Notes under the pieces: model-generated
Databases searched by the model: none
What the model was told of the DNA's origin: nothing
Seen by the model: the letters and a program-made list of their open reading frames with translations, nothing else
Virus record (IMG/VR): IMGVR_UViG_3300019458_000612
Coordinates: 1 to 50,113 of that record
DNA length: 50,113 nt
Origin: a virus
Strand: one strand, 5' to 3'
Shown: positions 1-50,113 of the stretch, one piece after another
Numbering within the stretch: the first letter of the stretch is position 1
Layout: every line of letters starts with the position of its first letter
Made by a program: the position numbers and the translations under genes

Positions 1-207
1 TCACTTATCGAGACAGCGTGCACACTCCCGGTCCTCGAGGTACACCGCCTTCTCGCCGCACGACTCGCACCAGATGTACAGACCGTCGCCGGTCACCCGC
101 TTCCCGCGCCGGGCCCGGAACACCTGAGCGAGGAACGACTCGGCCTCGATCGACAGCTTGCTCAGCGTCGGGCCGTCAAGGCTATTCAGGTCGATCGACG
201 GGATCAT
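1..207 (-). CDS. small zinc-ribbon protein
   Basis: This 68-residue protein ends at the first base of the window. Its C-terminus has four cysteines spaced C-x2-C-x11-C-x2-C, a zinc-ribbon arrangement. The N-terminal 40 residues look helical and show no known domain. The ATG overlaps the stop of the upstream DUF5131 gene by four bases (ATGA), so the two are probably translationally coupled. The function is unknown. It belongs to a run of very small zinc-binding proteins at this end of the phage. Confidence 0.7.
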   Translation of the reverse strand: MIPSIDLNSLDGPTLSKLSIEAESFLAQVFRARRGKRVTGDGLYIWCESCGEKAVYLEDRECARCLDK

Positions 208-1031
208 CTCTCTCCTCCTGCCGGGTACTCGTCCCACGTGCGTCCGTCCAGGAGCCGGCCTCCAGACGCCGAGGTCGGCCCTCCCCATTGCTTCAGAAAG
301 AACGGGACGCCGGCAGCGGTGCATTGGTCTCGGAGCGAGCGGACCCAGCTCAGCGCGCTCGGCCTCGGATACCACTCCTTCCCCTCCCGACACACGAGAC
401 GCCGGTGGTCTGGCCCACCGCTCTCGCCGCCAACGATGACCCAGCCGATCTTCCTGCTTGCGAGGTATGTCGATAGATCGACCGGTCCAAGCAACGGCTC
501 GACGGACAGGAACCGCACGGCCGCCGGCGTCTGGAGCAACCACTCAATGCGATCGTCTGCGTACGCCTGGTTCTCGACCGAGACAGCGAGCCAGATGTGG
601 CGGTGCGCCTTCGGCATCGCGGCAGCCATCGTGTTCATCCGCACCCATTCGCTCATCCGCTGAGCCCGCTTGGTGAGGACCTGGTAGCTGTGCCGCGGGG
701 TCTCGAGCATTACGTTCCACACTCCCCGGATCCATTCGTCGGGCACCCGATCCTCGAACAGATCGGTCATCGAGCAGACGAAGATCCTGCGTGGCTTCCT
801 CCAGTGTCTCGGATCGTTGATCGCAACCGGGTGCAGCTGCAGTTCGTCCGCGCCGACCACGTACTTTGGTCCACCGAAGCGGACGTTCATGCGTTCGGCG
901 TAGCAGTTATGGCACCCTGGCGAGATCTTCACGCAGGACCAGCGGCCCTCGACCCCGGTGATCGGGTTCCAGGTTGCTCCAGGCGATCCATCATCGCTCC
1001 GAGTCCACTCGATGGACGTCCTCTCAGCCAT
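204..1031 (-). CDS. DUF5131 (phage Gp37/Gp68-like) protein
   Basis: The 275-residue protein begins with an IEWT motif, then a WNPITG segment and the cysteine motif SPGCHNCYAER at about residues 38-48. Further along are VCSMTDLF, LTKRAQRM, LSVEPLLGP and VGGESGG. This set is typical of the DUF5131 family, found in phages and bacteria and annotated as phage Gp37/Gp68 proteins. The CxxCY cluster suggests a bound metal or an iron-sulfur cluster, but I know of no proven reaction. The C-terminal FFLKQWGG is also characteristic. The start overlaps the stop of the upstream zinc-ribbon gene by eight bases. Confidence 0.85.
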   Translation of the reverse strand: MAERTSIEWTRSDDGSPGATWNPITGVEGRWSCVKISPGCHNCYAERMNVRFGGPKYVVGADELQLHPVAINDPRHWRKPRRIFVCSMTDLFEDRVPDEWIRGVWNVMLETPRHSYQVLTKRAQRMSEWVRMNTMAAAMPKAHRHIWLAVSVENQAYADDRIEWLLQTPAAVRFLSVEPLLGPVDLSTYLASRKIGWVIVGGESGGPDHRRLVCREGKEWYPRPSALSWVRSLRDQCTAAGVPFFLKQWGGPTSASGGRLLDGRTWDEYPAGGER

Positions 1032-1137
1032 TCGCCGGCTCCACGTCTGCCCCGCCGCACTTCGGGCAGGTCGGCGTCAGCGACGAGGTCCTGAACCGCT
1101 TCCCGCACTCCAGGCACACGATAGGGATCCTGGCCAT
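1024..1137 (-). CDS. 37-residue zinc-ribbon protein
   Basis: Two CxxC knuckles, CLECG at residues 8-12 and CPKCG at residues 24-28, make up almost the whole 37-residue protein. This is a minimal rubredoxin-like or FmdB-like zinc ribbon. Its ATG overlaps the preceding stop by one base (TGATG), and its own stop overlaps the next start. The tight coupling on both sides supports a real gene despite its size. The role is unknown; such ribbons usually bind nucleic acid or another protein. Confidence 0.7.
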   Translation of the reverse strand: MARIPIVCLECGKRFRTSSLTPTCPKCGGADVEPANG

Positions 1138-1370
1138 CACCTGAATCCGGCTTCCCGCAGGGCGTCCCTGACTTTGTCCCACGGCAGCTTGCCGCGCCGG
1201 GCGATCAGGAGCTCCTTGAGCACCTCCGCGACCTTCGGCGCGGCCCCGTGCAGCGTGCACCCCTCGAGCCGGAACAGGCCGTCGTCCTGGCGGTAGATGA
1301 TGCAGCCGCAGTCCAGCGACTCGCCGTCGCCGTAGTTCAGGCCGGCAAGGTCGACCGTGGCATCAGCCAT
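1137..1370 (-). CDS. hypothetical protein downstream of Ku
   Basis: The 77-residue protein has a CGC motif around residue 22 and a later single cysteine followed by histidine (CTLHG), then a basic helical C-terminus ending in a KVRDALREAGF segment. I do not recognise the family. The start could be the ATG at 1370 (TGATG overlap with the Ku stop) or the GTG one codon upstream (GTGA overlap). It is in the same tight operon as Ku, but that alone says nothing certain about its job. Confidence 0.65.
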   Translation of the reverse strand: MADATVDLAGLNYGDGESLDCGCIIYRQDDGLFRLEGCTLHGAAPKVAEVLKELLIARRGKLPWDKVRDALREAGFR

Positions 1371-2194
1371 CACGCCGCCTCCTTCCTGGGCTTCCGGGGA
1401 GCTCGCTTCGGCGCCTTCTCGGCCTTCGCCTGGTCGATCGACTGTTGCAAGGCCGCCACGAGATCGACCACCGGCGCGGCCTTCTTCACCGGCTCGATCT
1501 TCGCCGGCGCCTGGCCGAGCACCTTGGCCTCGATCAGCGCCTTCAGCCGCGCCTGGTAGCCGTCGCTATAGCCCGAGATGTCGAAGACGTCGGACTGCTG
1601 TGACGCGATCAACTCCCGGGCCAGCTTGCGCTCCTGCTCCGTGAACGTGACCGGGGCGATGTCGCTCCGATCCTCGTACTCGCGGATCTCCGCCTGGTAG
1701 AACGCCTCGTGCAGCATGAGGGCGTCCGTCGCCACCCGGACAATGCCAAGCTTCTCGTGCCCGCTGCCGACATACTGGACGACCGCGGCAAGCCCGGCCT
1801 CTTCCATGGCGCCCCGGAGCAGCTGGAACGCCTTGGCCGCGAACTTGTCGACCGGACCGAGGTAGTTGGACCGCCCGAGGTAGATCGGATCGATCGACGC
1901 CCACGGCACGAAGGCCTTGATCTCCATCGCCTTGGATTTCTCGGCCTCGAGGGCGGCGAGCTCGTCCTGCGTGATCGTCGCGTACTGGCCCTTCGCCGTC
2001 TCGTAGCCCTTGACGGTCTCGGCCCGGAGCATCTCCTTGCCGCACGCCGAGCAGCTCGTCTTCTGATGCGCCCGCGCCATGCAGGGCGCGTGCAGGTTCA
2101 CCAGGTCGACGCGCTCGTCGCGCGCCGCTACGGTCGACTTGACAGGCACCGTGATCGCCCGCCAGGTCAGGTAGTAGGAAGGTGTGGCGGCCAT
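1370..2194 (-). CDS. ku: bacterial-type Ku protein (NHEJ DNA-end binding)
   Basis: This 274-residue protein has the layout of bacterial Ku homodimers, which bind double-strand DNA ends in non-homologous end joining and recruit LigD. It opens with a YLTWRAITVPVK beta-strand segment. A zinc-binding-like SCSACGKEM, then KGYETAKGQYATIT and a DELAALE stretch match the core. LDPIY-like and YLGP segments and an ALMLHEAFY motif follow. The C-terminus is a lysine/alanine/proline-rich tail ending in RKPRKEAA, typical of the DNA-binding tails of bacterial Ku. No ligase D is in the window, so a host ligase would be needed. Some actinobacteriophages carry Ku and are thought to use it for genome circularisation. 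Confidence 0.92.
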   Translation of the reverse strand: MAATPSYYLTWRAITVPVKSTVAARDERVDLVNLHAPCMARAHQKTSCSACGKEMLRAETVKGYETAKGQYATITQDELAALEAEKSKAMEIKAFVPWASIDPIYLGRSNYLGPVDKFAAKAFQLLRGAMEEAGLAAVVQYVGSGHEKLGIVRVATDALMLHEAFYQAEIREYEDRSDIAPVTFTEQERKLARELIASQQSDVFDISGYSDGYQARLKALIEAKVLGQAPAKIEPVKKAAPVVDLVAALQQSIDQAKAEKAPKRAPRKPRKEAA

Positions 2195-2217
2195 CGTCGG
2201 ACTTCCTTTCCGCGGCG

Positions 2218-2421
2218 TTACGCCGCCCTCTTCGGGCGCCGGGCGGCCCGAGTGACGGGGCCCATGGAGTCAGATCCAATCGCCAGCGCCCGCGCGAAGT
2301 AGTCGGCGCCGTCCTGCTCGCGGTGCGCCTCGCGGTGTGCATCGGCCTCGCCGCGCGCCCATCCGGCCGTTGGCTCGTAGGAGACAATCCCGCAGCGGTC
2401 ACAGTGGACGGCCCAGGTCAC
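2218..2421 (-). CDS. C2H2-like zinc-finger small protein
   Basis: The 67-residue protein carries CDRCG near its N-terminus and, 18 residues later, H-x3-H within AHREAHRE. This C-x2-C-x18-H-x3-H spacing suggests a single C2H2-type finger. The C-terminus is basic (RRPKRAA), as in DNA-binding proteins. The GTG start overlaps the stop of the upstream 54-residue gene by four bases, and Ku follows 23 bases downstream. The function is not known. Confidence 0.65.
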   Translation of the reverse strand: MTWAVHCDRCGIVSYEPTAGWARGEADAHREAHREQDGADYFARALAIGSDSMGPVTRAARRPKRAA

Positions 2422-2582
2422 AACAGCTCCTCCGGCAGATCGTCCAACTCCTCAGTGATCTGCTTGGCGTATTCAAGCGCCTCTCGCCGGGTCCTGAACT
2501 GGTGCGGGCTCACCGCACCCAGGACCACCACCTCCCACCGGCCGCGGACCTTCCTTACCATGTGCTCCGGGTTCGAATTCAT
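2418..2582 (-). CDS. 54-residue hypothetical protein
   Basis: This short frame runs from an ATG at 2582 to a TGA at 2418 that overlaps the next GTG start (GTGA). It encodes a basic N-terminal half with strand-forming WEVVVLG, followed by an acidic helix ending in EELDDLPEELL. The strand pattern plus FRTRREALEYAKQI resembles the phage families in which a small beta-sheet is followed by a helix, but I cannot name it. The exact overlap and coding composition support a real gene. Confidence 0.6.
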   Translation of the reverse strand: MNSNPEHMVRKVRGRWEVVVLGAVSPHQFRTRREALEYAKQITEELDDLPEELL

Positions 2583-2601
2583 CGCCGTTCGACCTCCGGC
2601 C

Positions 2602-3087
2602 CTAGGCGGCCCGCAGCTCGCCCCGCGCGTCGAGCGACGTCCAGGCGAGTGTGCCGTTGCCGATCACCACGTGGTCGCGCACATGGACATCGAGCAGCGC
2701 CCCGCACTCGATCAGCTGATGCGTGAGCCGGACATCCTCTCGGCTCGGCGTCGGGTCACCGCTGGGATGGTTGTGCAGGAGGATGATCGACGAGGCGCCC
2801 TCCCTGAGCGCGGGACCGAACACCTCGCGTGGGTGTACAAGGCACGCGCTCTGCGTCCCCATGGCGATCTCGGTGTGGAGCAGATAGTGGTTCTGCGCGT
2901 TGAGCAGGAGCACCCAGAAGTGCTCCTTGTCGTCGTCGCAGACGGCGACAAGATCCTTCGCGAGCTCCGCCACAGCCTTGGGATCGCCCAGGGTGCGCGG
3001 CGAGGGCTGCCCGGGCTCCCGGACGACGGTCCAGCTGGCCGCTCTCAGCCGGTATCGTCGCACTCGGGGGGCCACCTCGGGCCTCAC
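2602..3087 (-). CDS. radC: RadC family JAB/MPN domain protein
   Basis: The 161-residue protein consists of the RadC-type JAMM domain. It contains the metal-binding HNHPSGDPTPSRED motif near residues 105-118, preceded by a GASSIILL strand, and ends with DHVVIG. RadC proteins are common next to mobile-element and anti-restriction genes. They are predicted metallohydrolases, although the original DNA-repair role has been questioned. The start is a GTG overlapping the upstream stop. The N-terminal helix-hairpin-helix domain of chromosomal RadC (about 220 residues) is missing, as in many phage and plasmid copies. Confidence 0.9.
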   Translation of the reverse strand: MRPEVAPRVRRYRLRAASWTVVREPGQPSPRTLGDPKAVAELAKDLVAVCDDDKEHFWVLLLNAQNHYLLHTEIAMGTQSACLVHPREVFGPALREGASSIILLHNHPSGDPTPSREDVRLTHQLIECGALLDVHVRDHVVIGNGTLAWTSLDARGELRAA

Positions 3088-3194
3088 CGGCCCTCCCTCC
3101 GTCGCTTCTCCGCGCGGATGGCCCGCGCGGTGCGGGTCCAGTACGTCAGCCAGTACAGCATGGTCTCAGTCATGCGCTCTCCCATCCGGGTCAC
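3084..3194 (-). CDS. 36-residue basic peptide
   Basis: The frame starts with a GTG overlapping the previous stop (GTGA) and ends with a TGA overlapping the RadC start. An internal ATG at residue 8 (MTETML) has a GGGAG-like ribosome-binding site and may be the true start. The peptide has a tryptophan/tyrosine-rich segment (YWLTYWTRT) followed by an arginine/lysine-rich tail, so it is amphipathic. No family is recognised. Confidence 0.5.
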   Translation of the reverse strand: MTRMGERMTETMLYWLTYWTRTARAIRAEKRRREGR

Positions 3195-3466
3195 CGCGGC
3201 CTCGCCACCGGCGCCGGGCTCCTGAAGTACGCCTGGCCGCGGTCGCTGTCCCAGCCGGTCCACCCGTAGATGCGGCCCTGGTACTCGAGCGCCTTCGGCA
3301 GCTTCTTCACGCACGCCCAGGACGCCTCGTCGAGGCCGACCCGGATCCACCACTGGCCGTCGATCTGGCGGCACTCCAGCACCGGGACAAGGTCCGGTCG
3401 CCCGACCGCCTTCGCCTGCTCGACCTCCAGGCGCTCCGTCCGCGCGTCGAACTCGATGTCGGTCAT
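3191..3466 (-). CDS. hypothetical protein, 91 aa
   Basis: The protein starts at an ATG (MTDIEF) that overlaps the upstream stop as ATGA and has a GGGAGG motif upstream. Its N-terminus is a charged helix and its C-terminus is aromatic-rich (YQGRIYGWTGWDSDRG), suggesting a small beta fold. I do not recognise the family. It lies in the same operon as RadC and Ku. Confidence 0.65.
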   Translation of the reverse strand: MTDIEFDARTERLEVEQAKAVGRPDLVPVLECRQIDGQWWIRVGLDEASWACVKKLPKALEYQGRIYGWTGWDSDRGQAYFRSPAPVARPR

Positions 3467-3579
3467 GCCCCTGCCTCCCTTCGCATCAGGTGCAGCTGGA
3501 GCCGGGTGAGGATCTTCACCGGGCCGTTCGTCTGGAGCGGCTTGGCCGCCTGCTTGTTGGTCTGTCCGCTGGTGCTCAT
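3463..3579 (-). CDS. 38-residue hypothetical peptide
   Basis: This frame begins at ATG 3579 and its TGA overlaps the next start by four bases. The peptide is polar, with a QTNKQAAK segment and a basic C-terminus. It would be the first gene of the RadC-Ku operon. No clear ribosome-binding site precedes it: the upstream bases are pyrimidine-rich (CTTCTACTTTTTC), so the message may be leaderless or the start may differ. No family is recognised. Confidence 0.45.
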   Translation of the reverse strand: MSTSGQTNKQAAKPLQTNGPVKILTRLQLHLMRREAGA

Positions 3580-3629
3580 GAAAAAGTAGAAGTGCAGTGC
3601 GGGTGCCAGGGCCCTCGTCGTCTAAGCGA

Positions 3630-3649
3630 TTGATGCATAGATGTATCAA
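3630..3649. promoter_or_regulatory. AT-rich imperfect palindrome, possible operator/promoter
   Basis: In the gene-free stretch 3580-3818 of this very GC-rich genome, an AT-rich patch forms an imperfect palindrome with TTGAT and ATCAA arms and inner CAT/ATG halves. On the minus strand, TTGATA followed 17 bases later by CTTAGA could be a -35/-10 pair for the operon starting at 3579. The rest of the stretch shows no other feature. Confidence 0.35.
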
Positions 3650-3818
3650 AGCGGCACTCGGCCATCTGGCAACAGGAACGGTCTTTTTCGTGGCACTCGG
3701 TGCCGCATGCTGTCCACCGAGCGCACGTCAGACGGAGCCGCGCGATTCGGAATTAGGAAGGTATGCCGACGGCCATCGTCGGCCAGGAGCGAGCCAGAGC
3801 GCTCGCCGCTCGGCGAGT

Positions 3819-4135
3819 CTAGCCCGGCCTCTTGTAGAGCTGCCACCCCTTCTGGCCGCAGGCGGGGCAAATCCTCACCTCCGGTGGGAGGCCGGAGCCG
3901 AGCATGGCCCGCTCTGCGAACTCGTCTCCGACGGATCCACAGGCGACACACCAGAGTCCACGCGGATGTCCGCTTCCTGAAGGTGCAGCAGGGCGCGCTC
4001 CACCGACATCACGCCCATGCTGAGGCCCCTCCGGACGCTGAGCACCTCCGCCCGCTGGAACGCCAGCTCGTGGAGTCGGCTTGACACCACGGAATCCAAG
4101 GCCTCGAGGGCCCTGAGCAGCTCGTCTCGGGTCAT
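3819..4135 (-). CDS. zinc-ribbon protein needing a -1 frameshift
   Basis: The frame beginning at ATG 4135 (ATGA overlap with the upstream gene) encodes a helical segment up to ALLHLQEADIRVD. It then runs on without recognisable features to a stop at 3875. In the -1 frame the sequence continues at once as LWCVACGSVG and, later, RICPACGQKGWQLY, ending at 3819. That is a clear C-x2-C/C-x2-C zinc ribbon with no start codon of its own. The simplest reading is one protein of about 105 residues broken by a one-base change, or joined by ribosomal frameshifting, near 3960. I see no classical slippery heptamer, so a true indel or a sequencing error is equally possible. Confidence 0.55.
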
Positions 4136-4854
4136 TCGGCACCTCGCTCTCCCCGGCCGTGGCCGACGCGGACCGCAGCCTCCTCGACCTCGAACACCCG
4201 CAGCCCCGGGATCTCCCGGACGCCGGCGCGGATCACCGCGGTCACCTTCTGCTCGTCCAGACGCAGGTAGTCGCGCGGGACGTCGGCCAGGTTGACTACC
4301 TCGAACGTCCACCGCTTGCGCACCGTCACGGCGCCGACATCGGTCTTCGCGGTCGCGGGTGGGGGCGCCGCGGCGGCCCGGATCTGCTTGGCCGCGTCAT
4401 ACTGGTCCACGGCCGCGTTGAGCAGGACCGCGGTCTGCCGCTCGTCTCCCCGTCGTTTCGCCGCCTCCGCCTCGAGCCGGATCTGGTCGGCGACAGCCTT
4501 CTGTCGCGCGGCCAGGTCGGCGGCCTCCTTCGCCTTCCGGGCCTGGTCGTTTCGGTACGCCAGCAGCTTCTGGCGCAGCAGGCGATCCGCCTCCACAACG
4601 GGCGCCATCACCTGGCGGAACAGGTCGTTGATCCCCTTCACGTGGTCGTTCAACGGCTTCACGAGCGCCGCCCGCTTCGCCTCCGCGTCCTTCTGGGCGC
4701 TGGCGATCTTCGTCAGGAGCGTCACCGCCTGGGCCTGCGATGCCTCGGAATCGACAGCGAGCGCCTCGGCCTCTCGCCGGACCAACTGGGCCCGCTGCCG
4801 GACGTCGGTCAGCTCGGGCAGGGTCACGACGTGGGTGATCGTAGTGTCGCTCAC
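4132..4854 (-). CDS. coiled-coil phage protein of unknown function
   Basis: Of the 240 residues, about 20-170 form long alanine/lysine/glutamate-rich helices predicted to coil (for example AEAKRAALVKPLNDHVKGIN and KEAADLAARQKAV). The C-terminal 60 residues form a separate domain with WTFEVVNLADVPRDYLRLDE and IRAGVREIPGLRVFE. Phage proteins with this combination are common beside recombination and replication genes, but I know no proven role. The GTG start overlaps the upstream stop by four bases. Confidence 0.75.
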   Translation of the reverse strand: MSDTTITHVVTLPELTDVRQRAQLVRREAEALAVDSEASQAQAVTLLTKIASAQKDAEAKRAALVKPLNDHVKGINDLFRQVMAPVVEADRLLRQKLLAYRNDQARKAKEAADLAARQKAVADQIRLEAEAAKRRGDERQTAVLLNAAVDQYDAAKQIRAAAAPPPATAKTDVGAVTVRKRWTFEVVNLADVPRDYLRLDEQKVTAVIRAGVREIPGLRVFEVEEAAVRVGHGRGERGAE

Positions 4855-5141
4855 GAGCGTTCCCGCCTCGTGCGCAGCGCCGCCGCGTACCCGCTGATCC
4901 ACGCTTCGGCCTGGTCCAGCGTCAGCCACCACTCGCTGCCGTCGAGACGACGGTGGAGCGGCGCCCCATTCCTCGTGAACCTCACTTCGAGCGATCCGGG
5001 CTCGCCGCGGATCTCGACCGTGATCGCGGATCGCTGGGCGGCTTGGCGGATGAACTTGGCCCGGGCTAAACGGAGGGGGCCCTCCCCCTCGCGCTCCACC
5101 AGGTCACCGAGACAGTGGACGCCACCGACGGCGCGATCCAT
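4851..5141 (-). CDS. hypothetical protein, 96 aa
   Basis: The protein starts with ATG in a TGATG overlap and ends overlapping the next GTG. After a basic N-terminal helix comes a beta-rich part (ITVEIRGEPGSLEVRFTRNG), then WWLTLDQAEAWISGYAAALR. The last segment resembles the C-terminus of the PC4-like protein nearby, where a strand pattern leads to LTLAQAEAL. It may be a relative or a small nucleic-acid binder; this is inference only. Confidence 0.65.
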   Translation of the reverse strand: MDRAVGGVHCLGDLVEREGEGPLRLARAKFIRQAAQRSAITVEIRGEPGSLEVRFTRNGAPLHRRLDGSEWWLTLDQAEAWISGYAAALRTRRERS

Positions 5142-5353
5142 CAGTTCACCGCCGCAGTTCTCGCGGCGCACTCGAGCATCAGCTTCGACTGCGCGATGAC
5201 CACCGCCTGAGTCAGCAGCGCCTTGGCGGTCGTCTCATCGAGCCCAGCCATCGCGCACTCGGCCGCGGCCACCGCGAGCATCTTCTCGGCCAGCAGCCGG
5301 CTCGCGTGCCGGTACTGGCGGCCCAGACAGATCACGTTCGGCTTCGGTTCCAT
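5141..5353 (-). CDS. hypothetical helical protein, 70 aa
   Basis: A 70-residue, mostly alpha-helical protein rich in alanine with two scattered cysteines. It is linked by TGATG overlaps on both sides. No family is recognised. Confidence 0.6.
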   Translation of the reverse strand: MEPKPNVICLGRQYRHASRLLAEKMLAVAAAECAMAGLDETTAKALLTQAVVIAQSKLMLECAARTAAVN

Positions 5354-5499
5354 CAGTAGCTCCTCTCCCGGAAGATCTCGCGCAGGTCGGCCCGGCACTG
5401 CCTACAGAGCGCGTCCGGCCCGCCAAGCACCGGCGAATCGCACAGCATGCAGGCGGGCACCCGGACAGCCGCGTCGTTCCCGACGACGCTGCGGTCCAT
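5353..5499 (-). CDS. 48-residue zinc-ribbon protein
   Basis: The frame begins at ATG 5499, two bases after the PC4-like gene's stop, and ends in a TGATG overlap. Two CxxC knuckles (CMLCD at residue 17 and CRQCR at residue 32) give C-x2-C-x11-C-x2-C, followed by a helix RADLREIFRER. This layout is a miniature zinc ribbon similar to the protein at 1-207. Function unknown. Confidence 0.65.
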   Translation of the reverse strand: MDRSVVGNDAAVRVPACMLCDSPVLGGPDALCRQCRADLREIFRERSY

Positions 5500-5501
5500 G
5501 G

Positions 5502-5762
5502 CTAGGCCGCCTTGGGCTCACGGCCGCGCAGCGTCTCGAGGATTGCCGGCATCTGGGCGGCGAGCGCCTCGGCCTGGGCCAACGTCAGCGAGATGCCCTT
5601 CGGGGAGTACCCGGTGTACTTCGCGGAGGTGATGTAGGGCCGCACGTCGAGCACCGCGTGCGGGCGGCTACCCCACCGGACCACCCGCACGTGGATCGTC
5701 TCGTCCGGGGCCTTCGGGATGGGCGAGAACGTCGCCAGCTCGTGCACCTTCAGCTCTGCCAT
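5502..5762 (-). CDS. PC4/YdbC-like ssDNA-binding protein
   Basis: The 86-residue protein resembles the transcriptional coactivator p15 (PC4) fold: strands with VRVVRWGSRPHAVLDVRPYIT, then YSPKGISLTLAQAEALAAQM leading into a C-terminal helix. PC4-like proteins, including bacterial YdbC, dimerise and bind single-stranded DNA. A role in late transcription, replication or repair is plausible. The start at ATG 5762 has an AAGGAG site eight bases upstream. An in-frame upstream extension exists but has no such site. Confidence 0.7.
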   Translation of the reverse strand: MAELKVHELATFSPIPKAPDETIHVRVVRWGSRPHAVLDVRPYITSAKYTGYSPKGISLTLAQAEALAAQMPAILETLRGREPKAA

Positions 5763-5943
5763 GAGGGGTTCTCCTTCCTCGGGCGGCCGCGGAGCCGGGC
5801 GATGAACTCCGGTGATCGTGGCCCCGGCACGACCCGTAGGCTCTCCGCGGTGTTCCACGGCAGGAGTCAAGTGCAAGGCGGGTGCCCCGCGCTAAGTCGG
5901 TGTGCTGGTTGATGTGTCGATATGTCCTTCGATCGATCGATAG

Positions 5944-6423
5944 TTATTCTGACACCGGCGGTGCCGTGGCGGCAAGAGCCCGCCAATCGGGATTCCGGCG
6001 AACCAGGAGCTCCCCTGTCTCGATCGCCCGGACCAGGCGGCGCGCGACCCTGACGGCTTCGCGTTGCATGGGCGGTTCGACCTTGAGGTGCTCGAGCACC
6101 TCCCCGATGGCGTCAAGCGCCAGGTCGGTTCCGGTCAGCTCCTTGACCATGCGGGACCGGCGCCAGATCGCCCGGAAACACTGCCCGCAGAACCCCGAGC
6201 CGCCCCGCCCGAGCCGACCGCAGCCGTTCAGGCAGGGTCCGCGGTAGCGAGGCTGGTTGCCACGGATCCTCCGGAAACGGCAGGCGCTGCACACGCCGCC
6301 GTAGCAGTAGGGCTTCACGCGACCACAGTCTTGGCATTGGCGGGGCCGGCAGGAGGGCTTCAGGTCGTCATAGGAACGCTCTGACGGCTTCCCTGGCCCC
6401 TCACGCGTATCTCGACGAATCAC
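5944..6423 (-). CDS. multi-knuckle zinc-binding protein
   Basis: The 159-residue protein has at least three zinc-binding pairs in its first 85 residues: CQDCG, CSAC, and CLNGCG followed by CGQC. These resemble zinc-ribbon domains of phage recombination endonuclease or primase-like proteins. The second half is helical (EVLEHLKVEPPMQREAVRVARRL) with no catalytic motif I recognise. The start is a GTG at 6423 inside the end of the upstream membrane-peptide gene (overlap 6401-6423). The intergenic stretch 5763-5943 before the PC4-like gene holds only an AT-rich patch with repeated GATC. Confidence 0.65.
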   Translation of the reverse strand: MIRRDTREGPGKPSERSYDDLKPSCRPRQCQDCGRVKPYCYGGVCSACRFRRIRGNQPRYRGPCLNGCGRLGRGGSGFCGQCFRAIWRRSRMVKELTGTDLALDAIGEVLEHLKVEPPMQREAVRVARRLVRAIETGELLVRRNPDWRALAATAPPVSE

Positions 6424-6553
6424 CGATATCGGCTCCGATTGCCCGTGCCGCGTCCTCAGCCTTCGCGGCCGAGTCGTCCGCCCGCCCGCCGACGACCATG
6501 ATCACTGCCACGACCATCACCACCGCAGCAGCAAGGATCCCCAGGACAATCAT
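6401..6553 (-). CDS. 50-residue single-pass membrane protein
   Basis: Residues 2-22 form one strongly hydrophobic segment of Ile, Val, Leu, Ala and Met. A short soluble alanine/aspartate-rich tail follows. It is the first minus-strand gene beside a divergent intergenic region that contains a parS-like palindrome. The function is unknown; small phage membrane peptides often act in superinfection exclusion or lysis control, but nothing here decides it. Confidence 0.5.
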   Translation of the reverse strand: MIVLGILAAAVVMVVAVIMVVGGRADDSAAKAEDAARAIGADIGDSSRYA

Positions 6554-6576
6554 GCCGGCCCCTTCAGCCCCGTCGA

Positions 6577-6592
6577 GGTTCCACGTGGAACA
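6577..6592. promoter_or_regulatory. parS-like palindrome GTTCCACGTGGAAC
   Basis: A perfect 14-base palindrome at 6578-6591 extends to a 16-mer that differs only at its first base from the known bacterial parS variant TGTTCCACGTGGAACA. parS is the ParB loading site. It sits between divergent genes, next to a TATGAT box on the minus strand (6592-6597). It may be a real ParB site (host or phage) or an operator for another dimeric regulator. No parB gene is in the window. Confidence 0.5.
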
Positions 6593-6712
6593 TCATAAGA
6601 TCGATCACTCTGTGGCCGGCACCGGGCGACGGCGAGCCGGCTGAGCTGTCGATCCCGAAGACAGGGAAAGCTCCTTCACGAGGTGACGACCCAGGCGCCG
6701 GTTTGACCCGTG

Positions 6713-6721
6713 TGCTACTAT
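6713..6721 (+). promoter_or_regulatory. extended -10 promoter for the toxin-antitoxin operon
   Basis: TG-C-TACTAT is an extended -10 element about 73 bases upstream of the antitoxin start. A TTGACC hexamer lies too close upstream to serve as a -35. The 6554-6793 divergent region is otherwise gene-free. Confidence 0.4.
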
Positions 6722-6793
6722 CCTCGCGGGCGCACAAGGAGTTCCTGGTGGCGCGGTGATTGCAGGTACGATGGACCTGAGGAGGTGACGTGC

Positions 6794-7354
6794 ATGGAAA
6801 CCGCGAGGACGCAGCAGCCGGATGAGGAGAAGCTCCGTGAGCTGGTCCTCCACATCGCGCAACACTCGGAGGGTGACCGGCACTTCGGGGCCACAAAGCT
6901 GAATAAACTCTTGTTTTTCAGCGACTTCCTCGCGTATCGGCTGCTCGGCAGCTCGATCACTGGAAGTGAATACCAGAAGCTTGAGCACGGGCCGGCACCG
7001 CGACGGCTGAAGCTGCTCCTTAAGGAGTGGCAGGACGAGGGCGCCATCGCGGAGCAGCGGACCGACGCTTGGGGCTACCCACAGATCCGGACTGTTGCGC
7101 TGCGAGACCCGATCCTGGAGCGGTTCAGCGCCCAAGAGATCGCGCTGGTCGACCGCGTAATCGCGGCCTGCCGGCGGAGCAACGCGAAGACGATGAGCGA
7201 CGGGTCGCACCAGTTCGTAGGGTGGCAGCTCGCCAGGATGGGCGAAACGATCCCCTACCCGGTGGCGCTTGTCGGGAAGGACGAGCCGACCGAGGAAGAG
7301 CGCGAGTATGGGTTGTCGCTGGAGGAAGAGGCAAGGGCCTGTCTCGCGCGCTAG
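6794..7354 (+). CDS. Panacea-domain (SocA-like, DUF4065) antitoxin
   Basis: The 186-residue protein carries the Panacea/SocA-type core: KLNKLLFFSDFLAYRLLG, then SITGSEYQKLEHGPAPRRL at about residues 33-70. Panacea domains act as chaperone-like antitoxins paired with many unrelated toxins and are frequent in prophages. The ATG at 6794 has a strong AGGAGG eight bases upstream. The gene runs opposite to the surrounding phage operons and is followed directly by a RelE-like toxin whose start adjoins its stop. This fits a self-contained toxin-antitoxin unit that could serve in maintenance or anti-phage exclusion. Confidence 0.85.
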   Translation: METARTQQPDEEKLRELVLHIAQHSEGDRHFGATKLNKLLFFSDFLAYRLLGSSITGSEYQKLEHGPAPRRLKLLLKEWQDEGAIAEQRTDAWGYPQIRTVALRDPILERFSAQEIALVDRVIAACRRSNAKTMSDGSHQFVGWQLARMGETIPYPVALVGKDEPTEEEREYGLSLEEEARACLAR

Positions 7355-7621
7355 GTGACCTATCGCACGATCGTCGAAGACGCTCGCTTCCTGAGCGAGC
7401 TCCAGGGGCTCGAGACGAACCCACATCGCGCCGACGAGATTGTCGACGGCGCCAAGTGGGTACTCAGCCGAGACCCGTACCACGGCGTGCAGCTCGCACC
7501 TCGGTCCGACGTATGGTTTCTTCCAATCTTGCTGCCAGGCTCGGGTGTGAGTCTGTACTACACGTTCGATGACAAGACGGTGCGGTTCCTGTCGATCCGC
7601 CAGCGACGGCGTGACGGCTAG
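7355..7621 (+). CDS. RelE/ParE-like toxin
   Basis: The GTG start follows the antitoxin stop with no gap. The 88-residue protein has a RelE/ParE-type layout: two N-terminal helices, then strands WFLPILLPGSGVSLYYTFDD and a final VRFLSIRQRRRDG strand with a basic tail. RelE-family toxins cleave ribosome-bound mRNA, while ParE-like members poison gyrase; the sequence does not tell which. The operon order (antitoxin first) and its fusion-tight spacing support the assignment. Confidence 0.75.
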   Translation: MTYRTIVEDARFLSELQGLETNPHRADEIVDGAKWVLSRDPYHGVQLAPRSDVWFLPILLPGSGVSLYYTFDDKTVRFLSIRQRRRDG

Positions 7622-7648
7622 GGCCGGAGGCGCGTCCCGCTCTTTTCG

Positions 7649-8089
7649 TCACGCGAGCACGGACCGGTAGGGGCGGTAGAGCTCCGCGCGGAAGTCCGCA
7701 TCGGCGGTGTAGATGACCTTCCCGCATGTCAGGCAGCGCAGGCCCACCTCGACGGCCACCAGGGCGGTTGCCCGGCACTTCGGGCAGGATGTGATCTCGG
7801 CCCTCAGCCGCCCGAGCTGCCGCCCGGGCGCCTCGGTGGCCGGTACTGGCGGATGGGGCCGATTCGGCAGGATCCCAGCGAGGGAGCGCCGCGGCGCTCG
7901 CGGTTGCCCCTTGAGCGACGCGCCATGGCAGGCACGCTGGCAGAACTGGCGCCGGTCATACTCGTCGGGGCGTTCCCAGCGCCGGCGGTAGGGATCTGAC
8001 GAGTGGACTCGGGGCCACGGGATCGCCCGGCCGCACTGGCGACACGCCTTGAGCGGCGATCCCGTTGGGCCGAGCCCGAGGGACGCCAT
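7649..8089 (-). CDS. zinc-ribbon protein, 146 aa
   Basis: There are two cysteine clusters at the N-terminus (CRQCG, then a CQRAC in the second loop) and a second pair near the C-terminus (CPKC, CLTCG). A proline/arginine-rich linker separates them. The N-terminal half resembles zinc-binding phage proteins with an HNH-like preface, but no HNH residues follow. Its ATG directly adjoins the stop of the holin-like gene, so it is the last gene of the lysis operon. Function unknown. Confidence 0.6.
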   Translation of the reverse strand: MASLGLGPTGSPLKACRQCGRAIPWPRVHSSDPYRRRWERPDEYDRRQFCQRACHGASLKGQPRAPRRSLAGILPNRPHPPVPATEAPGRQLGRLRAEITSCPKCRATALVAVEVGLRCLTCGKVIYTADADFRAELYRPYRSVLA

Positions 8090-8449
8090 CTACACGAGCA
8101 GCGACTTCCTGACCTGGTCCAGGACCTCCCGGACCCCGACACCGGCCGCCCCGAGAACGGCGCCCCAGGCTCCGCCCATGCCGCCGCCGACCACGTAGTG
8201 GTTCAGCAGGTCGATCGCGTACCCCAGCCCGATGGCGATCATCGGGATCAGCGCGCCCGGGATGTGGCCGAGCAGCGCCTTCCCGACTGCCACGATCGCC
8301 GGCACCAGGACCGGAGTCAGCGCGGTGATGGCCATGGCGAGCGTGCCGAGGTTGAACGTGGCGCTCTCGGGGGCCTCCGCCTCGGCGAACACCGTGACCG
8401 GCGCAACCACGAGCGTCGCCACGAACGCACACAGCAGAACCTTCCTCAT
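8090..8449 (-). CDS. holin-like membrane protein
   Basis: The 119-residue protein starts with a signal-like hydrophobic segment (MRKVLLCAFVATLVVAP). Two or three further hydrophobic segments follow at about residues 30-60 and 65-85, and a charged C-terminal tail (VREVLDQVRKSLLV). A small multi-span protein in a lysis cassette is a good holin candidate. AGGAGG lies just before the ATG. The N-terminus could instead be a cleaved signal peptide. Confidence 0.55.
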   Translation of the reverse strand: MRKVLLCAFVATLVVAPVTVFAEAEAPESATFNLGTLAMAITALTPVLVPAIVAVGKALLGHIPGALIPMIAIGLGYAIDLLNHYVVGGGMGGAWGAVLGAAGVGVREVLDQVRKSLLV

Positions 8450-8468
8450 GGTGTCCTCCTTGGTGCTT

Positions 8469-8870
8469 CTAGAATCCCGGCATGGCGCCCTTTCCAAGCC
8501 GGGTCATGATGTCGAAGGCGACCGCCGAGCACTTCATGCGGAGCTCCGGCGGCGGGTTCTGGGACAGCGAGTCAACGACATGCATCTTGGCGAGCAGGCT
8601 GAGCCCGCCCCGGACCCGGGCGCGGACGACCGGCTCGAGCGTCGTCTGGGTCTCGGCGACGGCCGCGAAGCACTCCGCCCACGGATCCCCAGGCGGCAAC
8701 AGCGGCGCCGCCGCCTGCATGATCTCCACCGCCTGGCGAGCATCCTCGCCAAGCAGGTTCCAGAAGAACGACCGCGCGCCGAGCAGCCGGTCGATGTCGA
8801 CCTGGCCGTTGCCCAGGGTGGCGCACCCGGACAGCCCGATCGCCAGTACCGCCGCGACAAGCGCTCTCAT
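8469..8870 (-). CDS. lipoprotein, lysis region
   Basis: The N-terminus (MRALVAAVLAIGLSGC) is a signal sequence with a lipobox ending at Cys16. The mature part is helical, about 118 residues, with two more cysteines. Its ATG overlaps the stop of the preceding lipoprotein gene by four bases. Two lipoproteins directly after an endolysin suggest an outer-membrane spanin role, although typical o-spanins are shorter and proline-rich. Confidence 0.65.
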   Translation of the reverse strand: MRALVAAVLAIGLSGCATLGNGQVDIDRLLGARSFFWNLLGEDARQAVEIMQAAAPLLPPGDPWAECFAAVAETQTTLEPVVRARVRGGLSLLAKMHVVDSLSQNPPPELRMKCSAVAFDIMTRLGKGAMPGF

Positions 8871-9328
8871 AGCGCCAAGCTCCTCGCCTTCTTGATCAGG
8901 CGGATGGTCTCTTCGACCGGCAGAAGATGGACGCACCCGGCTACGAACCGATCGAAGCGTTCCTTGGCGTGCGCCTTCAGGCCTCCGTCGCCGTACCGCT
9001 TGGTCGTCAGCCTGTAGATCAGCCCGCGGAGCCTGTAGTCGCCGTCGGGAACCCCGTCATCGACCCCTTGAACCGACACCAGGGGCAACGAGTCGAGGTC
9101 GGCCTTCAGCTGCTCGAGGTTCTTCAGGACGGCGTTGGGACAGAGGCGGGCGAGCTCGGCCCGGGACGGTGAGATGAGCCCACCGGCCTGCTGGCGGTCG
9201 ACCCAGGCGAGCGTCTCGCGAGCGTCCTCGATCGTGTACCTGGTCAGCGAACCAAGTTCGCCGCGGACGGTGCACCCGGCGAGCAGCAGCGTGGAGGCGA
9301 AGGCGACGCCGGCGATGTCCAGGCGCAT
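8867..9328 (-). CDS. lipoprotein, lysis region
   Basis: A 153-residue protein with a lipoprotein signal (ASTLLLAGC, lipobox LAGC). The mature region is helical with a CPN and a CVHLL segment. It follows the endolysin with a one-base TGATG overlap. It may be a spanin component or a surface exclusion lipoprotein; there is no motif to decide. Confidence 0.65.
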   Translation of the reverse strand: MRLDIAGVAFASTLLLAGCTVRGELGSLTRYTIEDARETLAWVDRQQAGGLISPSRAELARLCPNAVLKNLEQLKADLDSLPLVSVQGVDDGVPDGDYRLRGLIYRLTTKRYGDGGLKAHAKERFDRFVAGCVHLLPVEETIRLIKKARSLAL

Positions 9329-9891
9329 CAGGCCCTCGGGAAGGCGGGCTGCCCGAACCCGACGCGCTCCAGCACGCAGGCGGTGTGGAGCTCGAACAGC
9401 CGCCGGTACCAGGTGTGCTGAAAGGCTGGATCGCCCTTCGCGTAGGCGACGGCGCGCCGGGCCAGGAGCTCGGCGACGACGCCGCCGACCGGCTTGGTCC
9501 GCTGCGCGGCCAGAAGGGTCTGGGGACCCACCATGCCGTCCACGGTCACCCCCAGGGCCCGCTGGAGCATGCGGGCCGCGGTCCCGACGCCCTGGTTGAC
9601 GCCGCCGTCGAAGAGCGCGATCGCCAGCGGAGGCGGCATCTGGTCGCAGCAGAGTGGCGTCCAGTAGTCCCGGTGGTAGATCTGGATCGCCTCGTCTCGT
9701 GTCAACGCGGCAATGTCGAGGCTGGGGTAGCTGGCGGCACTGACGCCGTACTGCGTCCCCTTCAGCTCACCAGCCCCCACCGCCCCGCCCGTCCAGTTGC
9801 CGGGATCCTTCGGGTCGGCGGTGAAGCCGCCCTCGAAGTCGAGGACGAGCTTCACCGCTCGCTCGAACAGGTCGGACGCTACGGCTTGCAC
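9328..9891 (-). CDS. GH108-type endolysin (N-acetylmuramidase)
   Basis: The catalytic start FEGGFTADPKDPGNWTGG at about residues 18-35 holds the Glu expected for glycoside hydrolase family 108. After it come GTQYGVSAASYP, a TRDEAIQIYHRDYW helix, ALFDGGVNQG and a peptidoglycan-binding-like VDGMVGPQTLLAA. The enzyme would cut the glycan backbone of peptidoglycan at lysis. The GTG at 9891 gives 187 residues with no signal peptide, so a holin would release it. The frame stays open further upstream, but no good start or ribosome-binding site is seen there. Confidence 0.88.
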   Translation of the reverse strand: MQAVASDLFERAVKLVLDFEGGFTADPKDPGNWTGGAVGAGELKGTQYGVSAASYPSLDIAALTRDEAIQIYHRDYWTPLCCDQMPPPLAIALFDGGVNQGVGTAARMLQRALGVTVDGMVGPQTLLAAQRTKPVGGVVAELLARRAVAYAKGDPAFQHTWYRRLFELHTACVLERVGFGQPAFPRA

Positions 9892-9946
9892 TCGCCCATC
9901 CGGGTCTGGGGGTATGACACGACGGCCGCGCGCTCCTCGGCACCCC

Positions 9947-10276
9947 TCAGTCCATCTCCTCCGGGCCGTCGTCGAACGTGCCCCGGCACGAGCACTCGTG
10001 GACAAACCCCACGTGGTGGGCGTTCAGCGAGCAGATGTGGAAGGGCCCAGTGGGGCCGAACTTGCCCTCCCAGGCAAACCCGCATGCCGGGTACACGAGT
10101 GCCCCGGGCAGCGCCGTATCCGCCTCGGGCTCCAGTGGCCGGCCAGGGTCGCACCCCGGTACAGGCTTCGCGTCGGGCAGGCCCGTGTCGTCCACCTGCG
10201 CCTGCGCTGCCCGGGGCGCCGCCGCCAGGCCAGCCACAGCCGCCGCTGCTACGAGCACGCCCCGCCGCGTCAGCAT
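9947..10276 (-). CDS. Tat-signal secreted cysteine-rich protein
   Basis: The N-terminus TRRGVLVAAAAVAGLAAA followed by AQA is a twin-arginine-type export signal. The mature part of about 80 residues has five cysteines (PGCD, PACGF, HICS, ECSC) and several histidines, which could bind metal or form disulfides. Its place between the XhlA-like and endolysin genes is unusual for a Tat substrate. The function is unknown. Confidence 0.6.
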   Translation of the reverse strand: MLTRRGVLVAAAAVAGLAAAPRAAQAQVDDTGLPDAKPVPGCDPGRPLEPEADTALPGALVYPACGFAWEGKFGPTGPFHICSLNAHHVGFVHECSCRGTFDDGPEEMD

Positions 10277-10382
10277 GTCGCCCGCCCACGTAGTGGTGCT
10301 CGATCTCGGGAGCCCGACGATTCTTGCCGGTTCCGTCGACGATCATACGATATCTCTCACGATCTATCATACTCCCGCGTGA
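10277..10382. promoter_or_regulatory. AT-rich intergenic region with two TATGAT boxes
   Basis: Read on the minus strand, two TATGAT hexamers lie 30 bases apart (plus strand 10336-10341 and 10366-10371) in an AT-rich patch of an otherwise GC-rich genome. They match the bacterial -10 consensus at five of six positions. Matching -35 boxes are not obvious. It probably holds a promoter or operator for the lysis genes to the left. Confidence 0.35.
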
Positions 10383-10670
10383 CTACTTTGCCTCGCCGAA
10401 CAGCAGGGATCGCAGCCACGCCACGACCACCGCCGCGATCATCCCCAGCACCGCCAGTCCGCCGGCGAGCCAGGCGCGGTGCCGTTCGAGCCGCGACAGC
10501 CGGTCGGCGTGGTCGCGGACCACCCGGTCGAATCGCGCGTCCCAGGTCGCCTGCCACCGGCGCTGCTCGGCCCGGAAGTCGACGAACTCGTGCGTCAGCC
10601 CGTCCAGCTTGGCTTTCACCTCCCCGATCTCGCGCTCGTAGCTCATGTCCGGGCCCTCCTCCTGGCTCAT
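10383..10670 (-). CDS. XhlA-like protein (coiled coil plus C-terminal membrane segment)
   Basis: The 95-residue protein has an N-terminal coiled coil rich in charged residues (KAKLDGLTHEFVDFRAEQRRW to ADRLSRLE). One transmembrane segment (AGGLAVLGMIAAVVVAWLRSLL) and a short tail follow. This is the layout of hemolysin XhlA proteins that assist phage holins. The ATG overlaps the upstream stop by four bases. It opens the lysis gene group. Confidence 0.7.
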   Translation of the reverse strand: MSQEEGPDMSYEREIGEVKAKLDGLTHEFVDFRAEQRRWQATWDARFDRVVRDHADRLSRLERHRAWLAGGLAVLGMIAAVVVAWLRSLLFGEAK

Positions 10671-10975
10671 GGCGCGATCAGGTTCGGGTGGTTCTGAATC
10701 GCCATGTGGAGATAGTCCGTCATGACGTGCTGCAGCTCGTGCAGCACCAGGTATCGCTTCCGGGTGATCGGCGCCCGCGACAAGATCCGGATCCGCGCGA
10801 GCCCGTTGCCGTCGTACTGCCAGTCCGCGTCGTTGCCCTCATCCTCGGCGACCTCGCGCCCACAGTGATCACACGGCTTGGCATCCCGGAGGGCCTGGCG
10901 GGGCACCATCTGCACCTGGACGGCGAGCCCCGGGAGCACGATCGCCCTCGGGATGCGGAACGGCTTGATCTTCAC
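10667..10975 (-). CDS. small HExxH zinc-metallopeptidase-like protein
   Basis: The 102-residue protein contains LHELQHVMTDYLH at about residues 80-92, an HExxH zincin motif with a downstream histidine, and a CDHCG knuckle at about residues 35-39. Minimal zincins of this kind occur in phages but are poorly characterised. The GTG start overlaps the stop of the intein-bearing gene by four bases. A role in virion maturation or in attacking host proteins is possible but unproven. Confidence 0.6.
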   Translation of the reverse strand: MKIKPFRIPRAIVLPGLAVQVQMVPRQALRDAKPCDHCGREVAEDEGNDADWQYDGNGLARIRILSRAPITRKRYLVLHELQHVMTDYLHMAIQNHPNLIAP

Positions 10976-13296
10976 GCCGTCTTCTCCACCTTGAGCGGGC
11001 GGAGGTGGATCGGGCGAGCCCACGTGACTCCGCGTTCCTTGTGGACCCCCATGAGCCACTGCGCCGGCACGTCGCCAAGCTGGAGCCGCTTCAGCGAGAA
11101 CTCCGTCCCGCCCGGCCAGGACCCATTCAGCCAGATCGCGTTGAAGTGGGCGATCACCGAGTGGTGCCCCGCCGCCATGAAATCGAAATCGCCGAACTCC
11201 TCCCGGAGCTGCTTGAACAGCTCCCGGTACCGCGCCTTGTGGCGGACCACCGCGTAGAACGGGATCCCCGCCCATCCCATCCCGGAGTTGTGATGCACAA
11301 GGTATCCGGCCCCCGCCACGAACGTGTGGCTCTCTGTCTCCAGATCGTAGACGGCCCCGTCGAACATGCCGAGCGATCGCACCTGCTTCACCTCGCCGGA
11401 TACTCTGCCGGCAAGGGCTCGTACGTGCTTTACGGTGGTAATCGTCTTCTTGTCTTGCCGTACCCCGATGCTGGTGATGGCGCCCAACCGTTCCAGCAGG
11501 AACTGGATACCCGCCGCAAGGGACAGGTCCTTCGTATCGGCCTTCCAGTGGCCAGAGTGTGTGTCGAAGCAGCCGTCTCCGGCCAAGTACCCGTCCAGGA
11601 ATGACCGCATCACCTTGGGACTCGCATTCAGGATCTGGATCGGGACCTTCTTGTACCGAACCCCGTCCGGACCGTCACCGTACATCCACGTGCGGACGAA
11701 GCCACAGGCGGCCCGGCCGAGCCTCAGCTGGTGACAGGGCCTGCGGCGAGGGTGTGGAGGTTCGCCGGCCCTGTGTATCGAACACGGCTGGCCGAACAAA
11801 CCTTCAAACGCGTGGCGAGCGCGCTCGAGGAGGTCCAGATCGGTATTGGCGACCCTCGCGTGCCATGATCTGTAGCCGGCATCATCGATGTGACACGTCA
11901 ATGACCCTTCGGCGGCGAACAGTCCGCACGCCCACGCGACCTCATCGCCCATCGTGTCGTAGGCCCCGCCATCGCTCTCGACCGGTCTGACCGTATCGAT
12001 GACGGTGCCTGGGATGAGGGTCTGCGGCTTCCGCTCCTCCCCGCCTGCGATCAGGGAATGATCGTCGGTCACCTTCGTTCTGCCATCAGACGTGACGACG
12101 TCGAACAGCTCCTTCTTCACCAGGTGTCGGTAGACGCCGAGGAGCCTCGTCCATCCGGATCCGGAGAGCACTTCCAGACGTGACGTGCCGCGATACCATC
12201 CGCTGGCCTTGTCAGATCGGTAGAGCGAGGCGATCGGTGCGATGTCAATGAACCGGCCACCGCGACGGATCATGACCGGCACGTCCCCGGTCACGGAGTC
12301 GTCCCCGTGCACCAAGAGCCACTTCCAGCCCATGACCTGGGCGATGTCCCACCACGATTCGCTGACCTTCCAGGTCAGGTTCTTCACGGGCTTCAACCGC
12401 TCCTCCCACATTCGGTAGAGCAGGTAGTCGAAGTTGGACATCGGCGAGTGCTCGCCCTTTCGACCGATGCGCCCGTGGTTGCCGACGACCCCGCGGCAGT
12501 GCACCGACTCGAACATGCCGGCGAGCTGTGCCTGGAACGCGCCGAAGTGTTCCCAGCACAGCAGGACCTGCTGGATCACGTTCGCGTCGATCTCCCGCAG
12601 CTGGCCACCATATATGGTCTCGTTCTCCACGATGTCGCCCAGCCAGAACACGTGCAGGCGTCGCACGTTCGGGTGGTACTTCCGGATCGAGGCAATCGAC
12701 TTCAAAAGATATGCGATCTGATCGAGCAGGATCTCCGAGCCAAATGACCCGAGCCCGCCGGACTCGTGGGCATCAACCTTCAGGCCCGCCTGGACGTCGG
12801 AGATCAGGAGCACCATCTCCTCCTCGCCGAGCCCCTTGCTGACCTGGATCGATGGCGAGCGCAGCACCGGCATGGCGGGCAGGTTCGCCACCGCTCCGAT
12901 GATCTTCTGCCCGAGCATCTCGAAGAACGTCTGGCGTCCCGTGAGGCGGGCGATCTCCCGGCGCGCGAGATCCCGCTCCAGCTTCTCCTCGGGCGACAGC
13001 TGCGGCTCCTCCGGCTTCGGCGGCTTCGGCGGCTTCGGTTTTACCGGGTTGTGCTCGGTCCGCTGCTCGTAGGCGCGCCGCTTGGTCTCCGCGTTCATCG
13101 GGACGTTGAACTGCTGGCGCAGCCCCTGGGCGGCCGACCGTATCAGCTGTACCCCGCACCGTTCGTGGATCGCGTCAATCAGCTCGGGCTGAGTCAGCGA
13201 CGGCGCCGTCTTGAGCAGCCACTCCCGAAAGCCGGGCACCTGGGACCACAGAATCCGTCCGTGCGCGGTCCGCGGCAGCTTCTTCGGATCGAGCAT
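10972..13296 (-). CDS. metallophosphoesterase interrupted by an intein
   Basis: The 774-residue precursor comprises a 437-residue enzyme and a 337-residue intein. Extein motifs match calcineurin-like phosphoesterases: LLISDVQAGLKVDAH (about 185), FWLGDIVEN (about 245), GVVGNHGRIG (about 300), the split HGDD/SGMGWAGIPFYA, and AAGHHS. The N-terminal 100 residues form a helical DNA-binding-like domain with a proline/lysine linker. Phages encode such enzymes as nucleases or phosphodiesterases. The ATG at 13296 follows a run of about ten guanines that acts as ribosome-binding site. After splicing, the active-site HGD motif would be restored. Confidence 0.88.
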   Translation of the reverse strand: MLDPKKLPRTAHGRILWSQVPGFREWLLKTAPSLTQPELIDAIHERCGVQLIRSAAQGLRQQFNVPMNAETKRRAYEQRTEHNPVKPKPPKPPKPEEPQLSPEEKLERDLARREIARLTGRQTFFEMLGQKIIGAVANLPAMPVLRSPSIQVSKGLGEEEMVLLISDVQAGLKVDAHESGGLGSFGSEILLDQIAYLLKSIASIRKYHPNVRRLHVFWLGDIVENETIYGGQLREIDANVIQQVLLCWEHFGAFQAQLAGMFESVHCRGVVGNHGRIGRKGEHSPMSNFDYLLYRMWEERLKPVKNLTWKVSESWWDIAQVMGWKWLLVHGDDSVTGDVPVMIRRGGRFIDIAPIASLYRSDKASGWYRGTSRLEVLSGSGWTRLLGVYRHLVKKELFDVVTSDGRTKVTDDHSLIAGGEERKPQTLIPGTVIDTVRPVESDGGAYDTMGDEVAWACGLFAAEGSLTCHIDDAGYRSWHARVANTDLDLLERARHAFEGLFGQPCSIHRAGEPPHPRRRPCHQLRLGRAACGFVRTWMYGDGPDGVRYKKVPIQILNASPKVMRSFLDGYLAGDGCFDTHSGHWKADTKDLSLAAGIQFLLERLGAITSIGVRQDKKTITTVKHVRALAGRVSGEVKQVRSLGMFDGAVYDLETESHTFVAGAGYLVHHNSGMGWAGIPFYAVVRHKARYRELFKQLREEFGDFDFMAAGHHSVIAHFNAIWLNGSWPGGTEFSLKRLQLGDVPAQWLMGVHKERGVTWARPIHLRPLKVEKTA
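11287..12297 (-). other. LAGLIDADG intein (337 residues, Ser1)
   Basis: The intein spans precursor residues 334-670. Its first residue is Ser (SVTGDVPVMIR, block A) and block B has VTDDHSLI with the expected His. Block C, ACGLFAAEGS, and block E, LDGYLAGDG, are the two LAGLIDADG motifs of a homing endonuclease. Block F reads VYDLETESHTFVAG, and block G ends VHHN followed by Ser as +1 residue. All splicing residues (Ser1, His, terminal Asn, Ser+1) are present, so it should be active. It is inserted directly after the catalytic HGD of a metallophosphoesterase. Confidence 0.9.
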
Positions 13297-13339
13297 TACC
13301 CCCCCCCCCTCGACGAGTCCGGACCCGCGCCAGCGGGTC

Positions 13340-15913
13340 TCATCCAAGTTCAGGTTCCTCGCCGAACTCGTCGTCCTCGTTGAGCAATTGGTAGCTGCGC
13401 GACGCCGTCGGATCCTCGCCGGACGCGAGTCCGCCCCGATCCGCAAGCGCATCGTCGGCGATCGGGAAGTCCTGGCTGAGCGGGTTCATCAGGATCTCGC
13501 CAGTCTCCAGATCCCACCCCTCCACGAACCCCTCCTCGCCCTCGTCGAGGGTCCGGTACAGGAGGTCGGGCGCCAGGCCGCGGACATCCGGCTCCTGCCA
13601 CCGCGCCTTCAGGTCCGGGGCCGCGGCCTGCTGGAGGAACGTGGCGCCGGTCTGCCGCGCCAGGTCCGCGACCATGACGCGCTGGGCGCCGGGCGCCCCC
13701 TCGTGCCACACGATGTGCCGCGGCGTCGACGCCAGGAGGGTCGCCACCGAGTCGTCGAGCATCTCGACCGTCTCGATCGGCGTGAACGACCCGTTCAGCA
13801 CGAAGCCCCGCACCTGCGTGTGGCCGGTGACGAGGTCCCGCGCCTCCAGGACGAACCACCAGCGCCGGCTCGCGCTCTGCGGGTGCCAGGTGATCAGGCG
13901 CATGTCCTGGACGCTGTAGCGCTTGAGCTGCCGGACCCACTGCCACGTGAACGACCAGCTGACCTCCAGCCCGACGAAGTTGTCGTCGCCGTAGTTGAGC
14001 GGCACGCTGATCAGGTAGGACGCGCTGTTCATGTGCGGGGTCCCGGCGACCCCCTGGGTCGTCGAGCTGTACTGGCCGCTCGTGTCGAACTCGGCGACGT
14101 TCCAGAGATCGTTCTGGAATCCTGTCCGCCCCTGCGTCCCGATCGTGCCGAGGGTCATGGTCTTTGCCCCGGGGAGCGCGAAGCTCGTCGGCTCGACCGT
14201 CGCGACGAGCGACTTCCGGATGTTGCACGCCGGGTCTCCGGTCTGCTGCGTCTCCCAGTAGACGAGCGCCGGCACCGCGCGGACCGGCTCAGTCGCGTAG
14301 TGGTCGTAGGCGAGCGGGGCGTCGAGCGTGTTGACGACGTCCTCGCCGACCAGGCCGATGCTGGTGATCCGCCGGACCTCCATCGTCGAGAGCCCTATCC
14401 CGATGAACAGCGGGTCGCCGACCACCTGGTTCCAGGAGCCGATGATCGCTGCCTGGCCGGCCGTCCCGATCCTCGTCCCGGCGTGCGGCGGCTCGATGCC
14501 GGTGTTCACGAGCTGGTCCCAGTTGAGCCACGGGCCATCGAACGCCTGCTGCGAGAGCAGGCTCTTGGTGTCCAGCGTGGCGTAGCTCTCGTCGATCGCC
14601 AGGGCCTTGACGGGGTTGACGTGCGCGCCGGTCGTGCTCCACAGGAGCGTCCCGGTGGACACGTTGACGACGTAGACGTGCGTCTCGCGGATGTCGAACG
14701 CCGCCTTGATGTTCGGGAGAGTATCTGGCGCCTGCTCGATGGCCTGGAGCGGCGTGACCCAGTTGGGGTCCTGGAACGACTCGGGGTAGCGGTACGCGAC
14801 CGACGACTGGTCCTGCGTATCGCCCGGGCGGATGTTCCCGGAGAACTGCACGCGCAGCAGGATGACGGCGATGACCTGGTGGTCGGCCGTCAGGGAGTAG
14901 TCGTGCAGGACCGGCGTGAACTCCGGGATGTCCCCGTCGCCTTCGACTGCCGCGACCTCGTCATAGAGCGCCTGGTTCAGCCGAATGAGCCGGTGCACCT
15001 CCGTCGCGACGCTGACGTTCCCCTCGTCCTTCTTCACGTTCCCGAGGTGCGCATTCTCTGGCGGCGGGTCGGCGACGAACGACAGAACTTCGAGCTGCCC
15101 GCCCGTCCCGGTGACGCAGTTCGGCGGCTCCGGCATCTCCGCCCGCTTGTTCCCGACATTGTTGAGGAACTCCGCGACCTGGGCCTGCGTGCGACAGGAC
15201 GTGCTGATGCCGACGACCAGACAGACGTCCGGATCGTTGCCAACGCCGGGGTTCTGGATGGTGAACGACTGGACGGTCGCGGTCCGGGTCTCTTCCCAGG
15301 CCTGGGTGGCGGTGACGCGCTTCCCGGCTCCCGAGCGCGTGAACGTCCCGTCCAGAAGGACATGGGTCGGCGCGAACAGGTCGTGCGTGGCCTCGAGGGT
15401 CGGGTCCGGCGCCTCGCCCGCCCCGAACGGCTCCTGCTCGCCCGCCCGCTCGAACGTGAAGACCGAAAAGCGGTTCGGGCGCATCAGCACGACGAACGAG
15501 TCCCGGTCGGCGCCCCACTTCACCCCCGTGGGATCGGCGGGCAGCCGCGGGCGGAGCCCGAGCGGCGTGGCGATGCCGTGATTTCGGAACCACACCTCGA
15601 CGAGCCCGGTGTCCGGGTCGGGCGCGACGTAGAGCTCCTCTATGATCCCGAGTCGGCGGACGTCCTGGTGCTGCCGGCGGGCCGGCCGGCGCGCAAGCTT
15701 CACGATCAGCGTCGGCCGCCCGCTCTTGTGGGAGACCCAGACGATCTCGCCGACCTTCGGCTGGACCCCGCGCACCGCGGTGATCGTGACACCCTCGACC
15801 CGGAAGGTGCCATCCGCGTTCACCGCATCCACGCGGGCCCGCTTGAGCCCGGCCGTCCGCTGGAGCCCGCGCAGGGCGTCGCCCAGGGCCTTGGCGGCGC
15901 TCTCGACCGACAT
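13340..15913 (-). CDS. large tail-tip/baseplate protein
   Basis: The 857-residue protein opens with a short OB-fold-like beta domain (FRVEGVTITAVRG, VGEIVWVSHKSGRPTLI, about residues 35-72), as in phage baseplate hub or spike proteins. The rest is beta-rich with many tryptophan/aspartate turns (for example VYVVNVSTGTLLWSTTGAHV), suggesting beta-propeller blades. Its ATG overlaps the upstream stop (TGATG) in the tail-tip operon. It probably forms part of the distal tail structure contacting the host. Confidence 0.65.
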   Translation of the reverse strand: MSVESAAKALGDALRGLQRTAGLKRARVDAVNADGTFRVEGVTITAVRGVQPKVGEIVWVSHKSGRPTLIVKLARRPARRQHQDVRRLGIIEELYVAPDPDTGLVEVWFRNHGIATPLGLRPRLPADPTGVKWGADRDSFVVLMRPNRFSVFTFERAGEQEPFGAGEAPDPTLEATHDLFAPTHVLLDGTFTRSGAGKRVTATQAWEETRTATVQSFTIQNPGVGNDPDVCLVVGISTSCRTQAQVAEFLNNVGNKRAEMPEPPNCVTGTGGQLEVLSFVADPPPENAHLGNVKKDEGNVSVATEVHRLIRLNQALYDEVAAVEGDGDIPEFTPVLHDYSLTADHQVIAVILLRVQFSGNIRPGDTQDQSSVAYRYPESFQDPNWVTPLQAIEQAPDTLPNIKAAFDIRETHVYVVNVSTGTLLWSTTGAHVNPVKALAIDESYATLDTKSLLSQQAFDGPWLNWDQLVNTGIEPPHAGTRIGTAGQAAIIGSWNQVVGDPLFIGIGLSTMEVRRITSIGLVGEDVVNTLDAPLAYDHYATEPVRAVPALVYWETQQTGDPACNIRKSLVATVEPTSFALPGAKTMTLGTIGTQGRTGFQNDLWNVAEFDTSGQYSSTTQGVAGTPHMNSASYLISVPLNYGDDNFVGLEVSWSFTWQWVRQLKRYSVQDMRLITWHPQSASRRWWFVLEARDLVTGHTQVRGFVLNGSFTPIETVEMLDDSVATLLASTPRHIVWHEGAPGAQRVMVADLARQTGATFLQQAAAPDLKARWQEPDVRGLAPDLLYRTLDEGEEGFVEGWDLETGEILMNPLSQDFPIADDALADRGGLASGEDPTASRSYQLLNEDDEFGEEPELG

Positions 15914-16146
15914 CAGGCCTGCCCCAGCACGACCACGGTGTTGTCACGGACGATGCACCACACGTAGTTGCCGGCCTTGAGCGGCGCCTCGGTCGCGGAG
16001 GACGCCTGGATCGCCTTCCCCTTGCGCTCGACGAAGAGCCGGCCATCGGCGTACTGCGAGACGAGCCGCAGCCGTACCGGGTCAGCCCCCTTGCCCGCCT
16101 CGTCGAGCAGGAGCCGCGCCAGCGTCGTCGCGCTGTAGACCGGCAT
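15913..16146 (-). CDS. small tail-associated protein, 77 aa
   Basis: The 77-residue protein has a helical start (TTLARLLLDEAGKG) and strands ending in YVWCIVRDNTVVVLG. One-base TGATG overlaps join it to the hub-like gene upstream and the tail-tip gene downstream, so it probably belongs to the baseplate. No family recognised. Confidence 0.6.
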   Translation of the reverse strand: MPVYSATTLARLLLDEAGKGADPVRLRLVSQYADGRLFVERKGKAIQASSATEAPLKAGNYVWCIVRDNTVVVLGQA

Positions 16147-17921
16147 CACGCCACCTCGGTCCAGCACAGCAGCACGAGCTCGCTGAGGGCCTGCGGCGCG
16201 CCGTCTTCGGTGTGGCGCATGGAGAGGTCCATGAGGAGCGCCGCCGGAACCTCGATCTCGTCGCCGTTCCCGTCCTCGAGCCCGGTGAACTGGATCCGCA
16301 TGCCCCGGCGCAGCCACGGCATCGTGGCCCCGGTCAGCGAGATCTCCCACTCCCACACCCCGCTCGCGTCCCGCAGCTGCTGCATGACGAACTGCAGGTC
16401 GTCCAGCTCGAGGTGCGGGTTCGCGTAGTGAATGGTCTCCGCGTCCGGTTCCTCGGAGATCGTGTCCTCGAGCACGATGGGCTCGAAGAGCAGGCCCGGG
16501 ATGCCCACCCCAGGACCGCCCTCACCGCTGCCGGCAGGCGAGGCGATCGACAGCTCCGGCGAGCGCCGGCCCGGTCCGCCGGGGGGCCGACCCGGGTTGT
16601 CCTGGATCGACCGCGTCTCGAGCTCCCAGTCGCCGGTCTTCTTCGAGAACCGGTAGCTCGACACCTCGCTCTGGAAGACCAGCGGCTGCGTGGCCACGAG
16701 CTTCTCGACCCGCATCGACTTGCGCTCGAGCTGGTCCGTCTTCTTGTTCAGCTCGGACACGATGGTCGTCGCCCCGGTCAGGAAGTTCAGGCTATCGTAG
16801 TGGTTCTTCTTCTCCTCGAACTGGGAGATCTTGAAGATCGTCCCCCCGCTGGGGGTCCTCACCGGCGTCTCGACCGTCACCACGGTCCGCCGGAGCTTGG
16901 GCTGGTTGACCAGCCGACCCTCCTCGTAGACCGACCGTTCGTAGTCGTTCTCCGTCGTCTCCCGGCTCACGAGCCGCTTCTGCTCGCCGGCGTAGGTCGT
17001 CTTGACGATCTTCGTGACCGTCTCGTCCGGGTAGAGCGTGGTCGTCACCGTCTCGATTCGGGTGACGAGCTCGGACCCCTTGTACGTGTCTTCCAGCGTC
17101 CGGGTTTCGACCTTGAGCCCGGTCAACCAGACGTTGCCGCCCGCGATCTCCGGGACCGGTACCTCCTCACCGTGCTCGCCGATCTCCGTGGCGGGCGGGT
17201 CCAGCGAGCTCTGGCTCCGCTTCCCCTCGAGCCGCACGTGGCCGAACCGCCGGGCAATGCGCCGGCGAATCGCCATGCGCCCGATCCGGGCGTCCCGGAC
17301 GTCGTAGGTATAGTCGGCAGGCGGATCGAACGCCTGAGGCCGGTGCCGGATCCACAGCGTCTTGCCTTCGAGCGTCACGTCGACCTTGAAGGGCGTCGTC
17401 AGGTTCCACGGCTCGAGCAGCTGGTCGATGACGTCCTTGATCCGCCCCGACGCCGAGAAGTCCTCCAGGAGCTCGTAGTCGCGCACCTGGAACGCCAGGT
17501 CGAGCCCCACGCGGTCGACCAGGTCGGCGATGACATCCCGCGCCGTGAAGTGCCCGACCTTCGTCTCGACCGGCTCGACCGGGTCGATGGCGTCCAGCTC
17601 CTCTGCTACCGGGGCCCGCCGGTAGAGGATCTGGACATCCCGGTCCATGAGGGCGGCCGTCGCGTCGCGCCCACGCACGCGCGTGCGAATACCGTCCGGC
17701 TCCACCGTCAGCTCACGCTCGTCGATGACCGCGTTCTCCAGCACCGTGGCGTACACCGGCTGGCCGATCTCGTCCTCGAACCCGAGCGCGATGTTGACGG
17801 TCTGGTCCGGCGCCGCGTCGGTGAAGAGCGCGGAGTGCGCCAGCACCATCTCGTAGCCGTCCGAGAGCAGCTCGAGGTTCGAGCGCACCAGGATCTCGAC
17901 GGGTGACAGCGTCGTCGGCAT
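16146..17921 (-). CDS. baseplate hub-like tail protein
   Basis: The 591-residue protein starts with a beta-rich region (VEILVRSNLELLSDGYEMVLAHS) followed by GIRTRVRGRDATAALMDRDV. This resembles phage late-control gpD/Mu gp44 hub proteins, in which a Dxxxxx(L/M)MD motif precedes the second beta domain. KVGHFTARDVIADLVDRVGL and the SGRIKDVIDQLLEPWNL pair (about residues 120-185) also match. Gene order (after tape measure and distal tail proteins) supports a hub. Confidence 0.65.
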   Translation of the reverse strand: MPTTLSPVEILVRSNLELLSDGYEMVLAHSALFTDAAPDQTVNIALGFEDEIGQPVYATVLENAVIDERELTVEPDGIRTRVRGRDATAALMDRDVQILYRRAPVAEELDAIDPVEPVETKVGHFTARDVIADLVDRVGLDLAFQVRDYELLEDFSASGRIKDVIDQLLEPWNLTTPFKVDVTLEGKTLWIRHRPQAFDPPADYTYDVRDARIGRMAIRRRIARRFGHVRLEGKRSQSSLDPPATEIGEHGEEVPVPEIAGGNVWLTGLKVETRTLEDTYKGSELVTRIETVTTTLYPDETVTKIVKTTYAGEQKRLVSRETTENDYERSVYEEGRLVNQPKLRRTVVTVETPVRTPSGGTIFKISQFEEKKNHYDSLNFLTGATTIVSELNKKTDQLERKSMRVEKLVATQPLVFQSEVSSYRFSKKTGDWELETRSIQDNPGRPPGGPGRRSPELSIASPAGSGEGGPGVGIPGLLFEPIVLEDTISEEPDAETIHYANPHLELDDLQFVMQQLRDASGVWEWEISLTGATMPWLRRGMRIQFTGLEDGNGDEIEVPAALLMDLSMRHTEDGAPQALSELVLLCWTEVA

Positions 17922-18547
17922 CAGTTCAGCTCCGCCTTCGCCCGCGGGCGCTGGATCGTCGGGTTGACGACCGGCACGAACTCGCTCACCACCGTCCGGC
18001 CGCCCGTGCCATCCGGGTAGTTAGGGGGATCCGGGGGCCCCTCCGGCGTGCGCGCGAGTACCCGCCACACGTGCACGGCCCCGTTGAGCGCCTGAAGCGT
18101 GGTCCAGACGTGCCGCACCCCGTTGAGGTGCACCGCATGGACGTTCCAGTCGTGCAGGACCGAGCTGCGAAGCGGGACGAGGACTCGAAAGATGTGCGCA
18201 ACCGCGTTTTCCGGGACGCCGTCCGACTCCACCGGCAGGCCGAACGCGACGGCCACCTGCCCCGTCGACTCGACAGGCAGGTCGAAGGTGCCGGTGACGG
18301 TCCCACTCGACGCGACGGGAACATTGAAGCCGGCCTGGACCTCCTCCACACCGGCGGATTCGACCGGCAGGCCGAACGCCGCGGCGACAGGCTTGAGCCC
18401 ATCTGACTCGACCGGCAGGCCGAACGCCGCGGCGACGGGGTTCGACCCCGCTGACTCGACCGGCAGACCAAAGCCGCATTCGACCGGCGTCCCCGACTGA
18501 AACGCGTCGGCCTGGAAGGCATTCGGCTGGAATGCGGGAGTCGACAC
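17921..18547 (-). CDS. tail protein with tandem FGLPVES repeats
   Basis: The N-terminus is a QPNAF/QADAF spaced repeat. Residues 25-110 then hold six short repeats around FGLPVESxG, and the C-terminal half is unrelated with two HVW motifs (RHVWTTL, VHVWRVL). The GTG start has a GGGAG site six bases upstream. It lies between tail-tip genes. The repeat part probably forms an extended or beta-stacked stalk; the function is inferred from context only. Confidence 0.6.
   Translation of the reverse strand: MSTPAFQPNAFQADAFQSGTPVECGFGLPVESAGSNPVAAAFGLPVESDGLKPVAAAFGLPVESAGVEEVQAGFNVPVASSGTVTGTFDLPVESTGQVAVAFGLPVESDGVPENAVAHIFRVLVPLRSSVLHDWNVHAVHLNGVRHVWTTLQALNGAVHVWRVLARTPEGPPDPPNYPDGTGGRTVVSEFVPVVNPTIQRPRAKAELN
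18218..18475 (-). repeat. six tandem FGLPVES-type coding repeats
   Basis: Six units start at residues 26, 42, 58, 74, 88 and 102 of the protein. The first four are 16 residues apart and the last two 14. Units 1, 2, 3 and 6 keep FGLPVES exactly; units 4 and 5 have drifted to FNVPVAS and FDLPVES. The DNA repeats are almost identical around the conserved core. Confidence 0.9.
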
Positions 18548-18568
18548 GCCTGCTCCCGTCCGCTCGGG

Positions 18569-19552
18569 CTAGGTCGTGACACCTTGCAGCGCCGGCGTAT
18601 AGGTCGTCTCGCGGGCGGCATCGCCGTCCGCCATGCTGTACTTCAGCCACACGGCGATGTAGTCCCCGTCCTCCAGCTCGTCGCCCGGGACCGCCTTCGG
18701 GTCGTTGTCAAACGTCACGCCGTCCGGCGCGACCGTCCGGTCGTTGCCCATGCCGTTGTCGTACGCCGTGTTGATCGCGTCGCCGACCCCGAACGTGAAC
18801 TTCCCGCTCGGGTCCGCGCTCTCCAAGACCTGGGCCTCCGTGAGCGTCAGGGACGCGTGGGCGTTCTTCATGTACACCAGCTCGAAGATGTCCTTCGCCC
18901 CGCCGCCCGGCACGTTGGCCGCCGCGTTGTAGAAGACCCGCCGGACCTCCATGATCTCGTCCGGCGCCTTGTCGAAGAAGCAGCCCTTCGAGACACGGAA
19001 CACGGAGGTCCCGTTCGGGTTCATCGAGGGCCAGGCCTCATTGATCGTGGCGCGCTTCGCCGGCCCGTCGTACTTGACAATCTGGGCGATCTGCCCGGAG
19101 CCGGTCCCGCTGGTAATCCGGACGACCATGCCGCGGTAGAAGTTGTCGACAGCCGACGCGCCGGCATCGAGGTCGATGTAGTTGGCGCCACCGCCCTGCG
19201 CCGTGCCGGTCCGGACGGCGGTCTGGCCCTCCAGGGCTACGCGGCCAGCGCAGGTCCCGGACTTCACGGCCTTCAGGATCCGGCTGATCGCCGTCCCGTT
19301 CGTCACGACGGTGGTGCCGTTCAGGCTGATCTGGAGCGTCTGGATCGCGCCGCTGACGTCCCGGTACGTGACATCGATGTCCTGCGTCGTGTCCGACCCG
19401 GACGACGAGACGGCCTGGAGCGCGTCGACCCCCGTGTCAACGAACCAGGGCTTCTTCTCCAGGTCGATGTCGCCACCGATCTCCGTCGTGACGTCGTCCT
19501 CCGGCATCACATCGCTGCCGTAGATCTTCAAGTCCCCCACCTCGATAGCCAT
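18569..19552 (-). CDS. tail structural protein, 327 aa
   Basis: A beta-rich protein (VEVGD-like start, IDVTYRDVSGAIQTLQISLNG, YRGMVVRITSGTGSGQIAQI) with threonine and glycine turns. No catalytic motif. The ATG at 19552 has GGGGAGG about seven bases upstream. Together with its neighbours it lies between the tape-measure and hub genes, where distal tail proteins are usual. I cannot assign a family. Confidence 0.6.
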   Translation of the reverse strand: MAIEVGDLKIYGSDVMPEDDVTTEIGGDIDLEKKPWFVDTGVDALQAVSSSGSDTTQDIDVTYRDVSGAIQTLQISLNGTTVVTNGTAISRILKAVKSGTCAGRVALEGQTAVRTGTAQGGGANYIDLDAGASAVDNFYRGMVVRITSGTGSGQIAQIVKYDGPAKRATINEAWPSMNPNGTSVFRVSKGCFFDKAPDEIMEVRRVFYNAAANVPGGGAKDIFELVYMKNAHASLTLTEAQVLESADPSGKFTFGVGDAINTAYDNGMGNDRTVAPDGVTFDNDPKAVPGDELEDGDYIAVWLKYSMADGDAARETTYTPALQGVTT

Positions 19553-19569
19553 CTCCCGGCCTCCCCTCG

Positions 19570-20292
19570 CTATGACTCCCTGAAGTCGATCAGCGCGGTC
19601 CGGCGGTTCCCGACCTCCGGCGTCCCGATCGGGACCGCCACGCGCGCCCAGTAGAACGTCTGCTGGCCAATGGCGAGATCGCCGAACACGATGTCCTCGG
19701 TGTCCATCGTGGGCGGCGTCCCGTACGTGGGCCCAGCCCCGCCGGTGGTGTTCGCGCTGGCTGGCTGGCCGGCACCGGTGGCCGACCCGTCGTCGATGTA
19801 CGAGGTCGTCACGCCGAGCGTGGCGCGCAATGAGCTGGCCCCGTAGGTTCCCGGCGTCGACGTCCGGTAGATCTTGTAGCCCGTGGCCCCCGGAACCGCC
19901 GTCCAGGTGTACTGCCAGCGGCGCCCCGTGTTACTGACGTTGAACGTCACCTCGATCGACGCCACCGTCTCGCCAGTCGCGCTCAACGCGCTGATCCGAA
20001 CCCCATACGTGCCGGTGCCGCCCCAGGTGCCGCCAGACGAGTGGTCGGCCGCCGCCACGCCCCACGGCCGGCTCAGCGTGTCGGTGTCGAGGGCGATCTG
20101 CAGCATCGAGGCGCCGTCGTTGGTTCCGATCGGCTCGATCGTCCCGAACACCCCTTCGAGCGACCGGTCCGAGATGTTCTCCAGCCCGTACTTGACCGGA
20201 TCCTCGGTCTCGCCCGCGGCGAGATCCCCGTGGTCGACCTGGGTGAAGGCCGTCGTTCCATCCGCCAGCAGGTGCTGCAAGAGTGCCGACAT
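19570..20292 (-). CDS. tail protein with fibronectin-III-like domain
   Basis: The 240-residue protein has an N-terminal region of about 80 residues. Then come YGVRISALSATGETVASIEVTF and WQYTWTAVPGATGYKIYRTS (about residues 95-150), the typical Y/K-I-Y-R pattern of a fibronectin type III domain. Such domains decorate phage tails and may bind carbohydrates. The C-terminal FYWARVAVPIG strand is shared with other phage tail proteins. GGAG precedes the ATG. Confidence 0.65.
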   Translation of the reverse strand: MSALLQHLLADGTTAFTQVDHGDLAAGETEDPVKYGLENISDRSLEGVFGTIEPIGTNDGASMLQIALDTDTLSRPWGVAAADHSSGGTWGGTGTYGVRISALSATGETVASIEVTFNVSNTGRRWQYTWTAVPGATGYKIYRTSTPGTYGASSLRATLGVTTSYIDDGSATGAGQPASANTTGGAGPTYGTPPTMDTEDIVFGDLAIGQQTFYWARVAVPIGTPEVGNRRTALIDFRES

Positions 20293-20302
20293 GGGCTCGC
20301 TC

Positions 20303-21055
20303 CTAGCTCACGACCCCGAGCTCGAGCTCGTAGGCGTAGTACAGCTCACCGGACGCCCCGCGCCGAAACGTCGGCTTGGGGCGGAATCGCAGGATCACCA
20401 CGGTCGCGCTTCGTCCCGTGATATCCGAGTACGCGTAGGCAACGCCCTTTACCGCGGCGCGTGCCTCGATGGCTTCCTTCACCGTCTCGCTGATCAGCTG
20501 GTCGCCGCTCGACAGCCGGATCCGCCCGTCACTGGCCACGCGCCCGAAGTCCTGATAGACCCCGCCCCCGATCGTCTGCAGGTAGCTGATCCGTGGCGCC
20601 TGCTCGAACGCCAGGTCTTGCGGGTCCGTCGAGAAGGTCACGCCGTCCAGCGACACGTTGCCGATCGCGCTCGCATCATCGACAACGACCAGCTCGAGCT
20701 CGTACGTGTAAAACAGCCCCGACTCGCCGTCTGGAATGAACGTGGCCTTGGGTGCGAACCGCTCGATCACCACATCCGCGGTCAGCCCGGTGAAGTCCGA
20801 GTACGTCACCGCCGTCTGTGGTGCGGCGACCATCGCCTCGATCGCCGTCTTGACGCTCGCGGACATCAGCTGGTTCGGGCCGCTCGAGAGGCGGATCCGG
20901 GTGCCCTTGCCGAGCCGCCCGACGTCCTCGTAAAGCCCGCCATCAAGTGTCTGCAGCGTCGTCCCGCGCGCCGGCGCCTCGATTGTCAGGTCGGCCGGAT
21001 CGCTGGTGAACTGCACTCCGCCCAGGTACACGTGCCCGATCGCCGTCAGGGGCAT
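20303..21055 (-). CDS. tail protein with two duplicated domains
   Basis: The 250-residue protein consists of two homologous halves of about 125 residues. Both halves share IGxVxLGGVxF-like starts, TxDP-DLxxE, a (T/S)LQT-GGG-YEDxGR motif, RIRLSSG, a helix around VKxAIEA, YSDxTG, and a terminal YxYELEL. It is a structural tail protein arisen by internal duplication. Its ATG overlaps the tape-measure stop by one base. Confidence 0.7.
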   Translation of the reverse strand: MPLTAIGHVYLGGVQFTSDPADLTIEAPARGTTLQTLDGGLYEDVGRLGKGTRIRLSSGPNQLMSASVKTAIEAMVAAPQTAVTYSDFTGLTADVVIERFAPKATFIPDGESGLFYTYELELVVVDDASAIGNVSLDGVTFSTDPQDLAFEQAPRISYLQTIGGGVYQDFGRVASDGRIRLSSGDQLISETVKEAIEARAAVKGVAYAYSDITGRSATVVILRFRPKPTFRRGASGELYYAYELELGVVS

Positions 21056-23343
21056 CAGTTCCTCGCCCGCTCCAGCTGGATCGCCCGGGCGACTTCCCGA
21101 AGCGTCCGCTCGGCCAGCCCTTCGACGATGGCGTCGTTCCCGCTCCGGATGGTCTCGGCGATCTTGTCCATGGACGCCTGGACCACCTCGGGCAGCCTGG
21201 CGAACGTCTCCTCGTAGGCGTCGGTGACGCTCTTCAGCGACTCCCGGACCGGCTCGATCGGGATCTTGGCCTTCTCGCCCAGCGTCTCGATCGCCTGGGT
21301 CGCCTGCTGCTGGAGCTCCGGCGTCAGGAGCGGCTGCGTCGCCTGCCCGAGAAGCCCGCCGATCGAAAACCCGGTCGGAGCCAGGTCGGCAAGCGCCCTC
21401 TGGTCCGCCAGCGCCCTGGACAGCTCCGCGCGCGTGAACGTCCCGCCGGCACCGGCGCGGTTGATGGTCAGGGCCGCCTCGCGCTGGCGCTCCAACGCCT
21501 GCCGCTGGACATCGAACGCGGTCACCTCCTCGTCCTGATCGCCGAACCCGAGCAGGCTCTGGGCCTGCTGACGCGCCTCCTCGATCGACTGCCGGCGGAG
21601 CTGGATGATCTTCTGGATCGCGTCGATCTGCTTCTGACTGCCCTGCTGGACCGCGTTCGCGACTTCGAGCTGGCGCTGGATCTCCGCCTGGGTCGTCTGG
21701 ACACCGAGGTCCCGGAGGATCTGGAACCGCTGCTCCTCGAGCTGAACCTGGCGCGCCTGGAGGTCCTCGGCGGCCTTCCGCCGGGTCGCCAGCGAGAGCG
21801 TCTCGTCGCCGACGATGCGCTGGAGCAACCGCACCTGCTCGGCGATCGTCGCCTGGCCGAATCGGGCAAGGTGCTCCGTCGTCTCCTGCTCGCGCCGGAT
21901 GCGCTCGTCGGCCTGCTTCTGCTCGAGCTGGGCGAGCTGGACGGCGGCCTGCTGCCGGAGCTCGAGCCGCTTCGACTCCTGGTCGCGGAGGAAGTCGGTG
22001 AACTGGCGCTCGAGCTGGGGCCGCTGGTCGGCGCTCGCGGCCTGGATCCGGGCCCGGAAGGCCGCCGACTGCAGCGCCGTCTGCTCCTCCAGCGCCGCCG
22101 CCTGGACCCGGACGTCCTCCTCGATCCGGGCCCGCTCCTCGACGTGGATCGCCGCCAGGTCGGTGCCCAGCTGCTTCTCGAGGTCCAGGATCTGGCGCGT
22201 GGCAGCATTTCGACCCTGGACCCGAGCGCGCTGTGCCTCGACCTCCTTGGCCAGGTCCTCGAACCGGATCGCCGTGCGCTCGGCAGCCAGCTTCCGGTTC
22301 TCCTCTTCGACCACGCGGCGCTCCTCGGCGAACCGCCGACGCTCGGTCTCGATCCGGAGATCGAACTCCTGGTTGATCGCCTCGGCCACGCGCTCCTTGG
22401 CCGGGCCGACCAGGTCAGCCGTCCGCTGGGCGATCTGACGCTGGCGCTCGAGCTGAATCCCGGCCAGGGCCACGGCCTGCTGCGTGTTCAGCTGTCGGAT
22501 CCGCTCCTCGCCGAGCTGGTTGATCAGCCGCTGGGTCGTCGCGCCCTTCTGCTCGTTCGCGAGCTGTTGGCTCTGGATCTGCAGCAGCTCCCTCTGGGCC
22601 GCGAGCGCCTTCGCCGGCTGCTCGAGCGACAGGAACAGGTCGGCGAAGGCGGTCGACGCCCTCTCCGCCCGCGTCTGGAGATCCGTGATGCTCGGCCCGA
22701 ACGCGCTCCGCCAGAACGCGAAGATGACCTGCGTGGCGTCGTCGAGGTCCCGGATCTGCTGCGCCGCCGTGGCCGTCCGCACGTTGAACGTGGCCATCTG
22801 GCTGGCCAGCTCGCCCAGGACCGACGACAGCCGGCCGGGATCGTTGGTCCGGAACGCCTCGTTGAGCGCCGTCTGGAACTTCTCGGCCTCCTGCGCCCGA
22901 CGCGCCAGCAGGTCGATCCCGAAGGCGACGGCCGCGGCCACGGCCGCCACGCCCCCGAAGGCGAGGCCCATCTGCTTCGCCGCGCTGCCGGCGCCGGCCA
23001 GGTCCCGCACGAGGCCTGCCAGCGCCGGATCGAGCGACTGAGCGATATCGAAGCCGAGCTCCTTGACCGCTCCCGTCGCCTGTCCGAACGACACCCCGAA
23101 GCCCTTGGCAGCTTGCTCGCCGCCTCGGACCTTCGCGCGCAACGCGTCCAGCTCAGTTGACGCGCGCTTGATGTCGGCGAACTCCTGCTGCTGGATGGTG
23201 GGCGTCTGCCGCCGGCCGGCGAAGACGCTCTCGACCCGGGTCGCCGCCTGCTTGGCTTGCGCCTCGACCGCGGCGATGCCCCGGGTGATGTCCGTGGTAT
23301 CGGCGCGAAATCGCGCTATGGCTTCGAGGAGCTCGACGGCCAT
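21055..23343 (-). CDS. tail length tape-measure protein
   Basis: The 762-residue protein is almost entirely helical, with long stretches of Gln, Glu, Arg and Ala (for example AERTAIRFEDLAKEVEAQRA and EERARIEEDVRVQAA). One glycine/alanine-rich hydrophobic segment (MGLAFGGVAAVAAAVAFGI, about residues 145-165) could be a membrane-inserting part. It follows the tail chaperone genes, the standard place for a tape measure. The size predicts a tail of about 110 nm at the usual 0.15 nm per residue, an estimate only. The ATG overlaps the chaperone stop (TAATG). Confidence 0.85.
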   Translation of the reverse strand: MAVELLEAIARFRADTTDITRGIAAVEAQAKQAATRVESVFAGRRQTPTIQQQEFADIKRASTELDALRAKVRGGEQAAKGFGVSFGQATGAVKELGFDIAQSLDPALAGLVRDLAGAGSAAKQMGLAFGGVAAVAAAVAFGIDLLARRAQEAEKFQTALNEAFRTNDPGRLSSVLGELASQMATFNVRTATAAQQIRDLDDATQVIFAFWRSAFGPSITDLQTRAERASTAFADLFLSLEQPAKALAAQRELLQIQSQQLANEQKGATTQRLINQLGEERIRQLNTQQAVALAGIQLERQRQIAQRTADLVGPAKERVAEAINQEFDLRIETERRRFAEERRVVEEENRKLAAERTAIRFEDLAKEVEAQRARVQGRNAATRQILDLEKQLGTDLAAIHVEERARIEEDVRVQAAALEEQTALQSAAFRARIQAASADQRPQLERQFTDFLRDQESKRLELRQQAAVQLAQLEQKQADERIRREQETTEHLARFGQATIAEQVRLLQRIVGDETLSLATRRKAAEDLQARQVQLEEQRFQILRDLGVQTTQAEIQRQLEVANAVQQGSQKQIDAIQKIIQLRRQSIEEARQQAQSLLGFGDQDEEVTAFDVQRQALERQREAALTINRAGAGGTFTRAELSRALADQRALADLAPTGFSIGGLLGQATQPLLTPELQQQATQAIETLGEKAKIPIEPVRESLKSVTDAYEETFARLPEVVQASMDKIAETIRSGNDAIVEGLAERTLREVARAIQLERARN

Positions 23344-24025
23344 TACCCGCCCCCGAGGAAGGTGCGCACCTGGTCCTGGGAAATGATGCGGACCCCTGCC
23401 GGCGCCACGGCCTTGCTGGGCTTCGCACCCGCCAGCGTCCGGAGCCGCTCCAGATGCGCGTGCCGGTCCTCAGCGCTCATCCACGGCACCGCCCGGTCCT
23501 CGATCGCCTGAAGCCGCTCGCGAGCCTGGATCTCCACCGCCAGCGCGTTGTAGCGCGTCAGCTGCGCCAGGCTCATCTCCATCAGGCTCCGATGGCTCCA
23601 GCCGTAGAAGCGGGCGGCGCGAGCGAGCTCGAAGCCGATCCGGAGCTCGAGCCCGCCACCGGAGGGTTTTCCGGGCCGCCCTCCGCCGGCTCTGGCTTCG
23701 ACATCTCGTAGAACGCCCGCGCGATCCCGATCAGCTGCCGCGTGGTCAGCGCGCCCAGGTCCTCGTCGGGCATCGTCGGGCAGAGCAGCCGGATGGTCTG
23801 CTTGGCCCGGGTGATGGACCCGGCCAGGTCGTCGGGCCGCAGCTCGTCGGCCAGCTCGTTGCCCAGCGCCTCGAGCGCGTGCTTGATCGGCAGGTCGACC
23901 CAGCTCCGCACCGGGTAGGTCTTCCCGGTCTCCAGCTGGACCAGGACCTCGTCCGGTGGCAAGAAGGTGCGCACGTCGATGATCCGTTCCTTGCGCCCAG
24001 CGGCGTGCGGCGTGTCCTGCGCCAT
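23343..24025 (-). CDS. tail assembly chaperone, long -1 frameshift product (G-T type)
   Basis: The short product (23582-24025) shifts -1 near 23666-23672 and continues through the frame that ends at 23343. It gains about 110 residues with ARFYGWSHRSLMEMSLAQL and LGGG at the end. Lambda gpG/gpGT and most siphovirus chaperones use the same arrangement. The downstream frame has no good start of its own before the slip site, and its TAA overlaps the tape-measure ATG, so translation through to the tape measure is coupled. About 227 residues when fused. Confidence 0.7.
23582..24025 (-). CDS. tail assembly chaperone, short product (gpG type)
   Basis: The 147-residue protein has a helical core: RIIDVRTFLPPDEVLVQLETGK, then WVDLPIKHALEALGNELADELRPDDL and LTTRQLIGIARAFYEM. 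It is typical of the small tail assembly chaperone that precedes a tape measure. The start at ATG 24025 has GGAGG five bases upstream, and this ribosome site begins inside the stop codon of the IsrB gene. The last 30 residues (serine/alanine-rich) lie beyond the slip site. Confidence 0.75.
   Translation of the reverse strand: MAQDTPHAAGRKERIIDVRTFLPPDEVLVQLETGKTYPVRSWVDLPIKHALEALGNELADELRPDDLAGSITRAKQTIRLLCPTMPDEDLGALTTRQLIGIARAFYEMSKPEPAEGGPENPPVAGSSSGSASSSLAPPASTAGAIGA
23666..23672 (-). promoter_or_regulatory. probable -1 frameshift slip site GGAAAAC
   Basis: On the minus strand the in-frame codons GAA AAC can re-pair as GGA AAA after a -1 slip. The A-site match is good; the P-site match is imperfect. 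It lies where the chaperone frame and the downstream chaperone extension overlap and share the expected continuation. Confidence 0.5.
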
Positions 24026-24033
24026 AGAACCTC

Positions 24034-25080
24034 CTACGCGGCGGGAACCCCGGCATTCATGCCGGGGAGGAGCCGCGTCCTCCACGCGTTGAACGGGGCC
24101 AGCACCACGCAATCTGCCGGACGCGCGTGCTTCGTGAGCCGCGCGCCGGTCTCCACCGAATGCAGGCTGACTCGGTCGCCCGCGTTGCCCCCGACGTAGG
24201 CCATGCCAAACTTGTAGTGCTTGACCAGCGCACCGCGCTTGAAGCCGTGGCTCCGGGTGCCGCCGTACGGGCCCCGCACTCCGCACTTCGCCGGCTGCAA
24301 CCTGTGCAGCTGCCGCCGGTGGAACCGGAGCGGCGTGACGCGCAGGAGTCGGGTGCAGTCCGGCGTGGCGTGCCCGCCGGTGGCGCTGTTCGCCAGCACC
24401 CAGGAGTCCACACAGTGCGCCTCGAAGACCTCCGCGCTCTTGTCTGCCGTCTTCGCGAGCCCGAGCTGCTCCCGCAGCGCCGCCGTCTCCTCGACCTTCC
24501 GCGTGTCTACCGGCGCGATCTGGGCGAGCTCGTCGTAGAACAACCGCTTCCCGACCTCGATCGGCGAGAAGTTCCGATTCCAGTGCCGCGCCTCGCCGGT
24601 CTTCCCCTTCTGCGTCTTGACCTTGACGTCCTCCACGACGAAGACGCTGACCGGGTACCGCCGCGCAAGCCACCCGGCCAGCCGCAGCTTCCATTGCCAC
24701 CTCGCCTTCGTGCTCGGCGGGATCCCGCCCCGCGCCCGGTTCTGCCGGTTCGCTCGGCAGGGCGTCGTCCGGTATCGCCTGGCCCGCCGCATGTTTCTCC
24801 TGGTCTCCACCGCCCTCGACACGTGCGTGACCGCGTCCGCGTGAACGTTCAGGAACGTTCGCTTCCCCGACTTGACCGTGAACCCCTCCCACTTGCTGCC
24901 CGGATCGATTCCGACAACGACCGGCTGGGTCTCGCCATCCTTCCGGTCCACGAGCTGCAAGTAGAACAGCCCGCGGTCGAACCGGCGCAGGGCGCGACCC
25001 TTCCGGACGAGCTCCCTCGCTCGCGCCGGGTGACACGGCATCAACGGCTTGCCATCTGCTCCAACCACCGGGACGTACAT
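24034..25080 (-). CDS. isrB: IsrB-like RNA-guided nickase (HNH-less IscB family)
   Basis: The 348-residue protein has the PLMP-domain motif (GKPLMPCHPARARELV, residues 10-25) that defines IscB/IsrB proteins. It has a split RuvC nuclease: GIDPGS with D59, FVVED with E150, and FEAHCVD with H222 and D225. An arginine-rich bridge helix lies at residues 94-117. Only about 70 residues separate RuvC-II from RuvC-III, so there is no HNH domain, and the size equals that of known IsrB (about 350). The C-terminal YGGTRSHGFKRGALV and AYVGGNAG match the family's target-recognition domain. IsrB nicks the non-target DNA strand under omega-RNA guidance. ATG 25080 is chosen because family members begin with (M)xVPV; the reading frame is open further upstream. 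Confidence 0.93.
   Translation of the reverse strand: MYVPVVGADGKPLMPCHPARARELVRKGRALRRFDRGLFYLQLVDRKDGETQPVVVGIDPGSKWEGFTVKSGKRTFLNVHADAVTHVSRAVETRRNMRRARRYRTTPCRANRQNRARGGIPPSTKARWQWKLRLAGWLARRYPVSVFVVEDVKVKTQKGKTGEARHWNRNFSPIEVGKRLFYDELAQIAPVDTRKVEETAALREQLGLAKTADKSAEVFEAHCVDSWVLANSATGGHATPDCTRLLRVTPLRFHRRQLHRLQPAKCGVRGPYGGTRSHGFKRGALVKHYKFGMAYVGGNAGDRVSLHSVETGARLTKHARPADCVVLAPFNAWRTRLLPGMNAGVPAA
24048..24067. repeat. terminal hairpin of the IsrB element
   Basis: CCCCGGCAT and ATGCCGGGG form a perfect 9-base stem around a 2-base TC loop. It lies inside the last codons of isrB, as is common at the right end of IS200/IS605 elements, where TnpA recognises a subterminal hairpin. On the minus strand it also could act as a transcription terminator or translation damper, but there is no T tract. 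Confidence 0.65.
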
Positions 25081-25340
25081 CAAGGCGTTACCGCCTCCTC
25101 GCCCTTCGCAGGGCGGCAACTGAACCCCTCGCCGCTGACGGTCCGAGAGGCGGCAGGCTGGGGTAGCACCCGCCGCGTCGTGTGCCCTGCCACGGGCAGG
25201 CCGTTCAGCACAAGCCGGCTAGTCAACGAGTTGCCCTCGAGCCTCGCGCGTTGGCATCGCGCTCCACCCGAGCCTCGGACGTCAGTCCGGGGTCGTTGAC
25301 GGCTCTCTCCTTTCGTGGAGTCACCCCGATCGAGATCGAT
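25081..25340 (-). ncRNA. HEARO/omega-RNA-like guide RNA of IsrB
   Basis: The gene-free stretch upstream of isrB on the same strand is as long as known HEARO/omega RNAs and folds by eye. CTCC/GGAG closes a hairpin at its 5' side (25310-25320). GTCAACGA (25293-25300) pairs with TCGTTGAC (25222-25229). CCTGCC/GGCAGG forms a perfect hairpin with a 3-base loop (25186-25200). GTTCAG pairs with CTGAAC. The final GCGAA-looped stem lies 30 bases before the isrB start. The guide would be at the 5' end, near 25325-25345; exact ends are uncertain. Confidence 0.75.
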
Positions 25341-25361
25341 CTCGGGATCGATCGCTCCCAG

Positions 25362-26219
25362 TTACAGGTCCTCGGGGCGGTCTCCGAAGTACGCCCACAT
25401 GCCCTGCTCGTTGGGCCACGCCTCGAAGTTGGCGGTGATCACCCGCTGCTCGGTGGGATGGAACGGCAGGCTCACCTCCCCGTCGACCGGGCTGATCTCC
25501 GGGATGACGAGGATGTCCTTCGGGTCGGTCGACTCCGCGCCGCCGAAGATCTTGCGGATCTCCATCTTCACGGCCAGCTCGCGCATCGACTGGCCGACCT
25601 GCGACACGAACTCGACCCGGGTGCGCTCGCTGTCTGCGTCCTGCACCAGGATCGAGTTGGGGATCCCGCGCTGGAGGTTCTCGAGCGAGATCTCCTTGAA
25701 CGGAATGGCCACCTTGAACGACCCGCCCGAGATGACCTTCCCCTGCGGGATGTCGCCCGTCTGCGCGCCGGTCAGCACGATCGCGTTGGTGCCGATCGTC
25801 ACCAGGAGCCCGACGTCGAGGAACCCGACGTTGGTGGGCACCCCGGTATCCGAGCCGCCAGCGAGGTTGTCCTGCGGGAACGCCTGGATCGGGTCGGTCC
25901 CGTCACCGATCAGGGAGACGACGACCAGGCGGCGGGCCCGCGGATCCGCCGCGATGGCGTCCCGCACCTCCGCCGCCGTCGCGCCGGTTGGCGGCGAGAC
26001 CACGATGTCGGTGCCGTCGACCTCGACCTCGATGTCGCCGCTGCCGGCCGGCGCCTCGATCGCGATCGTGATCTGGTTGCCCGCCGCTCCGGCGCGCTTG
26101 GCTCGGAAGAACAGCCCCGCATCGCCAGACCCCACGTCCAGCGTCGCGTAAGGCAGGGCGTAGATGTAGACGTTGGCCGGCCCGAGTTCGAGCAGATTCG
26201 CGTTCAGTCCCCCAGCCAT
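25362..26219 (-). CDS. major tail tube protein
   Basis: The 285-residue protein has an N-terminal tube-type start (NLLELGPANVYIYALP) and a C-terminal tail with SVKMEIRKIFGG-like and WPNEQGMWAYFGDRP strands. Between them, at about residues 45-115, sits a beta/alpha insert (GNQITIAIEAP, VDGTDIVVSPPTGATAAEVRDAI, LVVVSLIGDG). That insert resembles a domain also found in tail sheath and tube proteins. It is the gene before the tail chaperone and after the head-tail joining genes. GGAGGG lies eight bases before the ATG. Confidence 0.75.
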   Translation of the reverse strand: MAGGLNANLLELGPANVYIYALPYATLDVGSGDAGLFFRAKRAGAAGNQITIAIEAPAGSGDIEVEVDGTDIVVSPPTGATAAEVRDAIAADPRARRLVVVSLIGDGTDPIQAFPQDNLAGGSDTGVPTNVGFLDVGLLVTIGTNAIVLTGAQTGDIPQGKVISGGSFKVAIPFKEISLENLQRGIPNSILVQDADSERTRVEFVSQVGQSMRELAVKMEIRKIFGGAESTDPKDILVIPEISPVDGEVSLPFHPTEQRVITANFEAWPNEQGMWAYFGDRPEDL

Positions 26220-26234
26220 GATCGTTCCCTCCCT

Positions 26235-26714
26235 CTACGCGGCGGCGTCGTAGGCCAACACGCGGAAATCAAGCGACTTCCTCACGAAGTCCCCGTCGAC
26301 CGGTCCGTCTCGATCGGCCGTCATGAACAGGCTCGCCACGCGACCCTCGGTGCCTTCCAGGACCATCGGCGTCGCGGCGCCACCCCCGCGCCCGAGATCA
26401 AGCAGCCGGCGCACCCGGACCGCGATCCGCTCCGCCCGATCCAGGTCCGTCTCCCAGATGTCGATCTGCATCGTGCGGTCGGTCAGCGGCACGAGCGGAT
26501 CCACCTCCGCGCCGAAGTCGAAGTACGTCAGCGCCGGCGGCTCGAACTCGGTCCGCCGCGGCCGGTAGAAAATCCGGTCGCTCCCCCCGATCAGCTCGAG
26601 CAGCACCGGGTCCGACTCCAGCCGTTCGACCACGGCGATGCGGATGGCCGTCAGGAGCGGCGTGACCTCGCTGGACTCGATCGGGAGCTCAGGCGCGAAC
26701 GTGAGCGCCGCCAT
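26235..26714 (-). CDS. tail terminator/completion-like protein
   Basis: The 159-residue protein has LLTAIRIAVVERLESDPVLLELIGG near the N-terminus. Strands PALTYFDFGAEVDPLVPLTDRTMQIDIWETDLDRAERIAVRVRRLLD follow, the fold pattern of tail terminator proteins that cap the tail tube (lambda gpU type). It is coupled by TGATG to the HK97 gp10-like gene upstream. Family placement is by motif and gene order. Confidence 0.65.
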   Translation of the reverse strand: MAALTFAPELPIESSEVTPLLTAIRIAVVERLESDPVLLELIGGSDRIFYRPRRTEFEPPALTYFDFGAEVDPLVPLTDRTMQIDIWETDLDRAERIAVRVRRLLDLGRGGGAATPMVLEGTEGRVASLFMTADRDGPVDGDFVRKSLDFRVLAYDAAA

Positions 26715-27181
26715 CAGTCCACCGCTCCGACCTCGACAGTCAGGCGCTCCCCACCTACCTTCGGAGCCTTCGCCGCGGCGAGGATCTCGTTCCCGCGCTC
26801 GATCGCGACCCGGAACGCCGGCCGCCAGGCCGGACGTGGCACGATCCGGGCCGTGCCGTATTCCAGCGCCGCGGCGTACTCGGCCGCCTTGCCGGTCACA
26901 CCGGCCGTCGCCTCCCACTCGTTGCCGGGGCCGCGGTCCATCGCGAACGTCACTGCCTTCAGCAGCGTCTTCGTGTCGGGAGCAGGAGGCTCGCCGGGCG
27001 CCGACGCCCGGTGCACACCACGCCCGGTACGAGAGGGGTAGACCCGTCCGGTCGCCGGCGAGTCCCGCATCAACCGCTTCACTTCCCGCTGGTACTCGAT
27101 GGCCACGCGGCGGACCGCCGTGAAGGCGATCTTGTCGATCGCCCCCAGCACCGCCTGTCGGTCGACCTTGACGTGCGCCAT
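26714..27181 (-). CDS. HK97 gp10-like head-tail joining/tail completion protein
   Basis: The 155-residue protein contains a central SPATGRVYPSRTGRGVHRASAPGEPP segment and ends EYAAALEYGTARIVPRPAWRPAF, both hallmarks of the HK97 gp10 family (tail completion, joins tail to head). It overlaps by one base with the genes on both sides. Confidence 0.85.
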   Translation of the reverse strand: MAHVKVDRQAVLGAIDKIAFTAVRRVAIEYQREVKRLMRDSPATGRVYPSRTGRGVHRASAPGEPPAPDTKTLLKAVTFAMDRGPGNEWEATAGVTGKAAEYAAALEYGTARIVPRPAWRPAFRVAIERGNEILAAAKAPKVGGERLTVEVGAVD

Positions 27182-27501
27182 CAGCCGGTCCACTGCTTCA
27201 GCGCGGCCTGCAGGTGGTGGCCGCGAATGTCCTCGATCAGCACGACCTCGTATGTGCGGGTGCCGTCGACCAGGTGGTCGCCCAGCGCGACGTCGACCCC
27301 GGGCAGGAAGTACCCGCGCCAGCCGGCCTCGACCCTGACGCCCTGCTCCGACGTCACGCGCTGCCCAGCCGCCTGCTGGATCGAGCACGGCACCCCGGTC
27401 GCCACGGGCGCCCAGGACCGCGACGTCTGGCCGCTGCGGGTCCGCGTTACGTCCTCCCGCTCCACCGTCACCGCCTTGTCCAGGAGCCCCGCGAAGCTCA
27501 C
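27181..27501 (-). CDS. head-tail adaptor/head closure protein
   Basis: The 106-residue protein has the pattern of small head closure proteins (SPP1 gp16/HK97 gp7 type): VTVEREDVTRTRSGQ, WAPVATGVPCSIQQA, a YFLPGVDVALGDHLVDGTRTYEVV stretch. The start is a GTG overlapping the previous stop by four bases. Confidence 0.75.
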   Translation of the reverse strand: MSFAGLLDKAVTVEREDVTRTRSGQTSRSWAPVATGVPCSIQQAAGQRVTSEQGVRVEAGWRGYFLPGVDVALGDHLVDGTRTYEVVLIEDIRGHHLQAALKQWTG

Positions 27502-28169
27502 AGCCCCACCATGGCCGGCACCCGCGTGTACTGGCCGAGCAGCATCCCGAGCTCCGGGTTACCCGTCAGGACGTTCGTGAAGACCCCATCAGCCAGCGTG
27601 TAGCTGTAGTTCCCGAGCGTCTCGGACTTCACCGCCGCTCCGCTGCTCCCCTGCGTCAGCGGCCTCATCGTGCCGATCACCAGGAGCGCGCACGCCCGCT
27701 GGATCCCCACCGGCGCCGTGTCGTCGGCCTCCACGAACCCGAAGCTGCCCTCGAGCTCGATGTTCTGGACGTCGGCGGCGAACGTCTTCGCCAGCTGGGG
27801 CCCGAAGGCCCGCTCCAAGCGCAGGAGCGATCGGAACTCGATCCGCGGGTACCAGAAGTCGTCAGCCCCGGTCTCCGGCCGCCGGCTGTAGACCACGTAT
27901 TCGGAGGCGTTCACGCCCTGGCCATCGACCCGGAACGCCGTGATCGCCTTGGCCGGCGCCGGCAGCTCCAGGATCGGCGTCCCGCGCCCCTCCAGGATCA
28001 GCGCCCCGGATCCGCTGAAAGTCCGCAGGTCGAACCAGAGCCCGGTCTGGCGATCGATGTAGCTTTTGGCCATCGTGCCCAGCGCCACCAGGCGAGCGTC
28101 GGACACGCTGTCCGGCACGCCCTCGGCCCGGAGGTCCTCGACGGTGGTGTACCCGGCCTGGGTCGGCAT
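27498..28169 (-). CDS. head-tail connector (gp6-like) protein
   Basis: The 223-residue protein starts with a helical segment (VEDLRAEGVPDSVSDARLVALG, AKSYIDRQTGLWF), the typical N-terminal of head-tail connector proteins (HK97 gp6/SPP1 gp15). A beta part with ILELPAPAKAITAFRVDGQ follows. The ATG overlaps the glycosyltransferase stop by one base. Confidence 0.7.
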   Translation of the reverse strand: MPTQAGYTTVEDLRAEGVPDSVSDARLVALGTMAKSYIDRQTGLWFDLRTFSGSGALILEGRGTPILELPAPAKAITAFRVDGQGVNASEYVVYSRRPETGADDFWYPRIEFRSLLRLERAFGPQLAKTFAADVQNIELEGSFGFVEADDTAPVGIQRACALLVIGTMRPLTQGSSGAAVKSETLGNYSYTLADGVFTNVLTGNPELGMLLGQYTRVPAMVGL

Positions 28170-29185
28170 CAGGCGACCACCTCGGCCAGCTTCACCGGCG
28201 CCCCACATCGCAGCGCCAGCTTCCACTCCGGCCCCACCTGGTCCATCGTGTGGTTCGCTTCGACCCACGCCCGGGCCCGCACGCCAATCTCGAGGCGGTC
28301 ACTCACCCGGGTGATCAGCTCCAGCAGGAGCGACTCCCAGAGATCCGTCCGGTTGTCTTTCACCCGGTATCCGGTCACCCCGTTCTCGATGCATTGGTAC
28401 GGCCCGACGTCGGATGCCACGACCGGCAGCCCCAGCGCGCCGTACTCGATCAGCTTGACGGGGCTCTTCGAGAAGTTGAACCGGTGCTCGGCCAGCGGCG
28501 CGATCGCGAGGTCCAGGTCGAGCGCCGCCAGACGCGGATACAGCTGATCCGCCGCCACCCACTTGTGCTGCTCGACCCGCTCGACCCCCTTGGTCCACGG
28601 CGGCGCCCACCCGAGGAATACGAGCCGGACCTCCGGGCGCAGCTCGAGGACGCGCTTGAGCGCCGCCTCCGCCATCCGCAGGTCGCCCTCGTGGGTCCCG
28701 CTCCCGGCCCAGCCGATCCGCACGGTCTCGCGCGGCTGTTGCGCTGGCGCCGGCACCAGCGATAGGTCGATCCCGTTGGGGATCACCCGCACCTCGCGGT
28801 TGATCCGGTACAAGATCTCGGCCAGCTCGTTCGTCGTCGCGATCACGAGGTCACAGGCCGCGATCACGCGCTCCATCTGGAACACAACGTCCTTGGTGAA
28901 GTGCCGCCGGAGCGGGTTCCACTCCGGCATCCTCCAGATGTCGTCGTCGAGCTCGTAGGCGACCAGGACCCCGCGGCGCCGGAGCTCGTGAACCGCCGCC
29001 GGCGCCTGGGGCGACCGGGTCCGCTGCAAGACCACGGCCGTCACGCCCTCGAAGTCCTGCGGGGTCACGACGTCGTACTTCACCGCTGCGGGCACCCCCG
29101 CGGCGCGCAGCCACCGCGCCGGCAGCTCGCACCGGTACCAGGCCGGCCCGTCGTGCGCTCCGGCTCCGAACAGGAGCTTCGACAT
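28169..29185 (-). CDS. glycosyltransferase, GT-B (GT1/GT4-like)
   Basis: The 338-residue protein has a GT4-like layout. The N-terminal domain holds GPAWYRCELPARWL and VLVAYELDDDIWRMPEW. An IPNGIDLSLVP segment and IGWAGSGTHEGDL open the second domain. A late region with NFSKSPVKLIEYGALGLPVVASDVGPY (about residues 250-275) carries the nucleotide-sugar-binding E-x7-E-like part. It may modify capsid or tail proteins. The chosen ATG gives 338 residues; a GTG 30 bases upstream (29215) is an alternative. It is unusual to find it inserted among head-connector genes. Confidence 0.8.
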   Translation of the reverse strand: MSKLLFGAGAHDGPAWYRCELPARWLRAAGVPAAVKYDVVTPQDFEGVTAVVLQRTRSPQAPAAVHELRRRGVLVAYELDDDIWRMPEWNPLRRHFTKDVVFQMERVIAACDLVIATTNELAEILYRINREVRVIPNGIDLSLVPAPAQQPRETVRIGWAGSGTHEGDLRMAEAALKRVLELRPEVRLVFLGWAPPWTKGVERVEQHKWVAADQLYPRLAALDLDLAIAPLAEHRFNFSKSPVKLIEYGALGLPVVASDVGPYQCIENGVTGYRVKDNRTDLWESLLLELITRVSDRLEIGVRARAWVEANHTMDQVGPEWKLALRCGAPVKLAEVVA

Positions 29186-29219
29186 GGCAGGCGGGTTCGA
29201 TGGCGTCACCGCCACGGCC

Positions 29220-29540
29220 TCAATCGACCGGCGTGTTGACGGAGACTGCGAGGGTCGTCCCGGCCGCGCAGGACGCCAGGATCCGCAGCCGCTCGACCGG
29301 CTCGGCGATGACCAGCCCGGCCGTCGCGCCGGCGCCGAGCGTCGCGAAGGTCGTGGAGTCGATGACTGCGGCCGGCCCCTCGGTGTAGGGACGATTCTGC
29401 ACGGAGCACGCGGAGAGGGCCTGCCCCCCGGTGTTCTTGACGGTCAACCGCACGGGACCAACGCCTCGGAAGTCGTGCTCGACGACCTCGACGTTGGTCC
29501 CGCTGACCGCAACGGACGTGAGCGTGAACGCGAGGGCCAC
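29220..29540 (-). CDS. small capsid-associated beta protein
   Basis: The 106-residue protein is mostly strands: FTLTSVAVSGTNVEVVEHDFRGVGPVRLTVKNTGG and PVERLRILASCAAGTTLAVSVN. The pattern of a single beta-sandwich suggests a decoration protein or a domain binding at the capsid. GTG start overlaps the preceding TAG by one base. Placement by context. Confidence 0.6.
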   Translation of the reverse strand: MALAFTLTSVAVSGTNVEVVEHDFRGVGPVRLTVKNTGGQALSACSVQNRPYTEGPAAVIDSTTFATLGAGATAGLVIAEPVERLRILASCAAGTTLAVSVNTPVD

Positions 29541-29851
29541 TACGTCAGCCTCTTGCTCATCCAGACGACGAGCAGGGTGTCTCCGGTCGTCACCTCGGCG
29601 AGCTTGATGTTGCCCGAGCCGATAGCGGTGACGGTCTGCTTCGTGGCGTCCGTGAGGTTGAGCACCACCAGGATCTTGTCGCCCGGCTTGATGCTCCGGG
29701 TCGCTCCGTGGCCATCGGTGTCCGACACCGTGATGTTCGAGCCTGACCCGGCGCCGGCCGCCAGGCTGAAGAACAGCTGCCCGTACCCGCCGCGGTTGCC
29801 GCCGTCGCTGTCCGGCAGGAACGGGTTCGCCATGAACTGACTCTCGGCCAT
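29540..29851 (-). CDS. capsid decoration-like protein
   Basis: The 103-residue protein has an N-terminal short polar arm and strands GYGQLFFSLAAGAGSG, NITVSDTDGHG and KILVVLNLTDA, ending VVWMSKRLT. A small beta-rich protein directly after the major capsid gene usually serves as decoration or cement. Both this gene and the next are tightly coupled. Confidence 0.6.
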   Translation of the reverse strand: MAESQFMANPFLPDSDGGNRGGYGQLFFSLAAGAGSGSNITVSDTDGHGATRSIKPGDKILVVLNLTDATKQTVTAIGSGNIKLAEVTTGDTLLVVWMSKRLT

Positions 29852-29872
29852 CCCACCCTCCTCGTCTGCAGC

Positions 29873-29898
29873 GGGGCGGCCCCGCTGAGGGCCGCCCC
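29873..29898. terminator. perfect 10-bp GC hairpin after the capsid gene
   Basis: GGGGCGGCCC and GGGCCGCCCC pair perfectly around a 6-base loop, 31-56 bases after the major capsid stop on the minus strand. No T tract follows, so it may be a partial terminator or an mRNA-stabilising 3' stem that sets capsid expression above that of the genes downstream. Confidence 0.5.
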
Positions 29899-29928
29899 GG
29901 TTCGCTCACTCCTGCGGGAGATCCTCGG

Positions 29929-30873
29929 CTACGAGTTGTAGGCGAGGACGGCCGCGTCGGTCTCCACCACCTGGTAGTCGATCCGGAGCGTCCAGGTGTA
30001 CTCGTACACGCGCTTGCGCTCGTGCTTGAATATCCCGAGGTTGACGTCCCGGCGGATGCCGAAGACGAGGTTGTCGGGGATCGTGAGCAGGTGATGTGTG
30101 TTCGGCATGAACGGCACGCCGACCACCGGGATGCCGTCGTAGGTGGACGGCTGCCCGTTGAGCAGGATCTGGTCCCCGCCCTGGGTCTGCCGCTGCCCGA
30201 GCTGGAACCGGTACGCCTCCTCGTTGCTCACCGAGGTGTAGTACCGGAGGTTGCGCTTGTTGGCCTTGAACTTCGCCGGCAGCGCAGTCAGCATCCCCGG
30301 GAACACCGCGCTGCGGAAGTCCGTCCCGCCGTTGGTGTCGAAGATGTTGTCCGCGGCGTCCTTGAGGAGCTCCAGCCAGCCGTCCTCGATCCCGATGAAG
30401 TCGTCCACCGACCCGTCGTCACCATTGATCGCGAGGTCCTCGAGATCGTTGGAGAGCTGGGTCGCCATCATCCGCATGAGGTGATCATCGAAGTTCTCCC
30501 GCTCGATGTTGTCCTCGAAGAACGAGAACGTGACGTCGACGGGCATAATCACCTCGGTGACCGAGAGCTGCCGCTTCGAGGCGGTCACCCCCACCAGGTC
30601 GGTCGGCGCGACCCCCTCCTGCGCGGCCCGGAGCACCCGGGTCCCGACCGCGATCTTGTCGAGGTCCGCCCTGTCGGCCTTCATCCGGCGCACCCGGATC
30701 CCGTCCTTGAACAGCACGGACTGGTCGATCACGTAGTCGATGAAGCGATCGGCCTGCTCCGGGTACAGGTGTCCCCCGTTGACGTCCATCGCCCCGAACA
30801 CGTCCGTGTCGATCGCCGCCTTCGCCCCCGCCCGCTCCAGCAGCCGCCTGTTGCCCAGCATCCCTCGGCTCAT
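29929..30873 (-). CDS. major capsid protein (HK97 fold)
   Basis: The 314-residue protein has the strands and helices of HK97-type capsid proteins: an N-terminal helical arm, then VTASKRQLSVTEVIMPVDVTFSFFEDNIE and HLMRMMATQLSNDLEDLAINGDDG. RNLRYYTSVSNEEAYRFQLGQR and DGIPVVGVPFMPN follow, and finally RRDVNLGIFKHERKRVYEYTWTLRIDYQVV. GAGGAGG precedes the ATG. It follows the protease-scaffold gene, as expected. Confidence 0.92.
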   Translation of the reverse strand: MSRGMLGNRRLLERAGAKAAIDTDVFGAMDVNGGHLYPEQADRFIDYVIDQSVLFKDGIRVRRMKADRADLDKIAVGTRVLRAAQEGVAPTDLVGVTASKRQLSVTEVIMPVDVTFSFFEDNIERENFDDHLMRMMATQLSNDLEDLAINGDDGSVDDFIGIEDGWLELLKDAADNIFDTNGGTDFRSAVFPGMLTALPAKFKANKRNLRYYTSVSNEEAYRFQLGQRQTQGGDQILLNGQPSTYDGIPVVGVPFMPNTHHLLTIPDNLVFGIRRDVNLGIFKHERKRVYEYTWTLRIDYQVVETDAAVLAYNS

Positions 30874-30934
30874 CGCTCGCCCCTCCTCAGCTGTCTCTTC
30901 GATCGTTCCGTGGATCGATCGCTTGGTCGCGTGG

Positions 30935-32368
30935 TTACCGGCGGTGGTACTCGCTCGGCAGGATCATGTTGCCGAACGCGCCCTTGCGCCCCTTCTTGCC
31001 GTCACCGTTGCCGTCGCCAGTCCCGCCCTCGTCGCCCTTGGCCGACTTCGGCGTCGACAGCACGGCCTCGACCGCCTCGAGACGGTCGAAGATCTTGTCG
31101 CCAGCCTCGCCGAACTCGTCGGCGTCCTTCGCGAGCTTGCCGATCGTCTCCTCGGCCTGGGTCTTCCAGCTGAGTAGGCTCGACATCTCGGCCTTCAGCC
31201 CCTTGATCGCCTCGGCGAGCTCCGCGATCCCGGCCTGCAGCTGCTCGATGACCTTCGGGTCCATCTCGTCTCCCTCCTTCGCGGCCTTGCCGCACTCGCA
31301 CTCCGGGTCGTAGTCGTCAGCGTCCGGGTCGCACGAGCACGGCGTCCCGTCCGGAGTCATGCCGTCGTTCTTCCTGCCCTTCGTGCCGGCCTTCGCCTTG
31401 CCCGCTCCGGGGCACGGCTTCGTCTTCACGGTCCCACCCCCGCCATCAGGGACGACCGACTTCGCACCGTCCGGAGCCGGCGCCGCACCGAACAGGCCGT
31501 CGATCAGCTCACTGAACTTCGCCACCAGGCTCTTCTTCTGGTCCGGATGCATCGGGTGCGTCCTCCCCGCGTGCTTGCGCACGTGCTGGGCCATCTCCAT
31601 CGCCGCCTTGCGTGCGATCTGCGCATCGAACTGGGCGCCGAGGAAGACCAGGCTCGCCTCCATTGCCTCGGCGCGCTCCCCGTTCGGCCCGCGCCGGTAC
31701 TCGGCGTAGAGAATCGACCCCTCCCGGCCCGTCATCAGCATCCGGTCCGGGCAGCTGAAGCCGACGCTGAGGGCCCACGCCACGCCGCCGTCGATCTTCG
31801 TGATCAGCCCCTGGGCGTCCGGGTCCTTCTTGAGCAGGTAGAAGGCGCCCCGGAGCCACATAGCCCCGTCCTCTTCCACCAGCCACGCCTTGAAGAACCG
31901 GCCAACACCGGGCCCCGTCCAGTCGTGGCCCACCAGGAGCGACTTCCCAGGCAGCGAGTCGGCGAAGTCGGCGAGGACGTCTTCGTTGAACCGCTCGCCG
32001 TCCCGGTCGATCCGGCTGTTCGCGACGTGGCCTTCGTAGATCGCGACCTCGTCCTCGGTGAGCGCCTTCACCGCGTAGCTGTTGATGATCTCGAGGTCGC
32101 CCGGCGAGGCCGCCTTCGCGGAGAGCGTGCCAGTGAGCTTGACGGTCTTGCCGCCGAAGCCGTCGAACTCCGCGTCCCGCTCGACCCACAGGGAGGCCAC
32201 CTTCGCCCCGTCGAGGCCGGCGCTGGCGCCGCGGGCATCCCAGGCGCGCTGGCACACCGCGGCGCGCTGGTCGCTCTCCGGGTACTCGTCCGTCATCACG
32301 GAGTCGCCCATGCAACGGTCCATGAAGTCGTCGTGGCTCTCGTCACTCCCCGGTCGCGGGATCGGCAT
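30935..32368 (-). CDS. prohead protease fused to scaffold domain
   Basis: The 477-residue protein begins with a DESHDDFMDRCMGDS/QRAAVCQRAW segment found before phage proteases. The protease part follows: GHVANSRIDRDGERFNEDVLADFADSLPGKSLLVGHDWTGPGVGRF with the expected His in a VGHDW motif (about residue 165), then VSVGFS-type WALSVGFSCPDRM. After a cysteine/glycine-rich linker, residues about 375-440 form a coiled coil (EQLQAGIAELAEAIKGLKAEMSSLL), a scaffold. Other phages fuse the two in the same way. The C-terminus AFGNMILPSEYHRR may be a cleavage site. Confidence 0.88.
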   Translation of the reverse strand: MPIPRPGSDESHDDFMDRCMGDSVMTDEYPESDQRAAVCQRAWDARGASAGLDGAKVASLWVERDAEFDGFGGKTVKLTGTLSAKAASPGDLEIINSYAVKALTEDEVAIYEGHVANSRIDRDGERFNEDVLADFADSLPGKSLLVGHDWTGPGVGRFFKAWLVEEDGAMWLRGAFYLLKKDPDAQGLITKIDGGVAWALSVGFSCPDRMLMTGREGSILYAEYRRGPNGERAEAMEASLVFLGAQFDAQIARKAAMEMAQHVRKHAGRTHPMHPDQKKSLVAKFSELIDGLFGAAPAPDGAKSVVPDGGGGTVKTKPCPGAGKAKAGTKGRKNDGMTPDGTPCSCDPDADDYDPECECGKAAKEGDEMDPKVIEQLQAGIAELAEAIKGLKAEMSSLLSWKTQAEETIGKLAKDADEFGEAGDKIFDRLEAVEAVLSTPKSAKGDEGGTGDGNGDGKKGRKGAFGNMILPSEYHRR

Positions 32369-32370
32369 CC

Positions 32371-32448
32371 TTACTTCGTCCCCTCGTACCGGCCGGCTCC
32401 GGTCGTCTTGACCCGCCCCAGCTTCTTGACGCGCTTCTTCTTCACCAC
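32371..32448 (-). CDS. 25-residue basic microprotein before the protease
   Basis: GTG 32448 has a strong GGAGGT site a few bases upstream. The product is very basic (VKKKRVKKLGRVK...), and its TAA is followed after two bases by the protease start. The coupling supports translation, maybe as a leader peptide or nucleic-acid-binding microprotein. It is too short for family recognition. Confidence 0.55.
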   Translation of the reverse strand: MVKKKRVKKLGRVKTTGAGRYEGTK

Positions 32449-32897
32449 GCCACACCTCCAGAGAGCCTTGGGCCAATTCAGCCCTCTACTACATGGAGAC
32501 GTTTTTGCGCCCGTCGTCAGAACTAAGCGAAAAGACGTGAGTTTCTACACGAAGGGGTTTGCGCCGCGGAGTGTCTGGATTCCGTACACTGCCACAAGAG
32601 CCACCAGCACGCTCGGCCGGATCGTCATCTTCGAGAGCTCAACGGCCGTTCCTAGCGAGCCGGCGGAGCTCCTTGAAGAACCCCGGTCCCGCCCCTGGTC
32701 CTCGCTGGTCGACGCGCTCGGGGCCGCCAGCCCCAGTGCGCCACCCGGGGCCCTTGACTGCCTGCCCGACCCTAGCGCAACATCTGGTCCTTCGTGGACG
32801 CCAGTACCTTGAGCGTCGAGGACGAAGTCAGGGGCGTGTCCGCGCGAGACAAGGCGCCCGGAGGCGACCGCGCGGATACTCCTCGAGGAGAATTTGC
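32449..32897. other. intergenic edge of the host-like island
   Basis: This 449-base stretch separates the minus-strand capsid operon from plus-strand genes. On the plus strand a frame from GTG 32538 to 32812 (91 residues, starting MSFYTKGFAPRSVW) is possible but has no ribosome-binding site and a proline/serine-rich end, so it is not called. The 32500-32560 part is AT-rich and may hold the promoter of the capsid operon. Nothing else is visible. Confidence 0.4.
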
Positions 32898-33113
32898 ATG
32901 AACGGCCCGGTCGTTTGCCGAATCCTGCTGCTCACTGCCCTCGCATTGGCGCTCACGGCCGCTGGAAACGAGGGCCCCGAAGCTGGAAGGCACGTACACC
33001 CACCCCTGCAGGCGCCCCGATCGTGCTCGATCTCAGACCCGGAGGTAAGGCGTAACCTTAGGCTGCCTCCAGCGGCGGTCGCCCCGCCCCTGCCCCTCGT
33101 CACCATGACGTAA
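32898..33113 (+). CDS. small secreted protein
   Basis: The 71-residue protein starts with a signal peptide (CRILLLTALALALTAAG) at ATG 32898, which has a GAGGAG site. The mature part is short, histidine- and proline-rich at the start (RHVHPPLQAP), without recognised family. It is in the non-phage-like stretch, so it may be a cell gene fragment rather than a phage one. Confidence 0.45.
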   Translation: MNGPVVCRILLLTALALALTAAGNEGPEAGRHVHPPLQAPRSCSISDPEVRRNLRLPPAAVAPPLPLVTMT

Positions 33114-33207
33114 TGTGCCGGACTCGGACGCTGCCGCTCCAGGAGCCGATGTTCCAGGCGGTGCCGTAGAGGAAGCGGGGAACGGGGGTGGGATGCGGCG
33201 CCGTCAT
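33100..33207 (-). pseudogene. aldo/keto reductase N-terminal fragment
   Basis: From ATG 33207 the translation MTAPHPTPVPRFLYGTAW matches the usual start of bacterial aldo/keto reductases (PRFLYGTAW then KE...). It diverges at once into unrelated residues and stops, so only about 18 codons remain. This is a truncated 5' end, not a working gene. The short match makes it less certain than its neighbour. Confidence 0.5.
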
Positions 33208-33324
33208 CGCGTCATTGTGCCATGGGCACCGGGCCATCACCGCAGGCCGCGCGGCAGACCACAACGGTCCGGTCCCTACGGGTCGGCGCACGAGGGGTCG
33301 ACCCGGCGCCCGCCCCGCCCGGGC

Positions 33325-33600
33325 GCAGGCGCCCAGCTCAGGAAGCGGTCGGCGCGGAGGGCGGTGTGCCTTACCTTGCCCGCGTCGTCGCAGAGGGGCT
33401 CGGCGGTGCGCTCGAGGGTACGCGGGATCTTGTAGGGGACGGTGCGCTACGCGAGGTGAGCGATCAGCTCGGCATCGCTGACATCGCCGTCCGCCTGCAC
33501 GATGGCATGCAGGCGCCGGCCGTGGTCGTCGTCGGGGAGCCGATCACCACGCCGGACCGGTCTCGGGGGTGGGCGTCGAGGGCAGCCAGCAGTCCAGGTA
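33325..33600 (-). pseudogene. C-terminal remnant of an acyl-CoA synthetase (AMP-binding)
   Basis: Reading right to left, SGVVIG shifts frame into LPDDDHGRRLHAIVQ and then DVSDAELIAHLA. A TAG follows, and past it TVPYKIPRTLER and DDAGKVRHTALRADR. That string is the classic C-terminal subdomain of AMP-dependent acyl-CoA synthetases, including the lysine of GKV that takes part in catalysis. A frameshift near 33541 and the stop near 33446-33448 disable it, and the rest of the gene (about 400 residues) is gone. It is a piece of bacterial chromosome. Confidence 0.82.
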
Positions 33601-33653
33601 GAGCTTGAGCATCGCGCAATGGTGCGTGGTGACGCGGCCACACCGATGGGAAA

Positions 33654-34097
33654 CTACTGAGTCTCGAGGTGCAACGTTCCCGCCCAGGAGGCGAGCCGTC
33701 CAGCATTGCAGCCCCCAACCTGACCGACGGCCTGAAGCGCAAGCTTGGGCTTGCGTCTCGGCAGCTGACTGCTCAGGTCGAACAGCTCGGAGGACTGGCC
33801 CGGGGCGAGGAACGGGGTCGTCTGAACCAGGACGTTGTCGAGGAAAATCTGCACACTCACATTTGAGCAGTGGGTGATCGCAGCAGTATATTGGACCCGC
33901 AGCACGCCGTCCGGTTTTGGTCGTCGCGGCCTGAACTGCGGCGTGCATACTTGAGGATCACCCACAGGAGGGTTATCGCACTCAATCCCAGGGATCTCGA
34001 TCGTTGACACCGGAGGCGCCGCAAGGGCGCCCCCGACGGGCATGCCAAGGAGCCCTGCCACGAGACCTGCACCGAGCACCCGCCAGCGACCTTTCAT
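33654..34097 (-). CDS. secreted protein of unknown function
   Basis: The 147-residue protein has a signal peptide (WRVLGAGLVAGLLGMPVGGALA) from ATG 34097, which has GAGGA six bases upstream. The mature part is beta-rich (VLRVQYTAAITHCSNVSVQIFLDNVLVQTT), with four cysteines. It looks like an intact exported protein and does not resemble a phage structural gene. No family recognised. Confidence 0.65.
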   Translation of the reverse strand: MKGRWRVLGAGLVAGLLGMPVGGALAAPPVSTIEIPGIECDNPPVGDPQVCTPQFRPRRPKPDGVLRVQYTAAITHCSNVSVQIFLDNVLVQTTPFLAPGQSSELFDLSSQLPRRKPKLALQAVGQVGGCNAGRLASWAGTLHLETQ

Positions 34098-34200
34098 CAC
34101 TAGTCCTCGTGTCAGGGAGTAGAGCACTGATCGCTCGCTGCGTCAAGACAGTGCGAGGCGCGGTAGTGGGTCAGTTAACCCTAGAGGTAAGGCGGCCTTC

Positions 34201-34899
34201 ATGCTCATGGGCGAGCGCTTTGCCTGCACCTACGAGGTCCACGGGGACCAGCTGATGCTCGACTGTTCGCCCAAAGGCGAGCGGATCGACTTCACCATCA
34301 ACGACGACGGCTCGCTCAGCGGAGGCGCCCTCCTGGGCGTCCTGAAGAAGTCCGCCTCCGGGCCGGCCGAGTCGGGCCCGCCGGCCACTGCCGAGCCCTG
34401 CCGGCGCCGCCAGCCAGGCGTCGCCCGCGGTAAGGAAGACGTCGGGCGAGGAACGGGAAGCGCAAGCCGCAGCCCTCGCCGCCGTGCAGGAGCACTGGAT
34501 CAAGGCGAAGGACGGCTGGATCACGGCCCGAACCACGGGGAGCACGGCCGCGCCCGTTCGCTTTCTCAGCCAGTTTCGGGAGTTCGCGGTGGACCGCGTC
34601 CGCTCGTACGCCATCGGCGAGTCGGATCGGCTGAACGGGATCGAATGGGCGGGTGAGGTCTGGTTCAAGCGAGCGCCCTGCCGTGAGGTGGGAGAGGGGG
34701 GGGGCTGCTCTTGGATGGCGACCCCGTGGGGCGCGGCGTCTTCCGGCAGCGCGGCCGCTGGACTCAGTGGGTCGATTTCCAGCCGGAGCCGGTGGAGGTT
34801 CTGAAGGTGAACGGCGCCTGGAAGGTCCGCGAGAACAGCTGGCTCCTCCGGGGAACACGTCCCCGGCCGGCGGACTTCGCAGACGCGGGAGTGAAGTAG
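34201..34899 (+). pseudogene. frameshifted conserved bacterial protein
   Basis: The coding signal passes through three frames: CTYEVHGDQLMLDCSP (34201 on), then QEHWIKAKDGWITARTTGST and YAIGESDRLNGIEWAGEVWFKR, then RGVFRQRGRWTQWVDFQPEP and KVNGAWKVREN to the TAG at 34899. The second break falls at a run of guanines (about 34690-34702). It may be a real decay or a homopolymer sequencing error. No family recognised. Confidence 0.65.
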
Positions 34900-35227
34900 G
34901 CAGGAGCACTACCGGCGTCCTTGTCGACGGAGATCAGGCGATCGCGGATCTGCGCTGGCTCCAGGCCGCGCTTGACGCAGCCTAGGACAACCTCGGCAGG
35001 CCCAACCTGCTGCGCCTGAAGATTCTCCTTGACACCCCTGGTAGGGGTTATGCTTCTTAGTGTGCTGGTGGTGTGCGAGCAGTGCGCTCCTGGTCAAGGA
35101 CTCTAGGATGGCCAGGCCCGGCCCGTCGTGAGGCCGCAGGCGTCTCCTCTCGTTGTGCTGGCGGTGGAAGCGGCGTACCATCCAAACTGGCGGCGTTGTG
35201 AATCGATGCACAAGCTGGAGGTGATGG
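34900..35227. other. intergenic region upstream of pyrE
   Basis: It holds TTGACA at 35029-35034 next to the palindrome ACCCCT-GGT-AGGGGT (35034-35048) and TATGCT at 35049. G-tract palindromes of this form are seen in CsoR/FrmR-type operators, but the 14-base spacer is short for a promoter. No gene is recognisable in this stretch. Confidence 0.35.
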
Positions 35228-35785
35228 ATGGATGACCGGGCCGAGCTACTGGGAATCCTGCGCTCGAACTCACTCCTCAAGGGCCGCTTTGTTCTCGCCT
35301 CCGGGAAGGTCAGCGACTACTACTTCGACTGCAAGCGCACCACGTTGGCAAGTCCCCGTGGGCTTGAGCTCGCATCGAAGTGGATGCTCGAGCGCCTCAA
35401 GGCGATGGATCGAGCTGGCAGGAAGGTCGACGCGATCGGTGGGCTGACGATCGGCGCCGCGCCCCTCTCCGTCGCGGTGTCTCAGCGCGCTCTCCGGGAG
35501 GGTGGTTGGACCCTGCCAGTCTTCGTGGTCCGAGATGAGCCGAAGGCTCACGGCACCCAACAACTCATCGAGGGCAGTATTGAAGCCGGCTGGAACGTCG
35601 TGATCGTCGACGACGTCATGACCACGGGGAAGTCGGTCCAGAAGGCGACCCAAGCGGTCGAGGCACAGGGAGCCGCGGTCGCTGCGGTTCTGGTTCTGGT
35701 CGACCGGGAGGAAGGCGGCTCTCAAGCGCTGTGCACGTACGATGTGCAGCGCTTGTTATCCTACAAGGAGCTCCTGACCGATTAA
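35228..35785 (+). CDS. pyrE: orotate phosphoribosyltransferase
   Basis: The 185-residue protein has a LLKGRFVLASGKVSDYYFDCKR start and an IGGLTIGAAPLSVAVS segment. The PRPP-binding motif VVIVDDVMTTGKSV lies at about residues 122-135. It makes OMP from orotate in pyrimidine synthesis. ATG 35228 has GGAGG six bases upstream. It sits on the plus strand in a region otherwise full of decayed bacterial genes, so it is probably a captured host gene that could still boost nucleotide supply. Confidence 0.9.
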   Translation: MDDRAELLGILRSNSLLKGRFVLASGKVSDYYFDCKRTTLASPRGLELASKWMLERLKAMDRAGRKVDAIGGLTIGAAPLSVAVSQRALREGGWTLPVFVVRDEPKAHGTQQLIEGSIEAGWNVVIVDDVMTTGKSVQKATQAVEAQGAAVAAVLVLVDREEGGSQALCTYDVQRLLSYKELLTD

Positions 35786-36128
35786 CGCCGAGCAGGAGGC
35801 TCGCCTTCGCGGCCGCCTGCACGCACTGGCGAGCCTGCGTCAGATCTACGACGTTGTCGCGGATCTGGCGAGCCTCCAAGAAACAAGCGGCTTCGCCCTA
35901 CCCCTCTTCGTGTTCAGATCGATACTTCAAGATCTGGCGTGGCGTCTGGAAGGTTTGGTTCCGGATGAGGACCAGGTCGCACCCGTCTACGCGGGGATTC
36001 AGCAGAAGCTCGTTCCAGCGATGCTCCGTATCCTCGACCTAGATAGGCGTGAGAATCCCGGCAAGATCCTGGAGGAGCTCGAAATCCTGACGCGCCAATG
36101 GTCGATGCTGCGGGCTGAGTTGATGTAA
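35781..36128 (+). CDS. hypothetical protein downstream of pyrE, likely ATT start
   Basis: The frame has no ATG, GTG or TTG until residue 44, but an ATT at 35781 overlaps the pyrE TAA and has AAGGAG ten bases upstream. From there it gives 115 helical residues (LRGRLHALASLRQIYDVVADLASL, PVYAGIQQKLVPAMLRILDLD, LEELEILTRQWSMLRAELM). The GTG at 35910 would give only 72 residues and lose the helical N-terminus. Function unknown. Confidence 0.6.
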   Translation: MNAEQEARLRGRLHALASLRQIYDVVADLASLQETSGFALPLFVFRSILQDLAWRLEGLVPDEDQVAPVYAGIQQKLVPAMLRILDLDRRENPGKILEELEILTRQWSMLRAELM

Positions 36129-36249
36129 CCCGCTGAGCCACTTCCTCGCCGGCAGCACTGGCCGCCGAACTCCTTCTCGGCTGGAGGAGGCGGCGGCGGA
36201 GGTGGCTTGGGAGGTGGTGGTATCGGTCTTGGAACTCTGGTTCGTGAGG

Positions 36250-36972
36250 CTACTTCACGCGCCACTTCCGTCGGAAGTGCGCGAGGTTCTCCTGCTGGTA
36301 TCGTTGGAGCTCCTCCGCGCCGTAGACCGCCTTGAACGTCGTCCGGTGGTGGTGCACGACAGTCACGTCCTCACGGAGCGCCAGCTTCCAGCCGGCACGC
36401 TTGGCGCGCTCGCAGTAGTCGTCGTCGTCCCCGAGACCGGACCGATACTCCTCGCTCAGGTACCCCACCTGCTCGATGACCTGGCGCCGGATCAGGCAGC
36501 AGAAGAACGCGAGCATCGCGTTGCTGGCCAGCACTCGATAGCCCTGGCCTGTCGGCACACGCCCCTGCCACTGCTGGTCGGAGGTTGAGCGGGGCCCGAC
36601 CAGGCCAATCTTCGGATCCAGCTCGAAGACCTCGAGGAGGCGGCTCAACCAGTCCTCGCCAGGCATCGGCGGCAGCTCGGTGTCGTTGTTGAGCAGGAGC
36701 AGGAACGGCGCCGTCGAGGCGGCGATCCCGAGATTCGTGCCTTTCACAAACCCGAGGTTCTCGGGCAGCCAGAACCGGAGGTGCTGGATCCGCTCCGTCT
36801 CGAGGTACGCCAGGACCCGATACCGGTCCACGGTCGTCGACCCATTGTCGATCCAGATCAGCCGGACCGAGGTCCGCGCGGGGACCGTGGCCGACAGGCT
36901 CCTGAGACACGCGAGCGTCATGTCCGCCTGGTTCAAGGTCGGCGTGATGACGTCAACAATGGGCGGCGTCAT
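36250..36972 (-). CDS. GT-A (family 2) glycosyltransferase
   Basis: The 240-residue protein has VDVITPTLNQADMTLACLRSL at the N-terminus, then IDNGSTT and FLLLLNNDTELP (DxD-like). SGLGDDDDYCERAKRAGWKLALREDVTVVHHH follows. This is the GT2 pattern; it probably transfers a sugar to a phage or surface substrate. It ends in HFRRKW, like the GT at 38259-38969. It overlaps the upstream gene as ATGA. Confidence 0.85.
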   Translation of the reverse strand: MTPPIVDVITPTLNQADMTLACLRSLSATVPARTSVRLIWIDNGSTTVDRYRVLAYLETERIQHLRFWLPENLGFVKGTNLGIAASTAPFLLLLNNDTELPPMPGEDWLSRLLEVFELDPKIGLVGPRSTSDQQWQGRVPTGQGYRVLASNAMLAFFCCLIRRQVIEQVGYLSEEYRSGLGDDDDYCERAKRAGWKLALREDVTVVHHHRTTFKAVYGAEELQRYQQENLAHFRRKWRVK

Positions 36973-37178
36973 TCTCGCCGTTTCCAGGCTTTCGTCGGCC
37001 ACCACTCGGATCCACCCATCTCCCGGCGGGCGTACACCTGCTCATTCCGCCGGCCTGGGTTGAACACGTCACGTACCTCGCCCAGCGACCGTAACAGTCC
37101 TCTCACGGCTGCCAGGCTCTCACCCAGCGGGGTCATATCAACTACTTCCCCGATCTTCAGCGTGTTCCGCCTAAGCAT
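36969..37178 (-). CDS. hypothetical protein, 69 aa
   Basis: Starts at ATG 37178 inside the end of the deacetylase-like gene (overlap eight bases) and ends as ATGA with the next glycosyltransferase. Basic with a helix ESLAAVRGLLRSLGEV and a tryptophan near the end. Its exact overlaps support it as real, and it would be coupled to the sugar cluster. No family recognised. Confidence 0.55.
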   Translation of the reverse strand: MLRRNTLKIGEVVDMTPLGESLAAVRGLLRSLGEVRDVFNPGRRNEQVYARREMGGSEWWPTKAWKRRE

Positions 37179-37767
37179 CAGCCTTCCCCGCCATCACCTC
37201 GGACGCCCACGCAAACGGTCCCTCGAGCCCAGCGTAGACGTCCCACAGCTCCTCGAGTCCGTTGGTTCCGATGTTCTGGATGTGGCCGTGCACACGGCCC
37301 GGCCGGTCCAACAGGTACACCGGCAGGGTTGACGGCCGCTTGGCGTTGTTCCGCTCGTGGTCCGCGATCCACCAACCTCGTGCTTCCAGCGCGCGGTAGA
37401 GCCCGTCCGAGGTCTGCCAGTACGGCGCCTTGAACCCGTTCACGAAGACGGCTGTCGCCTCCGCCTGCAGCAGCACGTCGAGCGCCCGCTCGTAGTCCCA
37501 GTCGCGGCATTCCAAGTAGGTGTGGCGAAACCCGTGGAGCGCGATCTCCAGCCACGGCCGCTGCGCCTTCACCTCACGCAGGAACTCGACGCCGGCCTCG
37601 AGCTCTCGGCCGACAGGAGCCGGCACCGAGAACAGCGTGATCTTCAGGTCCGGCTTCATCGCCTTCAGCCGGTCCAGGAGATCGAGCCGGTGGTTGACGA
37701 CGCTGAAATCGTCGAGATCGAGGACCGTGATGCGTTGCTCCTGGCACGCCTCAGACGCGTGTCCCAT
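37171..37767 (-). CDS. polysaccharide deacetylase-like (DUF2334-type) protein
   Basis: The 198-residue protein begins VLDLDDFSVVNHRLDLLDRLK and goes on through LKITLFSVPAP, EIALHGFRHTYLECRDWDYERAL and VNGFKAPYWQTSDGLYRALEARGWWIADH to HGHIQN. HGF-H and DDF motifs suit a carbohydrate esterase 4-like fold with metal-binding Asp and His. It probably edits a glycan in the cluster. The start overlaps the end of the homing endonuclease by 17 bases. Confidence 0.7.
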   Translation of the reverse strand: MGHASEACQEQRITVLDLDDFSVVNHRLDLLDRLKAMKPDLKITLFSVPAPVGRELEAGVEFLREVKAQRPWLEIALHGFRHTYLECRDWDYERALDVLLQAEATAVFVNGFKAPYWQTSDGLYRALEARGWWIADHERNNAKRPSTLPVYLLDRPGRVHGHIQNIGTNGLEELWDVYAGLEGPFAWASEVMAGKADA

Positions 37768-37798
37768 CGGGCCTCGTCCGCTCCTCACGCCACTTCCT
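37751..37798 (-). repeat. gene-junction direct repeat, copy at the end of the homing endonuclease
   Basis: Aligned with 38259-38306, 37 of 48 bases match. Both copies contain the last codons of a reading frame (EERTRPDGTxV, stop) and the ATG of the next gene at the same 17-base overlap. Confidence 0.85.
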
Positions 37799-38275
37799 GG
37801 CCGTCGTACCCTTCCGCCCGGGCCAGACTTTGCGGTACTCAGAGTACATTCCTTCGAGCCTGGCGATGGCCTCCGGCGACGCCGTTCCATACCTGCCGCC
37901 CTTATCACGACCACGGCCAGGCAACACATCTTGCTTGACAGCAAGAAAACGAAGAAGAGCGACCGCAGGTGCCGCCTTCAACACCAGATGCGGCAGCACA
38001 TCATCTAGCAGCGATCCGAGGACAGTCTCTCCAACATCCCAACGCCATCGAATCTTACCGCGATGCGACGGGTAGCTATGTCGCTTCGGCTCAACACCGA
38101 ACCACCCGCAAACCGTCTTCAGTGGCTCTTCCGTGCCCATCGTGAACGTCAGACGAGCCTCGAACTGCGGCGTCCTAGCTCTCGGGTTGCCTGTCGATCT
38201 TTGAATCGAGAGTCCGCCCTCGCCGTCGATCAGCCCGGCTAGGTAGCCCAGCCGCGCTTCAGACAGCCGTGCCAT
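37751..38275 (-). CDS. free-standing LAGLIDADG homing endonuclease
   Basis: The 174-residue protein has one clear LAGLIDGEGG motif at residues 12-21, a SIQRSTGNPRARTPQFEARLTFTMG strand set, and a WDVGETV segment. It is single-motif, so probably a homodimer, like I-CreI-type enzymes. The last residues RKWREERTRPDGT repeat the glycosyltransferase end next to it. It cuts DNA lacking the insert and is copied by repair. Gene starts 17 bases inside the glycosyltransferase end. Confidence 0.88.
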   Translation of the reverse strand: MARLSEARLGYLAGLIDGEGGLSIQRSTGNPRARTPQFEARLTFTMGTEEPLKTVCGWFGVEPKRHSYPSHRGKIRWRWDVGETVLGSLLDDVLPHLVLKAAPAVALLRFLAVKQDVLPGRGRDKGGRYGTASPEAIARLEGMYSEYRKVWPGRKGTTARKWREERTRPDGTRV

Positions 38276-38306
38276 CAGGCCGCGTCCTCTCCTCGATCCA
38301 CTTCCT
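38259..38306 (-). repeat. gene-junction direct repeat, copy at the end of the glycosyltransferase
   Basis: Partner of the repeat at 37751-37798. It includes the glycosyltransferase C-terminus and the homing-endonuclease ATG at the same relative place. Confidence 0.85.
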
Positions 38307-38969
38307 TTTGAAGTACTCCGGATACCGGAGCGCCTGGGCATCTGTGCCCAGGTAATGCCTGACCACCAGGTCCTCGACGTAGCCCACCGCGACGCCGTGC
38401 CCGGTGAGCCAGCCGCAGAACGCATCGTCCTGGCCACTGGCCAACGGCAGGTCCTCCGGGTAGCGCCACTCCCGGTAGACCTCCCAGGGCACCAGGTGGA
38501 AGAGCCCGCCGATCATGCCCGTGACCCCTACGATGAATCCGCCGCGCCCCATGCGGCGGATCCGCGCCGGCTGGTTGATGATCCCGCTCACCCGCGGCGA
38601 CAGGGCCATCTTCTCCGCGAACCGCCGCTGATCTCGAAAACAGGCCACCAGCTTCTCGAGGATCCCGTCGGTCAGGACCTCGCAGTCGTTGTCGACCTTT
38701 CCGACCAGGTCGTACCGGCCCAACTGCGCGATCATCCCGAGCATCGCGTTCGATCCGATGCTGACGCCCACGTTCCTCGGGAGCTCGACCAGCTCATGAA
38801 TCCGGCCTGCCTCCCGCTGTTCGCGCAGCCACGCCGGACTCCCATCCTCGGAACCGTTGTCGAGCACGTAGTGGTCCAACGGGTAGCCCGCCTTGTCCCA
38901 GAGCGTCCGAAAACAGTGCTGCGTGAACTCAAGGCGGTCACGCGTCAGCGAATAGATCGCGACGTTCAT
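38259..38969 (-). CDS. GT-A (family 2) glycosyltransferase
   Basis: The 236-residue protein begins MNVAIYSLTRDRLEFTQHC, with DNGSEDGSPAWL, then GKVDNDCEVLTDG (DxD-like) and SGQDDAFCGWLTGHGVAVGYVEDLVVRHYLG. This is a GT2 fold. It ends FKRKWIEERTRPDGTAV. It starts as ATGA at the end of the C2H2-like gene. Confidence 0.85.
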   Translation of the reverse strand: MNVAIYSLTRDRLEFTQHCFRTLWDKAGYPLDHYVLDNGSEDGSPAWLREQREAGRIHELVELPRNVGVSIGSNAMLGMIAQLGRYDLVGKVDNDCEVLTDGILEKLVACFRDQRRFAEKMALSPRVSGIINQPARIRRMGRGGFIVGVTGMIGGLFHLVPWEVYREWRYPEDLPLASGQDDAFCGWLTGHGVAVGYVEDLVVRHYLGTDAQALRYPEYFKRKWIEERTRPDGTAV

Positions 38970-39124
38970 GGTTCCCTCTCGCGCGCCTTGATCCGGACCC
39001 ACTGGGTCGGATGCTTGATCCGCACGTGCCGCCGGACCTGCGACCACGGCGGCAGGAGACCCGGCGCCCACGGGTCGGTCTTCCAGCTGCACCACCGACA
39101 GCGGATCCCCGGGCGCTTGGCCAA
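38966..39124 (-). CDS. 52-residue C2H2-like zinc-finger protein
   Basis: The frame begins at TTG 39124 and its TGA overlaps the glycosyltransferase ATG. Cys9, Cys12, His33 and His38 fall as C-x2-C-x20-H-x4-H (RCRWCSW to RRHVRIKH). That is a C2H2-like arrangement on a basic, tryptophan-rich peptide. No standard start with ribosome site is seen, so the exact N-terminus is uncertain. Function unknown. Confidence 0.5.
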   Translation of the reverse strand: MAKRPGIRCRWCSWKTDPWAPGLLPPWSQVRRHVRIKHPTQWVRIKAREREP

Positions 39125-39125
39125 C

Positions 39126-39707
39126 TCACGTTCTTCGCCCGGTGTAGAAGCGTCGGGTCGACGTCCACCGGACTCCGACCGTGTGGCAGTGCTGAGTCAA
39201 CATCGACTCGATGTCCCCCTCCTCGAACGTCCACGGCCCGTTCTCGTATCGCTCGGCCCGCCTGGGTGTCGCGGAGATGATCTTCAGGATCCCGTTGCGC
39301 CGACTCACGGTGACCCGCGCCATCTCCGCGACGACGGCGCGCGGGTCTGGCACCACCTCCAGCAGGTCGGCCGCGACCACCATCGTGAACGCCCCATCCG
39401 GGAATGGGAGCGCCGCGGCGTCGCCCTCGACCCAGGTGATCGCGGGCGCCCGTCGGCGCATCTGCTCGATCGCCCAGGGCGAGACGTCAAGGCCGGTCAG
39501 CCGGAGCCCGGGTCGCTGCTGCAGGAGCTCCGGTAAGAACCCGCCGATCCCGCAGCCGACATCCAGCACCGAGGCGTCAGGGGCAAGGTCCCTGAGCACG
39601 TACTCGAGGCGCGCCTCGTCGGCGGTCCAGGCGGGCGGCACGTCGACCCTGCGCCACTGCTCGTCGAACACGTCGGGCGTAAGTGGCTGTCGCTCGAGCC
39701 GGATCAC
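39126..39707 (-). CDS. class I SAM-dependent methyltransferase
   Basis: The 193-residue protein has motif I VLDVGCGIGGFLPEL near residue 45, LTGLDVSPWAIEQMRRRA, and VEGDAAALPFPDGAFTMVVAADLLEVVPDP. Its specificity is unknown; in a sugar cluster it may O-methylate glycans. The GTG start overlaps the dNMP kinase stop by four bases. Confidence 0.85.
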   Translation of the reverse strand: MIRLERQPLTPDVFDEQWRRVDVPPAWTADEARLEYVLRDLAPDASVLDVGCGIGGFLPELLQQRPGLRLTGLDVSPWAIEQMRRRAPAITWVEGDAAALPFPDGAFTMVVAADLLEVVPDPRAVVAEMARVTVSRRNGILKIISATPRRAERYENGPWTFEEGDIESMLTQHCHTVGVRWTSTRRFYTGRRT

Positions 39708-40276
39708 CGCACGTGCGCCTCGGCCCAGGCGTCGACCCGGGCCCAGAGCTCCTCGAGCGTCCCGTCGTTGCGGAACTCGTGGTCGACGCTCAGGCCGTCG
39801 ATGTAGTGCTCGCTTGCGTGGTCGTTGCCACTGAAGCCGGGTCGGACCACCCGGGCGAGCAGACCACCTCGGCTCCGAACCGAGTCGACCTCGTTCGGGA
39901 ACCGGGTGTCGGCGATGACGATCTTGGGCACGTCCTCGATCGAGTCGACCGTCGCCCACAGCGCCTTGACCCAGTAGTCCTCGTCCTCGGCGCGGCGAAG
40001 CTCTGTGCCCCATTCCTGCAACAGCGCGCGGGTCACCGGTGTGCGCTGGATGTAGAGCAACCGCCGGATCTCCGCTTCCATGTCCGCCGGCGGATCCACA
40101 CGCATCAGATGCGCCCGCTCCAGCACGTAGGCGACAAGAGTCCGCCCCAGGCGATCTCGCACCTCGCCCTTCAGCGCATCCGAGAATCCGTGGCGCCGGA
40201 AGCCGTACCGTGCCACCAGGCGCCGGGCCACCTCGTCCTTGCCGGCGTGAAAATGCCCGGTCAGCCCGATGACCAT
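39704..40276 (-). CDS. deoxynucleoside monophosphate kinase
   Basis: The 190-residue protein opens with a P-loop IGLTGHFHAGKDEVARRL, has a YGFRRHGFSDALK segment, and RTPVTRALLQEWGTELRR. IVIADTRFPNEVDSVRSRGG follows and a late SGNDHASEHYIDGL. This is the T4 gp1/phage dNMP kinase family, which raises the dNTP pool. The ATG is four bases after the preceding stop. Confidence 0.85.
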   Translation of the reverse strand: MVIGLTGHFHAGKDEVARRLVARYGFRRHGFSDALKGEVRDRLGRTLVAYVLERAHLMRVDPPADMEAEIRRLLYIQRTPVTRALLQEWGTELRRAEDEDYWVKALWATVDSIEDVPKIVIADTRFPNEVDSVRSRGGLLARVVRPGFSGNDHASEHYIDGLSVDHEFRNDGTLEELWARVDAWAEAHVR

Positions 40277-40280
40277 GCGC

Positions 40281-40526
40281 TTACACCGCCTGCGCCGGGA
40301 CCTGCGGCGGGCGCCAGTGCTCGGTGGCGACCAGCTGCCGGAGCTCGTCATCCGGGCACGACTCGAGGTTGATCACCACCGTCTCGCTGACGATCGCCAC
40401 GTTGCTCGGCGCCAGCGCGCTCAGGCGCCGGATGATCGCCAGCAGCCACGGGCGCGCCTCGATCGCGGCCCGATACTCCGGGAACCCGATGAATAGCGCG
40501 TCGCCGAGGATCGTGGGGCCGGTCAT
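40281..40526 (-). CDS. hypothetical protein, 81 aa
   Basis: Starts as ATGA at the end of the CxC peptide gene. The protein has an amphipathic helix (YRAAIEARPWLLAIIRRLSAL), strands NVAIVSETVVINLESC, and ends VATEHWRPPQ. Located between a glycosyltransferase and the dNMP kinase. No family recognised. Confidence 0.65.
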   Translation of the reverse strand: MTGPTILGDALFIGFPEYRAAIEARPWLLAIIRRLSALAPSNVAIVSETVVINLESCPDDELRQLVATEHWRPPQVPAQAV

Positions 40527-40696
40527 CGCGACTTCGGTCGACGCTTCGATCGTGCGGGCCCGGCCGACGTCTTCGGGCCGGCTGGCTTCGCCTCGGTCCG
40601 CTCGAGCCGGCACGCGATGCACACGCAGTTCGCTCCATGCGGGAGGACGACCTGCGGCTTCTCCTCACGCCGTGCGCGCAGCACGATCAGCTCCAT
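40523..40696 (-). CDS. 57-residue cysteine peptide nested at the glycosyltransferase end
   Basis: This frame starts at ATG 40696, 32 bases before the glycosyltransferase stop, and ends ATGA with the next gene. It encodes LPHGANCVCIACR (three cysteines, one histidine), a possible half zinc site, then a lysine/arginine/proline tail. Overlaps at both ends support translation. Confidence 0.55.
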   Translation of the reverse strand: MELIVLRARREEKPQVVLPHGANCVCIACRLERTEAKPAGPKTSAGPARSKRRPKSR

Positions 40697-41324
40697 CGAG
40701 CCCGAACTTCCGCGTAACGAGGCGCTCGGCTTCCTCGTAGCTGACGGGCCCGTCGAACGTGATTCCCTTCCGCCGCTTCGTCGTGAAGAGCACTCTTGGG
40801 AGCCACACCCCGCGGTAGCCGCGGAACATCAGGTCGAGCCACAGAGCCCAATCGTTCAGCCTTGGCACGTCCTCGGCCCATCCCCTGAAAACGTCCCTCC
40901 GCACCAGGCTCATCGTCGAGATGTAGTTACCCCGTCGGAGGGCGCTGGGGTCCCAGTCCTGCCGGCAGTAGATCGCGCCGTCCATCGCGTACATCCCGTA
41001 GGCGTAGCCGGGCTCGAGCGCCGAGGCGTCGGCGGCTCGCCGCCAGTCGTCCAGCGCGTGCTGCAACGCCTCGCGCAGCGCGACGACCGCCCCGGGCTCC
41101 CAGAGCACGTCCGCATCCGAGAACAGCAGGTACCGGCCTCGCGCGATCTCCGCTCCGCGGTTGCGCGCCCAGGACGCCCCGCGCAGGTCCCGGTCGACGA
41201 CGACGACCAGCTCGAGGTCCATCTCCTCCCCGTCGTGAAGCAGGCTGCTGATCGTGGGCCCTGGGTCGTCTCCTGGCCGCACCGGGACGACGACAGAGAC
41301 CTCTGGCACCCAGGAGCTCTTCAT
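40665..41324 (-). CDS. GT-A (family 2) glycosyltransferase
   Basis: The 219-residue protein begins EVSVVVPVRPGDDPGPTISSL. Then follow VVVVDRDLRGASWARNRGAEIARGRYLLFSDADVLW (DxD), a GNYISTMSLVRRDVFRGW part, and WALWLDLMFRGYRG. GT2 fold. It starts as ATGA after the large secreted protein. Confidence 0.85.
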   Translation of the reverse strand: MKSSWVPEVSVVVPVRPGDDPGPTISSLLHDGEEMDLELVVVVDRDLRGASWARNRGAEIARGRYLLFSDADVLWEPGAVVALREALQHALDDWRRAADASALEPGYAYGMYAMDGAIYCRQDWDPSALRRGNYISTMSLVRRDVFRGWAEDVPRLNDWALWLDLMFRGYRGVWLPRVLFTTKRRKGITFDGPVSYEEAERLVTRKFGLDGADRAARTA

Positions 41325-44300
41325 GGCTGGACCGACACGTGGGCTGGCACGCGCCAGCACAGGGCGGCCGGCGGGGTCTCGCGCCCCTCGAGCACCCCGA
41401 CGACCACGTAGCACCGGTCGACATCCTGCTGGCCGTCAAGCACATCAACCAGCGAGGCCGTCCCGTGGTCGGCCGGCTCCCCGACGATCACCGGCGCCTG
41501 CTCCTCGCCGTCGACGACCTTGATCACCCGGTAGTGCAGGATCGGCGTCGCCGGCTTGTGGAGGCTCGGCCAGCTCACGGTCAACCGGCCGCGGACCACC
41601 TGGACGACCGCAGCCGACAACTCCCCGCTCAGCACCGGGGCCAGCACCGGAGCCGGCTCAGGGTCCGGCGCGGGCGCTGGTTCCGGCTCGGGCTCCGGTC
41701 CCGGATCGGGCGACACCGCAGGGTCGGCGATCCGGTTGCGGGAGACGATCAGGTCGTCGTACCAGACGTAGCCGACCGGGTGGGCCTGCGTCGGATCCTT
41801 CCCGGTCATGTACGGCAGGAGCCAGACCTTGCCGTACTTCGACCCGTCGCCGGGATTGAACAGGTCCCAACCCGTCTGACACGTCGGGGCGCTCCGGCCT
41901 GCGTTCGCCGCGGCGCAGGATGGGTCGATCGTGGGATCGAAGCGCATGACCAGCCGAGACGGCTGGCCTTCTTCCGCCACCCAGAGCTCGATCGTGCTGT
42001 CGTGGCGATAGGTGCGCGTGTTGCGATACCACGTGCCGATCTTCACGTGGAGCTGGAACGTCATCCACTGCTTGGGCTTGAACGACACACAGGGCGGCAC
42101 GCCCGGCGCGGTGTAGAGACAGTTCAGGGTCGGATCGAGCGGTCGGCCGTTGTCCCGAACGGCGTTCTGCAGGCGATAGTCTGGCGTGCTGAATCCTGGC
42201 CGCGGCACGACCTCCAGGAGCCCTTCGTACTGGCCGTCCTTCGCACCGCACGAGTGATACAGCTTCGGGAACATCGGGACGGCAGGCGTCCCCTCGGATG
42301 CATACGGGACAATTTCGAGTGGCGTGCACGAGAACGCCGGGATGCCGGGCCGATCGCCGGTCCCAATGATCGCCAGCTTGGGAGTGGCGGTGCGCCCGTC
42401 CGTTGTCCTGTACGGCGTCGTCAGGACTTCGGGCGAGAACCGCTGCCGCCACTGCACGTAGAACTCCTCTCCCTCCCCGAACTGGACGTCGTAGGGCCCG
42501 GGGCAGTCGGTGCGTCGGCACGGCAGGCTGCCGGGGGTGAAGTCCATCTGGAAGGCACCCGAGGTGTTGGCGCCACTGTTCGACGGGATCGTCATCTTCA
42601 GGGATCCCGCGCCGGATGCCTTGATGGAGGTGTCGACCACGGGCGTAGAAGCCCCCGCATCGAGGTAGGGCGCCGTCTCGGCCTGCGAGTCGAAGCTGAA
42701 GCACCGGACCACGCCGGGCGCCGCGCAGCGCCGCGCGAAGTCGTCCGCCGGCGGCGGCGTGACCGCGACCGTCACGGACGCCGTGGCCGTCGCTCCCGGG
42801 CCGGCGCAGCTCAGCCCGAACGTCGTCTCGGTCGTCAGGGTCGGCGACATCTCGCTCCCTGCCGGCGCCCTCGGACCGCTCCAGCCGCCCGAGGCCATGC
42901 ACGTCTCAGCCCCAGTCGACGTCCAGGTCAGGGCAGCGGTACCGCTGAACGCCACGGTCATTGGCTCTGCCGTCAACGTCGCCGTCGGGGCCAGCGGTGG
43001 CGGAGGGGGTGGCGCCGTGACGGCCAGGCGGTAGGCCCAGGTCTCGGTGTCACCCCCGGTGAAGCCGGACCCGGACCCCTGCCACAGGAACAGGAACGCC
43101 CGGTGAACCGGGTCGTACCGGAGGAGGCCGGACGGGAGGGCGGCCGGCTGCCGCGGGATCGCCTGGGTCCCGAAGTCGAGCGGCGCCCAGACGGAGGGCT
43201 TGACCGTGAGGTTCCCGACCCAGGCTCGGATCGGGTTCGTGTGCTTGATCCCGACGATCCGCCGGTTATGGACGTCGTAGGCGAGCGAGTCGAACGAGCC
43301 CGAGCCGACCTGCGCCGCGACCTCGGGCAGCGCTTCCCATGCGTCAGCCACGGCGTCGTACAGGTAGAAGCGTGGCACGCCGTCCCCGCCGATGGGCGAG
43401 AACTGGATCAGGTGGCGCTTCAGGTCCGGAAGGTACGCGCTGCTCAGGAATCGGTACTGCACGGATGGCAGGCCGGACGGAAACCCGCCGCGAACCTTCC
43501 ATCCCTCAGTCGTCAGGGTCCACTTCCCCCAGGGCGGCGCCGTGCCGTTCAGCGCGATGAACCCAAGCCTGCCCGGAAGGGCGGCGAGGTCCGGATCGTA
43601 GTGCAGGAGCGAGTTGTACGAGACGTTGCCCATGGGCTCGGTCCCGGCGATCTTGGTCCACGTTTTCGCGGCCGGCGAGAACGCCATGGTGCCCGCGTGC
43701 GTCAGGACGATGAACCGCTCGCCGGCCGGATCCCACTTGGCATAGTCCTGCAGGTGCTCGACCATCGGGCGGCCGGTCGCCGTCAGCACCGTCGTGTAGC
43801 CGCCGCCCTCGACCCCGCCCCCGTGCAGGCCCGGCATCTGGTAGACGATGTAGGACGCGCCTGCCTGGGGCACCGTCGTCCACGCTGTCTTGAGGGTGAC
43901 GGTCCGCGTCGCGTGGCTGTAGCTGGCCACCTCTCGCTGCTCCGCGCAGGTCGACCCGCTCATCCGGCAGACCGTCATGGGCGGCCGGATGTCGCTGTCG
44001 CTCGTCACCGTCGCGTTGACCGCGGTGAAGGTCAGGGTCGTCGCCGTCGCCGACTTGATCGTCCCGACGGAGACCCGCGTGGGCTCGGGGAAGGTGGCCT
44101 GAATCCAGCGGCCCGCCTCGACGTCGAAGAGCTCGACGTCGTTGCAGCTGTGGGTGATGTGCGCGCCGCCGAAGTAGAACAGCATGGACCGGCCCTGCGC
44201 CACGCCCACCTGGATGCCGTTCTGAACTCGGCTCTGCGGGGACACCTGGCTCGAGTCCGTCGCCTCGAGCTGCGCCGCCACGCACCGGCGCATGGTCCGG

Positions 44301-44419
44301 GGCGCCAAGGTCAGCTTGACCCACCGGTTGTCGCCGAGGTCTCGGATCTCCGGGTTCAGCGCCTCGGCGGGCGTCACCACCGCCACCAGGCACACCAGGG
44401 CCCACAACATCCGTCGCAT
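41321..44419 (-). CDS. large secreted multidomain protein (propeller + lectin-like)
   Basis: This 1032-residue protein has a signal peptide (MLWALVCLVAVVTPAEA). Residues about 40-490 form kelch-like blades (for example FYFGGAHITHSCNDVELFDVEAGRW). An Ig-like domain of about 90 residues follows (TATLTAEPMTVAFSGTAALTW). A lectin/laminin-like domain (about 590-920) starts VRCFSFDSQAE and has a GYVWYDDLIVSRN end strand. A proline/glutamate linker and a fibronectin-like C-terminus close it. Function is not proven; an exported adhesin or glycan-binding protein is plausible. ATG 44419 is preferred, with GGAGG six bases upstream (44422 is the alternative). Confidence 0.8.
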   Translation of the reverse strand: MRRMLWALVCLVAVVTPAEALNPEIRDLGDNRWVKLTLAPRTMRRCVAAQLEATDSSQVSPQSRVQNGIQVGVAQGRSMLFYFGGAHITHSCNDVELFDVEAGRWIQATFPEPTRVSVGTIKSATATTLTFTAVNATVTSDSDIRPPMTVCRMSGSTCAEQREVASYSHATRTVTLKTAWTTVPQAGASYIVYQMPGLHGGGVEGGGYTTVLTATGRPMVEHLQDYAKWDPAGERFIVLTHAGTMAFSPAAKTWTKIAGTEPMGNVSYNSLLHYDPDLAALPGRLGFIALNGTAPPWGKWTLTTEGWKVRGGFPSGLPSVQYRFLSSAYLPDLKRHLIQFSPIGGDGVPRFYLYDAVADAWEALPEVAAQVGSGSFDSLAYDVHNRRIVGIKHTNPIRAWVGNLTVKPSVWAPLDFGTQAIPRQPAALPSGLLRYDPVHRAFLFLWQGSGSGFTGGDTETWAYRLAVTAPPPPPPLAPTATLTAEPMTVAFSGTAALTWTSTGAETCMASGGWSGPRAPAGSEMSPTLTTETTFGLSCAGPGATATASVTVAVTPPPADDFARRCAAPGVVRCFSFDSQAETAPYLDAGASTPVVDTSIKASGAGSLKMTIPSNSGANTSGAFQMDFTPGSLPCRRTDCPGPYDVQFGEGEEFYVQWRQRFSPEVLTTPYRTTDGRTATPKLAIIGTGDRPGIPAFSCTPLEIVPYASEGTPAVPMFPKLYHSCGAKDGQYEGLLEVVPRPGFSTPDYRLQNAVRDNGRPLDPTLNCLYTAPGVPPCVSFKPKQWMTFQLHVKIGTWYRNTRTYRHDSTIELWVAEEGQPSRLVMRFDPTIDPSCAAANAGRSAPTCQTGWDLFNPGDGSKYGKVWLLPYMTGKDPTQAHPVGYVWYDDLIVSRNRIADPAVSPDPGPEPEPEPAPAPDPEPAPVLAPVLSGELSAAVVQVVRGRLTVSWPSLHKPATPILHYRVIKVVDGEEQAPVIVGEPADHGTASLVDVLDGQQDVDRCYVVVGVLEGRETPPAALCWRVPAHVSVQP

Positions 44420-44538
44420 CATGGTCCTCCGCTGACATCGCGGGGATTGGGCGGGAGGCCGATCTGCCCCGCCCCCGTTTCGTCCCCGCTCGAAGGCCGC
44501 CTCACGCGCGTACACGGGTGCCGGCCGCCCGTTGCGGC

Positions 44539-44847
44539 CTACGCGCTCGGCTCTTGCGCGGTCGTCATCGAGTCCCTTCTCGGTGCTTCTCGCCGCTCCA
44601 GGCAGCGGTCCGACGTGATCGGCCAGCCGTTGTCCACGGCGCCGATCGGCTGGCTGATCAGAGCCTGTCGGACGCGCTCGCATGTCGCCTGCGTGGGCAG
44701 CACCACCGTCCACTCTCGCGGGTCGCGCGCGTACAGGAAGCTCACGTAGAAGGTGAAGTACCAGGCGGCGAGGATCAGCATGCCCGGCTCCACACGACGT
44801 CCGGGACGGCGGCGAGCTCGAGGCCAGGGGCGCGCGACGACGGCCAT
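44539..44847 (-). CDS. membrane-anchored protein, 102 aa
   Basis: Arginine/proline-rich start, then one hydrophobic segment (MLILAAWYFTFYVSFLYA), then a soluble part with two cysteines (CERVRQALISQ, DRCLERR). It may start at the internal ATG before the hydrophobic stretch. Starts one base after the zinc-ribbon stop. Function unknown. Confidence 0.55.
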   Translation of the reverse strand: MAVVARPWPRARRRPGRRVEPGMLILAAWYFTFYVSFLYARDPREWTVVLPTQATCERVRQALISQPIGAVDNGWPITSDRCLERREAPRRDSMTTAQEPSA

Positions 44848-44848
44848 C

Positions 44849-45031
44849 TCAGAGCGTGTGGCGCGTCTCGGCGTAGGAGCATCGGGTGCACCGGAAGCTG
44901 CCGTTGACCATCGTGAGCGGCGCCTTGCACCACGCGCGCGGGCAAATCGAGGCCGGATTCTTCATCGGGAGCGAAGGCGCATGCCGCGCTCGCGCCTGAC
45001 CCGCCCGTACCGCCGCCCGGTTTCCACGCAC
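44849..45031 (-). CDS. zinc-ribbon protein, 60 aa
   Basis: A C-terminal zinc ribbon has CPRAWC and CTRC knuckles. GTG 45031 is chosen because GGAG lies seven bases upstream; an ATG at 44965 gives only the ribbon. It is the gene after a secreted protein and before the membrane-anchored protein. Confidence 0.55.
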   Translation of the reverse strand: MRGNRAAVRAGQARARHAPSLPMKNPASICPRAWCKAPLTMVNGSFRCTRCSYAETRHTL

Positions 45032-45034
45032 GCC

Positions 45035-45439
45035 TCAGCTCCGGATCGTGTCATCCGACCGCCGCGGCATCTGCAGCCCCCGGTCGAGCCAGTTGCAGGG
45101 CGCTGGATACCGCTGCCGGGCCTGCTCGAGCGGGGCCTCGTACTCGACTCGGAGCACGTTCGCGTCACCGAGGGTCCCGTACCAGGCGTGGGGCTCGTGC
45201 TCGCCCCTTTCCCACAGCGCCCAGCGGCCGTTCTTCGTGACCATCCGGTACCGCATGCCGTCCTTCTCGAGCTCCAGCCCCATCACCTGCTGCTCCGGGG
45301 ACCACAGACACGCGAGGTCGAGGCGCTCGGTCACGTCCGGCTGCAGCGCATCGGCGGTCGCCCAGGGCAGGTCTTTCGCTTCCGCGATCGCGGTCAGCAG
45401 CAGAAGCCCCAGGGGAAGCAGAATCACGACGCGACGCAT
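45035..45439 (-). CDS. secreted protein, 134 aa
   Basis: Signal peptide MRRVVILLPLGLLLLTAIAEA, followed by a mature region with ACLWSPEQQVMGLELEKDGMRYR, WALWERGEHEPHAWYG and a PAPCNWLDRG segment. Two cysteines probably pair. ATG 45439 has GGGAGG upstream. A promoter lies 40-70 bases upstream. No family recognised. Confidence 0.65.
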   Translation of the reverse strand: MRRVVILLPLGLLLLTAIAEAKDLPWATADALQPDVTERLDLACLWSPEQQVMGLELEKDGMRYRMVTKNGRWALWERGEHEPHAWYGTLGDANVLRVEYEAPLEQARQRYPAPCNWLDRGLQMPRRSDDTIRS

Positions 45440-45478
45440 GGGCACCTCCCTCACCAGGTCGACGGTCACCCTCCTACA

Positions 45479-45507
45479 GATATATCACATGATGAATCTA
45501 TAGCCAA
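45479..45507 (-). promoter_or_regulatory. sigma-70-like promoter for the 45439 operon
   Basis: On the minus strand TTGGCT, a 17-base spacer and TATATC form a good -35/-10 pair, and a TG upstream of the -10 makes it extended. It precedes the secreted-protein gene. A TG-T-TAGACT at about 45532 on the plus strand may drive the opposite gene. Confidence 0.55.
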
Positions 45508-45580
45508 CCAAATCTCTCTCGGCGCGCGTGTTAGACTCTGCCCCTGAGCAGGTCCAATCCCGCGCAAGGGAGCACTCTCG

Positions 45581-45799
45581 ATGGAAGGCTTCATGGCCGG
45601 AGGGGAGACCATGGGAAGGGTAGCTGGTGACCGTGAGCGACGCGTCATAGACGCCATTGAGAACGCGTCCGCGCTGTACGCGCGCTACGTGGAGCTTGCC
45701 AAACCCGCGGAGATTCCCGCGTTGCCTCCCGATGAGCCCGCGCCCGAGCACCGTTCCTGGAATCACCCGCTCGGGTTGACGATCCGACCCTCGCGTTGA
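45581..45799 (+). CDS. hypothetical plus-strand protein, 72 aa
   Basis: The frame starts at ATG 45581 with GGGAG nine bases upstream and a possible extended -10 ahead. The product has a helix (DRERRVIDAIENASALYARYVELAKPAEI) then a proline-rich end. It points against the phage operons and may be a small regulator or moron gene. A minus-strand frame also runs through here but has no start or family signal. Confidence 0.5.
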   Translation: MEGFMAGGETMGRVAGDRERRVIDAIENASALYARYVELAKPAEIPALPPDEPAPEHRSWNHPLGLTIRPSR

Positions 45800-45803
45800 C
45801 CTG

Positions 45804-45852
45804 CGCCGCCGCAACCCGTCGCGTCTAAGGCGATGGTGTTGCTGCGGCGGCG
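45804..45852. terminator. possible bidirectional terminator stem
   Basis: CGCCGCCGCA and TGCGGCGGCG pair perfectly over 10 bases around a 29-base loop, between convergent gene ends (45799 and 45868). No T tract is seen. Confidence 0.3.
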
Positions 45853-45867
45853 AGAAGGCGGTCCCCT

Positions 45868-46944
45868 TTAGGGAATCTCCTCGTACTCGAAGGTCACGAG
45901 AGGTACGGCTCCCGCTGTCGAACCCGAGTCAGTCACGTACTTGATGCGCCAATCGTCGCCCGCAGCGCACTCCACTTCGTGAGTGCTGTCAGTGGCCTGA
46001 GAACTCGTCCCGTTGACCGCGCACGTCAGCGCTGTATCCGAACCGTTCTTGCGAAGCGTACTGGTGAAGTTCTTGCCCGACCCCGGCGCATCCGAGACGC
46101 GGGCCGTCAGCGTGCGGGCCACCCCATTGAACGGAAGCACATACGCTATACGGGCTGAGCCACCAGACTCGGAGTTGTTAAACCCCGTTGACCCAGTCAT
46201 GTACGTGGTGACGTTTGCTCCTGGCCCACCGCCGGTTGAGTTAATGGCGGCTGCCTCCAGGATGCACTTCCGCCCTTGCCACAGCTCCGGCAGGTAGTCG
46301 ACGACGCGCACGCCCGTCACCAAGCAGGCGCCATCGAACGTCGCCGTGGCGTTGCCGGTGTCGACCTCGCAGTGCACCCGGACTCGGGTCGCTGACCCGT
46401 TGATCGTCCGGGTCACCTGGAGCCACTCGTAGGTGTTACCACCCGAGTGATACGGGGATGAGCTGCCGCCGATGCCGTCGGAGATGCTGAGCCGGGCCCG
46501 GCTCGCGGTGTTGCACTTGACCCAGCACCCGAACGTGACGACCTTCCCCTGCCACCAGGCCGCCGGGTTGAAGCCACGGAAGTCAGACGGCGTCTGGTGG
46601 AGGCCGCAGTCGGCACCTGATCGCGTCAGGTTGGCCGCATACAATCCGTGCTTCACAGCCGAGGCTTCGCGCGTAACCGAGCTGCCCGCCCCTGTGTTCA
46701 CCCACTTCGTGGGGGACGTGCTCGTGCCGGCGCCCCAGATCTCGAACGACCCGTTGAACAAGTAGTTGAGCGACGGGAGGTCGGACAGCTGGTGGCCGTA
46801 GGTCGACACGGACGAATCCCGCATGACGACCTGCCCGCTGACCCCGCCCGCGAGCTTGTGCCCGTCGTTCCAGTTGGACGGTCGGACGAGGCTGGTGTCG
46901 TCGCCGTCGTCGACCAGGCTCTCGAACACGTGCTCGATCCCCAC
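45868..46944 (-). CDS. fibre-like or capsid-attached surface protein
   Basis: The 358-residue protein starts HVFESLVDDGDDTSLVRPSNWND, a phage fibre-type N-terminus. NYLFNGSFEIWGAGTSTSPTKW follows (about residues 60-80), a common beta-sandwich carbohydrate-binding opening, then FGCWVKCNT and an end with serine/glycine-rich strands. It is likely to bind sugars on the host. GTG 46944 has a GGAGGG site. A 29-residue frame just upstream (46954-47058 region) is too weak to call. Confidence 0.65.
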   Translation of the reverse strand: MGIEHVFESLVDDGDDTSLVRPSNWNDGHKLAGGVSGQVVMRDSSVSTYGHQLSDLPSLNYLFNGSFEIWGAGTSTSPTKWVNTGAGSSVTREASAVKHGLYAANLTRSGADCGLHQTPSDFRGFNPAAWWQGKVVTFGCWVKCNTASRARLSISDGIGGSSSPYHSGGNTYEWLQVTRTINGSATRVRVHCEVDTGNATATFDGACLVTGVRVVDYLPELWQGRKCILEAAAINSTGGGPGANVTTYMTGSTGFNNSESGGSARIAYVLPFNGVARTLTARVSDAPGSGKNFTSTLRKNGSDTALTCAVNGTSSQATDSTHEVECAAGDDWRIKYVTDSGSTAGAVPLVTFEYEEIP

Positions 46945-47058
46945 CTTAGCGTCCCTCCCCTCGATGCATCAGCGTACAGCCGCGGGTGGCCATGCACGCC
47001 TCGTCCAGTCCCATGTCGTTCTGGCGACGTCGCGGGGGTCCTCGACCCATGCCCGCAT

Positions 47059-47589
47059 CTACGCGTCCTCCACGTCGGCGACCAGGAGGCAGGAGCAGCG
47101 CTCGCAGACGCCAGGCACGGTCTTCAGCTCCCCGGGCTCGTACGGGCTGCCAAGCACCAGCTCCGCGCACTGCTCGCACGCGTCGTCGTGAGTGCTCACC
47201 CACAGGACTGACAGCCGCCGGGCCGAGAGCCCGGCCAGGAACGCCCGGTGGCCGATCTTCCAGATCCCGTCAACGATCTGCTCGTCGTCGCCGCTCAGGG
47301 CCAGCCGCGAGACAGCCGACAGCCCGTCATCCAGCAGGAGCCGGTACGCGTCCCGATCCAGGTCGTGGTCCAGCTCGTGCCCGGACGCGTCGTACCCGGC
47401 GCGGATCGCCTTCTCGACCGCCACCCGCATGGCGTGCCCACGATCGGCACCCGTCTGCTTGGCCATGGCTCGGTGCAACGCGATCTGCTGGCGCACGAGC
47501 ACCGGGCCGAGGAACAGGGAGGACGGAACGTCCGGTCCGCCGAGGGCGGCCAGCGCCCGCAGGCTCCGCGTGCCCATCCGCTCGATCAC
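47059..47589 (-). CDS. MuF-like minor head protein, short
   Basis: The 176-residue protein carries a VLWVSTHDDACEQCAELVLGSPYEPGELKTVPGVCERCSCLLVA end. Its paired cysteines and PGVCERC motif are like the C-terminus of phage head morphogenesis (SPP1 gp7/Mu F) proteins. It follows and is coupled to a longer homologue (GTGA). It may be a duplicated half of the morphogenesis function. Confidence 0.7.
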   Translation of the reverse strand: MIERMGTRSLRALAALGGPDVPSSLFLGPVLVRQQIALHRAMAKQTGADRGHAMRVAVEKAIRAGYDASGHELDHDLDRDAYRLLLDDGLSAVSRLALSGDDEQIVDGIWKIGHRAFLAGLSARRLSVLWVSTHDDACEQCAELVLGSPYEPGELKTVPGVCERCSCLLVADVEDA

Positions 47590-48443
47590 GGCGTCTCTCC
47601 CGGCTCGACCGCCGTGAGCAGGCAGAGGCAGTTCGTGCGGCACTGCGAGTCGCCGAGCCCCGGGACGGTTGGCAGCGGATTCGTCGGCCCGTAGGGCCCC
47701 CGGTCGGCAAGCCACGGGCAGTCCGGGCACGGCTCGTTGCTCGTGAGCACCCAGTTGACGAAGTCGGTGTCCGTCGGCGCCTTCAGGAGCCCGCGGGCGG
47801 CGAAGCCGAACTCCACGGCGAACCCAAGGTGCCCGAGGCCCCAGAGCTTCAGCGCGTACAGGTCGACGCGTGACTCGATCCGCTCGCCGCGCTGCCGGAT
47901 CCGGTCTTCCACTTCAGCCGGCGGGATCTCGGGGTCCCGGATCAGTCGCTGGAACTCGGCGTACAGGTCCCGAGCGAGGCTGCCGCGGACGAAGGAGGCG
48001 TTTCGCTCGAGCTGCCAGTCGAGCAGGCGCTGCTCTTCCGAGGCCGTTACCCGGGCTCGCCCCGTGACGTCACGCGCCAGGCCAAGCCCCCTCTCGAGCG
48101 CCGGCCGGAACGCGTCCTGCGCCGCGCCGAGTAGCTGAGAGATCATACGATCGATCACTCTCCGGGCAGCGATGTCGCCGACCTGGTAGCCGCCGAACCG
48201 GTTCGCCACGGCGTCGCCGCCGATCTGGGCGAGCGGGTCGATGGCCTCCTCCACCGCGCCCATCAGCTCCTTCTGGTAGCCCAGGATCTGCCGGGTGAGC
48301 GGCTTCGCGATCGACAGCGTCGAGATGAGGCGCCCCGGTTTCGGGAAGTCCCGGCGCACCCGCTTCCGGGCATTCCACTCGAGGACGGCCTCGAGGTCGC
48401 CGGTCTCGACCTCGAGGAGCAGCTCAGCGATCGCAGTCGTCAC
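47586..48443 (-). CDS. MuF-like head morphogenesis protein
   Basis: The 285-residue protein has a helical core (residues 50-200) and ends EPCPDCPWLADRGPYG, LPTVPGLGDSQCRTNCLCLL. The C-x2-C and the P-G-x-G-x-x-x-C-x-x-N-C-x-C pattern is the hallmark of Mu F/SPP1 gp7 proteins found inside the capsid near the portal. Starts as GTG overlapping the portal stop. Confidence 0.85.
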   Translation of the reverse strand: MTTAIAELLLEVETGDLEAVLEWNARKRVRRDFPKPGRLISTLSIAKPLTRQILGYQKELMGAVEEAIDPLAQIGGDAVANRFGGYQVGDIAARRVIDRMISQLLGAAQDAFRPALERGLGLARDVTGRARVTASEEQRLLDWQLERNASFVRGSLARDLYAEFQRLIRDPEIPPAEVEDRIRQRGERIESRVDLYALKLWGLGHLGFAVEFGFAARGLLKAPTDTDFVNWVLTSNEPCPDCPWLADRGPYGPTNPLPTVPGLGDSQCRTNCLCLLTAVEPGETP

Positions 48444-50113
48444 CGGTTTCGACCTCGCCTGGCGAGCTCCAACCGCGCCTCAGCCACGAGCTGGCGCAGG
48501 AGCAGCTTCTTCACCTGGGGCGGCAGCCGGCGGGCCCAGAGCGCCACCGTCGCGCGCTTCTGCCCTGCCTCAGCGTCATCCGCGGGCGGCGCCCCGGCTT
48601 CTCCGTCCAGCCCCATCCCGAGCAGGGCGCCCGTCTGGGCCAGCGTGAGGGAGTACGGGATGTCTCCCCACGGCTCCTCGATCTTCGGCAGCTCCTTCTC
48701 TAGGACGTCCGACAGGATCTCGCGCCCGAGGTTGGGCGTCATGGCGCCAGCCCCCTCGCCCGCGCCCAGCGCCGCGATCAGGTCCTCGTTCCACGAGACG
48801 TTCGGGCCCAAGCTCTTGAACTTCCAGTAGTGCGCGCCCAGCGCCGGCATCAGCCACCGGTTCAGGAAGTAGTCGAACGCGAGCCGCTCCGGGCGGAAGA
48901 CCTGCTCCTCCACCATCAGCATCGCGGCCTCGCTCGTGGCCCGGTTGTAATCGCCGGTCTGCCCGACCAGCACCGGGGGCAGCCGGAACGCGGACATGAT
49001 CTTCCTTCGGTTGTTCTCATCGTAGGCCTGGAACATCGCGTCCGAGAGCTGCGCCTCGGTCAGGGGCTTGATCTCGATCTTCGGCGCCGTGCTGGTCCCG
49101 CGCATGGCCGCCTCGTCCGTCGAGACCGCTTCGAGCACCAGGGCCTTGTGGAAGTTCTCGCGGCCCTTGATCTCGTGGTTCAGCACATGCTCGAGCCGCT
49201 TGATCGAGCCCTTGGTGAGCTGGCCGCCGGAGACCATGATCACGAGCGGCGGGACGGTTTTGTTGTCAAAGTACAGGACGTTGATCTCTTCCGACGCGCG
49301 GGACCCCAGCACCGAGGGCAGGTTGCCGATCCAGCGAGGCAACGCGTAGGGCGAGGTGGGATGGTAGTCGGAGCGGAAGACGATGACCTCCGTGGCGGCG
49401 TTCTTCCGGTCGCCCGTCGCCTTCCACTCCCCAGTCTTGTGGTCCAGCACACGCGGGTCGCCGAACTCCTTGAACCAGACCGTTTCCTGCTTGCCCGCGG
49501 AGTCGCTGATCTGGCAGAACACCCGGAACCGCTTCGAGACCTTCACCGGCTTCTGCTCGACCCCCACCTGACGGAGCTCGATCACGGTCTGGGCCTCCGG
49601 ATCGAGGGAGGTCATGCGCATGGTGTACGACGGGATGTGCTCGAGCCGGATGATCTGGCCCTTCGGGTCCCGGATCACCTCCCAGTACCCCACCCCCGTC
49701 GCCTCGATGTCGTGACGCGTCTTCCGCCGCAGGTCGACGAAGCTGCCCGAGCTGTACGCGTACTGGAAGAACTCCTCGAGCCGTGACGCTTCGATCTTGG
49801 CCTCGCCCGTCCTCGCTTCGGGGAACTCCTCCTCGTCGACGACCATGTCGAGCACGTGACCGAACCCATCGATGTTGGTCTCGTACGCGTTGATGCACTG
49901 CCGAAGGATGTTCGATTCGTCCACGAAGGCGCCGAGCAGCCGGAGCGAGCCCTCGCCGAGCGGCGGAACCAGGACCTTGCGGTCCTTGCGGTTGTAGAGA
50001 CCGGCCTCCTTGAAGACGTCGGTCTCGAGCTGGCGGCTGTCGCCATCCGCGGCCTTGCTGCCTCCGATCGACAGAAAGCTCACCCGCGGCTGGCCAGAAC
50101 CGGTCTTGATCAT
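48440..50113 (-). CDS. phage portal protein
   Basis: The 557-residue protein shows portal features: EEFFQYAYSSGSFVDLRRKTRHDIEATGVGYWEVIRDPKG, then VIVFRSDYHPTSPYALPRWIG. KRLEHVLNHEIKGRENFHKALVLEA follows, then LSDAMFQAYDENNRRKIMSAFRLPPVLVGQTGDYNRATSEAAMLMVEEQVFRPE. It forms the dodecameric DNA gate. The ATG lies on the last three bases; the frame may run on past the window and a further upstream start is possible. Confidence 0.92.
   Translation of the reverse strand: MIKTGSGQPRVSFLSIGGSKAADGDSRQLETDVFKEAGLYNRKDRKVLVPPLGEGSLRLLGAFVDESNILRQCINAYETNIDGFGHVLDMVVDEEEFPEARTGEAKIEASRLEEFFQYAYSSGSFVDLRRKTRHDIEATGVGYWEVIRDPKGQIIRLEHIPSYTMRMTSLDPEAQTVIELRQVGVEQKPVKVSKRFRVFCQISDSAGKQETVWFKEFGDPRVLDHKTGEWKATGDRKNAATEVIVFRSDYHPTSPYALPRWIGNLPSVLGSRASEEINVLYFDNKTVPPLVIMVSGGQLTKGSIKRLEHVLNHEIKGRENFHKALVLEAVSTDEAAMRGTSTAPKIEIKPLTEAQLSDAMFQAYDENNRRKIMSAFRLPPVLVGQTGDYNRATSEAAMLMVEEQVFRPERLAFDYFLNRWLMPALGAHYWKFKSLGPNVSWNEDLIAALGAGEGAGAMTPNLGREILSDVLEKELPKIEEPWGDIPYSLTLAQTGALLGMGLDGEAGAPPADDAEAGQKRATVALWARRLPPQVKKLLLRQLVAEARLELARRGRNR

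What the first reader, a model, noticed from the sequence alone, without database searches (positions are those of the whole stretch)
24034..25080. IsrB, an HNH-less IscB-type RNA-guided nickase, inside a phage tail operon
PLMP domain, split RuvC (D59, E150, H222/D225), bridge helix and family-type C-terminus are all present, and there is no room for an HNH domain. IsrB elements are usually described in bacterial chromosomes and IS elements; one lodged between the tail tube and the tail chaperone of a phage raises the question of whether it helps the phage (for example by nicking rival genomes) or is only a passenger.
Basis: partly seen in the sequence, partly recalled or inferred. Interest (0 to 1): 0.93.

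Follow-up and report, generated by a model that had tools for sequence, protein, structure and literature searches.

The report
Phage IsrB parked at start codon
A phage carries a complete RNA-guided DNA-nicking element (IsrB with its guide RNA) inserted between the ribosome-binding site and the start codon of a tail gene; its guide is that ribosome-binding site, so it is probably a self-spreading 'homing' element rather than a weapon aimed at unrelated phages.

Summary
The gene is real. Window 25080..24034 (minus strand, 348 aa) is an HNH-less IsrB: best solved match DtIsrB (E=4.6e-50), RRXRR Pfam hit, AF2 model matching 8DMB (TM 0.77/0.82), D59/E150/H222/D225 invariant in all 35 viral sequences compared. 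The element spans 25300..24026. It ends exactly at the start codon of the downstream tail gene (ATGG, fitting the NTGA-type TAM), and its 20-nt guide is that gene's original ribosome-binding site. An empty site in relatives (L003 versus L140/L141/L145) confirms this border rule. Phage IsrBs are not rare: 46 viral loci of IsrB/IscB relatives in one scan, plus cultured Microcystis phages. They sit beside portal, head, baseplate, DNA polymerase and primase genes, mostly in records without a Y1 transposase, each with its own local guide. One sister-phage pair shows divergence next to the element, as homing co-conversion would leave. Most likely: an RNA-guided nicking homing element aimed at its own empty site. 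Harm to rivals is not excluded, but nothing here shows it. Nicking, homing and expression are inferred. The protein family is known; the phage niche and start-codon rule are the interesting part.

The parts
24026..25300 (-). whole IsrB element (left end GTCAAC at 25300, right end just before the ATG at 24025), 1275 bp
   Evidence: left end shared by homologous leaders; right-end rule from homologues and from an empty site in relatives of L003; no empty site known for this phage itself
25301..25320 (-). predicted 20-nt guide CTCCACGAAAGGAGAGAGCC = original ribosome-binding site of the downstream tail gene
   Evidence: position 5' of the omegaRNA; single copy in the window; SD enrichment at this position across homologues
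25081..25300 (-). omegaRNA scaffold (HEARO-like)
   Evidence: Rfam RF02033 full-length match 25300..25087, 35 bits, E=1.4e-5 in 601 bases, below gathering score; covariation in 24 of 30 predicted pairs
24034..25080 (-). IsrB coding sequence, 348 aa: PLMP, split RuvC (D59, E150, H222, D225), bridge helix, C-terminal TAM-interacting domain, no HNH
24048..24067 (-). right-end hairpin CCCCGGCATGAATGCCGGGG inside the C-terminal codons
   Evidence: sequence; predicted fold; same layout in homologues
24030..24035 (-). AGGAGG in the right end, replacement Shine-Dalgarno for the downstream gene
   Evidence: sequence; anti-SD duplex -10.9 kcal/mol versus -8.7 for the original leader
24022..24025 (-). 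ATGG: start codon of the tail gene and predicted TAM (NTGR)
   Evidence: 46 of 48 abutting ATG starts in homologues are followed by A/G; DtIsrB TAM NTGA (PMC9581776)
23582..24025 (-). downstream tail gene, 147 aa (tail assembly chaperone by gene order)
   Evidence: ORF; no family match
25362..26219 (-). upstream tail gene, 285 aa, Ig-domain / major tail protein
   Evidence: phrog_2175 E=1e-14; Bacillus phage major tail protein E=2e-5

Best explanation
A complete, probably active IsrB OMEGA element (omegaRNA plus IsrB nickase) is inserted exactly between the ribosome-binding site and the start codon of a phage tail gene. The 20 bases upstream of the element serve as guide, and the tail gene's start codon ATGG is the TAM. 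In an IsrB-less relative the guide would pair with the RBS region next to ATGG, and IsrB would nick the non-target strand there; during co-infection, recombination would copy the element and some flank into the recipient, as nicking homing endonucleases do. The carrier is immune because the insertion separates the target from its TAM. The insertion is tolerated because neither neighbour is broken and the right end supplies a new AGGAGG before the ATG. Shown: protein family, intact catalytic residues, conserved omegaRNA, border rule in relatives, guide/TAM geometry. Inferred: expression, nicking, homing.
For: IsrB identity and intact RuvC residues. omegaRNA with covariation. Element ends at ATG[A/G] of the next gene, 46 of 48 versus 72% in control starts, p=3e-5. 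SD motif at the guide end in 21 of 35 loci with an abutting start versus 18% in control windows, p=5e-8. Empty site for L003 with exact junction. Recent move of one element between unrelated sites, L015/L017. Neighbours are portal, head, baseplate, DNA polymerase and primase genes. 20 of 22 viral records lack Y1 transposase. Viral copies cluster on the tree, 7 label changes versus 26.6 shuffled. Divergence next to the element in otherwise identical sister phages L151 versus L152/L153. Nicking homing endonucleases exist in phages (PMC2988022, PMC11620839).
Against: No activity data. No relative of this phage with an empty site was found. Homing alone does not explain insertion at new sites. Chromosomal IsrBs in Chloroflexi and Poribacteria also end at start codons, so the rule is not phage-specific. 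The L151/L152 pair has two other divergent tracts and an irregular left junction. Tree clustering is favoured by a viral query. Many records are fragments, so absence of TnpA is weak.
Confidence: 0.55

Rival explanations
1. Ordinary IS200/IS605-type passenger: a TnpA supplied by the host or another element moves it, and IsrB nicks the rejoined empty site after excision so that the element is retained. Phages are only vehicles and no phage-to-phage homing is needed.
For: Known setting of IsrB (PMC9581776). Right-end hairpin of IS200/605 type. Two viral records (with L013 and L018) do hold a Y1 transposase. Multi-copy chromosomal relatives, for example Chloroflexi CFX5. The element moved to new sites.
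Against: 20 of 22 viral records, the window included, show no TnpA. Viral copies form mostly viral clades. GC3 close to the phage's own suggests long residence.
Confidence: 0.27
2. Phage weapon: the carrier gains by nicking co-infecting rivals at a conserved tail-gene start, lowering their yield.
For: Precedent: intron nickase gp210 of phage PhiPA3 harms PhiKZ (PMC11620839). Insertion sites lie beside essential late genes. A 17-nt guide stretch plus ATGG occurs at an RBS in an unrelated viral contig, L138.
Against: The guide is simply the flank of the insertion, not a chosen rival sequence. The L138 match is a single RBS-like site in an unrelated gene, best read as chance. Only related phages would share the full site.
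Confidence: 0.11
3. RNA-guided regulator of the tail operon, as TldR is for flagellin: the complex binds rather than cuts.
For: TldR is a phage-encoded RNA-guided regulator derived from TnpB (PMC13418256). The element sits in an operon at a translation start.
Against: All catalytic residues are kept, unlike a binder. The guide has no second target in the window.
Confidence: 0.03
4. Inactive remnant.
For: The window leader is GC-rich, scores below the HEARO gathering cut-off, and the closing part of the omegaRNA is poorly aligned.
Against: Open frame of full length, four catalytic residues, left and right ends and omegaRNA core all intact.
Confidence: 0.04

Closest known systems
DtIsrB of Desulfovirgula thermocuniculi (PDB 8DMB, PMC9581776)
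   Same: domain order, size about 350 aa, RuvC residues, no HNH, omegaRNA directly upstream, NTGA-type TAM position
   Different: about 34% identity; phage genome; omegaRNA about 220 nt instead of 262 nt
HEARO RNA / IscB systems (Rfam RF02033; viral examples in PMC9755519)
   Same: structured RNA upstream of an RRXRR protein; viral carriers already reported
   Different: IscB has an HNH domain and cuts both strands; this protein lacks it
Ma-LMM01 gp171 (RRXRR protein of cultured Microcystis phages)
   Same: IsrB-like protein in a phage, 268-nt leader with LE-like GTCACTAACC, right end running into the ATGA start of gp170
   Different: about 33% identity; several LE-like copies in the leader; no HEARO hit up to E=0.05
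Phage nicking homing endonucleases (T4 mob genes, I-HmuI, PhiPA3 gp210; PMC2988022, PMC11620839)
   Same: free-standing or intron-borne nickase next to essential phage genes; target is the element-less allele; co-conversion expected
   Different: HNH enzymes with protein-read targets; here an RuvC nickase with an RNA-read target (homing itself not shown)

Membership tests
IsrB (OMEGA nickase) | PLMP and RRXRR N-terminal region | tested here: met
   Pfam PF14239 E=2.6e-35; PLMP at residues 12-15
IsrB (OMEGA nickase) | split RuvC with bridge helix and intact catalytic residues | tested here: met
   alignment to DtIsrB, 35/35 conservation, model
IsrB (OMEGA nickase) | no HNH domain | tested here: met
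   348 aa, no HNH in Pfam; DtIsrB is the top structural match
IsrB (OMEGA nickase) | upstream omegaRNA | tested here: met
   sub-gathering HEARO match plus covariation
IsrB (OMEGA nickase) | TAM of NTGA type next to the target | tested here: met
   by geometry only: ATGG here, ATG[AG] in 46 of 48 homologous loci with an abutting ATG start
IsrB (OMEGA nickase) | RNA-guided nicking of the non-target strand | not testable with these tools
   needs biochemistry
IS200/IS605 element | Y1 transposase TnpA in the element or genome | tested here: not met
   no PF01797 match in the window record; it could act in trans from the host
Phage homing element | inserted at, and guided to, its own empty site | tested here: met
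   by anatomy: L003 versus L140/L141/L145; guide = flank
Phage homing element | copied into element-less relatives with co-conversion of flanks | tested here: inconclusive
   L151 versus L152/L153 shows the expected divergence next to the element, but other divergent tracts exist

The most novel reading that the evidence does not exclude
Tailed phages carry their own long-lived lineages of RNA-guided homing nickases: IsrB elements without a transposase that use gene start codons as TAM and ribosome-binding sites as guides, so that each insertion spares both neighbouring genes while the guide is renewed at every new site. They would do the work of free-standing homing endonucleases with a replaceable RNA guide.
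Probability: 0.42. Interest if true: 0.82.

Novelty: new member of a known kind. Interest (0 to 1): 0.6.

Why it matters
What IsrB does in nature is open, and here the anatomy gives a sharp, testable prediction: the start codon is the TAM, the ribosome-binding site is the guide, and the substrate is the empty allele in a co-infecting relative. [quoted passage not shown]

Tried and rejected
Empty site for the window's own phage: searches with the tail protein, capsid and downstream gene found no near relative. An exact search for 17 guide bases plus TAM found only an unrelated phage gene (L138), judged chance. A flank search for an empty site of the L022 jumbo phage found only the same phage. 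Rfam at gathering threshold finds no HEARO, so the omegaRNA rests on the sub-threshold hit plus covariation. Among six other phage loci HEARO was detected only in L013 and L018 at E up to 0.05, although L002, L003 and L015 align with the family. The careful tree did not finish; the quick tree was used. A programmed frameshift in the downstream tail gene was looked at by eye and left unproven. From memory and not verified: the paper that first described HEARO RNAs may already have noted integration before ATGA/GTGA, which would make the start-codon rule partly known; no paper in the held library stated it.

Full report
What is there. It matches Pfam RRXRR (E=2.6e-35, no HNH), and its best sequence match in the PDB is DtIsrB 8DMB (E=4.6e-50; IscBs follow at about 1e-8 and weaker). 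An AF2 model built from 27 window and locus sequences (pLDDT 81) finds 8DMB first (E=6e-26, TM 0.77/0.82, 34% identity) and IscB next. D59, E150, H222 and D225 are invariant in all 35 viral sequences compared. The surroundings are those of a tailed phage: portal, capsid (phrog_1623), head-tail adaptor, tail completion protein and a long ORF of tape-measure size.

The guide RNA. The 280 bases between IsrB and the upstream tail gene hold a full-length HEARO match on the same strand, 25300..25087 (35 bits, E=1.4e-5 in 601 bases, 0.0011 in the whole window; below the 83-bit gathering score). It is better supported by comparison: in an alignment of 21 homologous leaders, most start with the same GTCAA..ACC, and RNAalifold predicts 30 pairs, of which 24 show changes on both sides with the pair kept. 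By IsrB rules the 20 bases before it, CTCCACGAAAGGAGAGAGCC, are the guide.

Borders and TAM. Across many viral and chromosomal homologues the right end carries a hairpin, a GTTTCC-like motif and then, some 10-20 bases on, ATGA or ATGG. In 27 of 32 viral loci a gene starts within -8..+40 of the IsrB stop. Where an ATG start abuts the element, 46 of 48 are followed by A or G, against 72% of control starts (p=3e-5; viral alone 24 of 25, p=0.003). This agrees with the NTGA TAM of DtIsrB (PMC9581776). The left flank ends in a Shine-Dalgarno-like motif in 21 of 35 of these loci against 18% in nearby control windows (p=5e-8), but in only 4 of 15 loci without an abutting start. So the guide is usually the ribosome-binding site that belonged to that start codon. 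Left ends were called by fuzzy match and starts by a simple ORF rule, so single loci may be wrong, and related loci are not fully independent.

An empty site. In L003 the element lies between portal and head-morphogenesis genes..GAGCAGTA|GTCAAG....GTTTT|ATGGCCATC. Relatives with about 65% similar head-morphogenesis proteins (L140, L141, L145) lack the element and have a TAATG overlap there. The element thus sits between TA and ATG without duplication, and its first G completes the portal stop codon (TAG). L015 and L017 carry nearly the same element (92% DNA identity over 1.2 kb) at unrelated sites, each with its own SD-like guide and ATGA. For the window the same rule predicts AAAGGAGAGAGCC|ATGGCGCAGG. 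No close relative of this phage was found to check it.

How the host gene survives. The insertion takes away the tail gene's RBS (anti-SD duplex -8.7 kcal/mol), but the element's right end offers AGGAGG four bases before the same ATG (-10.9 kcal/mol). GC3 of IsrB (0.905) is near that of the phage genes (0.905-0.96), so it is not a fresh arrival from a genome of different composition.

Who carries it. One scan each found 46 viral loci (a few of them longer, IscB-like proteins) and 129 chromosomal matches, of which 80 were kept. Cultured Microcystis phages have a relative, and in Ma-LMM01 its right end also runs into ATGA, the start of gp170. Viral association of HEARO/IscB systems is already published (over 16% of contigs; PMC9755519). 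On a quick tree, virus and chromosome labels need 7 changes against 26.6 in shuffles; the query was viral, so sampling favours this. Twenty of 22 viral records have no Y1 transposase, though many are fragments. Neighbour genes include portal, head morphogenesis, baseplate hub, minor tail protein, DNA polymerase, primase and thymidylate kinase, the niche of phage homing endonucleases.

Trace of movement. L151 (IsrB before portal) and L152/L153 (no IsrB) are identical over 700 bases on the left and about 1000 on the right, but differ by about 25% in the first 200 bases of portal next to the element and in a left tract. That is what co-conversion in homing would leave (PMC2988022). Two other divergent tracts lie elsewhere in the pair, and the left junction sits in a duplicated gene start, so I count it as consistent, not as proof.

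Mechanism. Most likely: RNA-guided nicking of the RBS/start-codon site in IsrB-less relatives, followed by recombination that copies the element. Nicking homing endonucleases of this ecology exist (T4 mob genes, I-HmuI; PMC2988022), and one such nickase also harms a competitor (PMC11620839), so a benefit to the carrier phage is possible but nothing here shows it. Insertion at new sites needs transposition or ectopic recombination as well; a TnpA acting in trans, with IsrB serving retention, is the main rival account.

Verdict. The protein is a new member of a known kind; the homing role is the testable, more novel claim.

Noticed in passing
window 10972-13452, minus strand: 826-aa protein that reads as a metallophosphoesterase-like phage protein interrupted by an intein (..HGDD|SVTGDVPV.. 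to ..YLVHHN|SGMGW..) with a LAGLIDADG_3 domain; the intein borders are read by eye. A second homing-type element in the same phage.
   Followed up: partly
L015:9841-9890: A lone 50-base copy of the element's left end (GTCAAGTACTTCCGACTAAAGTCGGGGGCTTG..) directly followed by an ATGA gene start, with no IsrB: a relic or solo end.
   Followed up: partly
L138:825-845: Unrelated viral contig with an exact match to 17 guide bases plus ATGG at the RBS and start of a different gene; probably chance, favoured by the RBS idiom.
   Followed up: yes
L005 and L038 (same contig IMGVR_UViG_3300025323_000011): Two different IsrB copies in one phage contig, one cut off by the contig end.
   Followed up: no
L137 (Ma-LMM01) 2172-2440: The leader of the cultured-phage IsrB holds several LE-like GTCACTAACC copies in tandem.
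   Followed up: no
window 28169-29215 and 36250-40013, minus strand: Several glycosyltransferase and a methyltransferase gene lie among the structural genes of the phage.
   Followed up: no
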